From assembly GCA_012520355.1 (NCBI GenBank), contig JAAYOK010000177.1:1-44407 (forward strand): 44,407 nt of DNA. The letters run 5' to 3'. The DNA is from Bacillota bacterium (GTDB taxonomy: Bacteria; Bacillota; Limnochordia; Darwinibacteriales; Darwinibacteriaceae). This document shows, in pieces, positions 1 to 44,407 of the stretch (position 1 is the stretch's first letter; every line of letters starts with the position of its first letter). The translations under genes were made by a program, and so were the position numbers. The notes beneath the pieces are model-generated. The model searched no databases. It was not told the origin of the DNA and was given only the letters and a program-made list of their open reading frames with translations.

Positions 1-480
1 ACTCTCTATGCATCGTACAATCTGGGTTTTGCCATGGCTCTCTTGGCTAGTGTAAGCACCTATCTGACGAACCAAAAACAGCGGTGGGCGGTGGCTCTGG
101 GGGCAAATCTCATCATCGGGATCTGCCTGGTCCTCCTCCTTTTAGCCCTTTCAACCCTACCTAAGGCACTGCTACTTTCGGACCTTCCCCTGCAAAACCT
201 GGTGAAACTAAGGGGAAGTCCCTTGGCATTCGCCCTCTATCAATTTATGCTCTGGGGCGCTATGGTATCGACCACTTTAGCAAATCTCTTGGCCTTGGTG
301 AGCCGCATGACTGGTTTGACCAAGATAAGCTGGCAAAAGGCCAGCTTGATAGCGACAAGTTGCGCCTTCGTTCTTTCTTACGTGGGCTTCGGCACTCTGG
401 TGAGAGTAGCTTATCCGATCTTGGGGCTGGCCGGGCTTTGGCTCCTAGCAGGATTGGTACGAACTCTATTTCGCAAATAA
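1..480 (+). CDS. YkvI-like multi-TM membrane protein, C-terminal part (5' end outside window)
   Basis: Frame 1 is open from base 1 (TLYASYNLGFAMALLASV...), hydrophobic TM segments; LYASYN motif resembles YkvI family. Confidence 0.6.
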   Translation, partial: TLYASYNLGFAMALLASVSTYLTNQKQRWAVALGANLIIGICLVLLLLALSTLPKALLLSDLPLQNLVKLRGSPLAFALYQFMLWGAMVSTTLANLLALVSRMTGLTKISWQKASLIATSCAFVLSYVGFGTLVRVAYPILGLAGLWLLAGLVRTLFRK

Positions 481-514
481 CTGGCTAAGGTTGGCGTTTT
501 TCGCCATTTATAGG

Positions 515-520
515 TATAAT
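515..520 (+). promoter_or_regulatory. Possible sigma-A -10 (TATAAT) with weak -35 TTGGCG at 491-496 (18-bp spacer)
   Basis: Motif read directly, upstream of the TPR gene. Confidence 0.45.
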
Positions 521-551
521 AGAAGCACTTCTAAGCAAAGGTGGTGGCCCT

Positions 552-1079
552 ATGACACCGGAAGTTGAAGAACTATACCAAGCAGCATTGGCACAATTAG
601 ACGCCTGGGAGATGGAAAACGCAGAAGAAAGTCTCCGCAAGGTAATTGAACTGGATCCTGAGCACGCCCGTGCCTTCAATAAACTCGGCGTAATCTTTGC
701 CCGGCGCGGTGATTTGCGGCAGGCAGAAGACTGTTTTACCAAAGCCATAACCCTTGATGATCAGCTTGCATCGGCCCATTCCAACCTAGGAAACATCTAT
801 GCTGAACACGGTTGGAGTGATCGGGCCCAGACGGCCTATGAACGTGCCTTAGCCCTTGATCCGCAAAATCCAACAGCCCTGCACAACCTGGGGGTCTTGT
901 ACAGAAAAGGTGGGGATATAGGTCGCGGCATTGATTTGATGAAGCAAGCCACGCGATCAGAGCGAACAAGGTTTCGGGATGAGGCACGAAGGGATCCCAA
1001 GAGTAGACGAACGATCCGCACAGGCTTAGCAATCCTGATCGTCATCATAGTTGTCCTTTATTTCCTGTTTAACCGGTAG
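552..1079 (+). CDS. TPR-repeat protein with C-terminal transmembrane anchor
   Basis: Several TPR motifs (AFNKLGVIFARRGDLRQAEDCFTKAITLD, AHSNLGNIYAEHGWSDRAQTAYERALALDP) and terminal TM (LAILIVIIVVLYFLF). Confidence 0.85.
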   Translation: MTPEVEELYQAALAQLDAWEMENAEESLRKVIELDPEHARAFNKLGVIFARRGDLRQAEDCFTKAITLDDQLASAHSNLGNIYAEHGWSDRAQTAYERALALDPQNPTALHNLGVLYRKGGDIGRGIDLMKQATRSERTRFRDEARRDPKSRRTIRTGLAILIVIIVVLYFLFNR

Positions 1080-1123
1080 GTATCCACAAAGTTATCCACA
1101 GAGGCTGTGGATACTGTGTATAA
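1080..1123. promoter_or_regulatory. DnaA-box cluster (4 boxes in convergent orientation)
   Basis: GTATCCACA 1080-1088(+), TTATCCACA 1092-1100(+), TGTGGATAC 1106-1114(-), TGTGTATAA 1115-1123(-; TTATACACA). Confidence 0.7.
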
Positions 1124-1158
1124 ATCCTGGGGAAAACTCAATTCAGCGTCCTTTTCGG

Positions 1159-1187
1159 CGCCAAATGATAATCATTGTCTTTTGGCG
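1159..1187. promoter_or_regulatory. 29-bp imperfect palindrome with Fur-box-like core
   Basis: CGCCAAATGATAAT-C-ATTGTCTTTTGGCG, 12/14 paired positions; 1161-1179 matches the classical Fur box at 15/19. Confidence 0.5.
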
Positions 1188-1376
1188 AGCTTTGAGAATG
1201 GGATCCATAATCCTTTTCACTAAGAACATAACGGTTTTCCCCCTTAGAAACTGAAATCATTGTTCAATATTATATCCAAATAAGAAGAATCTGTGACAGA
1301 AGGAAACTGGTTTCCAGTGGAGAAAGAGGTAATGTTAAAGGGGTAGAAATGCAAAGAAAGGAAAGGAGATGGACAA

Positions 1377-2453
1377 TTGAAACAAACTCCATTAACGGCA
1401 AAACATCGCGCCCTAGGGGCTAAGATGGTGGACTACGCGGGTTTTGAGATGCCTGTACAGTATGCTGGGGTTTTAGAGGAACACCACACTGTTCGAAACA
1501 AGGTGGGTATTTTCGATTTAACCCATATGGGAGAGTTTGAACTGACCGGTCCCGGAGCCCTGGATACGGTGAACTATGTCACAACGAATGATGCCAGTGT
1601 TCTGAAGGAGGGCGAGATTCAATACAGCCCCATCACCAACGAACAAGGCGGATTTATCGACGACATTTTGGTGTATCGTACTGCTGAGGGATTTTTGCTG
1701 GTTGTCAATGCAGCCAACGCCGCTAAGGACTATGCTTGGATCGAAAAGAATCTCAAGCCAGGTACGGAATTGCGGGATCTCAGTGATGAGTTGACCCTAA
1801 TCGCTGTGCAAGGACCCCAATCTGCTCCCCTGGTGGAAGAAATCCTCGAGATGTCCGTGGCCGAACTCAAGAATTATACCTTCACCGAGGTCACCTATGA
1901 AGGCGAGAAGGTACTCCTTTCCCGCACAGGTTACACAGGCGAAGACGGCTTTGAACTCTATTTCCCCAATGCTTTGGCGGAAAAACTGTGGGATGAATGC
2001 CTACAGAAGGGTGAAAAATACGGTGTAGAACCCATTGGTCTAGGTGCCCGTGATAGTTTGCGCCTCGAGGCCAGAATGCCCCTTTATGGAAATGATATTG
2101 ACGAAGATGTCAGCCCCCTTGAAGCAGGATTGACCCGTTTTGTCAAACTCGACAAAGCTGATTTTGTGGGCAAAGATGTTTTGCAAAAGCAAAAAGATGA
2201 GGGTGTCAAGCGGCGCCTCGTTGCTTTTGTTGTCTTGGAAAAAGGAATCCCCCGTCAAGGGTATCCCATCCTTAATCTAGAAGGAGAGGAAATCGGTGCG
2301 GTCACCAGCGGCACCCATTCACCAACCCTTGATTATCCAATTGGTATGGGCCTTGTAGATGTCGCCTACGCCAAACCAGAGACCGAGATTCAAATTCAAG
2401 TAAGGAAAAAGCTCGTCCGGGCCAAGATCATTAAGGGTCGTTTTTTGGACTAG
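1377..2453 (+). CDS. gcvT: Glycine cleavage system aminomethyltransferase (T protein), TTG start
   Basis: [56 protein letters not shown] upstream; operon context. Confidence 0.97.
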
Positions 2454-2509
2454 ATTGACTTTGACCGGTAGCTTTTTGCCCTAGACAAAACTATTTAGGA
2501 GGTTTCATC

Positions 2510-2887
2510 ATGAGTGAACAATTACGGTTTACCAAAGAACATGAGTGGCTATTAGTGAAAGGTGATGTCATCCGCGTTGGTATTAGTGATTATGCTCAAA
2601 ATGAGCTAGGCGATATCGTCTTTGTGGATCTTCCCTCCGTTGGTGATACAGTGGAAGAGGGCGAAGGCATTGCGGCCCTTGAGTCCGTTAAGGCTGTTAG
2701 TGATGTCTACTCGCCCGTAAGCGGAGAAATCGTGGCCGTGAATGACGAACTCGAAGACAGCCCTGAGCTTGTAAACGAATCTCCTTTAGATCAAGGTTGG
2801 ATTGTGGAAATTAAAGTAGACGGTGTTGCCCAAACTGGCGACCTAATGACTCAACAGGAGTATGAAGCATTTCTGAAGGAGGTATAA
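2510..2887 (+). CDS. gcvH: Glycine cleavage system H protein
   Basis: Lipoyl motif ALESVKAVSDVYSPVSGEI; operon. Confidence 0.98.
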   Translation: MSEQLRFTKEHEWLLVKGDVIRVGISDYAQNELGDIVFVDLPSVGDTVEEGEGIAALESVKAVSDVYSPVSGEIVAVNDELEDSPELVNESPLDQGWIVEIKVDGVAQTGDLMTQQEYEAFLKEV

Positions 2888-2889
2888 GC

Positions 2890-4236
2890 ATGCGCTATCT
2901 TCCGTTAACGCCCGGGGAAAGGCAAGAGATGCTGCAGAGCGTCGGGATCGAAAAAATCGACGATCTGTTTACGTCCATTCCGGAGCAAATGCGTCTTAGA
3001 ACCGACCTCAATCTCCCAGAACCTCTAGCTGAAGCCGAGTTATTGCGGTATTTTTCGGATCTGGCTAGCAAGAACAATGATCTCAAATCCTCTGTCTCGT
3101 TTTTGGGTGCAGGTTCCTACGACCATCTAATCCCTAGTGCCATTAAGCATCTGGTAGGTCGTGGCGAGTTTCTCACCGCCTACACACCCTATCAGCCCGA
3201 GATTACACAGGGCGTGTTACAGAGCATTTTTGAGTTCCAAACATTGATTTGTGAACTTACAGGTATGGAAGCATCCAATGCCTCCATGTATGACGGGGCC
3301 AGCGCTTTAGCTGAGGCAGCCTTAATGGCCTGTGCTGCAACCCGCCGGGAGCTCGTGGTCTTACCTGAATCCTTGCATCCCGAGTGGAAAGATGTGGTAC
3401 GTCTGTATCTAGAAAGCCAGGACGTTTCCATTACCTATCTAGCCATGGATGAAGCAACTGGAACCGTAGATCCCAAGGCTTTCGAAGGTATCTCCTGGTC
3501 GGAGGCGGCTTGTGTTGTTGTGCAGCAGCCAAACTTCTTTGGTCTGCTCGAAAATGTTGCCCAATTTAAACAGGTTGCTGAGGACAGTGGTGCCCTCTTG
3601 GTGATGGCGGTAGATCCCATTTCCTTAAGCCTCCTAAAGTCCCCAGGCGAACTCGGAGCTGACATTGTGGTTGGTGACGGGCAAAGTCTCGGTAGCTCCA
3701 TGGGCTTTGGTGGACCTTCTCTAGGCTTTTTTGCGACCCATAGTACCAAGTTGATCCGGAGAATGCCAGGTCGCGTTGTAGGTGAAACAGTTGACGAAGA
3801 TGGAACTCCTGGTTTTGTTCTCACACTGCAAACTCGGGAGCAACATATTCGCCGGGAAAAGGCTACCTCGAACATTTGTTCCAACCAAGCCTTAAACGCT
3901 CTTATGGCCGCGATTTACCTCAGCATTATGGGTAAGGAAGGCTTCAAGGATGTGGGCTACCAGTCCTTGCAAAAAGCTAACTACCTGAAGCAACGCTTGC
4001 TGGAAATTGACGGTCTTTCAGCTCCGTTCAGTGCCCCTTCCTTTAGGGAATTTGTCATCGAGGCTGAAGTAGACTGGGAAGAAGTCAACATGCGCCTAGC
4101 TGAACACGGCTTTGTTGGTGGTCTGCCCCTCGAACGCTTTGGCCATCCGGGTAAGGTGTTATTCTCTGTAACGGAGGCCCGGACCAAAGATGAAATTGAC
4201 AGCTTTGTAAATCTGCTAAGGGGGTTGATTTCATGA
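2890..4236 (+). CDS. gcvPA: Glycine dehydrogenase (decarboxylating) subunit 1
   Basis: [15 protein letters not shown]...[16 protein letters not shown]...[16 protein letters not shown]. Confidence 0.98.
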
Positions 4237-5696
4237 CCAAACGTAGACTTGTCCCCTTAATTTTTGAACGTTCCACACCTGGTCGCCGTGGTTACCGCTT
4301 GCCTGATCTGGATGTACCTGAGGTTCCAGTGACAGAGCTGATTCCCAGTGATATGCTCCGGGAAGAGCCTCCGGCCTTACCAGAAGTAAGTGAGCTCGAA
4401 GTCATGCGCCATTACACGCAGCTTTCCAGACTCAACCACGGTATCGATGTGGGCTTTTATCCCCTCGGTTCTTGTACAATGAAGTACAACCCCAGGGTCC
4501 ACGAAGATATCGCGAGCATGCCTGGCTTCGCCGCGATCCATCCCTATCAGCCAGAAGAGACGGTTCAGGGTGCTTTGGAGTTAATGTACAATCTCAGCGA
4601 ACACTTAGCCGTGATTGCTGGGCTGGATGCAACCACCCTGCAGCCTGCTGCTGGAGCCCATGGTGAGTTAACTGGCCTGATGGTCATGAAAGCTTATCAT
4701 GAACAGCGGGGAGAGGGCCATCGTAATGAGATGATCATCCCTGATTCCGCGCATGGCACCAACCCTGCCAGCTGTGCTATGGTTGGCTACAAAGTAGTGG
4801 AAGTTCCTTCGAACGAGCGGGGCGGTGTAGACGTAGAAGCCCTCAAGGGTCTTGTGGGGCCCAATACGGCTGGTCTCATGTTGACCAACCCGAATACCCT
4901 CGGTCTTTTTGACGAGAACATTTGCGAAATTGCAGAACTGATCCATGATGCTGGCGGACTGCTCTACTATGATGGTGCTAACGCCAATGCCATTATGGGT
5001 ATTGCCCGTCCTGGTGACATGGGCTTTGATATCGTACACTTTAATCTGCACAAAACCTTCTCCACGCCCCATGGTGGCGGTGGACCGGGTGCAGGTCCCA
5101 TTGTTGTCTGTAAGGAATTAGCACAATTCCTGCCTGGTCCTGTTGTGGCGAAAGAAGGCGATCGTTACACCTTCGTCACACCAGAGAACTCCATTGGTAG
5201 AGTGCGTTCCTTCTACGGCAACTTCCTGGTCTATGCCAGGGCATATGCCTACATCCTCTCCCATGGACCGAAAGGTTTGAGAGAAGTGAGCGAAACGGCC
5301 GTCCTCCACGCCAACTATATGGCAAGTAAATTGAAGGACGTCTACCAGCTGCCCTATGATCGTACCTGTATGCATGAGTTTGTCCTCTCAGGTAAATGGC
5401 AGAAAGACAAACATGGCGTTCGCACACTGGATATCGCCAAGCGTCTCTTAGACTATGGGTATCATGCACCAACGGTGTATTTCCCCATGGTTGTGGATGA
5501 GGCTATTATGATTGAGCCTACGGAAACCGAACCCAAATCTACCCTGGATGAATTTATCGAGATCATGCGGCAGATTGCTGAAGAGGCTGAGACCAATCCT
5601 GAGATCGTCAAATCGGCGCCCCATACGACGCCCCTACGGCGACTGGACGAATCTAGGGCCGCAAGACAACCGATCTTACGCTGGCAAAAAGACTAA
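4233..5696 (+). CDS. gcvPB: Glycine dehydrogenase (decarboxylating) subunit 2
   Basis: PLP-lysine region [21 protein letters not shown]; overlaps gcvPA stop. Confidence 0.98.
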
Positions 5697-5709
5697 AGAA
5701 AGCATAGAA

Positions 5710-5741
5710 AAACGCCCTCTTCCCAAAGGAAGGGGGCGTTT
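5710..5741. terminator. Bidirectional intrinsic terminator between gcvPB and convergent PPIase gene
   Basis: AAACGCCCTCTTCC-CAAA-GGAAGGGGGCGTTT. Confidence 0.8.
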
Positions 5742-5750
5742 GACGATTTA

Positions 5751-6638
5751 CTATTGCTGTGGTGCCCACTGGATCTGGATATCCGACTCTTGTTCGAGTT
5801 TGTATAAATAGCTCTGCAAATCGAGGGCTTTCGATCCGCGGTAGTCTCTTTCCACATCTGCGGCGATATCTGCAAAGACGGCTGCCTTCGCTTCGTTTCT
5901 AGCATGGACTGTGATCACATGCCACCCGTAATTACTCTCTGCAAGTCCGTATTCGCCAGCAGCGAGACTAAAGGCCATCTCTTCAAACTCGGGTACGGTG
6001 TATCCTTTGGGAATAACACCAAGATAGCCACCTTGAGAGGCTGTACCAGGATCTAAGGAACGTTCACTGGCCAGTGCCAAAAGATCACCGCCATTTGTGA
6101 GCAGACCCAAGATTTCCTTCGCCTCATCTTCTGTCTCGACCAAAATGTGACTTACTTCCACTGTTTCTGGCTCATCATAGCGGGAGCGGTTTTCTTCGAA
6201 AAAGGCCTCAACAGCACCTTCTGGAACCTCAACCTCAGCTCGAGCTAAGTCACCAAGGAGCATATTCCACTGCAATTGGCCAATAAAGACTTCTTCTGTC
6301 ACATTGTTTTGCATCAAGAACATTTGTAAACCTTGCACGCCACCGAGTTGAGCAATGACGAGCTCATACATCTCAGCAAATGCATCTCCATCGAATGTCA
6401 CGCCAAGGGCGTCTGCTCTTTGACGAATCATCTCGTTTTGCACCAGCTCTTGCAGGGCATACGATCCATACTGTGCTTCTAGGGTAGCATGGAACTCTTC
6501 TTTGCTAATAGCTACACCATTGACGGTAGCAACGACTTGGTCCCCCTCATCGGCCAACAGCGTCATAGGAGAGGCGATTAGGGAAAGGGCTAGAATGAAA
6601 AGCAAGAGTACAACATTAAACTTTTTCAAGAACGTCAT
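5751..6638 (-). CDS. Peptidylprolyl isomerase (PrsA/SurA-like parvulin) with signal peptide
   Basis: N-terminal hydrophobic signal; parvulin motifs VSHILVETEDEAKEIL, ASQGGYLGVIPKG. Confidence 0.9.
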   Translation of the reverse strand: MTFLKKFNVVLLLFILALSLIASPMTLLADEGDQVVATVNGVAISKEEFHATLEAQYGSYALQELVQNEMIRQRADALGVTFDGDAFAEMYELVIAQLGGVQGLQMFLMQNNVTEEVFIGQLQWNMLLGDLARAEVEVPEGAVEAFFEENRSRYDEPETVEVSHILVETEDEAKEILGLLTNGGDLLALASERSLDPGTASQGGYLGVIPKGYTVPEFEEMAFSLAAGEYGLAESNYGWHVITVHARNEAKAAVFADIAADVERDYRGSKALDLQSYLYKLEQESDIQIQWAPQQ

Positions 6639-6712
6639 CCTTTCTGTATCTTCATCTATTCATTATTCTCGGTCCCTTGCCAGATACCTTTTAAATATTG
6701 GAGACAAAGCTA

Positions 6713-6721
6713 TGCTATAAT
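6713..6721 (+). promoter_or_regulatory. Extended -10 promoter element TGCTATAAT
   Basis: Perfect TATAAT with TGn extension, 32 bp upstream of the DUF951 start. Confidence 0.5.
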
Positions 6722-6752
6722 ACTTGTAATAGAGGGAAAAGGTGGAGAGGAT

Positions 6753-6917
6753 ATGCACGAAGTTGGACAGATTTTGCGCCTGAAAAAGAAACACGCCTGT
6801 GGCGGCCAGCTTTGGGAAGTTCTGCGACCTGGCGTCGACACTCGTCTCAAGTGCACCACCTGTGGACGGGTGATTTTGGTGGCCAGGGATAAATTAGTGC
6901 GTCAGATCGTGAAGTAG
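6753..6917 (+). CDS. DUF951 (YyzM-like) 54-aa zinc-ribbon-like protein
   Basis: Manual translation MHEVGQILRLKKKHACGGQLWEVLRPGVDTRLKCTTCGRVILVARDKLVRQIVK; below the ORF-track cutoff; close to ychF/rpsF as in other Firmicutes. Confidence 0.88.
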   Translation: MHEVGQILRLKKKHACGGQLWEVLRPGVDTRLKCTTCGRVILVARDKLVRQIVK

Positions 6918-6981
6918 TAGGCAAATTATCCTGGGGCAACATATAGTGAAGAAATTGATTCAAGTCTAGGAGGTTTGCGGA

Positions 6982-8013
6982 ATGGCCAAAACGCGTCACT
7001 TTTTTGCTGGAAGTAACTCAGGTAAGGGGTTCTACTCTCTTTTTGACAACATCATGGGTCCTGAGGCAAAACGGATCTATCTCTTAAAGGGAGGTCCCGG
7101 CACTGGGAAGTCAAGCTTTATGCGCTTTATTGCTGATGCAGTAGGCGAACTCGGCCATGAGCAAGAACGGTTCTTTTGTAGTTCTGATCCACAGGCTTTA
7201 GATGCGGTAGCCTTTCCAGCTCTAGGTATTGCCTTGGTGGATGCTACGGCACCCCATCAGATTGAGCCAACCCTGCCTGGCTGTAGGGATCATATAATTT
7301 CTCTGGGTACTTTTTGGGATAAGGAACAACTGGAGCAAAAAAGGGAAGAAATCCTTGCAGCAGGACGTGTCAAACAACACCACTTCTCCACAGCGTTTCG
7401 CTATTTCACCGCTGCCCTCTGTGTGGAACAAAATCGAGCTCTGGCAAAGGACGTTGAAGTAGACTACCATAAGCTCGAGCCCATCATGGCTTTGTTCCCC
7501 CAAGAAAAAACGGACGCCCCTGGTTCGATTCGTCATCTCTTTGCTTCGGCACTTACACCGGATGGTTACGTCAGCCACATTCAGGGTCTCGTTGAAGATT
7601 TACCCCAGTGCTTTATTCTGCAGGGAGGCTTTGGTCTCGGCCAGGGAGAAATGCTCGCCATGGTGGCGGATGCAGGTCAAAGGGCAGGTCTTGCTGTGGA
7701 AGCCTTTCATTATCCACTCAATCCGGAGCAAATTCTTCATATTGTAGTTCCTGAATTAGGCCTAGCTGTCTTAACGGAGCTTCCCTTAGAGCCCTTAGAT
7801 AGCGTAAAAGGCCCGCGCCTTGTCTGCGGACCTTTAGAAACAAGCTCTGATTTGGATTATCAGCTCTGGGAAAAACTCCTGCAACAGGGTTTTAGCTCCC
7901 TCTTAGCCGCCAAAACAAGCCATATCGCTGTGGAACAGTACTATACTAATTCTATGGATTTTGTGGCTCTCAATGAATATCGAGATGAAATCTTGGCGGA
8001 ACTCCTCTTATAG
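6982..8013 (+). CDS. PRK06851-type P-loop ATPase-like protein
   Basis: Walker A GGPGTGKSSFM; FFCSSDPQALDAV; two-half architecture. Confidence 0.75.
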   Translation: MAKTRHFFAGSNSGKGFYSLFDNIMGPEAKRIYLLKGGPGTGKSSFMRFIADAVGELGHEQERFFCSSDPQALDAVAFPALGIALVDATAPHQIEPTLPGCRDHIISLGTFWDKEQLEQKREEILAAGRVKQHHFSTAFRYFTAALCVEQNRALAKDVEVDYHKLEPIMALFPQEKTDAPGSIRHLFASALTPDGYVSHIQGLVEDLPQCFILQGGFGLGQGEMLAMVADAGQRAGLAVEAFHYPLNPEQILHIVVPELGLAVLTELPLEPLDSVKGPRLVCGPLETSSDLDYQLWEKLLQQGFSSLLAAKTSHIAVEQYYTNSMDFVALNEYRDEILAELLL

Positions 8014-8463
8014 GAATTTTTCCTGGTTTTTCTGAACAAAGCGTAGCAGGGGAATGCCAAGGAGTAGGATGACTACAGCTTGGCCAAAGCCAATGCTGAG
8101 AACAAGGGGCCAGTAGGCGGGAAGATCAAAGATGTACCAGAGATAGAGACCTACCAAGAAGGCGTTAAGTACGATGGGAGAGGCATAGCCTATGATCCGA
8201 CCCCGATAGCGGTAGGTTAAATAGGCGGCTAGGAGACTGATCAGACTTCCACCAAAAATATCCCACGGGCCCTGTCCTCCCAAGATGTTGGATAAGAGCA
8301 CGCCCACATAGATCCCGCCAATGGCCTCCGGATAGACCATGGGCAGCAGAGTTAAGGCCTCGGCAATACGAAATTGGACAGGACCGAAACTAATGGCCTG
8401 GAAAACAAAGACTAAGATGATATAGAGTGCGGCTATGAGTCCCGCTCTTGCTACTCGATTCAT
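8008..8463 (-). CDS. queT: QueT-family transporter (queuosine precursor ECF S component)
   Basis: GPVQFRIAEALTLLPMVYPEAIGGIYVGVLLSNILGGQGPWDIFGGSL. Confidence 0.88.
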   Translation of the reverse strand: MNRVARAGLIAALYIILVFVFQAISFGPVQFRIAEALTLLPMVYPEAIGGIYVGVLLSNILGGQGPWDIFGGSLISLLAAYLTYRYRGRIIGYASPIVLNAFLVGLYLWYIFDLPAYWPLVLSIGFGQAVVILLLGIPLLRFVQKNQEKFL

Positions 8464-8512
8464 GTTGTATCCTCCTTGTACTTAAGTTTACATCTTTGGG
8501 GGTGTGAAAGCA

Positions 8513-9580
8513 ATGGCATTGCAAATTGGAATTATCGGTCTGCCCAATGTGGGAAAGTCTACGATCTTTAATGCCCTGACCAAACTGGATGTACCGGCCC
8601 TAAATTATCCCTTTTGTACCATTGAGCCTAACCACGGTAGCGTCTTGATTCCAGATGATCGCTTGGCTCAGATTGCTCAGGTGAGCAAACCCAAGATCTT
8701 GACCGGTGCTACCATCGAATTTGTGGATATTGCAGGCTTGGTTAAGGGGGCAAGTAAGGGCGAAGGTTTAGGCAACCAGTTCCTAGCCCATATACGGGAG
8801 ATGGACGCCCTGGTTCACGTCATCCGCTGCTTTGAAGCAGATGATGTGGCCAGTCAAGAAGCTGGCATCAACCCCTTGCGCGATATGGAGATTATCGATT
8901 TAGAACTCATCCTAGCTGATCTGCAAACCATCGCAGGTCGCATGGAACGTACCACCCGGATGCTCAAAACCGGGGAGGCAAGATATAAGGAAGAGCTAGA
9001 ACTCCTTGCCCAGTACCAGACCACCTTAGAGCAGGGTACGCCCCTTAGGAGAACAGACCTTCCAAAAATTTTGGATTTGCCACTCCTTTCAGCCAAACCA
9101 GTTCTCTACTTGGCCAATGTAAATGAAGGTCACATGGATCTCTATCAAGGCTTTCTAGAGGCAGCCCAAGCAGAGGGTTCTGAGGTGGTGGCAGTAGCCG
9201 CTGACTTTGAAATGGAACTCAGCCGTCTCGATCCAGAGGATCAGCAACTATTCTTGGCTGAAGCGGAGATGGACAAGCCTGCCTTGCATCGCCTGGTGGA
9301 AGCCAGTGTACGTCTGCTGGACCTCATTACCTTTTTCACCATTAAGGGCGATGAAACCAGATCGTGGATTATTTCCCGGGGAATGTTAGCACCCCAAGCC
9401 GCCGGTAAGATCCATTCCGATATGGAACGGGGTTTTATCCGGGCGGAAGCAATCAACTGGGAAATGTTGGTATCCGAAGGATCCACCAGCGCCTGCCGCG
9501 ATAAAGGCTTGGTTCGAGTGGAGGGAAAGGATTACCAAATTCAGGAAGGGGATGTCATTTTCTTCCGCTTCAATGTTTGA
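8513..9580 (+). CDS. ychF: Redox-regulated ATPase/GTPase YchF
   Basis: [20 protein letters not shown]-terminal TGS-like ...[22 protein letters not shown]. Confidence 0.97.
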
Positions 9581-9667
9581 CTTCCGGATCTGACGGTGGT
9601 ATAATGATGGGTGCCCTGCCCTAAGTATCGCTTGGGGCCATATGTCCAGAGGGGAGGTGAAGCTACG

Positions 9668-9958
9668 GTGCGTGATTATGAGCTAATGGTACTTTTTGTC
9701 CCAAACCTTGATGAAGAAGGATTGGAAGCCCAGATCGAGCGGACCAAAGGCCTAATTGAAGGCATTGGTGGTCAAATCGAGAAGGTTGATAAATGGGGTA
9801 AACGTCGGTTTGCTTATGAGATCAACGATATTACCGAAGGCTTCTATGTGGTGATCGATTTTAAAGCAGAAAGCGGAACGACTTCAGAGGTCGAACGAAT
9901 TCTAAAGATCACTGAGGAAGTCATTCGTTATCTGCTCCTTCGCAAAGATCAAGATTGA
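9668..9958 (+). CDS. rpsF: 30S ribosomal protein S6 (GTG start)
   Basis: MRDYELMVLFVPNLDEE...; SD GGGGAGGTG; followed by ssb-rpsR. Confidence 0.96.
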   Translation: MRDYELMVLFVPNLDEEGLEAQIERTKGLIEGIGGQIEKVDKWGKRRFAYEINDITEGFYVVIDFKAESGTTSEVERILKITEEVIRYLLLRKDQD

Positions 9959-9976
9959 TCAAAGGAGTGACGAAAG

Positions 9977-10363
9977 GTGTTAAACAAGGTAATTCTTATT
10001 GGGCGACTCGTAGCTGATCCACAACTTCGTTATACCCAGTCAGGTATAGCGGTGACCAATTTTACCCTTGCAGTGGATCGACCCTTTACGTCTCAAGGAG
10101 GCGACAGGGAAGCAGATTTCATTGATATCGTGACCTGGCGTAAGCTGGCTGAAGTTTGTGCTAACCACCTTAGTAAGGGCCGCCTCGTTGCAGTAGAAGG
10201 ACGTTTGCAGATCCGATCTTATGACGACCAAAATGGCATTCGTAGAAAGGCTGCTGAAATCGTAGCCGATAATGTGCGCTTTTTGGACCGTGCGCAGGAT
10301 GGAGGATCCGTTGAATCAGCTGATGGACCGCCCGAACCGGAGTTTGACGATATACCGTTCTAA
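9977..10363 (+). CDS. ssb: Single-stranded DNA-binding protein
   Basis: MLNKVILIGRLVADPQLRYTQSGIAVTNFTLAVDR, acidic tail EFDDIPF. Confidence 0.98.
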   Translation: MLNKVILIGRLVADPQLRYTQSGIAVTNFTLAVDRPFTSQGGDREADFIDIVTWRKLAEVCANHLSKGRLVAVEGRLQIRSYDDQNGIRRKAAEIVADNVRFLDRAQDGGSVESADGPPEPEFDDIPF

Positions 10364-10387
10364 TCAGATTGGTTTGGAGGCGAAATA

Positions 10388-10618
10388 ATGGCTAGAGAAA
10401 GAGGTCGTAGAGGCAGAAGAAAAGTATGCTCTTTCTGTGTCGATAAAATCGAACAGATCGACTACAAAGAAGTTGGCCGTCTACGTCGTTATGTAACGGA
10501 AAGAGGCAAGATATTGCCACGCCGCATTTCTGGCAACTGTGCCAAGCACCAACGGCAAGTTACCAATGCAATCAAACGGGCCCGTTATGTGGCATTGATG
10601 CCGTACACCATTGACTAA
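10388..10618 (+). CDS. rpsR: 30S ribosomal protein S18
   Basis: [62 protein letters not shown]. Confidence 0.98.
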
Positions 10619-10626
10619 GATCTTAG

Positions 10627-10650
10627 GGAGCAGCTTTGCTGCTCCTTTTT
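10627..10650 (+). terminator. Intrinsic terminator after rpsR
   Basis: GGAGCAGC-TTT-GCTGCTCC followed by TTTTT. Confidence 0.9.
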
Positions 10651-10672
10651 CAACTGAAAGCTAGGTGAATGT

Positions 10673-11620
10673 ATGAAAACTCGTTCCTTAACCGAAGGAG
10701 CCATGCTGGGGGCCATCACCGTCCTCGTAGCTATACTTGGCGAATACATAGGAATGCCATCCATCATTATCCCAATTCCCCTGCTGCTTTTAGTCTACCG
10801 TCAGGGCTTTCAATACGGCATTCTAGCTGCCATTGCTGCAGCGTTGATCTCCAGCCTTGTTGCGGGACATGTCTTTTCTGGTCTCTCTATTATAATTTGG
10901 GGTTTTGTGGGCGTAGCCCTTGGGATGGCGTTGCGGGAGAAGTTCTCCTTTCCCCGGCTGATGCTCGTTGGGATAATTTCCAACCTTGTAGTCATAGGTC
11001 TCAACTTCCTTCTCTACTCCCTGATTATTGGGGGTAGTGTATTGACGGATCTTTTGACCATGTTTATGCAGAGTATTGATCAGGCGATTCAGATGTCAGA
11101 AAGCCTAGGGGTACAAGGGGAGGCACTCCGGCAGTACGAGGCCATGAAGACCTTTCTCCCCATTTTGCTCAGGGTTGGTCTACCCTCCATGCTCTTGGTA
11201 TATGCCGTCAGTATGAGCTATCTTAACTTGGCCATTGGCCGGGCGGTGCTGAGGCGCTTAGGTGATCACAATATGCCCTGGATGTTACCCTTTTCCCAGT
11301 GGAGACTACCGGGTTACTTTGGCCTGATCTTTGGTTTTGGACTGATCACAACAAGTATAAGTTTGGGTACAGACTTACCGGAGTGGCTTCAGTTTCTGGG
11401 CCTAAACTCCTTTCTCCTTTCCTTTTATGCCTATGCAGTTGCCGCCATCAGCTTGGCATGGTATTATTTCCAAAAGAAGAATGTACCCACGTTTTTACGT
11501 GTTGTGTTGATTTTTATACTGTTCACGATGCAGTTTTTACTCATGGCCCTGGTCTTTTTGGCCGTGATCGATGGATTCTTTGATTTCCGCAGACTCATGT
11601 CGGGAGAGGAAGAAAAATAG
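10673..11620 (+). CDS. YybS-like DUF2232 membrane protein
   Basis: Polytopic membrane protein between rpsR and rplI; TEGAMLGAITVLVAILGEYIG. Confidence 0.8.
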   Translation: MKTRSLTEGAMLGAITVLVAILGEYIGMPSIIIPIPLLLLVYRQGFQYGILAAIAAALISSLVAGHVFSGLSIIIWGFVGVALGMALREKFSFPRLMLVGIISNLVVIGLNFLLYSLIIGGSVLTDLLTMFMQSIDQAIQMSESLGVQGEALRQYEAMKTFLPILLRVGLPSMLLVYAVSMSYLNLAIGRAVLRRLGDHNMPWMLPFSQWRLPGYFGLIFGFGLITTSISLGTDLPEWLQFLGLNSFLLSFYAYAVAAISLAWYYFQKKNVPTFLRVVLIFILFTMQFLLMALVFLAVIDGFFDFRRLMSGEEEK

Positions 11621-11635
11621 AAGGGTGGGTTTCCC

Positions 11636-12082
11636 ATGAAAGTGATTCTTCAGGCAAATGTGAAGAAGATTGGTAGTAAAGGTGATGTGGTGGAAGTTGC
11701 TGAGGGTTATGCACGCAATTACCTTCTACCACGGGGCCTGGCTGTGGAAGCCAATGCAGGCAACTTACGCCAGGTGGCACAGGTAAAGCAGGCCGAATCG
11801 AGCAGAATGGATCGGGAACTGAAGGAAGCAGAGCGTGTGGGAGCCATATTGCAGAAGAAAAAAGTAAACGTCGCTGCTAAGGTTGGCGAAGGGGGCCGCC
11901 TCTTTGGTTCCATTACGACGCAGGAAATCGGAGAACAGCTCCGGAGCCAGTTCTCGGTAGAAATTGACAAGAGGAAAATCGAAGTCAAGGAGCCAATAAA
12001 GACCCTGGGATCGCATCCTATCACTGTGAAAGTACATCCCAAGGTCCATGTGTCCATGACTGTGGAGGTTACTCCAGAGTAA
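11636..12082 (+). CDS. rplI: 50S ribosomal protein L9
   Basis: MKVILQANVKKIGSKGDVVEVAEGYARNYLLPRGLAVEA. Confidence 0.98.
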   Translation: MKVILQANVKKIGSKGDVVEVAEGYARNYLLPRGLAVEANAGNLRQVAQVKQAESSRMDRELKEAERVGAILQKKKVNVAAKVGEGGRLFGSITTQEIGEQLRSQFSVEIDKRKIEVKEPIKTLGSHPITVKVHPKVHVSMTVEVTPE

Positions 12083-12124
12083 GCAGGCCACCTGGAAATA
12101 CTAGCTTGGAGGGTTAAATCCCCA

Positions 12125-14056
12125 TTGGAAACAAATGAATTGATACCTAACAAAAACTCATCACAGGATCTCAAGCCATCCTTAGAAAAACATGTCTCCG
12201 CACTCCTGACTATTTTAGCAGAAGTTCACGGACATGATCAGCTGGTTTTAAAGGCCGGCAAGCTTGATTCCTTAGAACTGATGCAATCGGATAAGATCGA
12301 AGATCGGATCTTGGCTCTAGAACGCTTAGTGCATGAAGATCCAACCATTGTCGATCCCCGTTCGCCAGAAGAAGTAGATGAAGTCCTCTACGAACTAGAG
12401 GACTATTTAGCTGAGCTCTTGGCCCGGCGTACCGTGGAAGACCAGATCGAAGCCAAGGTTGGAGCAAAGATGCAAGAACGCCATCTGGAATACATCAGGG
12501 AGATTCGCACGCAGGTTTTAAAGGAAGAAGCAGGACCTGACAACGCCCAAACCCTGAAAAAGTTTGCCGAACTGGAGATCCTCGAGCAGCGTAGCCTATC
12601 TGGTTCCACTGTGGATCTAATGCGGCCCCAGAGTCTAGACGAGGTGGTAGGGCAGAGGGACGCAATCCAATCGCTCTTAACCAAGTTGAGCTCGCCCTAT
12701 CCGCAGCATATTCTACTTTATGGACCTCCCGGTGTGGGCAAGACAACGGTAGCACGCCTAGCTCTCCAAGTGGCCAAATCGAAGGCCTATACTCCCTTTA
12801 CAGAAGACTCCCCTTTTATCGAGGTGGATGGGACAACCCTCCGCTGGGATCCCCGGGAAGTAACGAATCCTTTGATTGGTTCTGTTCACGATCCTATTTA
12901 CCAGGGGGCCAAGCGGGATTTGGCCGATGGTTCGGTACCAGAGCCTAAACTCGGTTTAGTAACTGAGGCCCATGGTGGAGTTCTCTTTATCGATGAAATA
13001 GGCGAATTGGACCTGGTTCTGCAAAACAAGCTCCTGAAGGTCCTAGAAGATAAGCGCGTCCTTTTTGAATCATCGTATTATGATCCCCATGATCCTCAGA
13101 TTCCAAAATACATTCATCAACTCTTTACCAAGGGTGCTCCCGCGGACTTTGTCCTGATCGGTGCCACAACCAGGGACCCTTCAGAGATCAGTCCCGCCTT
13201 TCGTTCGCGCTGTGCCGAGGTGTTCTTTGATCCCCTGACGCCAGCAGACATTGTCCAGATTGTCCAAGCGGCGAGCGAGCGCCTAGAGACCACCTTAGAG
13301 GCGGGGGTAGCAGAACTTGTGGCCGAATACACCATTGAAGGTAGAAAAGCCACTCGTCTCTTAGCTGATGCCTATAGTGCTGCCCTGTATCGGGATGGTG
13401 GGGAACCTGGAGATGTGGTGGTAACCAAGGCTGATATGGCCGGTGTGATCCAATCGGCCCGCTTAAGTTCTTACTTTGGCACCAAAGCCTCCGAGGGCAA
13501 AGAAGTGGGGCGGATTTTGGGTCTCGGCGTAAGTGGATATCTAGGTTCCATTTTAGAAATTGAGGCTGTGGCCTTTAAGAGTAAAGAGGCGGGGAAAGGC
13601 CGCGTCCGCTTCAACGATACCGCTGGTAGCATGGCTAAAGATAGCGTGTTTAACGCGGCTTCGGTCTTTCGAGCCTTAACCGGGGAAGAGCTGGATGATT
13701 ATGATGTGCATGTGAACGTGGTGGGTGGAGGAAATATTGATGGTCCCTCCGCGGGTGTTGCCATTTTAGCTTCCATCATCAGTGCTGTGAAGGGCTGGCC
13801 CATTCCCCAAGACATTGCTGTGACGGGTGAGATCTCCCTTAGGGGCAAAGTGAAAGCGGTGGGTGGCTTGCACGCTAAGATCTATGGGGCCAAACAAGGG
13901 GGAGTCAAGACAGTCTATATCCCTAAAGACAATGAGGACAACCTCCCCCAGGTCACCGATGATGTCAAGATTATTGCCATTGACCATGTTCAGGAATTCT
14001 TGCAGCAGATTTTTCCGCAGGAATTTGGAGAAAATCATTGGCCACGAGCTAACTAA
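12125..14056 (+). CDS. lonC: ATP-dependent Lon-family protease LonC (TTG start)
   Basis: AAA+ GPPGVGKTTVAR; proteolytic GGGNIDGPSAGVAILASI...GGLHAK; N-terminal region typical of the sporulation LonC family. Confidence 0.85.
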   Translation: METNELIPNKNSSQDLKPSLEKHVSALLTILAEVHGHDQLVLKAGKLDSLELMQSDKIEDRILALERLVHEDPTIVDPRSPEEVDEVLYELEDYLAELLARRTVEDQIEAKVGAKMQERHLEYIREIRTQVLKEEAGPDNAQTLKKFAELEILEQRSLSGSTVDLMRPQSLDEVVGQRDAIQSLLTKLSSPYPQHILLYGPPGVGKTTVARLALQVAKSKAYTPFTEDSPFIEVDGTTLRWDPREVTNPLIGSVHDPIYQGAKRDLADGSVPEPKLGLVTEAHGGVLFIDEIGELDLVLQNKLLKVLEDKRVLFESSYYDPHDPQIPKYIHQLFTKGAPADFVLIGATTRDPSEISPAFRSRCAEVFFDPLTPADIVQIVQAASERLETTLEAGVAELVAEYTIEGRKATRLLADAYSAALYRDGGEPGDVVVTKADMAGVIQSARLSSYFGTKASEGKEVGRILGLGVSGYLGSILEIEAVAFKSKEAGKGRVRFNDTAGSMAKDSVFNAASVFRALTGEELDDYDVHVNVVGGGNIDGPSAGVAILASIISAVKGWPIPQDIAVTGEISLRGKVKAVGGLHAKIYGAKQGGVKTVYIPKDNEDNLPQVTDDVKIIAIDHVQEFLQQIFPQEFGENHWPRAN

Positions 14057-14069
14057 GTTTGCTTTGGAG

Positions 14070-14094
14070 CTGCCAGCCTTGCTGGCAGTTTTTT
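14070..14094 (+). terminator. Intrinsic terminator after lonC
   Basis: CTGCCAGC-CTT-GCTGGCAG-TTTTTT. Confidence 0.92.
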
Positions 14095-14105
14095 CTTGAC
14101 CAGAA

Positions 14106-14134
14106 TTGCAGATCCCGAAACATAGTGCTAAACT
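14106..14134 (+). promoter_or_regulatory. Candidate promoter for the mgtE leader
   Basis: TTGCAG-N17-TAAACT just after the lonC terminator. Confidence 0.4.
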
Positions 14135-14168
14135 AGGGATAGACTACCTTTAGAGGAGGGAGAACTGA

Positions 14169-14270
14169 GTGGATAGCGATTGGCCTAGTAGTATGAAAAC
14201 GAACAAGGGCAAAGTAGAGTGGCCATTTCGAATGGAATATCCCCTCGTCTCTTGTGCCCTCTATTTCTGA
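14169..14270 (+). CDS. Candidate 33-aa upstream ORF / leader peptide in the mgtE leader
   Basis: GAGGAGGG SD at 14153-14160, GTG 14169; MDSDWPSSMKTNKGKVEWPFRMEYPLVSCALYF*. Confidence 0.5.
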   Translation: MDSDWPSSMKTNKGKVEWPFRMEYPLVSCALYF

Positions 14271-14293
14271 CCCGCGCTGTTCGTTTTTATACT
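14190..14293 (+). promoter_or_regulatory. Predicted structured mgtE leader RNA closed by a 16-bp stem
   Basis: AGTATGAAAACGAACA (14190-14205) pairs with TGTTCGTTTTTATACT (14278-14293), one G-U; inner AGGGCA/TGCCCT and CCATT-TCG-AATGG. Confidence 0.55.
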
Positions 14294-14320
14294 CCAACTA
14301 CAAGTGAGGAGGATAAAAAC

Positions 14321-15667
14321 ATGCAGATTCAAGATTGGCGCGATCTAGAGCGCCTTGTTCTGGCAAAAGACTTCAAGTCAGTCAAAGCTGAATTGCCAGC
14401 TTTTCAAGATGCAGATATTGCTGCTTTCATGGACGAGCTCAGTGGGGAGCATGTGGTCATCGTTTTTCGTTTATTACCCAAAGACCGGGCAGCAGAGGTC
14501 TTCTCCTATCTTTCCATCGAGATGCAAGAGCATATTGTCCGGGCCATCACAGATCAAGAGGTAGCCTCCATTATTGAACAGCTTTTTGTGGACGACGCTG
14601 CGGACTTTTTGGAGGAATTACCTGCTAGTGTAGTAAAACGAGTGCTACGGAACGCCTCGCCAGCTACGAGAGACTTAATCAACCAATTTCTGCAGTATCC
14701 GCCGTACTCTGCCGGGAGCATCATGACGGCAGAATTTGCGGATCTAAAGAAAACGATGACAGTGGCCGATGCCTTCAAGCGCATTCGCCGCACTGCACTG
14801 GACAAAGAGACAGTATACACCTGTTATGTGATTGATGCCAACCGCCGTCTAGAAGGGGTTGTCACCGTTAAAGAACTTTTCCTAGCTGATGAAGATGCAA
14901 TCATAAGAGATATTATGGAAACCAATGTGATTGCAGCCCGCACCAGTGACGATCAAGAAGATGTGGCCGCGCTCTTTTCCCGCTATGATTTCCTCTCATT
15001 ACCTGTTGTGGATGAGGAAAACCGCTTAGTTGGGATTATCACCTTTGACGACATCATGCAAGTTATCCATCAAGAGGCCACAGAAGACTTTCAGAAGATG
15101 GCGGCCATGGCCCCATCAGAAAAGCCTTACTTGAAAACCAGTGTCTTGGCACTGGCCAAAAACAGGATTCTCTGGCTTTTATTTTTAATGATTACCGGCA
15201 TGATCGTAGGCGCTATTCTCGGGCGCTATGAAGAAGCCTTTGTCGCCTTGCCGATCTTGGTGACCTTTGTACCCATGCTCACCGATACTGGTGGTAATGC
15301 TGGCTCCCAAAGCTCTACCTTGGTGATTCGCGGCATGGCACTGAAAGAAATCACCACGAAAGACTTTGGGCGTGTCTTCCTCAAAGAACTCGGCGTAAGT
15401 GTTCTAGTGGGTCTGGCTTTAGGCGCAGCAAATTTCGTCCGGCTGATTATCACCTATCCCGGGGACTACATGATGGCTGTCGTTGTCTCCTTAGCCCTCT
15501 TCGTTACGGTATTGATTGGCAAGACCGCAGGGGGCACGCTTCCCATGCTGGCGAAAATAGTAAAAGCGGATCCAGCCATTATGGCCGCTCCGCTCATTAC
15601 CACTATTGTGGATGCTGGTGCTTTGATCATTTACTTCAAGTTCGTTGAAGCTCTGCTTCTCAAATAA
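14321..15667 (+). CDS. mgtE: Magnesium transporter MgtE
   Basis: SD GAGGAGG then ATGCAGATTCAAG; MgtE_N, CBS pair, PILVTFVPMLTDTGGNAGSQSSTLVIRG. Confidence 0.95.
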   Translation: MQIQDWRDLERLVLAKDFKSVKAELPAFQDADIAAFMDELSGEHVVIVFRLLPKDRAAEVFSYLSIEMQEHIVRAITDQEVASIIEQLFVDDAADFLEELPASVVKRVLRNASPATRDLINQFLQYPPYSAGSIMTAEFADLKKTMTVADAFKRIRRTALDKETVYTCYVIDANRRLEGVVTVKELFLADEDAIIRDIMETNVIAARTSDDQEDVAALFSRYDFLSLPVVDEENRLVGIITFDDIMQVIHQEATEDFQKMAAMAPSEKPYLKTSVLALAKNRILWLLFLMITGMIVGAILGRYEEAFVALPILVTFVPMLTDTGGNAGSQSSTLVIRGMALKEITTKDFGRVFLKELGVSVLVGLALGAANFVRLIITYPGDYMMAVVVSLALFVTVLIGKTAGGTLPMLAKIVKADPAIMAAPLITTIVDAGALIIYFKFVEALLLK

Positions 15668-16817
15668 GAACCTGGGCACCGGGGGAAGCGCTGAAGACGT
15701 AGACTTCCGCTTGGAGCTTGGTCTGGGCTTCGTAGTTTTTGGTCACCCTTTCCTCAAACAACGCTAACTGGGGACGGGGCACCAGAGAGACGGTACAGCC
15801 GCCAAAACCGGCCCCTGTCATGCGGGAACCGAGTACTCCAGGCACCTCTAGGGCTAACTCCACTAAGAGATCGAGTTCGGGACAACTTACTTCAAAATCG
15901 TACTGGAGGCTCTGGTGTGAAGCAGTTAAGGCTTGACCGAAACTGACTAGATCACCGGCCTTCAGTGCTTTAATAGCCTTAAGCACACGATCGTTCTCGC
16001 TAACAACATGTCTGGCCCTGGAGGCTAAGGTTCCCGGTAGTTGTTCAATCAAAGGGAGATGTTCCATACCCACATCCCGTAGAGAAGCGATCTCTCCGAG
16101 CTGGGGCTTAAGCAGCTGAACTGCATCGCTACACTCCTGGCGGCGGGTATTATAAGCGGAATCTACAAGACCCCGACGGACCCGACTGTTCAGTACTACC
16201 ACCACATAATCCTGCTCTTCAAAGGGGGTGGGAATCAGTTCATACTCAAGACTGCGGCAGTCTAAAAAGAGGGCGTGATCCTTCCGTCCCATCATGGAGG
16301 CAAACTGGTCCATGATACCAGAGGCCACACCAACAAAATCGTTTTCGGCCCTTTGGGTCAGCTTAACGAGCTCCACATCGTCATAGTCCCAACCGTGGAG
16401 GGAGCGTAATAAGACTGCTGCTGCCACTTCTAAGGCTGCAGAGGAAGAAAGGCCCGCTCCCTGCGGAACATTACCTTGGATCACAACATCTAAGCCTTGG
16501 AGCTCAAAGCCTAGGAGCTGAAATTCCTTGCAGACCCCCCGGAAGTAATTGGTCCATTGTTCTGTGGTAGAAGAAAGAATCTCCTGTGTAGGAAAACGGC
16601 TCTCGGCATCGTAATCAAGGGAATAGAGATTGATAACACCGCTTCTATTCAGGGCACCGGCCATGGTGATACCGGCATCGATGGCCATGGGAAAGACAAA
16701 ACCCTCGTTGTAATCGGTGTGTTCACCTAGGAGGTTGACCCGGCCTGGTGCTTTGACCAAAGTGGGCTCTCCTGATGCTGGAAATCTTCGTTTAAACTCT
16801 GCTATTAGGTTAGTCAT
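15660..16817 (-). CDS. galK: Galactokinase
   Basis: PGRVNLLGEHTDYNEGFVFPMAID; QGAGLSSSAALEVA; TGAGFGGC; start overlaps the galT-remnant stop (ATGACTAA). Confidence 0.96.
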   Translation of the reverse strand: MTNLIAEFKRRFPASGEPTLVKAPGRVNLLGEHTDYNEGFVFPMAIDAGITMAGALNRSGVINLYSLDYDAESRFPTQEILSSTTEQWTNYFRGVCKEFQLLGFELQGLDVVIQGNVPQGAGLSSSAALEVAAAVLLRSLHGWDYDDVELVKLTQRAENDFVGVASGIMDQFASMMGRKDHALFLDCRSLEYELIPTPFEEQDYVVVVLNSRVRRGLVDSAYNTRRQECSDAVQLLKPQLGEIASLRDVGMEHLPLIEQLPGTLASRARHVVSENDRVLKAIKALKAGDLVSFGQALTASHQSLQYDFEVSCPELDLLVELALEVPGVLGSRMTGAGFGGCTVSLVPRPQLALFEERVTKNYEAQTKLQAEVYVFSASPGAQVLI

Positions 16818-17204
16818 AGAAATCACCTCTCAGTTTTGCCGCCTGCTCTTCTGGACGTCTATCTGTGATACATGTGCCTGCTCCCAACTCCACTCCCACA
16901 AGATATTTCAACTTCTCCGCGGAATGGTTGAGAGGATAAAACTCAAGATGAAAATGATATGGCGATAGTCACCCTTAGGCGGCGCTTGATGGAGCACCAT
17001 CATATAGGGAAGGGAGAAGTCAAGGAGTGAATCATAACGAAGGACGACTTCTTTGAGGATGTGGGCTAGACTCTCTTGCTCGGAAAAACTAAGCTCAGCT
17101 AGGTCTGTTACATGGCGCCTCGGGTAAATATGTACTTCAAAGCCTTTGCAACTGAGGCACGTCCGCCTCAACTCTATTCTAGAAAAAATTGTCGGATATT
17201 TCAA
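16810..17204 (-). pseudogene. galT: Remnant of galactose-1-phosphate uridylyltransferase (N-terminus missing, frameshifted)
   Basis: FEVHIYPRRHVTDLAELSFSEQESLAHILKEVVLRYDSLLDFSLPYMMVLHQAPPKGDYRH then, after a 1-nt shift near 16957-16964, YHFHLEFYPLNHSAEKLKYLVGVELGAGTCITDRRPEEQAAKLRGDFYD*. Confidence 0.88.
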
Positions 17205-17270
17205 GGGAATTACCCGGTGAATCGGGAAACTACATAGGTAAACTCACAATAGACATGGAGGGAAACAAAA

Positions 17271-17654
17271 ATGCGTAAGATAGTACACAGTGACAACGCT
17301 CCGGCCGCGGTAGGGCCCTATAGTCAAGGGATTCGAGCCGGGAATCTGCTCTTTATCTCTGGTCAACTCGGCCTAGATGTGGAAACGGGTCAAATTCCCT
17401 ACGGCGACGTGGAAGCACAGGCCAGAAATGTCCTTAAAAACTTGGCTACCATTGCTGAGGCAGGTGGAACTAGCCTGGCCCAGGCCGTTAAGGTAACAGT
17501 CTACCTAACAGACATGGGGGATTTCGAGAAGATGAACCAGGTTTACGCCACCTTCTTCCCAGAAAACCCACCGGCCCGGGTCTGCGTTGCGGTCAGTGGC
17601 CTACCAAAGGGTGTAGAGGTAGAGATGGATGTAGTCTGTCTTTGCGAAGAGTAA
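17271..17654 (+). CDS. ridA: RidA family reactive intermediate deaminase
   Basis: DNAPAAVGPYSQGIRAGNLLFISGQLGLD; PARVCVAVSGLPKGVEVEMDVV. Confidence 0.95.
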   Translation: MRKIVHSDNAPAAVGPYSQGIRAGNLLFISGQLGLDVETGQIPYGDVEAQARNVLKNLATIAEAGGTSLAQAVKVTVYLTDMGDFEKMNQVYATFFPENPPARVCVAVSGLPKGVEVEMDVVCLCEE

Positions 17655-17685
17655 GGAAGAGTGAGAACGAAAGGGAGGAAGAAGT

Positions 17686-18687
17686 ATGCCCAAATTGCGG
17701 GTGGGTGTGATTTACGGCGGTCGATCAGGAGAGCATGAGGTTTCGCACCTGTCGGCCCAGTCGGTCATGGAGGCTTTGGATCAAAACAAATATACGATCA
17801 TCCCCCTGGAGATCGACAAGGCAGGCAGTTGGCGGGGAAAACTCATCCAAGGTGACCCCAAGGGAAATCCTGACTTGGATGTCGTGTTTCCAGTTTTGCA
17901 CGGGACCTACGGAGAAGATGGTACGATGCAAGGACTTTTAGAATTAGCCAACCTTCCCTATGTAGGTGCTGGTGTTGCGTCTTCTGCAGTGGCCATGGAC
18001 AAAGCCTTTATGCGCACACTCTTCCAAAATGCTGGCCTGCCGCTTCTCCCTTGGGATTCCTTTTTGCACTATGAGTGGAAGAACGAGGGTTCAGAAATCA
18101 GGGCTCGTCTGGAGAAAAACCTCCGATACCCCCTATTTGTCAAACCGGCCAATTTAGGTTCTAGCGTGGGTATCTCTAAAGTGAAATCGCCTAGTGACTT
18201 GGAGCCCGCCTTGGATTTGGCCTTTTCCTATGACCGAAAGGCCGTTGTGGAACAGGGTCTAGTTGGTCCTAGGGAAATTGAATGCAGTGTCTTAGGGCAT
18301 AACGATCCCCAGGCCTCGGTCTTAGGGGAGATCGTACCTGCCCATGAGTTCTACGATTATGAGGCGAAGTATCATAATGATCAGTCTCGCCTCTTAATTC
18401 CCGCGCCTTTGGACTCTGAGCAAACCCAGCGTATCCAGGCATACGCCATCCGGGCCTTTAGGGCTGTGGATTGCTCTGGGATGGGGCGGGTGGACTTTCT
18501 CCTCGACCAAAACGGCGAGATCTTCCTGAACGAGATTAATACCATTCCAGGCTTTACCCAGATCTCTATGTACCCGAAATTATGGGAACACTCTGGCCTG
18601 CCCTTTTCTGAGCTTTTGGATCGCTTAATTGCGATTGCCCTTGAGAAACACCAGGAACGGCAGGCGTTACGCACAAGTATCTCTTAA
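17686..18687 (+). CDS. ddl: D-alanine--D-alanine ligase
   Basis: GVIYGGRSGEHEVSHLSAQSV; VFPVLHGTYGEDGTMQG; FLNEINTIPGFT. Confidence 0.96.
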   Translation: MPKLRVGVIYGGRSGEHEVSHLSAQSVMEALDQNKYTIIPLEIDKAGSWRGKLIQGDPKGNPDLDVVFPVLHGTYGEDGTMQGLLELANLPYVGAGVASSAVAMDKAFMRTLFQNAGLPLLPWDSFLHYEWKNEGSEIRARLEKNLRYPLFVKPANLGSSVGISKVKSPSDLEPALDLAFSYDRKAVVEQGLVGPREIECSVLGHNDPQASVLGEIVPAHEFYDYEAKYHNDQSRLLIPAPLDSEQTQRIQAYAIRAFRAVDCSGMGRVDFLLDQNGEIFLNEINTIPGFTQISMYPKLWEHSGLPFSELLDRLIAIALEKHQERQALRTSIS

Positions 18688-18708
18688 GGTAGGTGATGGG
18701 CTAGCGCG

Positions 18709-20589
18709 ATGATCATCCAGGATTTATGGAAATTTTACGGAGATGAACTCATTTTTCAAGATGTGATAGCCACCATTGGCGCTACCGATCACATTGGACT
18801 TTGTGGTGCCAATGGTGCTGGCAAGACCACTCTCCTAAAAACGCTCGTAGGAGAACTGAGCCCCGATAGAGGAAGTGTCAGCTGCCCAGGTGGTTATACG
18901 ATTGGTTCTTTATGGCAGACCCTGCCTAGTACTTCCCAAAGTCTCGCAGACTATCTCAGAGAACCCTTTGCCAGCCAGATCGAGCTTGAAGGGGAGATGC
19001 GCTCCCTGGCAGAGGAGATGGCCCACCTAGAGGGTGCAGAGCTAGAGCAGGCCATGAAGCGTTATGCAAGCTTGCAGGATCGCTTTGAGCACGGCGGTGG
19101 GTATGATTATCTCGTTCAAATCAATAGCGTCACAGTGGGCTTGGGTTTTTCCACCTCTGATCTAGAGCGGAGCCTCCACACCTTCAGTGGGGGAGAACAA
19201 ATGCGGGTGAGCCTAGCTCGCCTCCTTCTAAGTCGTCCCTCTCTTTTGGTGTTGGACGAACCCACAAACCACCTCGATATTGAGGCCATTCGCTGGCTGG
19301 AAGATTTCTTAGCATCGTATCGGTCAGCCTTTATTGTGGTGTCTCATGATCGCTATTTCTTGGACAAGGTGGCAAATCAGATCTGGGAACTGCAGCAACA
19401 TAGACTCTACCAATACAAGGGCAACTACTCAGCGTACTTGCCCCAGCGTGAGCTGAGGCAGAGTCAAATCGAAGAAAGTCTCCAGCGGCAACAGCAAGAA
19501 AGGGCGCGCATGGAAGCCTTTATCCAGAAATTCAAAGCCGGAACCCGTTCTAGGCAAGCGAAGAATATGGAAAAAAGGCTCGCTCGACTGCCTGACCTGG
19601 AGAGGGTTTTAGACGACCCGAACATGGTCTTTCGCTTCGAAGCGAAGCGCCAATCGGGCAATCAAATTGTGGCCTTAGAGAACATCCGTAAGGCCTACGG
19701 TAGTCATCAAGTCTTACGAGGTATTACAGGCGAGATTAAGAGGGGACAGCGGATTGCCCTTTTGGGTCCTAACGGAAGTGGTAAGAGTACCCTTCTGAAG
19801 ATTTTAGCCGGCGAACTCGGGTTTACGGGTGAGCTGAAATGGGGGACAGGCGTCGATCTCGGGTATTTTTCGCAGCATATTTCCTTTGATCCGGAAAACA
19901 CTGTCCTAGAAGAACTCTATGACGAACATCGTTTGGAGCTCGGTGTCTTGCGCTCTGTTTTAGCCCGCTTCTTATTCCAAGGGGAAGATGTTTTCAAGCA
20001 GACTTCGGTCTTAAGTGGTGGAGAGCGGAATCGTTTGGCCCTAGCCAGACTACTTTTGCATCGCCCGAACTTTTTGGTTCTCGATGAACCCACCAACCAC
20101 TTGGATATCTACGCCAGAGAAGCGCTGGAAACCGCCCTTGGCGAGTTCGGCGGGACCATTATCTTTGTTTCCCATGATCGCTACTTCATCGATAAACTCG
20201 CCACCCACGTTTGGACCCTAGAAGAGGGCAGTTGTCGTTCTTTTGTGGGGGGCTATGCCGCCTACGAAGAGGCCCGTAAGCAAGTGGCCGCCCAAAAGGC
20301 AGACGTTCGAAATAGGGTCGAGCAAGAGAAGCGGTCCGAGAGCAAGCTTTCACCCAATGCCAGGCGGAAACGGCTTGAGGCTCGCCGCAAGTTAGAAGAT
20401 GCCATCGTCTTACTGGAGGAGCGCCAGGAAGATTTGGAACGAACCTTAGCTTCGCCTGATCTCTATCAAGAAGATGAGAATCTGGCAGTGAACCTGATTA
20501 GAGAATACGAAGAGCTTAAAGCAGAACTAGAAGAAAAATATGTCCAGTGGGAACGCCTGGTGGACGAGGACGAAGAAGGGGGGATGTAA
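18709..20589 (+). CDS. ABC-F family ATP-binding protein
   Basis: Two ABC domains (GANGAGKTTLLK, GPNGSGKSTLLK), two signature and DEPTNHLD motifs, no TM. Confidence 0.93.
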   Translation: MIIQDLWKFYGDELIFQDVIATIGATDHIGLCGANGAGKTTLLKTLVGELSPDRGSVSCPGGYTIGSLWQTLPSTSQSLADYLREPFASQIELEGEMRSLAEEMAHLEGAELEQAMKRYASLQDRFEHGGGYDYLVQINSVTVGLGFSTSDLERSLHTFSGGEQMRVSLARLLLSRPSLLVLDEPTNHLDIEAIRWLEDFLASYRSAFIVVSHDRYFLDKVANQIWELQQHRLYQYKGNYSAYLPQRELRQSQIEESLQRQQQERARMEAFIQKFKAGTRSRQAKNMEKRLARLPDLERVLDDPNMVFRFEAKRQSGNQIVALENIRKAYGSHQVLRGITGEIKRGQRIALLGPNGSGKSTLLKILAGELGFTGELKWGTGVDLGYFSQHISFDPENTVLEELYDEHRLELGVLRSVLARFLFQGEDVFKQTSVLSGGERNRLALARLLLHRPNFLVLDEPTNHLDIYAREALETALGEFGGTIIFVSHDRYFIDKLATHVWTLEEGSCRSFVGGYAAYEEARKQVAAQKADVRNRVEQEKRSESKLSPNARRKRLEARRKLEDAIVLLEERQEDLERTLASPDLYQEDENLAVNLIREYEELKAELEEKYVQWERLVDEDEEGGM

Positions 20590-20591
20590 CC

Positions 20592-21257
20592 ATGTCTGGT
20601 GAGAGAGGCAGAGGAGTCTTGCTTAAGAACGTCGAGGGCTTACCGATCCAAGTCCCCCCTGCTATTTTAGAGCAACAGGCCCATTTAGGTCCTGTGACAA
20701 CCTTGGTATGGATCAACATTGTAGCCTTGGCCCAGCAAGGACGTCCCCTGCAGATCCACTCCCTAGCAGAACAGATGGGACTTGAAGTCCGCAAGGTGAG
20801 CCAGGCCTTAGCAAGCCTCGCCGATGGGGGCTGGATTAATGACGAAGGGTTAGAGATTCAATTAACGGTTCCTGAAGTTCAGGTGCTGGCCCGAAAGGAA
20901 ACTGCAGTCGCCACAGAGCCCGATTCCTTTACCTGGCTTGTGGAGTACATCTCGGCCCGGGTCACTGTCCCCACGCCTGAAGAGAAACGTAAGCTACTCC
21001 ATTGGATGCAAAATAAACAGCTATCCCATGAAGTGATCGCGGTGGCAGTGGAAGAAATGTGTGCTTCAGCAGCCCATGAGAGTTTTGCCTACCTTGAAGG
21101 GATTTTACGCAACTGGCATGGACTTGGCATTCGGACCTATAATGATTTATTAGAACATCCCTATCTAGCCAAGGTTCTTGCCCCGATCGCCAGTGGTAAA
21201 GAGGAAAATCCAGCAGAGAAGCGCTGGAGGGAGGTTTTCCCCGATGTATTCGATTGA
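20592..21257 (+). CDS. DnaD-domain protein (possible helicase loader)
   Basis: LLHWMQNKQLSHEVIAVAVEEMC...SFAYLEGILRNWHGLGIRTYNDL; overlaps dnaB by 14 nt. Confidence 0.82.
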   Translation: MSGERGRGVLLKNVEGLPIQVPPAILEQQAHLGPVTTLVWINIVALAQQGRPLQIHSLAEQMGLEVRKVSQALASLADGGWINDEGLEIQLTVPEVQVLARKETAVATEPDSFTWLVEYISARVTVPTPEEKRKLLHWMQNKQLSHEVIAVAVEEMCASAAHESFAYLEGILRNWHGLGIRTYNDLLEHPYLAKVLAPIASGKEENPAEKRWREVFPDVFD

Positions 21258-22626
21258 ATCAGAAGTACAAAACTATGAATTACCCATGGATTTAAGTGCC
21301 GAACGGCAAGTTCTTGGGATCCTAATTAAGCATCCTGCCCAGGTAGACAGGGTAGTCACTCGCTTGCGTCCCAGTCATTTTCTTGATCCCGCCCATCGAC
21401 GGATTTATGAAATCATTCTAGATATTTATAACAAGCAGGGTCGAATTTCCTATACGCAAGTCTATAATCGTCTCCGGACAGATTCCATCACCGATGCCCC
21501 AGCTGAGCTCTTGATTCCCTTAACCGAATCCTTTGTGGCCATCAGCGAACTTGATCCCAGTGTGGAAATCCTACTCCATAAAGAGGGGATTCGCCGGATT
21601 GCCCAGGCCTGCGATGAGATTAAGGCTTTGGCCCTTGATCCTAAACAAGATGATATTGAAGAGGTGCAGGCTAAAGCCCAGGAACTCATGTTTGCGGCAA
21701 GTCAAAGTATTGATGCCGCGAGTGATGAGGCTAAAAACTTACTGGAAGTCCTCAATAAATGCTATATCAACCTGCTCAAGCGGCGGGAAGGATCGACGGA
21801 TGCCTATGGCCTTTCGGTCCAATTTCCATCCATTGATGGTATGACTACTGGCTTTAAGAAAAAGGACTTAATCATCCTTGCGGCCAGGCCTTCTATGGGT
21901 AAGACGGCCCTTGTTCTAAATATGGCTGCCAATGTGGTCAAACGGGATATTCCTGTCCTAATTTTTAGTCTAGAAATGGACGATGAACAACTTGGCGACC
22001 GTATTGTCTTAAGTGAGCTTTTCACCCATAAGGAAGGGAACGAACACGCCGTTACCTCAGCGGAGTATCAAACGAAGCTCAGTGACGAGCAATTTGCCGT
22101 CACCCAAAAGGTGTTTAATGAACTCTATCATCTACCCCTATCTATTGTGGATAAACGGGGACTGACTGTGGCGGAAATCAAAGCCAGGGCTCGAAAATTC
22201 AAGACGGAAAATCCGAATCTGGGCCTGATCATCATTGACTATCTGCAACTGATCAAGCCACCGAACAATGCCAATCGAAGTTGGACCTTAGTTGTGGGCG
22301 AAATGGTCCGTGAGCTGAGGGACTTGGCTGGAGAACTGGATGTACCCATTATGCTTTTGTCCCAGCTTAATCGGGGTGTGGAAAGTCGCGAAAACAAAAG
22401 GCCCATGATGTCGGACCTGAGAGACTCTGGTAATATTGAGGAATTTGCCGACGTAATTATGTTCCTTTACCGCGACGACTATTACTATCCTGAGACCGCG
22501 AAGGAAAAGGGAACAGAGGGACTGGTGGAGATCATCTTTGCTAAGCAGCGGAAGGGAAGTACTGGCGCTGTGCAGCTACGCTTTATTCGGGAATACACTC
22601 GCTTTATTGAGGAATACACAAACTAG
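21244..22626 (+). CDS. dnaB: Replicative DNA helicase
   Basis: LPMDLSAERQVLGILI; AARPSMGKTALVLNMA; MSDLRDSGNIEEFADVIMFLYRDDYY. Confidence 0.97.
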   Translation: MYSIESEVQNYELPMDLSAERQVLGILIKHPAQVDRVVTRLRPSHFLDPAHRRIYEIILDIYNKQGRISYTQVYNRLRTDSITDAPAELLIPLTESFVAISELDPSVEILLHKEGIRRIAQACDEIKALALDPKQDDIEEVQAKAQELMFAASQSIDAASDEAKNLLEVLNKCYINLLKRREGSTDAYGLSVQFPSIDGMTTGFKKKDLIILAARPSMGKTALVLNMAANVVKRDIPVLIFSLEMDDEQLGDRIVLSELFTHKEGNEHAVTSAEYQTKLSDEQFAVTQKVFNELYHLPLSIVDKRGLTVAEIKARARKFKTENPNLGLIIIDYLQLIKPPNNANRSWTLVVGEMVRELRDLAGELDVPIMLLSQLNRGVESRENKRPMMSDLRDSGNIEEFADVIMFLYRDDYYYPETAKEKGTEGLVEIIFAKQRKGSTGAVQLRFIREYTRFIEEYTN

Positions 22627-22830
22627 ATGGAGGATACTATGGGTGAGATGGATCGAACCAAGGTGATCTTTATCGACACCTGTCGCAATCTCGTGGAACT
22701 AGGGCGTCTTTCGCAGGAAGAGTACGATGCCATCTGCGATCTTTTGGATCGCTTGGAGGACTACGATAACGAAGAATTTAAGGCAGAGTTGAGTAGAATT
22801 AGTAAGGGTCTTAGTGATCTGATAGGCTAG
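22627..22830 (+). CDS. Small conserved-looking hypothetical protein (67 aa)
   Basis: Starts directly after the dnaB stop; ends 10 bp before rsmA. Confidence 0.6.
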   Translation: MEDTMGEMDRTKVIFIDTCRNLVELGRLSQEEYDAICDLLDRLEDYDNEEFKAELSRISKGLSDLIG

Positions 22831-22840
22831 GGGGAAGTAA

Positions 22841-23704
22841 ATGAGCCACACGACGAATCCGTCCTATGTTACCCGCTTAATGAAAGAACGGGGGTTTAGC
22901 ACAAAAAAACGCTTTGGCCAAAACTTCCTCATCGATCAAAATATCGTGGAACGCATTATATCCTGCGCCAATCTCCAGGCCCATGAGTGGGCTTTAGAGA
23001 TCGGGCCAGGCTTGGGAGCCCTCACGGTGCATTTAGCGCGCCAGGCCGCCCATGTGCTAGCCATGGAAATCGACACATCCTTGGTGGCCATTCTCAAAGA
23101 CACTGTAGCCGGACCCAAGGCTACGATTTGGGAGGGGGATGCCCTAGGGGCCAACTGGGGCGAACTCCTTCAGGAGGCGGGCTGGCAAGGTCAACCCCTC
23201 AAGCTCGTGGCCAATCTGCCGTACTATCTCACTACACCCTTGGTTATGAAGGCGCTGGAAAGCGATCTCCCCTTTACATCCATGGTAGTGATGGTCCAAA
23301 AGGAAGTGGCCACCCGCATGTTGGCTTCTCCAGGAAGCAAAGATGTGGGAGTCCTCTCCTTTGCTGTCCAGTACTATGCTACAGGGCGTTTGGCTTTGAA
23401 TGTACCGAGGACGGTATTTCTGCCGGCCCCTGCCGTAGATTCGGCTGTAGTGGAACTTACGCTTCGCCCACCTACGATAGATGCTCCCCGGGATGCGCTG
23501 TTCGCTGTGATTCGGGCTGGGTTTGGCCAGAGGCGAAAGACGCTCCGCAACTCCCTTAAGCCTTTACTTGAGGAATGGGGATTGGAGCCAGAGGATCTCG
23601 ATCAAGCGTTCCAAAAAATAGACTTAGACCCCCAAACCAGGGCCGAACGGCTTTCCCTTGAAGATTTTAGCGCGCTGACGAAAGAACTTCTGAAGGGAGT
23701 GTAA
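22841..23704 (+). CDS. rsmA: 16S rRNA dimethyladenosine transferase
   Basis: KKRFGQNFLIDQNIVERI; ALEIGPGLGALT; LVANLPYYLTTPLVMK. Confidence 0.97.
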   Translation: MSHTTNPSYVTRLMKERGFSTKKRFGQNFLIDQNIVERIISCANLQAHEWALEIGPGLGALTVHLARQAAHVLAMEIDTSLVAILKDTVAGPKATIWEGDALGANWGELLQEAGWQGQPLKLVANLPYYLTTPLVMKALESDLPFTSMVVMVQKEVATRMLASPGSKDVGVLSFAVQYYATGRLALNVPRTVFLPAPAVDSAVVELTLRPPTIDAPRDALFAVIRAGFGQRRKTLRNSLKPLLEEWGLEPEDLDQAFQKIDLDPQTRAERLSLEDFSALTKELLKGV

Positions 23705-23709
23705 GCAAA

Positions 23710-24177
23710 GTGGATTTCATTAGTCCTTCTAAAGGGCATTTGACCTTTGATGAAGTGTTTCAGGAGATTTTGTCCTATGCATCGGAGAATCCCGCTGATT
23801 CCTATCGACTGATCGTGGGAACCGATTCGCAGCTGAAGGACGACACCTGCTTTGTGACAGCCCTTATTGTACACCGCCAAGGTAAGGGAGGCCGGTTTTT
23901 CTACACCAAGCGTCGGGAGGACTATGCCCGTTCCTTAAGGCAAAGGATCTTCTACGAAGCCTCCTTAAGCCTGAATGTGGCTTCCTTACTAACGGAAAAA
24001 CTCGCAGATTCGGGGCAAGAACTCAATTTGGAGATCCATTTAGATGTGGGAAACAATGGCGCTACCAAGTCCTTGGTCAAGGAAGTTGTGGGGATGGTGA
24101 ATGGGTCTGGCTATCCTTGTAAAATCAAACCCCACTCCTATGGGGCATCTTCCGTGGCCGACCGTTATACAAAGTAA
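23710..24177 (+). CDS. YkuK-like ribonuclease H-like protein (DUF458)
   Basis: YRLIVGTDSQLKDDTCFVTALIVHRQGKGGRFFYTKRR; HLDVGNNGATKSLVKEVVGMV. Confidence 0.82.
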   Translation: MDFISPSKGHLTFDEVFQEILSYASENPADSYRLIVGTDSQLKDDTCFVTALIVHRQGKGGRFFYTKRREDYARSLRQRIFYEASLSLNVASLLTEKLADSGQELNLEIHLDVGNNGATKSLVKEVVGMVNGSGYPCKIKPHSYGASSVADRYTK

Positions 24178-24243
24178 TTCGCTAAGTTTTTCCAATTCAG
24201 AGAAGAAGTGGAAAATAAAAACGCAGTTCAGCCGTTTTTTCTC

Positions 24244-24272
24244 TTGACATTGCTGGTCTCCATTGATAAACT
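24244..24272 (+). promoter_or_regulatory. Upstream veg promoter
   Basis: TTGACA-N17-TAAACT. Confidence 0.65.
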
Positions 24273-24282
24273 ATTAATTTAA

Positions 24283-24311
24283 TTGACAAGTCGCCGTTAC
24301 CATGATAGAAT
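24283..24311 (+). promoter_or_regulatory. Downstream veg promoter
   Basis: TTGACA-N17-TAGAAT. Confidence 0.8.
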
Positions 24312-24346
24312 GTATTCGACAAAATGGTATAAAAGGCGGTGACTAT

Positions 24347-24619
24347 ATGGCTACAGGGGTAAGCAATATCCAGCAGATTAAACTGGACTTAGAATCCTGT
24401 GTAGGCAAGCGGGTCAAACTACGGGCTAATCGTGGGCGCAAGAAGATTGTTGAAGCCGAAGGTGTCATCGAAAGCACATACCCCAAGATTTTTGTCGTAA
24501 AACTAGATGAATCCCATTCCATTGAGCGCCTCTCTTATACCTATGCAGATGTGCTCACCAGAACTGTGGAAGTTATGGTCGATGATTATACGATTGGGGA
24601 TCTCCCTGCTATCAACTGA
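24347..24619 (+). CDS. veg: Veg protein
   Basis: IKLDLESCVGKRVKLRANRGRKKIVEAEGVIESTYPKIFVVKLDE. Confidence 0.95.
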   Translation: MATGVSNIQQIKLDLESCVGKRVKLRANRGRKKIVEAEGVIESTYPKIFVVKLDESHSIERLSYTYADVLTRTVEVMVDDYTIGDLPAIN

Positions 24620-24633
24620 ACATGAGGATATCC

Positions 24634-24657
24634 AAAGCACCGAAAGGTGCTTTTTTT
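24634..24657 (+). terminator. Intrinsic terminator after veg
   Basis: AAAGCACC-GAAA-GGTGCTTTTTTT. Confidence 0.92.
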
Positions 24658-24708
24658 GTCCTCAAAACGCTGAAACATGCATAAGAATGGGCAAAGGAGG
24701 TGGTGGAA

Positions 24709-25956
24709 ATGCCCCTGTTCCCCAGGCGAAAACTGGGCTGGCGTACCCTGCGGCTCGGCCATAAAGGTCCAGATGTGGCCCAGCTGCATGCGTTTTTACG
24801 GCGTCAAGGCTATGATCTTGGCGAAGAAACGGATTTTGGTTACTTGACCAAGGATGCAGTCCGGAGATGGCAAAGGGACCATGGCTTGGTGGCAGATGGA
24901 ATTGCCGGCAAGCGCTTTTTTGCCCTAGCCCTAAAAAAAGATGTCCCAGTACTCAGGACAGTCCACGTCGCTTCTCCCCAAGAGACACTGGAGGAGATCG
25001 CCAAGACCTATGGGGTGGGAGTTGAAGCCTTCGGGGCTTCCTTCTCGCAAAAACCGGTTTATCCAGGTCAACACCTGATTTTCTTTGACCGGGAAATCTG
25101 GGGTTTATGTCTGGGAGACCCTGAAGTGAAGACATCTCCAGGTCAGCTCACAGGGCGCATCTGCTCTCAGCATCCAGACACTCCTTGGCCAGAACCCTAC
25201 ATTCTTCGGCCCAGTTTGAACTCAGATGACCTTGTCACCATCCATCAATACCTCCGTACCCATGGGCGGCGCCGGAAGCTCGCTAAGGAGTCGATTCAGT
25301 CCCTCGGGGACGCCCACGGCTTTTATCTCCCCTGGGAAAAGGTGGCTCCTGTTGATGGGAGGCGGTACCTGAAACTCTTAAAGCTCTTGCGCAAAAAACT
25401 CAAGCCTCCAGCTCTCCTTTGGGTAGAACTCGGGCCAAATGTGCCCAGCTGGACACTGCTGGGCGGGGTGGATTATGAAGCAGTCAATAACTTGGTGGAT
25501 CGGGTTGTGCTGCCCCTGCCGCCACCCCCGACGCCAGGGCCCCTCGCCTGCCAGAAAGACGCAGAGGAGCTGGTTGATTCCCTCTTGCCTACCATTCATT
25601 CCTGGAAAATCCTCTTAAAGATACCCGTCTACGCCCTAGAGTGGGAGCAAGATTTAGAAGGGGAGAATGTGGTGCGGCGTCTGCCCTATCAAACGGCCCT
25701 TTCTAGGGCTTATCGCCATGGAGCGCGCCTTTCCCAGGATGAGGGAGGTTTTCCCTATTATTCTTACAAAAAGCGAGATAGGAACTATCAGATTTGGCTT
25801 CCTCACCATGGCTTGCTGGAGGAAATGGCCTTTGTAGCCAACCGACACAATCTAGCGGGTCTAGTCTTGGACTCTCTAGGCCTTGAGGATCCGCGGATCT
25901 GGCAGATACTTACCAGATACTTTAGGATCGCTTCTTTGAATAATTCACAGGAATAG
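24709..25956 (+). CDS. Peptidoglycan-binding protein with LysM-like region and a degenerate GH18-like domain
   Basis: PG_binding_1 (LRLGHKGPDVAQLHAFLRRQGYD...DAVRRWQRDHGLVADGIAG), LysM-like TLEEIAKTYGVGVEAF, C-terminal YaaH/SleL-like layout; SD AAAGGAGG. Confidence 0.6.
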   Translation: MPLFPRRKLGWRTLRLGHKGPDVAQLHAFLRRQGYDLGEETDFGYLTKDAVRRWQRDHGLVADGIAGKRFFALALKKDVPVLRTVHVASPQETLEEIAKTYGVGVEAFGASFSQKPVYPGQHLIFFDREIWGLCLGDPEVKTSPGQLTGRICSQHPDTPWPEPYILRPSLNSDDLVTIHQYLRTHGRRRKLAKESIQSLGDAHGFYLPWEKVAPVDGRRYLKLLKLLRKKLKPPALLWVELGPNVPSWTLLGGVDYEAVNNLVDRVVLPLPPPPTPGPLACQKDAEELVDSLLPTIHSWKILLKIPVYALEWEQDLEGENVVRRLPYQTALSRAYRHGARLSQDEGGFPYYSYKKRDRNYQIWLPHHGLLEEMAFVANRHNLAGLVLDSLGLEDPRIWQILTRYFRIASLNNSQE

Positions 25957-26026
25957 ACATGTTTTGTCTGCCTTTTTCATAGGTATTAGGGAAACAACCA
26001 AGTTTATGGCAAAAAGGGGGAGAGAG

Positions 26027-27610
26027 ATGAGCCTAAGTGTGAAAGAAAGCCGCCTTGTTGCGGTAAATCGTGTGGGGGAAAACACGCTTCAAACCGTCCT
26101 CCAGGGTAAGGTAGAACTGCCCGGCACCGCAGCTCCCGTAGAGAGAATCGTTTGGGTGAAGGGTACGCCGAAATTGCAGATGCTCACCACCGACCAGGAT
26201 CGTGTCTATGTCCAAGGAGTGGTGGATCTCACCATGGTCTACGTGCCTGAAACCTTAGAAGACGAGCCAGCAGGACTAAAGCGGGTGGAATGGCCTGGTG
26301 CCCTCCCCTTTGACACGCATGTAGAGGTGATTGGGGCCGAACCAGACATGCAAGCTGAGGTGGAAATGAACATCCTGGCCTGCGAATGGGATCTCACTGG
26401 AGGGCAATACTCGCTCGATGTGGATTTGATCCTGGCAATTCGGGCCCGGGTGGAACAAGTCCGTGAATATCAGGTGATCCGGGATGTGAACATGGCCCAA
26501 GGTGTAAAGCTCATGACCGATGGAGTGATGCTACATCCAGTTACCAGGGCTCTGGAACTGACGGTGAACAAGGAAATCACGGGCATGCTTGAATTCGCCC
26601 AAGATGGGGAGGCGCCTGTAAATACCATTTTACAGCTGACCTCTGGGGTACGGCTGCAAGAAACCGAGATCAGCCAAGGTAAGCTTGTGGTAAAGGGTGC
26701 TATTGCGTTGGATGTCCTTTATGAAAGGCAGGACTTAACTGTAGCTCTGAGGAGCTTTCCCCAGGCCTTGCCTGTGGAGCTGGTTTTCGAAGACGCCAAC
26801 ATCGCATCTGGCATGGAGCTCGTTCCCAAGCTTCGTCTGGATAGTGAGAGTTATGTCATCAATGATGGTCAAGGTGTGCGGGTGGAAATCCATCTCCAAG
26901 GAGAGCTACTCCTGCGCCAAGCACAAGCCGTTCAGGTCCTTACGGATGTTTCCGCATCAGGAAGCCAGGTGGAAGTCCGCAAAGAGTTGGTGGCTGTAGA
27001 CAGTGTTGTTCAGAAAAAGGAACAACAGCTGGTGGCACGGGGACTCGTGGAGTTGACCCAGGCTTTACCACCCATAGGGGAGATCGTAGTTTCCACAGGA
27101 GCTGCCTATCTCACAGACTATGAGGTGGAAAACGATAAGCTTACAGTCGAAGGGGTTATTGATGTGGAGCTGATGTACTTAGCCCACTCCGAAGAAGATA
27201 CCAAGCCCCTTTTTCGAGGGATGTTCCCCGAAGTGATACCCTTCCGGCAAACACTGGCCCTCCCTGGGGTGGAGCTTGGCATGCAGCCCCGGATTGCAAT
27301 TGAGGTCCTATCGGTCAAACCGGATTTAATCAATCGGGAGACGATGGAAGCCGCCGTCACTCTGCGCTTCCTAGTGGATGTGGTAGAATATCTCGAACTC
27401 GATGTAGTAGTTGAAGCTGTGGCCGTAGAAGCTCCAGAGGAAGCTCCTCCTACCCTACGATACATCTTCGTCCAGAGTGATGATACGATCTGGAAACTAT
27501 CCCGTATGTACCATACCACAGAGGAGGCCATCATCGGGGCCAATCCTAGTTTGCAGGAGGATCCTCCCAACATAGGAGCGGGCATGCGGCTTTACATTCC
27601 CCGGCCTTAG
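26027..27610 (+). CDS. DUF3794 / LysM protein (spore coat-associated type)
   Basis: Repeated beta-rich DUF3794-like units; C-terminal LysM RYIFVQSDDTIWKLSRMYHTTEEAIIGANPSL. Confidence 0.85.
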   Translation: MSLSVKESRLVAVNRVGENTLQTVLQGKVELPGTAAPVERIVWVKGTPKLQMLTTDQDRVYVQGVVDLTMVYVPETLEDEPAGLKRVEWPGALPFDTHVEVIGAEPDMQAEVEMNILACEWDLTGGQYSLDVDLILAIRARVEQVREYQVIRDVNMAQGVKLMTDGVMLHPVTRALELTVNKEITGMLEFAQDGEAPVNTILQLTSGVRLQETEISQGKLVVKGAIALDVLYERQDLTVALRSFPQALPVELVFEDANIASGMELVPKLRLDSESYVINDGQGVRVEIHLQGELLLRQAQAVQVLTDVSASGSQVEVRKELVAVDSVVQKKEQQLVARGLVELTQALPPIGEIVVSTGAAYLTDYEVENDKLTVEGVIDVELMYLAHSEEDTKPLFRGMFPEVIPFRQTLALPGVELGMQPRIAIEVLSVKPDLINRETMEAAVTLRFLVDVVEYLELDVVVEAVAVEAPEEAPPTLRYIFVQSDDTIWKLSRMYHTTEEAIIGANPSLQEDPPNIGAGMRLYIPRP

Positions 27611-27627
27611 TTCATTTCATGCAAGCA

Positions 27628-27660
27628 CTGTGCCCTCGGCATTGTTCGCTGAGGGCACAG
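27628..27660. repeat. Perfect-pairing 13-bp hairpin without T-tract
   Basis: CTGTGCCCTCGGC-ATTGTTC-GCTGAGGGCACAG (one G-U). Confidence 0.8.
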
Positions 27661-27703
27661 TTGGGCATAATACCCTGGACAAATAGGAAAGGGGTACCCA
27701 TCT

Positions 27704-28135
27704 ATGCTTGCACTAGTTTTGGCCGCTCTATCCGGTATCTTTATGGCTTTGCAAGGCTCCCTAAACACCGCCCTGGCGAAAACTGTGGGGCTCTTGGAAG
27801 GAACCTTCATCGTTCACTTAATAGGAGCCCTTACGACCTTGCTCCTTTTGCTACTTGGCTTAGGTCAGGGTAACTTGGCGAATTATTCCAAAGCACCTTG
27901 GTACACCTACCTAGGTGGGGTACTAAGTGTAGCCATCATCTACCTTGTGGTTTCGGCCATCTCCAAACTGGGAGTGGCCCCAGCCACCACAGCGATCATT
28001 GTGGGGCAGGTCTTCACAGCAGCTTTGGTCGATCACTTGGGCTGGTTTGGCTTGGAGTCCATACCCTTTAGCCTCGGGAAGGCTCTGGGGATTGCTCTCA
28101 TGGCAGGTGGTGCTTGGTTACTTTTGTCCCGCTGA
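27704..28135 (+). CDS. YdcZ-like DMT family transporter (DUF606)
   Basis: LALVLAALSGIFMALQGSLNTALAKTVG; about 4-5 TM, single-repeat size. Confidence 0.85.
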   Translation: MLALVLAALSGIFMALQGSLNTALAKTVGLLEGTFIVHLIGALTTLLLLLLGLGQGNLANYSKAPWYTYLGGVLSVAIIYLVVSAISKLGVAPATTAIIVGQVFTAALVDHLGWFGLESIPFSLGKALGIALMAGGAWLLLSR

Positions 28136-28187
28136 AGACAGAAGGAATTTCCCCCTTTGTGCGGAAATAGAGGAAAGATAAAGGGGG

Positions 28188-29117
28188 ATGGCCATGCAGA
28201 TGCAGGCACTACATGCAGTGGACAAGATCACCGTCAAGGCCAATGGCAAGGTGAATCTGACCTTAGATATCCAAGGACGTCGAGCCGATGGTTATCATCT
28301 TTTGCGCAGTGTGATGCAGTCGATCTCCCTTACGGATACTGTGACCCTGGTGAGAAAACCTCAAGGACAAGGAATTTCTCTGCGCTGTGATCTTCCCTAC
28401 CTACCCCAGGATGAGGGCAATCTTTGTTGGCGCGCCGCCAAGGCCTTTCAAGATAAGCTCGGGCTGAAAGATCTTGCCGTGGACATTGATCTACGTAAGG
28501 AAATCCCTGTAGGTTCTGGTTTAGGCGGCGGAAGCACTGATGCAGCCGCTGTTCTTTATGGCCTAAACATACTTTATCGAGGGGGCCTCAGCTTAGCTGA
28601 GCTTCAGACAATTGGCGAGACCATCGGTGCCGATGTTCCCTTCTGTCTCCAAGGAGGAACCTGTCTCGTAGAGGGGATTGGTGAGCAAGTGACTCCCATT
28701 CGTCCCTTTCCAAACTTTACCATGGCCCTTGTCAGGCCAGATGTTCCAGTCTCAACTGCAGAGGTGTACCGTAGACTGGATAAGGCAAGTTACGGAGGGA
28801 ACTCCACTTGGCGACTTCTGGACTATCTTTCAGATCAGACAGATGAGTCCTTAGATCAGATTTTGGCAAATGCATTAGAATCGGTCACGTTAGACCTTGT
28901 GCCTGAAGTTCGTCTCTGGCAAGAGCGGCTCTTAGAATGGGGCGCCATGGCTAGTCGTATGAGTGGTAGTGGCCCCACTGTATTCGGCCTTTTTGCTCAG
29001 GAGCAAGAGGCCATGGATTTTCAGGCTCGCTTTCAGAGAGAAGCCCAGGTATTTATAGTTCATCTACCAGAACAAGGGGTTTATGTGCCCGAGGCGAACG
29101 GAGGAGACCAATTGTGA
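28188..29117 (+). CDS. ispE: 4-diphosphocytidyl-2-C-methyl-D-erythritol kinase
   Basis: KANGKVNLTLDIQGRRADGYHLLRSVMQSISL; IPVGSGLGGGSTDAAAVL; start could be 28194 or 28200. Confidence 0.96.
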   Translation: MAMQMQALHAVDKITVKANGKVNLTLDIQGRRADGYHLLRSVMQSISLTDTVTLVRKPQGQGISLRCDLPYLPQDEGNLCWRAAKAFQDKLGLKDLAVDIDLRKEIPVGSGLGGGSTDAAAVLYGLNILYRGGLSLAELQTIGETIGADVPFCLQGGTCLVEGIGEQVTPIRPFPNFTMALVRPDVPVSTAEVYRRLDKASYGGNSTWRLLDYLSDQTDESLDQILANALESVTLDLVPEVRLWQERLLEWGAMASRMSGSGPTVFGLFAQEQEAMDFQARFQREAQVFIVHLPEQGVYVPEANGGDQL

Positions 29118-29884
29118 TGAAAGTGGACGCCGTAGTATTAGCGGGAGCCCCCAATCGCGGCCAGCTACAAGATGCACGACCGGAAAAGTGGGAAGCGGAG
29201 ATTCCCATTCACGGTAAACCCATGGTCAATTACGTCATTGAGGCTCTGCAAAGTTCCTCTCGTATTGCCGATATTGTTGTGGTAGCCCCCCGGGACATTA
29301 AACATCTCTTAACCCCGAAGGTGCGTTGGACTGAAGCGGGAGACACTTTGGGTGAGAATGTTTTTCGGGCCATGGATGTCTTGGAGAAAAAGAACAAGGT
29401 ACTTTTTGTCACCTCTGATATCCCCTTTATTCACGCTGAAGCCATCGATGATTTTATTGATCGTTGTGTGGAGCTTGCAGGAGATATTTATTACCCGCTG
29501 ATCTCAAAGGAAACTAGTGAGCAGCACTACCCCGAAACGGTTCGAACCTATTTCACCGTGAAAGAAGGGGTTTTCACTGGGGGCAATATTTTGCTTGCCC
29601 ATCCCCAGGCGATCCTTAATTCCCGTTGGATTGTGGACGAGGTTGTCACCAGGCGAAAAAAACCATGGAAACTCGTGCAAATGCTGGGGTTCTTCTTTAT
29701 TCTGAAGTTTATCACGAAGCAGCTCTCTCTAGGCGAGTTAGAGCGACGGGCCAGTGAAATTCTAGGCCATAGCGGTATTGCAATTATATCTCCCTATCCT
29801 GAATTAAGCACCGATATCGATAAACCGAGCGATCTTAGGTTAGCCGAAACAACCATTGTCCCAGTGCAAGACAAGGAGGCTTAG
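29114..29884 (+). CDS. MobA-like NTP transferase domain protein
   Basis: VDAVVLAGAPNRG...IPIHGKPMVNYVIEAL; overlaps ispE stop. Confidence 0.75.
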   Translation: MMKVDAVVLAGAPNRGQLQDARPEKWEAEIPIHGKPMVNYVIEALQSSSRIADIVVVAPRDIKHLLTPKVRWTEAGDTLGENVFRAMDVLEKKNKVLFVTSDIPFIHAEAIDDFIDRCVELAGDIYYPLISKETSEQHYPETVRTYFTVKEGVFTGGNILLAHPQAILNSRWIVDEVVTRRKKPWKLVQMLGFFFILKFITKQLSLGELERRASEILGHSGIAIISPYPELSTDIDKPSDLRLAETTIVPVQDKEA

Positions 29885-29885
29885 T

Positions 29886-30695
29886 ATGAGGCGAGCACAT
29901 CGTATTGCTGCCATCACGAAAACCTTAGTAGAAAGGCCCTACCATATCTTTGGGGTAGGCGAATTCGTTGATCTTTTTGGCGTCGCTCGCTCCACATTAT
30001 CCGAGGATTTGGCCATCATTCGTACCACCTGTGAGACTTTGGAGATGGGTAGAGTGGAGACCATTCCTGGCGCAGTGGGTGGAGTTCGTTACCTTCCCTT
30101 TCTGACCAAGGAACAAATTCTCTCCCATGTGGAGGAAATTTGCCAACGCCTGAGAGAACCCCAGCGTATCTTAACCGGCGGTTTTCTTTATATGGAGGAT
30201 CTGACCTTTTCCCCGGAATTACTGCGACCAGTAGGCTCCATTTTCGCCACAGCCTTTGCAAGCGTAGCAGCGGAATATGTGGTTACGGTGGAAACTGCAG
30301 GTATACCTGTTGCTCTCCAGGTGGCCCAAGCTTTGGATCTTCCCCTGGTGGTGGTACGGAGGCAGAGTCGACCCACGGAGGGTCCGGTTCTGACCATGAA
30401 CTTCGTCTCTGGTTCGAGACAAATTGAGACCATGGCCCTTTCGCGGCGAGCATTACCCCAGGGAAGCAAAGTACTTCTGATTGACGACTTTATGAAGGCT
30501 GGCGGTACACTTAGGGGTCTCAGCGATTTGATGGGTGAGTTTGAGTGCCAGGTGGTGGGGAAGGGCGTACTGATCGAAAGCAGTTGGCCTGAGGAGAAAC
30601 TCATTGAAGAACACCTCTCTTTGGTCCACTTAGAAGAAGTGGATGTGAAAGAACAACGAGTTGTGGTTCGACCGGCTGACTGGATTACAGCATAA
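29886..30695 (+). CDS. purR: Pur operon repressor
   Basis: N-terminal wHTH plus PRT domain (VLLIDDFMKAGGTLRGL); adjacent to ispE. Confidence 0.95.
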   Translation: MRRAHRIAAITKTLVERPYHIFGVGEFVDLFGVARSTLSEDLAIIRTTCETLEMGRVETIPGAVGGVRYLPFLTKEQILSHVEEICQRLREPQRILTGGFLYMEDLTFSPELLRPVGSIFATAFASVAAEYVVTVETAGIPVALQVAQALDLPLVVVRRQSRPTEGPVLTMNFVSGSRQIETMALSRRALPQGSKVLLIDDFMKAGGTLRGLSDLMGEFECQVVGKGVLIESSWPEEKLIEEHLSLVHLEEVDVKEQRVVVRPADWITA

Positions 30696-30696
30696 A

Positions 30697-30727
30697 GGGC
30701 TCCGCCGTTTGGGCGGAGTCTTTCTTT
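30697..30727 (+). terminator. Terminator after purR
   Basis: CTCCGCC-loop-GGCGGAG followed by TCTTTCTTT. Confidence 0.75.
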
Positions 30728-30740
30728 GGTGATGGAGGTG

Positions 30741-31250
30741 ATGGGAATCCGAGAGGATTACGGCTTGCTCACAGAGCAAAGAGTCTTACATGAACTGAAA
30801 AAACGCCACCTTCCTTGCCGGCACCGTTGCCACATTGATGACCTAGAAGTCGATATTTTAGTGGGCGAACGCATCTGTGTCGAGGTTGATGGTTACTACC
30901 ATGCCCTAAAAGGGAAAATTTCCCGGGATGCTGCCAAGGAACGATCCTTAGAAGCACAGGGCTATGTAGTGCTGCGGATCACCGGAAGCGATGCCAAGCA
31001 GCGCCGTAAGTTGAGGGAGTTTGCCGATCATGTGGAAAAGCTCTATCGCGACGAAACACGGCAACAAGCAGCGAAACCAGATGCTCCCCTGACCACGAAT
31101 ATTCCCGGCGAAGCGCTGGCACAACTAAGAGTACAGCTGGAACAAGACAAGGTTAAGAAGGAAAAAAAGGCGCCGGAGCAAAAGAAACTCACAGATGAGG
31201 AACTCTTTCGAAAAGCTATAGATGATCTTTTAAAACGAGGAAGGAAGTAA
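30741..31250 (+). CDS. DUF559-type PD-(D/E)xK nuclease-like protein
   Basis: DLEVDILVGERICVEVDGYYHALKGKISRDAAKERSLEAQGYVVLRIT; SD GGAGGTG just upstream. Confidence 0.75.
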   Translation: MGIREDYGLLTEQRVLHELKKRHLPCRHRCHIDDLEVDILVGERICVEVDGYYHALKGKISRDAAKERSLEAQGYVVLRITGSDAKQRRKLREFADHVEKLYRDETRQQAAKPDAPLTTNIPGEALAQLRVQLEQDKVKKEKKAPEQKKLTDEELFRKAIDDLLKRGRK

Positions 31251-31295
31251 ACTAGTCTTCTCGAAGTGCTTAGTGAGATGATGGGGGGGAAAACG

Positions 31296-32297
31296 ATGGG
31301 AAAAGCAGCAGCGATTGTCCTAGCGGCTGGTCAAGGATCGAGGATGCAGTCGAGCAAGGCCAAAGTTCTTCATAAGGTCGCTGGCCTGGAGATGGTCAAT
31401 CACGCAGTCCGCAGTGTCCAGCTCGCCTCCTTCCAAGAGATTATTGTCGTGGTGGGTTACCAGGGAGATAAAGTTGCGGAGGCCTTAGAGGGAGTCACTC
31501 TGGCCTGGCAAGAGGAACAATTAGGCACCGGTCACGCCGTGGATCAATGCCGGGAGATACTTCAGGATTTTGATGGACCTGTCTTGGTCACCTATGGAGA
31601 CACACCCCTGTTTCGCAGTGCTACCTTCCAGGAGCTTGTAGAGTACCATAACCAAAATGGATCGGTGGCTACGATTTTGACAGCCCTTTTTGATGATCCC
31701 AGCGGTTACGGACGCATTCTACGCAGCGATGATGGTCATGTTCTCGGCGTTGTGGAACATAAAGACGCAAGTTTAGAGCAGCGGGAGATTCGCGAAATTA
31801 ATACGGGGACCTATTGCTTCGATAGCAAGGTACTATTTCATTATCTAGCCCAGATTACACCAGAAAATGCCCAGGCAGAATACTATTTGCCCGATGTACT
31901 GCCCCTAATGCTCAAGGATGGTCACAAGATCGGAGGCTTTGTCTTGGGAGATCCAGCGGAAAGTATGGGTATTAATGACCGCATTCAGCTGGGCATGGCC
32001 GAAGCCATCTTACGTGATCGGATTTGTGCTCACTGGCAAAGGGTGGGCGTGACAATTATGGATCCCAAAACCACCTGGATTGAATGGGACTGCCAGATTG
32101 GCCAAGATACGGTAATCTATCCAGGGTGCTTCATTCAAAAAGGAACGATCATTGGAGAAGACTGCCGGATAGGACCAAATTGCCGTTTGGAACAGGCGCA
32201 AATTGGAGATGGGGTAACACTGGAACAAGTGATTATTTCGGGCAGGGTGGTGACCAAAGGAGAGAAGATTGCACCGTTTTCATCGATGACCAAGTAA
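31296..32297 (+). CDS. glmU: Short GlmU-like protein: uridylyltransferase domain plus a brief left-handed beta-helix
   Basis: AAIVLAAGQGSRMQSSKAKVLHKVAG; LGTGHAV; GDTPL; hexapeptide repeats end at about 334 aa. Confidence 0.85.
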   Translation: MGKAAAIVLAAGQGSRMQSSKAKVLHKVAGLEMVNHAVRSVQLASFQEIIVVVGYQGDKVAEALEGVTLAWQEEQLGTGHAVDQCREILQDFDGPVLVTYGDTPLFRSATFQELVEYHNQNGSVATILTALFDDPSGYGRILRSDDGHVLGVVEHKDASLEQREIREINTGTYCFDSKVLFHYLAQITPENAQAEYYLPDVLPLMLKDGHKIGGFVLGDPAESMGINDRIQLGMAEAILRDRICAHWQRVGVTIMDPKTTWIEWDCQIGQDTVIYPGCFIQKGTIIGEDCRIGPNCRLEQAQIGDGVTLEQVIISGRVVTKGEKIAPFSSMTK

Positions 32298-32317
32298 AAT
32301 GGAGGGTATAGAGCCAA

Positions 32318-33265
32318 ATGAGAGAGGCTAGTAAGAGACTAAAGGTTTTTTCGGGGAATGCTAACAAGGAGTTAGCCTTAGATATCTGTCGCTACTTAGG
32401 TCTAGAGCTAGGGATATCGGAGTTATCGCGTTTTAAAGACAGCGAGATACGGTGCAGAATTGGTGAAACAGTAAGGGGGGCAGAGGTCTTTATCGTCCAG
32501 CCTCTGAATAACCCGTCAGCAGAGCATATTATGGAACTTGTGATCATGATTGACGCCATGAAGAGGGCATCGGCTAAAGTGGTTTGCCCCGTCATTCCGT
32601 ATTATGCCTATGCTCGTCAAGATCGCAAAAACCAACCCCGCGATCCAATTTCAGCCAAACTTCTCGCGAATATACTGACCGCAGCTGGGGCTGATCGAGT
32701 GGTAACCCTCGACCTTCATGCCGGTCAGATTCAGGGCTTCTTTGATATTCCAGTGGACAATCTCAGAGGTATGCCCATTATTGCAGAATACTTGGTTAAG
32801 AAGAAGCTACAAGACATTGTAGTCGTTTCGCCTGATGTGGGCGGTGTGGTCCGCTCTAGGGAACTTGCGGATCGGCTCCATGCCCAATTAGCCATTGTTG
32901 ATAAGCGCCGCCCAGCCCCGAACAAGGCCGAAGTGATGAACCTCATTGGCGATGTGGAAGGCAAGACTGCGGTCTTAATTGATGATATGATTGATACAGG
33001 TGGAACCATCGTTAACGCCGCTAACGCCCTGATAGAAAGGGGAGCGAAAGAGGTCTATGCTTGCTGTACCCACGCAGTGTTCTCTGATCCTGCCGTGGAG
33101 TTTATGGAAGCGAGCCCCCTGAAGGAAGTCATCGTTACCGACAGTATTCATCTACCGCCTGAAAAGGGAATATCGAAACTCAAGGTGCTTTCGGTGGCGC
33201 CCCTCCTGGCAGAGGCCATTCGGAGGATCTTCGAAGAGAGACCCGTAAGCATGCTGTTTGACTAA
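32318..33265 (+). CDS. prs: Ribose-phosphate pyrophosphokinase
   Basis: LKVFSGNANKELALDICRYLGLELG; VLIDDMIDTGGTIVNAA. Confidence 0.98.
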   Translation: MREASKRLKVFSGNANKELALDICRYLGLELGISELSRFKDSEIRCRIGETVRGAEVFIVQPLNNPSAEHIMELVIMIDAMKRASAKVVCPVIPYYAYARQDRKNQPRDPISAKLLANILTAAGADRVVTLDLHAGQIQGFFDIPVDNLRGMPIIAEYLVKKKLQDIVVVSPDVGGVVRSRELADRLHAQLAIVDKRRPAPNKAEVMNLIGDVEGKTAVLIDDMIDTGGTIVNAANALIERGAKEVYACCTHAVFSDPAVEFMEASPLKEVIVTDSIHLPPEKGISKLKVLSVAPLLAEAIRRIFEERPVSMLFD

Positions 33266-33315
33266 TACGTGCAAGAATGGTATTATAATTGAATGTGAAA
33301 AGGAGGCGCGGAAAA

Positions 33316-33954
33316 ATGGCAAATTATCAGCTAACAGTGGAAGAAAGAACCGAAACTGGTAAATCCTATGCCCGTAAACTTAGGGCCATGGGTAAGATTC
33401 CTGCAGTAATATATGGTTCCGGCAAAGAGTCTACCAATATTGAGGTGGGCGTTCGAGATGTAGAGAAGGCCCTTAGTGCTCAAGGTAGCCTTATTGATCT
33501 GGACATTGCAGGCGCGAAACGAACTGTCTTGGTAAAAGATATGCGTCGCGATCCTGTCCGTGGCACACTGCAGCATTTAGACTTCCATGAGATTGACCTC
33601 AGCAAGAAGTTACAGATTGTAGTACCCATCCGAGTTACAGGCGAAGACACACGTCCTAACGATGGTGGCGTAGTGCAAACACTCCTGTGGGAAGTGGAAG
33701 TACTCTGCTTGCCTACGGATATTCCCGAGGCCATTGTTGTTGACGTAAGCGATGTGGAACTAGAGCAAACTGTAACAGTCGCTGATTTGGAACTACCTTC
33801 CGGTGTTGAAGTAGTCCTTGATGCTGACGAAGCAGTGCTTAAAGTGGGTGTTCCCGCAGCAGTTGATTTGGGTCAAGAAGACGAGGCTGACGAAGCCGCG
33901 GAAGGCGAAGGAGCAGAGGCCCCAGCTGCTGACGGCGAAGAGTCTGAAGCATAA
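33316..33954 (+). CDS. rplY: 50S ribosomal protein L25/Ctc
   Basis: RTETGKSYARKLRAMGKIPAVIYGSGKES; acidic C-terminal tail. Confidence 0.96.
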   Translation: MANYQLTVEERTETGKSYARKLRAMGKIPAVIYGSGKESTNIEVGVRDVEKALSAQGSLIDLDIAGAKRTVLVKDMRRDPVRGTLQHLDFHEIDLSKKLQIVVPIRVTGEDTRPNDGGVVQTLLWEVEVLCLPTDIPEAIVVDVSDVELEQTVTVADLELPSGVEVVLDADEAVLKVGVPAAVDLGQEDEADEAAEGEGAEAPAADGEESEA

Positions 33955-33988
33955 AATCCCTTGTTCTAATTTACGGGAATTACCGAAT

Positions 33989-34022
33989 CGCACAGTGCAG
34001 CTGATGTCACTGTGCGTTTCTT
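33989..34022 (+). terminator. Terminator after rplY
   Basis: CGCACAGTG-N10-CACTGTGCG-TTTCTT. Confidence 0.8.
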
Positions 34023-34062
34023 ATGATCCGTCTGTGTAAGAGGTGTGAGGTGTGGTGTGGAT

Positions 34063-34650
34063 ATGCCTAAAGTGATTGTGGGCCTTGGTAGTCCAGGGCT
34101 GCGTTACGCACGAACACGACATAACTTAGGTTTTTGGGTTTTGGACCGCTTAAGTGAGAAACTACAGATTCCCCTGACCAAGCATAAATTTTCTGCCACG
34201 TATGGCGAAGGACATGTCTATGGTCAGAAGGTCATGTTGGTTAAGCCCCAAACCTTTATGAATTTAAGCGGCCGACCGGTCGCGGATATAGTGAATTTTT
34301 ACCAAATGGACCTGGACGATCTTTTGGTTGTGTATGATGATCTCGATCTACCCCCTGGTACCCTGAGGATCAAGGCTTCAGGTAGTAGCGGAGGTCACCG
34401 AGGCATGGCCGATATTATTACCCATCTGAAAAGCGATGCTTTTCCCCGTTTAAGGGTGGGAATTGGTCAACCCCCGCCATTCTTAAACGCGGCAGAGTAT
34501 GTATTGCAGGGAATAGATGAGGCAGATACTAAGATACTAGAAGAATCAGCCATGCGTGCAGCAGGGGCCAGTTCAATGTGGCTGCAAGAGGATCTGTTGC
34601 AGGTGATGAATCGGTACAATCGCAAGCAGAACACAGCAAGGGAAACTTGA
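34063..34650 (+). CDS. pth: Peptidyl-tRNA hydrolase
   Basis: KVIVGLGSPGLRYARTRHNLGFWVLD; KPQTFMNLSG. Confidence 0.97.
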   Translation: MPKVIVGLGSPGLRYARTRHNLGFWVLDRLSEKLQIPLTKHKFSATYGEGHVYGQKVMLVKPQTFMNLSGRPVADIVNFYQMDLDDLLVVYDDLDLPPGTLRIKASGSSGGHRGMADIITHLKSDAFPRLRVGIGQPPPFLNAAEYVLQGIDEADTKILEESAMRAAGASSMWLQEDLLQVMNRYNRKQNTARET

Positions 34651-34669
34651 CCAGAAGGGGGAATGTAGA

Positions 34670-37600
34670 TTGTCTCTACAAGGTCTAGTAGACCTAGTGC
34701 GTCAGAGTAAAGAACTTGGATACGCAGGGAAGCAGGGCCAAATGATCACTGGGTTGTCGGGAGGACAGCGTTCTGTTTTCTTGAGTACGATCTACGATCC
34801 GGCCCGGGTTATGCTGGTCCTGACCAGTTCCTTAAGGCAGGCAGAGCGGCTTGCCTCAGATTTTTCCGGCTTACTTCCAGAAGCCAAGACCTTAATTTGG
34901 GAAGGCAATGAGCTTTTGCCCCACGAAGAAGCCCCTAGGGCCTTGGATCTAAGGGCCAACCGCCTGGAAGTACTGCAAGAAGGTGGGCAACCGGGTACAA
35001 TCATTCTTGCACCCATAACGGGCATACTGGAGGGACTGGTTGCACCAGAGCGGATAAGAAAATCAGAATTTTCAATCAATATGGATTCCCGCTTCGACCT
35101 CGAAGAAATGGCGGGCTCTTTGGTCGCGCTAGGCTATGAGCGAGTACCCCTGGTGGAGAAGTTCGGCCAGTTTAGTCTGCGAGGTGGCATCCTTGATATT
35201 GCCCCCTCCTTTTCTGGCCATCCCGTCCGAATTGAACTTTGGGGCGATGAAGTAGATTCCATGCGGATTTTCGATTATACCACCCAGAAATCCTTAGAAA
35301 ATATCGATGAGGTAACGATCAAGGCTGCCCGTGAGGCTTTGTATGATCCCGAGGATCGAGAGGCCATTAAAGAAGCCATTTGGTCCGAGTATGGAATCCA
35401 AAGCGAGCGCCTCTATAAACTCAACTTAGCCCAAGAGGCCGATGAGCTTTTGGCCCAGGGGGCCAGGCAACTAGAGGCCTTCGATGAACAGGGGTACTTC
35501 CCCGGGATTGATCAATACAAGGGTTACTTTGGAGAAATTGTCACCCTCCTTGAATATTTACCCCGGGATCTGATTCTGGTCTTAGATGAACCGGTCCGTC
35601 TGAAGGAAGCGGCGGTCAATGCCTCCCTGGAAATCGGGGACAATTTTGCCCAGCTCCTAAAACGGGGACGGATCCTAAGTAGTCTTGGTAAACTCTTTAC
35701 GGATTGGAATACTCTGTTCCTCAAGTTTCAAACGTATAGTCCCATTTATTTGGCAGTTTTAGGCAAGCGAGTAGCTGGCATGGAGAGCCTCAGTTCCACT
35801 TCGCTGAATTTGCGGATGCCAGAACACTTTGGCGGTAGTATTGAACGGATGCTGCGCCGCTTAAAACAGCTCCGTAAGGATCACTACCGGGTCTTACTCT
35901 TGGTATCAAGCAAAGAAAAGGGCCAGCGCCTTCTAGAACTCCTGCGGGATGACGATATTCCCGGGGTCTATGTGGAAAGTCTCCAGAAAGAACTACAGAT
36001 CGGAAACTGTGTGATCACCCCAGGTAGCCTCGAGACGGGTTTTGAGTTTCCCAGTTTTAAGCTGGCAGTCTTTACGGAATTAGAGCTCTATGGTCGTCAG
36101 AAGACGAAACCGAGACCGAGCAAGGTGGACGAGGGTTTACGTCTCACACCCACAGAACTACGGGTGGGGGATTATGTGGTCCATATCAATCATGGTATTG
36201 GTCAATATTTAGGAATTGAAGTTCTCCAAGTGGACGATCGTTCCAAAGACTATCTCTTTATCCGCTATGCCGGGGAAGACCGTCTTTATGTACCCACCGA
36301 TCAAATCCATCTCCTCCAGCGTTATGTAGGCCTCGAAGATAGTGCCCCCCGCCTATCGAAACTAGGGGGCAATGAATGGGCCAGGGTTAAAAAGAGGGCC
36401 AAAGAATCGGTTCAGGAGATGGCGGAGGGTTTAATCAAGCTCTATGCGGAGCGGGAGGCCATTGAGGGTTTTGCCTTCCCTGAAGATACCCCCTGGCAGC
36501 AAGATCTAGAAAACTCCTTCCCTTATCAGGAGACTCCAGATCAGATTCAAGCCATTGAAGCGGTCAAACGGGATATGGAAAAGTCCAGACCCATGGATCG
36601 ACTCCTTTGCGGTGATGTGGGCTATGGTAAGACCGAAGTGGCTATTCGGGCTGCCTTTAAAGCGGTATCCAGTAGTAAGCAGGTGGCGGTCTTGGTGCCC
36701 ACTACGATCCTGGCCCAACAACACCACCGCACCTTTGAAGAACGCTTTGAGGGTTATCCCATCAAAATAGCGGTAGCGAGTCGCTTCCAATCCGCCAGTG
36801 AAGTGGCGAAGACCATGGAGGGCGTGAAAAAAGGTACAGTGGATGTCATTATCGGTACCCACCGTCTCCTTTCCAAGGATGTAGTCTTTAAAGATTTGGG
36901 TCTGGTCATCGTAGACGAAGAACAGCGGTTTGGGGTCGCCCAAAAGGAGAGACTCAAAGAGCTTAGCACCAATGTGGATGTCTTAACTCTATCTGCGACG
37001 CCTATTCCCCGAACCTTGCACATGGCCATGGTTGGTGTGAGAGATATGAGTGTGATTGCAACCCCGCCAGAAGATCGCTATCCCATCCGTACGTATGTGG
37101 TGGAATATGATGAACAACTGATTCGCCAGGCGATCCTGCGGGAACTGGCCAGGCAGGGCCAGGTGTACTTTGTCCATAACCGAGTTCAGTCCATCGATTA
37201 TGTGTATAGCGAACTCTCGAAGCTCGTTCCGGAGGCGAGAATTGCCATCGCCCACGGGCAAATGGATGAGACTGTTTTGGAGCGGGTGATGCTTCAGTTC
37301 TATGAAGGTGAGTTTGACATTCTCCTTTGCACCACAATTATTGAAACTGGGATGGATATCGGTAATGTCAATACTCTGATCATTGATAATGCCGATCATC
37401 TAGGTCTCGCCCAGCTCTATCAGCTTCGGGGGCGGGTAGGTCGGACCAGTCGCATTGCCTACGCCTATTTCACCCATCGTAAAGACAAAATCCTCACCGA
37501 AGAGGCGGAGAAAAGGCTTGGGGCCATTAAGGAATTTACGGAGCTTGGTTCGGGAATTCGCATCGCCATGCGAGATCTAGAGATCCGGGGTGCAGGGAAT

Positions 37601-38158
37601 CTCTTAGGTCCTGAGCAACACGGCTTCATTGCCTCGGTGGGCTTTGAGCTTTACTGCAAACTCTTGGAAGATGCCATAGCTGAGCTAAAAAGCGGTGGCA
37701 AGGTGAAGGAGCCTACGCCTGAACCAGTCTTGGATCTGCAGGTGGACGCCTATATTGCCGATAGCTATGTACAGGATCCAGGGCAAAAGGTTGAGCTGTA
37801 TCAAAAGATCATTGCCCTTGATACCCTCGAAGACTGCGATGATTTGGAAGAAGAAGTGCAAGATCGCTTTGGGAACTTGCCCGACGCGGTCCGCAACCTC
37901 TTGCAGATTGCGAGGATTAAGGTCCTGGCTCGTCAGGTAGGCATTGGCAGTATTTCGGTTCGAGGCAGCAAATTCCAGTTGAAATTCTTGGAAGGTTTCG
38001 CGGTGGATGCGAATATCTACGCCGCCCTCTACACCAAGTACAAGGGTAAAATCTCCTATCGTCACGGCCGTGTCGGCCAGTTAGTGGTGGAAAAGGATGC
38101 CCAGGATGAACGGGCCCTAGCTTTTCTAACTGAGGTATTACGAGCCTGTGTTCAGTGA
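34670..38158 (+). CDS. mfd: Transcription-repair coupling factor (TTG start)
   Basis: CarD-like RNAP-interaction domain, RecG-like helicase motifs (LLCGDVGYGKTEVAIRAAF, DEEQRFGV). Confidence 0.98.
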   Translation: MSLQGLVDLVRQSKELGYAGKQGQMITGLSGGQRSVFLSTIYDPARVMLVLTSSLRQAERLASDFSGLLPEAKTLIWEGNELLPHEEAPRALDLRANRLEVLQEGGQPGTIILAPITGILEGLVAPERIRKSEFSINMDSRFDLEEMAGSLVALGYERVPLVEKFGQFSLRGGILDIAPSFSGHPVRIELWGDEVDSMRIFDYTTQKSLENIDEVTIKAAREALYDPEDREAIKEAIWSEYGIQSERLYKLNLAQEADELLAQGARQLEAFDEQGYFPGIDQYKGYFGEIVTLLEYLPRDLILVLDEPVRLKEAAVNASLEIGDNFAQLLKRGRILSSLGKLFTDWNTLFLKFQTYSPIYLAVLGKRVAGMESLSSTSLNLRMPEHFGGSIERMLRRLKQLRKDHYRVLLLVSSKEKGQRLLELLRDDDIPGVYVESLQKELQIGNCVITPGSLETGFEFPSFKLAVFTELELYGRQKTKPRPSKVDEGLRLTPTELRVGDYVVHINHGIGQYLGIEVLQVDDRSKDYLFIRYAGEDRLYVPTDQIHLLQRYVGLEDSAPRLSKLGGNEWARVKKRAKESVQEMAEGLIKLYAEREAIEGFAFPEDTPWQQDLENSFPYQETPDQIQAIEAVKRDMEKSRPMDRLLCGDVGYGKTEVAIRAAFKAVSSSKQVAVLVPTTILAQQHHRTFEERFEGYPIKIAVASRFQSASEVAKTMEGVKKGTVDVIIGTHRLLSKDVVFKDLGLVIVDEEQRFGVAQKERLKELSTNVDVLTLSATPIPRTLHMAMVGVRDMSVIATPPEDRYPIRTYVVEYDEQLIRQAILRELARQGQVYFVHNRVQSIDYVYSELSKLVPEARIAIAHGQMDETVLERVMLQFYEGEFDILLCTTIIETGMDIGNVNTLIIDNADHLGLAQLYQLRGRVGRTSRIAYAYFTHRKDKILTEEAEKRLGAIKEFTELGSGIRIAMRDLEIRGAGNLLGPEQHGFIASVGFELYCKLLEDAIAELKSGGKVKEPTPEPVLDLQVDAYIADSYVQDPGQKVELYQKIIALDTLEDCDDLEEEVQDRFGNLPDAVRNLLQIARIKVLARQVGIGSISVRGSKFQLKFLEGFAVDANIYAALYTKYKGKISYRHGRVGQLVVEKDAQDERALAFLTEVLRACVQ

Positions 38159-38186
38159 ATAAAACAAGTTCAGGCCGCTAATACTA
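38156..38186 (+). promoter_or_regulatory. Candidate sigma-G promoter of spoVT
   Basis: TGAATA-N18-AATACTA, 26 bp upstream of spoVT. Confidence 0.6.
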
Positions 38187-38211
38187 ACCCCAAGCTCACT
38201 AGAAGAGGGGT

Positions 38212-38751
38212 GTGACATTGAAAGCAACTGGAATAGTTCGACGCATTGACGATCTGGGACGTGTGGTCATCCCCAAAGAAATTCGCCGTACTCTGCGCAT
38301 CCGAGAAGGAGATCCCCTCGAGATTTTTGTTGATCGGGATGGGGAGGTTATTTTAAAGAAGTATTCACCCATCGGGGAATTGGGGGATTTTGCCCAGGAG
38401 TATTCGGACTCCTTGTACGAAACCACAGGTCATGTTGCCATTATTACCGACCGAGACGCAGTAGTGGCCATTTCTGGAGCACCTAAGAAACAGTGGATAG
38501 ATAAGTCGATTGTGGCTGTGGTAGAAGAGGCCATGGAGTCGAGGCGGAGTATGACGCTTCGTAAGGGAGAGCGCCCTGAGGAGGATGAGTGGGACTTTGC
38601 CATGCAGGTGATTGCTCCGATTATTTCCGAGGGAGACCCTATCGGTAGCGTGATTCTCGGAACCAATGAAGCCAAAAAGCAACTCGGCGAACTCGAGCTC
38701 AAGCTATGTGAAACGGCCGCTGGCTTTTTAGCCAAACAGATGGAGCAATAG
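38212..38751 (+). CDS. spoVT: Stage V sporulation protein T (AbrB-like regulator)
   Basis: KATGIVRRIDDLGRVVIPKEIRRTLRIREGDPLEIFVDRDGEVILKKYSPI. Confidence 0.97.
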   Translation: MTLKATGIVRRIDDLGRVVIPKEIRRTLRIREGDPLEIFVDRDGEVILKKYSPIGELGDFAQEYSDSLYETTGHVAIITDRDAVVAISGAPKKQWIDKSIVAVVEEAMESRRSMTLRKGERPEEDEWDFAMQVIAPIISEGDPIGSVILGTNEAKKQLGELELKLCETAAGFLAKQMEQ

Positions 38752-38828
38752 GGAAAAGCAAAATACTTGGACTCCTCATAACCTACCTTTGCCTTGCGTA
38801 AGCATAGGAAAAAAAGAAGGCGTGGGAT

Positions 38829-40424
38829 ATGACAAAGGAGTCTTTTTTGCGTGGTGCTGTCGTTTTGACCTTGGCCAGTTTGGTCAGTCGAATGATTGGT
38901 TTGGCCTATATGATCGCTCTACCCCGTTTGATCTACGATGATGGCATGGGCCTCTACCAACTGGTTAAACCCATTCACTATTTTGCCGCGGTGGTGGCAC
39001 TTGCAGGTGTGCCTGTGGCCATTGCCAAACTTACAGCAGAAAAAGTTGCTCTGGGGTCCAAACGAGATGTGCAGCGGGTGTTTCAGGTAGGTACAGCCCT
39101 CATGGTCCTCAGCGGAGGCGTGGTGGGACTCGCCCTTCTTTTTGGCGCGAACTGGTTTGCGTTCCGTTTTGCCAGAGATATGGGGGTGGCCAAGACCCTC
39201 GCCTTGCTTGGTCCAGCCTGTTTCTTCTTGGCCTTAAGTGCCGCCATGCGTGGGTTTTTCCAAGGGCTCCAATGTATGACCCCCACGGCTGTAGCCCAAA
39301 TCATCGATCAGCTGGTCCGAGTGCTGGTAACCATGCTTGCGAGCGCTTGGCTGAGACCTCGGGGAGTGGAAATGGCTGTAACGGGCATTGCCATTGGCTT
39401 TATTGCGGGGGAATTTACTGGCTGGCTGGTTCTGGTCATCTACTATGCGATTAAAGGTCAGAAACTGATGCTGGACATTCCGGAGAAGCAAAGGCAGGTA
39501 CCAGAATCCTTTTGGCAAATTGCCAAGAAGATCGTCCTCCTTGCTTCTCCAGCAGTTGTGGCTACGATTTTATGGCCTGTGATGCAGCTTGCCGATAGCC
39601 TTTTGATTCCCCAGAGAATGCAAATGGCAGGCTTTTCGCCTGCCCAGATCCGTGAAGGGCTCGGCCACTTGGGTATGGCCTTAACCTTAGCCCATTTTCC
39701 TAATGTTGTTACGGTGGCCTTGGCCACAAGTTTAGTCCCCGCCATTTCTGAGGCGTGGGCCCTAAAGAGTAAGCGCTTGGTTCAGTACCGAACCCAAGAA
39801 GCTCTACGGATTGCCTTAATCTTTGGTATCCCTTCCTGTGCCGCGCTCTTTGTCTTGGCCAAACCTTTGAGTCAACTACTCTTCGGTTATGTTCAGGTGG
39901 CGGCACCCCTGGCCATTTTGTCCTTTGGGGCTATTTCCCTCGGGATCATCCAAGCTAGCACAGGGGTCTTGCAGGGGCTCGGTCAGATGTTAGTCCCTGT
40001 CCGCAATCTCGCCCTTGGTGTGGTATGTAAGTTCCTTTTGAACTACTATCTACTAGCCCAGCCCCAAATCGGCATGCTCGGTGCTGCCTGGAGTACAACA
40101 GCAAGTTGGGCGGTGATCGCCTTGCTGAACCTAGCTTCGGTGTACAAAGAGGTGGATCACGCCTTGAGCCTTAGGGCGAGCCTGCTTTATCCGTCCTTAG
40201 TCACCATCTTTGCAGCGCTTTGGATGTATCTGACCCAGGATACTCTAGCCTATTTTATCCCAGAAGGCGCCGCCAGTTTTCTGGCACTGATAAGCGGCTT
40301 TGTCCTCTACTTCCTGTTCCTCATGCCCACCAAGAGCTTGACGAAGCGGGATCTTCATTTGCTCCCTCTCTTTGGTAAACCACTGGCCCGTACCCTTCAA
40401 GCCTGGGGGTTTTTACGGAGCTGA
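38829..40424 (+). CDS. SpoVB/YabM-like polysaccharide (MOP superfamily) flippase
   Basis: SFLRGAVVLTLASLVSRMIGLAYMIALPRLI; about 14 TM; downstream of spoVT. Confidence 0.88.
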   Translation: MTKESFLRGAVVLTLASLVSRMIGLAYMIALPRLIYDDGMGLYQLVKPIHYFAAVVALAGVPVAIAKLTAEKVALGSKRDVQRVFQVGTALMVLSGGVVGLALLFGANWFAFRFARDMGVAKTLALLGPACFFLALSAAMRGFFQGLQCMTPTAVAQIIDQLVRVLVTMLASAWLRPRGVEMAVTGIAIGFIAGEFTGWLVLVIYYAIKGQKLMLDIPEKQRQVPESFWQIAKKIVLLASPAVVATILWPVMQLADSLLIPQRMQMAGFSPAQIREGLGHLGMALTLAHFPNVVTVALATSLVPAISEAWALKSKRLVQYRTQEALRIALIFGIPSCAALFVLAKPLSQLLFGYVQVAAPLAILSFGAISLGIIQASTGVLQGLGQMLVPVRNLALGVVCKFLLNYYLLAQPQIGMLGAAWSTTASWAVIALLNLASVYKEVDHALSLRASLLYPSLVTIFAALWMYLTQDTLAYFIPEGAASFLALISGFVLYFLFLMPTKSLTKRDLHLLPLFGKPLARTLQAWGFLRS

Positions 40425-41188
40425 TCCTTAGCCCGATCCCAAAGCAGATTCAGGCCATCAAGGTCCAGGTCGTTTAGATCGAGACCTTCTTCTTTTGCGT
40501 AGGCTTCCACAAGGTGAAAGCGCTCTGTGAACTTGGCCGTGGCTTGGTCGAGGGCCAGCTCTGGATCCACCTCGATAAAGCGGGCCAGATTCACTGTGGC
40601 AAAGAGGAGATCGCCAAGCTCGTCTTCAAGTTCGGCCTGGATTCCCCCTTGGAGCGCGTCTTTCAGTTCTTGGATCTCTTCTTCGATTTTGTCTAAGACA
40701 TCAAGGGGTTCGTCCCAATCAAAGCCCACCTTGGCCGCCTTCTTTTGGATTTTCTCGGCCCGCATCAGCGCGGGAAAGACCTTGGGTACCCCATCTAAGA
40801 CCGACGTTCGCTCTGCCAGTCCCTTTTCTGTCTTTTTAATGGCATCCCAGGTCTTACTCACCTCATCCGCGGTCTCGATGTTGCCTGCTGTAGCGAAGAC
40901 ATGGGGATGGCGACGTATGATCTTCTCACCGAGATTCTGGATCACATCATCGACGGAAAAAGCCCCTTTTTCCCTGGCGATCTCCGCATGGAGTAGGACC
41001 TGTAAAAGGACATCCCCCAGTTCATCTAAGATCGCCTCAGGGTTTTCCTCGTCAATGGCTTCAAAGAGTTCGTAGGTCTCTTCCAGGAGGAACCGTTTGA
41101 GGCTTTCGTGGGTCTGCTTACGATCCCAGGGACAACCCTCTGGGGAACGGAGCTTACTAATAATTTGGACTAGATCTGACCAGGTCAT
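40397..41188 (-). CDS. mazG: Nucleoside triphosphate pyrophosphohydrolase MazG
   Basis: LRSPEGCPWDRKQTHESLKRFLLEETYELFEAID; SD AAAGGAG. Confidence 0.96.
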   Translation of the reverse strand: MTWSDLVQIISKLRSPEGCPWDRKQTHESLKRFLLEETYELFEAIDEENPEAILDELGDVLLQVLLHAEIAREKGAFSVDDVIQNLGEKIIRRHPHVFATAGNIETADEVSKTWDAIKKTEKGLAERTSVLDGVPKVFPALMRAEKIQKKAAKVGFDWDEPLDVLDKIEEEIQELKDALQGGIQAELEDELGDLLFATVNLARFIEVDPELALDQATAKFTERFHLVEAYAKEEGLDLNDLDLDGLNLLWDRAKDQLRKNPQA

Positions 41189-41216
41189 GAAGTACTCCTT
41201 TCTGCCCACTAAGTAA

Positions 41217-41243
41217 AGAACCCCCTAGGAGTAGGGGGCAAGT
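41217..41243 (-). terminator. Terminator after hup
   Basis: CCCCCTA-GGAG-TAGGGGG with T-rich TTCTTT on minus strand. Confidence 0.75.
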
Positions 41244-41256
41244 CAAACATTCATTT

Positions 41257-41535
41257 TTACTTAGGTGCTACGACTTCCCGGAGGGACTTGCCTGGTTTGA
41301 AGGCAGGAACCTTAGTGGCGGGAATTGTAATGGGTTTTCCGGTGGAAGGATTAATCCCTTGGCGTTCTTGACGAGGTCTTACCTCGAACGTACCGAATCC
41401 AACGATGGTTACCTTCTCTTCTCGGGCTAAAGAATCGGAAATGGCTGCAAATACCGCTTCTACCGCTTCGCCTGCTGCCTTTTTAGTCATACCTGCTTTG
41501 TCAGCAACATTAGCAATCAACTCTGCTTTGTTCAC
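41257..41535 (-). CDS. hup: HU family DNA-binding protein
   Basis: MNKAELIANVADKAGMTKKAA...GFGTFEVRPRQERQGINPSTG. Confidence 0.97.
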   Translation of the reverse strand: MNKAELIANVADKAGMTKKAAGEAVEAVFAAISDSLAREEKVTIVGFGTFEVRPRQERQGINPSTGKPITIPATKVPAFKPGKSLREVVAPK

Positions 41536-41702
41536 ACATAAACCTCCTTTAAGGTGGAAATATACCCTGTAATTCTAGGATTATTCGAGTTCTCCTGCTA
41601 ACTATGGCAATATTTTCCCCTAAAAACAATGATAATACCCGCTTTTCATGCGATTTTGCCCCCCTTTTTTGGTGACACTAACAAAAACAAAGGAGAATTG
41701 CT

Positions 41703-42662
41703 ATGGGCATCAAGAAAAATCAAGCTATTGTGCTCGGGCTCGTGCTCGTGGTCATTGCCAGTGTCACTGCGCTGCTCAGTTGGTCCAGGGATGATCGAAA
41801 TATTGTGCGTGAGCTCCAAGAGGAACCAACACTCACTGTCTATGTGAATGAAACGGGGCAAATCCAGGAGATGCCTCTAGAAGAGTATATTCAAGGGGTG
41901 GTGGCAGGCGAAATGTTTCCGGATTGGCCTGTCAATGCCTATGCTGCTCAGGCCATCTTTGCCCGGAGTTTTACCATGGACTTTCTGGCTTCGGGTGGTG
42001 TAAAAGACAAGTATGGGGCGGATGTTTCAACCTCGATCCAAGAAACCCAGGCCTTTAATCCTGACGCCGTTACAGAGGAGATCAAAAAGGGCGTGGAGAT
42101 GACACGGGGCGAAGTGATGACCTATGATAACCGCTTTGTGCGAGGCTGGTTCCATGCCTATTCTGGTGGGATCACCGCTCAGGCCAAAGAGGGTTTGGAT
42201 TATCAAGACGAAGAGCCCCCATTCACAAAAAGTGTCAAGCTTGGGGAAAATGACTATGTTCCAGATGATGTCAAAGAGTGGACGGCTGAATATAATGCTG
42301 AAGAGCTCAGGGGCATGCTGGCTCAGACTGGTCTGAATGTAGGGGAAATCACAGGAGTTGAAATTGCGGAAAAGGGTCCATCGGGGCGGGTGACTTCGTT
42401 TTTGGTCCGAGGTAGCCAGGGTGAGGACACCATCTCTGGACCTGCGTTTCGTCTCGCGGTTGATTCCACCAAGATGAAATCAACCTTGGTGCAAGACTTA
42501 CGTTTTGAAGGGGGGACCTTATCCATCACTGGCACAGGCTATGGTCATGGGGTAGGCCTAAGCCAGTGGGATGCCTTCAAACTAGCCAAGGAAGGGAAGA
42601 GTCCCGAGGAGATCGTGGAGACCTTCTTTCCAGACATTGAGATCCGCACCATCTACCAATGA
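41703..42662 (+). CDS. SpoIID/LytB domain protein
   Basis: MPLEEYIQGVVAGEMFPDWPVNAYAAQAIFARSF; GTGYGHGVGLSQWDA. Confidence 0.92.
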   Translation: MGIKKNQAIVLGLVLVVIASVTALLSWSRDDRNIVRELQEEPTLTVYVNETGQIQEMPLEEYIQGVVAGEMFPDWPVNAYAAQAIFARSFTMDFLASGGVKDKYGADVSTSIQETQAFNPDAVTEEIKKGVEMTRGEVMTYDNRFVRGWFHAYSGGITAQAKEGLDYQDEEPPFTKSVKLGENDYVPDDVKEWTAEYNAEELRGMLAQTGLNVGEITGVEIAEKGPSGRVTSFLVRGSQGEDTISGPAFRLAVDSTKMKSTLVQDLRFEGGTLSITGTGYGHGVGLSQWDAFKLAKEGKSPEEIVETFFPDIEIRTIYQ

Positions 42663-42664
42663 GT

Positions 42665-42691
42665 CTAACTTGACTACTCTTTGCATAGAAT
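42665..42691 (+). promoter_or_regulatory. Candidate sigma-E promoter for yabP-yabQ
   Basis: CTA-N16-CATAGAAT. Confidence 0.4.
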
Positions 42692-42725
42692 GAAATACCA
42701 TGTTCTGAGCAAGGAGGTCACAAAG

Positions 42726-43010
42726 GTGGATGATAAGAGGCTGAGTAATGTTCGCCATCAATTGGTCTTAGCCGAAAGGGAACGTTTGACCCTCGATGGT
42801 GTGATCCATGTGGAGAGTTTTGATGACCGGGAAATTGTCTTAGAGACCGAGCTTGGAGGCCTTGTGGTACAAGGGGAGGACCTCCATATTAAGGAGCTCA
42901 ATTTGGAGAAGGGCAATCTCTTGGTCAGCGGTTATGTTGCATCGGTTGAGTATCTAGGGGATTCCCTGGCCAAACGGAGCAAGGGCGTACTCGCTCGATT
43001 ATTCAAGTAG
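42726..43010 (+). CDS. yabP: Spore protein YabP (GTG start)
   Basis: LTLDGVIHVESFDDREIVLETELGGLVVQGEDLHIKELNLEKGNLLVSGYV...; SD AAGGAGGT. Confidence 0.9.
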   Translation: MDDKRLSNVRHQLVLAERERLTLDGVIHVESFDDREIVLETELGGLVVQGEDLHIKELNLEKGNLLVSGYVASVEYLGDSLAKRSKGVLARLFK

Positions 43011-43031
43011 TAGCTTGCGGGAGGTGTCTCC

Positions 43032-43481
43032 ATGGAATCCCTTGGCACTCAACTGTACTCCTTTAGCATTGTTCTCCTGGCCGGAATTACCTTGGGGATC
43101 TTCTTTGATTTGTTCCGGGTGATACGGGGAATCCTGCGCCCGGGGCTCATTAGTACACCCATTTTGGATCTGCTCTTTTGGGCCCTGATCACTCCCATCC
43201 TCGTCCTCTATCTGGTTTTAGCAAACTGGGGAGAGTTGCGTGGCTACGTCCTAATTGGCCTAGGTCTAGGACTCTTCTTTTATCGTTTACTCCTTTCAGG
43301 CTTAGTCCTTTCCTTCTTACTGTGGTTGGTTCGTGTGGTGGGGGGATTTTTGAATCTGGTGGTTTCCTTTTTTCTGTGGCTTGTATCCTTTCCCATTCTC
43401 TTAGTGCAAGAAGCCCGCTTTAGTTTGTCCCATAGGAGGAAAACGTGGCGCCTGCGACCTCGGCTGCGTTGGAGAAAATAG
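43032..43481 (+). CDS. yabQ: Spore cortex biosynthesis protein YabQ
   Basis: TLGIFFDLFRVIRG...; TM-rich; between yabP and divIC. Confidence 0.9.
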   Translation: MESLGTQLYSFSIVLLAGITLGIFFDLFRVIRGILRPGLISTPILDLLFWALITPILVLYLVLANWGELRGYVLIGLGLGLFFYRLLLSGLVLSFLLWLVRVVGGFLNLVVSFFLWLVSFPILLVQEARFSLSHRRKTWRLRPRLRWRK

Positions 43482-43550
43482 GCTGAAGTCAAAGTTTTGG
43501 CAGGAAAAATCCTGGCGAGGGGGAATGAATGAGCCAGGAGGGATGTTCCC

Positions 43551-43868
43551 ATGGCCAAAAAACGCGTACGCATCCAGCCCTGGCGGATTGTGCTCCTAGT
43601 CATTTTGGTCTGGATCGGTTTCAACTTTGCCAAAAACGGAGTAGCGAATTACAAGTTGCGGCAAGAGATCGAGGCTTTGGAGAAGCGCTTGGTCGTTTTG
43701 GAAATGCGCAAGGAAGATTTGGAGCGGGAGATCGAAGAGTGGAAGTCCCCGGAAAATGTGGAGCGAATAGCACGGGAGCAGCTCGGCCTGGTGAAACCAG
43801 GTGAAGTGGTGTACCGGGTTTCTGAAACCTTCTCTGGCGACGTAGCCCATGATGTGGAGAAACGCTAG
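43551..43868 (+). CDS. divIC: Septum formation initiator (DivIC/FtsB-like)
   Basis: Single TM then coiled coil; ENVERIAREQLGLVKPGEVVY. Confidence 0.92.
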   Translation: MAKKRVRIQPWRIVLLVILVWIGFNFAKNGVANYKLRQEIEALEKRLVVLEMRKEDLEREIEEWKSPENVERIAREQLGLVKPGEVVYRVSETFSGDVAHDVEKR

Positions 43869-43871
43869 GAT

Positions 43872-43900
43872 TTGACACAAAACTCCTTATAATATATAAT
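43872..43900 (+). promoter_or_regulatory. Full-consensus sigma-A promoter
   Basis: TTGACA-N17-TATAAT. Confidence 0.85.
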
Positions 43901-43956
43901 GTTATGTAGTCGCGTGCCCCGCACGGCAGAATCCAAGAGGAGGAATTTTTTAACGT

Positions 43957-44349
43957 ATGTCAATTGATGTCGGCAACATTGTCGAAGGGAAGGTTACCGG
44001 GATAACCAATTTCGGTGCTTTCGTGGAACTCTCCAATGGAAAAACAGGTCTGGTCCACATTTCTGAAGTTGCAGATGCTTATGTGAAAGATATTAAGGAC
44101 TTTCTGAACGAAAATGATGTGGTCAAAGTGAAAGTCATTAATATGAGCGAAGGCAAGATTGGGTTATCCATTAAACAGGTAAATCCAACCAAGCCAGCGC
44201 GTGATCGTCGTGGTGGTCCTCGCAGGAAAGCAGCTAGTCCTGTAGATTTCGAGGAGCGTTTGTCGCGTTTTATGAAAGACAGTGATGAACGTCAGACTGC
44301 TCTGAAGAAAAGCCAAGACTCGAAGCGGGGAGGCAGGGGCGCAAGGTAG
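43957..44349 (+). CDS. yabR: S1 RNA-binding domain protein (YabR-like)
   Basis: VGNIVEGKVTGITNFGAFVELSNGKTGLVHISEVADAYVKDIKDFL. Confidence 0.92.
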   Translation: MSIDVGNIVEGKVTGITNFGAFVELSNGKTGLVHISEVADAYVKDIKDFLNENDVVKVKVINMSEGKIGLSIKQVNPTKPARDRRGGPRRKAASPVDFEERLSRFMKDSDERQTALKKSQDSKRGGRGAR

Positions 44350-44370
44350 AAACCGAGAATAAAGAAATAA

Positions 44371-44395
44371 AGCACTCCAAAGGGAGTGCTTTTAT
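44371..44395 (+). terminator. Terminator after yabR
   Basis: AGCACTCC-AAAG-GGAGTGCTTTTATT. Confidence 0.85.
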
Positions 44396-44407
44396 TGTAA
44401 GGAAGTG

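Follow-up and report, generated by a model that had tools for sequence, protein, structure and literature searches.

A compact and conserved cluster of predicted DnaA boxes close to oriC in a family of Bacillota without YabA

What could four tightly packed DnaA boxes do between the ends of two genes, on a contig that does not carry dnaA? The question is raised by positions 1,080 to 1,123 of the window, as we call the whole stretch of 44,407 nucleotides from a Bacillota genome that was analysed. Scoring mismatches against the DnaA consensus TTATNCACA, we found the following predicted sites within these 44 bp:

1080-1088, plus strand: DnaA box 1 (GTATCCACA, one mismatch), starting at the first base after the stop codon of a TPR gene; read on the minus strand, it is the counterpart of box III of the DARS core discussed below
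1092-1100, plus strand: DnaA box 2 (TTATCCACA, exact)
1106-1114, minus strand: DnaA box 3 (GTATCCACA, one mismatch), opposing box 2 over a 5-bp spacer, 14 bp from start to start
1115-1123, minus strand: DnaA box 4 (TTATACACA, exact), directly abutting box 3

The coordinates and the composition given in the original prediction, two exact boxes and two with a single mismatch, were verified. Box matches with at most one mismatch were mildly enriched in the window as a whole (41 vs 27.5 ± 4.9 in dinucleotide shuffles), and four such boxes within 44 bp appeared in just one of 3000 windows simulated with a first-order Markov model. This confirms that the 44-bp cluster of four predicted DnaA sites is real.

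To place the cluster in its genome, we scanned all 333 contigs of the 2.56-Mb assembly, of which the window is one, and counted 83 exact boxes compared to 38 for the reversed control. The dnaA gene, said to be outside the window, was located on another contig (C68) of this fragmented assembly. Here, about ten exact boxes lie between rnpA and dnaA-dnaN-recF-gyrB-gyrA, gene names that we assigned from the sequence, which is the arrangement of an ordinary oriC. This oriC uses TTATCCACA, the same letters as box 2 of the cluster. Among the matches listed for the genome, pairs of exact boxes within 100 bp were found only at oriC and in the window cluster, and the nearly complete genome of a relative (G001) likewise had such pairs only at these two places. 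The density scan that had been suggested as a check thus singled out the cluster as the sole tight pair of exact boxes beyond oriC.

Since the contigs of the window's genome are not joined, the distance of its cluster to oriC is inferred by synteny. A clear dnaA was present in 22 of the 23 family genomes (the remaining one, G011, gave a weak match only), and in all ten genomes with both features on one contig the cluster is 11.6 to 13.9 kb away from dnaA, on the rnpA-parAB side. An origin-proximal location, which the original prediction had derived from the neighbouring genes, therefore holds in every informative relative and, by synteny, for the window. In one relative in which the intervening genes were read, they occur in the typical order rnpA, yidC, jag, mnmE, mnmG, rsmG, noc, parA and parB; these names, too, are our own assignments from the sequence. 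No other cluster of this kind was found between gcvT and the oriC region in the family. The same part of the chromosome harbors parS-like TGTTCCACGTGGAACA sites, which were generally seen at about -9 kb, or at about -11 kb in the case of G001, G010 and G017, and at about 9 to 14 kb from dnaA in all genomes of the order that were checked except G054 (loci L164-L181, including G001, G005 and G017). In most genomes of the class with both genes on one contig (e.g. G063, G070 and G027), gcvT is about 12 to 30 kb away from dnaA, so that the gcv operon forms a block linked to the origin across a broad range of relatives.

To follow the cluster through relatives, we extracted the gcvT locus from the 23 family genomes, most of them MAGs (e.g. 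Bacillota/'Firmicutes' UBA5493, UBA5420 and UBA3914), oriented and aligned the loci and calculated box identities over 22 genomes. The cluster was recognisable in 22 of the 23 genomes, spanning nine genera, and in every case adjoined the end of the TPR gene. A lack of conservation in relatives had been named in advance as a result that would refute the proposed role of the boxes, and the opposite was observed: the mean identity of the boxes was 0.91-0.94, compared to 0.59-0.65 for the spacers, 0.52 for the 3' flank and 0.50 for the third codon positions of the TPR gene. Box 1 is the weakest of the four with a mean identity of 91 % and variable first bases. Box 2 reaches 94 % over the 22 genomes, reading TTGTCCACA in six genomes (g3) and TTATCAACA in six others (g2, g5, g6 and g9). 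The first seven bases of box 3 (TGTGGAT) are invariant in 22/22 genomes and its last base varies. Position 5 of box 4 is T, C or A in 7, 12 and 3 genomes, respectively, and the remaining eight positions are invariant or identical in 21/22. This variable base corresponds to the N position of TTATNCACA, so that the variation of box 4 is essentially confined to the degenerate position of the consensus, which points to DnaA and argues against a hairpin. Between boxes 2 and 3, the spacer varies in sequence but keeps its length of 5 bp, except for 6 bp in two genomes. Outside the family, genomes from two further families (G042/G043 and G046) of the order have a modified cluster at the same place. 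It is absent, with intact synteny, from the family genome G012 and from several relatives in the order, which indicates that the cluster is non-essential across the lineage.

The cluster had been described as lying upstream of the glycine cleavage operon. It is indeed near gcvT, but this description turned out to be misleading, as the cluster sits in a convergent 3'-3' arrangement of two genes, one of which had not been listed before:

552-1079, plus strand: gene for a TPR-repeat protein that ends in a hydrophobic C-terminal segment; the gene reads towards the cluster, and its synteny is maintained throughout the family
1143-1229, minus strand: small 28-codon ORF (MFLVKRIMDPILKARQKTMIIIWRRKGR), reading towards the cluster from the opposite side
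1269-1297, minus strand: promoter-like site of the small ORF (GTCACA, 17 nt, TATAAT), a consensus match only

The stop codon of the TPR gene occupies positions 1077-1079, with the cluster starting at the next base, and the stop codon of the small ORF is about 20 bp away from the cluster, which therefore fills much of the 63-bp gap separating the two stop codons. In G012, the genome without the cluster, this gap is only 4 bp long, indicating that the cluster can be lost as a unit from between the gene ends and does not belong to a promoter. Because the small ORF intervenes, the link between the cluster and the gcv operon is positional only. The small ORF was present in all 23 family genomes and also in several other families of the order, with products of about 27 to 31 amino acids that read roughly M-x-LLK-x-x-x-DPILKAR-x-KTMILIWRRKRR and are cationic (...DPILKAR.KTMILIWRRKR...). 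Its coding status is supported by the lower conservation of third codon positions (0.57 vs 0.85 at positions 1-2), and a purine-rich stretch resembling a ribosome-binding site precedes it; no Pfam or NCBIfam model matched the product. GTGACAG and TATAAT-like blocks were kept in the family alignment. Between the small ORF and gcvT, a strongly conserved block (GTGACAGAAGGAAAC...GGAGAA, window positions 1283-1345) had no match in Rfam and may represent the -35 region of the small ORF and/or a leader element of the gcv operon. Two further candidates in this region were rejected: a Fur-box-like TGATAATCATT downstream of the cluster proved to be coding sequence of the small ORF, and the search for a riboswitch upstream of gcvT yielded no Rfam family at the gathering score and only eukaryotic chance matches under relaxed settings.

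Based on its position and conservation, we interpret the locus as a non-origin DnaA-box cluster in the vicinity of oriC, similar in kind to those of B. subtilis and to datA, that would tune initiation through DnaA binding, a reading to which we assign a probability of about 0.6. The near letter-for-letter conservation across the family indicates that it is probably a control site restraining or tuning the start of replication. According to this model, DnaA would bind the four boxes, and the site would be copied within seconds of initiation. The duplicated site could then divert DnaA from oriC or sequester it in a specific nucleoprotein complex. The lowered supply at oriC would help to avoid premature re-initiation, in line with reports on the oriC-proximal clusters of B. 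subtilis and the cluster of S. coelicolor. As four boxes among about 80 exact ones in the genome make simple titration by counting weak, a cooperative or architecture-dependent complex is to be expected instead of a mere passive sponge, and the conserved spacing between the boxes suggests that such a complex would be ordered. The DnaA protein of the window's genome retains R399, R407, D433 and H434 (E. coli numbering), which are residues of box recognition. YabA is one of the main brakes on DnaA in B. subtilis. The corresponding model (PF06156) found no match in any of the 23 family genomes, with a control search that was positive in B. subtilis and L. lactis, and a family without YabA would presumably benefit from another brake.

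Clusters of this kind are known from several bacteria. E. coli datA, which limits initiation, spans hundreds of bp on the oriC side of the chromosome. It is non-coding, and its DnaA boxes promote ATP hydrolysis together with an IHF site, as datA requires IHF. The window cluster is likewise non-coding and on the oriC side, but it is compact and palindromic, a layout that the boxes of datA do not share. Close parallels are the oriC-proximal clusters of B. subtilis, also non-origin DnaA-box clusters in a Bacillota, for which a limitation of free DnaA has been proposed (Okumura et al. 2012, as described in PMC5295017, PMC5010248 and PMC13220808). Deletion of six such clusters caused early initiation (PMC5295017), and their function dropped when they were transferred from the vicinity of oriC to the terminus (PMC5010248). 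The strong DnaA-binding regions outside oriC contain 4 to 11 sites each in this organism, and one of them is located between the convergent 3' ends of gcp and ydiF, like the window cluster between its two genes (PMC4447404). In contrast to B. subtilis with its six clusters, the family of the window has just one, at an unrelated locus, which is 44 bp long and holds four boxes in a fixed geometry, and YabA is missing. For S. coelicolor, too, a DnaA-box cluster located away from oriC has been described that suppresses untimely initiation (Smulczyk-Krawczyszyn et al. 2006, as cited in PMC5742627); it belongs to another phylum and another locus, and the likeness is one of description. The window cluster thus joins these known cases, and its layout is unusually compact and constrained. 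As a single, deeply conserved short site next to oriC, it makes a clean system for studying how re-initiation is limited in Bacillota that lack YabA.

Three other explanations were weighed against a role in tuning initiation. DnaA is a known transcription factor, and with a cluster that begins at the TPR stop codon and ends about 20 bp from that of the small ORF, bound DnaA could regulate the TPR gene, the small ORF or the gcv operon, or act as a roadblock for the convergent transcripts. We consider this rather unlikely, because the cluster is located at the 3' ends of both genes and outside any promoter, the promoter-like sites are closer to the starts of the small ORF and gcvT (60 to 180 bp from the cluster), and synteny survives without the cluster in G012, with its 4-bp stop gap, and in the g14 genomes. 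It is far less probable that the conserved element is an RNA hairpin or terminator between the convergent genes (TATCCACAG-AGG-CTGTGGATA), the alternative that the original prediction had kept in reserve. The inner boxes do fold into a perfect 9-bp stem in the window, but the features of an intrinsic terminator, a GC-rich stem with T-run and compensatory changes, were not found: no T-run follows the stem and a terminator scan made no call. Furthermore, box 2 changes from C to A in six genomes and from A to G in six others, in each case with no compensating change in box 3, the final base of box 3 differs between genomes without compensation as well, boxes 1 and 4 beyond the stem are about equally conserved, and the z-score of the fold is only -1.8. 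Least credible of all is a relocated or secondary replication origin, for which DnaA boxes near origin-linked genes might speak. A standard oriC with about ten exact boxes adjoins dnaA in the same genome, and relatives share this arrangement. The hallmarks of an oriC, which are adjacency to dnaA/dnaN, many boxes and an AT-rich unwinding element, belong to the locus between rnpA and dnaA and not to the cluster, whose four boxes in 44 bp between coding ends leave no evident room for unwinding. Of the functions originally proposed, the origin can be dropped, and a titrating or regulatory role is the simplest interpretation of a conserved box cluster that is close to oriC but outside of it.

A further possibility concerns the nucleotide state of DnaA. 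Read on the minus strand, boxes 3, 2 and 1 could form a three-box core at which ADP-DnaA oligomerises and releases ADP, so that ATP-DnaA is regenerated and initiation promoted. In E. coli, box trios with offsets of 14 and 12 are located in the bioD-uvrB (813107+, 813121-, 813133-) and rppH-mutH (2969135+, 2969149-, 2969161-) intergenic regions, and we take these to be the cores of DARS1 and DARS2, as they match the description of these sites. In both, box I is opposite to boxes II and III and the spacing is identical (PMC5742627). The window core showed the same orientations and the same 14/12 offsets, and 24 of its 35 positions are identical to DARS1, which is exactly the identity between DARS1 and DARS2. 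Within the class, the 14/12 pattern matched 16 genomes, in 15 of them at the cluster locus, compared to none for the reversed control, and DnaA retains D269, L290 and R285. Despite this agreement, such a mechanism appears unlikely. The second offset drifts to 11 in g2, g5, g6 and other families, and box layouts of this type are scattered over the phylum (14/11 in 39 and exactly 14/12 in 31 of 398 genomes). The 14/11 layout also occurs in oriC regions of other Bacillota, 1 to 2 kb upstream of dnaA: 12 of 20 stretches around such sites contain dnaA, with the site within about 2 kb upstream. Due to similar layouts inside Bacillota origins, the match to DARS is suggestive only and the layout is not diagnostic. 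Moreover, DARS1 requires a flanking region and DARS2 requires IHF and Fis, whereas in the alignment only the coding ends and box 4 were conserved next to the core, with no recognisable regulatory flank. An extra box that abuts box I also distinguishes the cluster from the E. coli cores. Finally, relocation of E. coli DARS1 to the vicinity of oriC raises the origin concentration, and this would be an unexpected place for an activator. We therefore regard it as doubtful that the locus is a DnaA-reactivating site, built from a DARS1/2 core with a fourth box, in a Bacillota lineage without YabA. If true, control of the DnaA nucleotide state by DNA sites would extend beyond proteobacteria. The layout may simply represent favourable packing of DnaA, and because it equals that of the E. 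coli core, the cluster would sharply test whether nucleotide exchange follows from the layout alone or whether the layout merely packs DnaA well.

Compact clusters were also observed elsewhere in the survey. In family f105, the genomes G360 and G267 each contain two compact clusters with the 14/11 layout (L228 at 5483 and 16846, L229 at 10001 and L230 at 2636). No dnaA was present within the DNA fetched around them, and it is possible that they represent independent clusters outside oriC.
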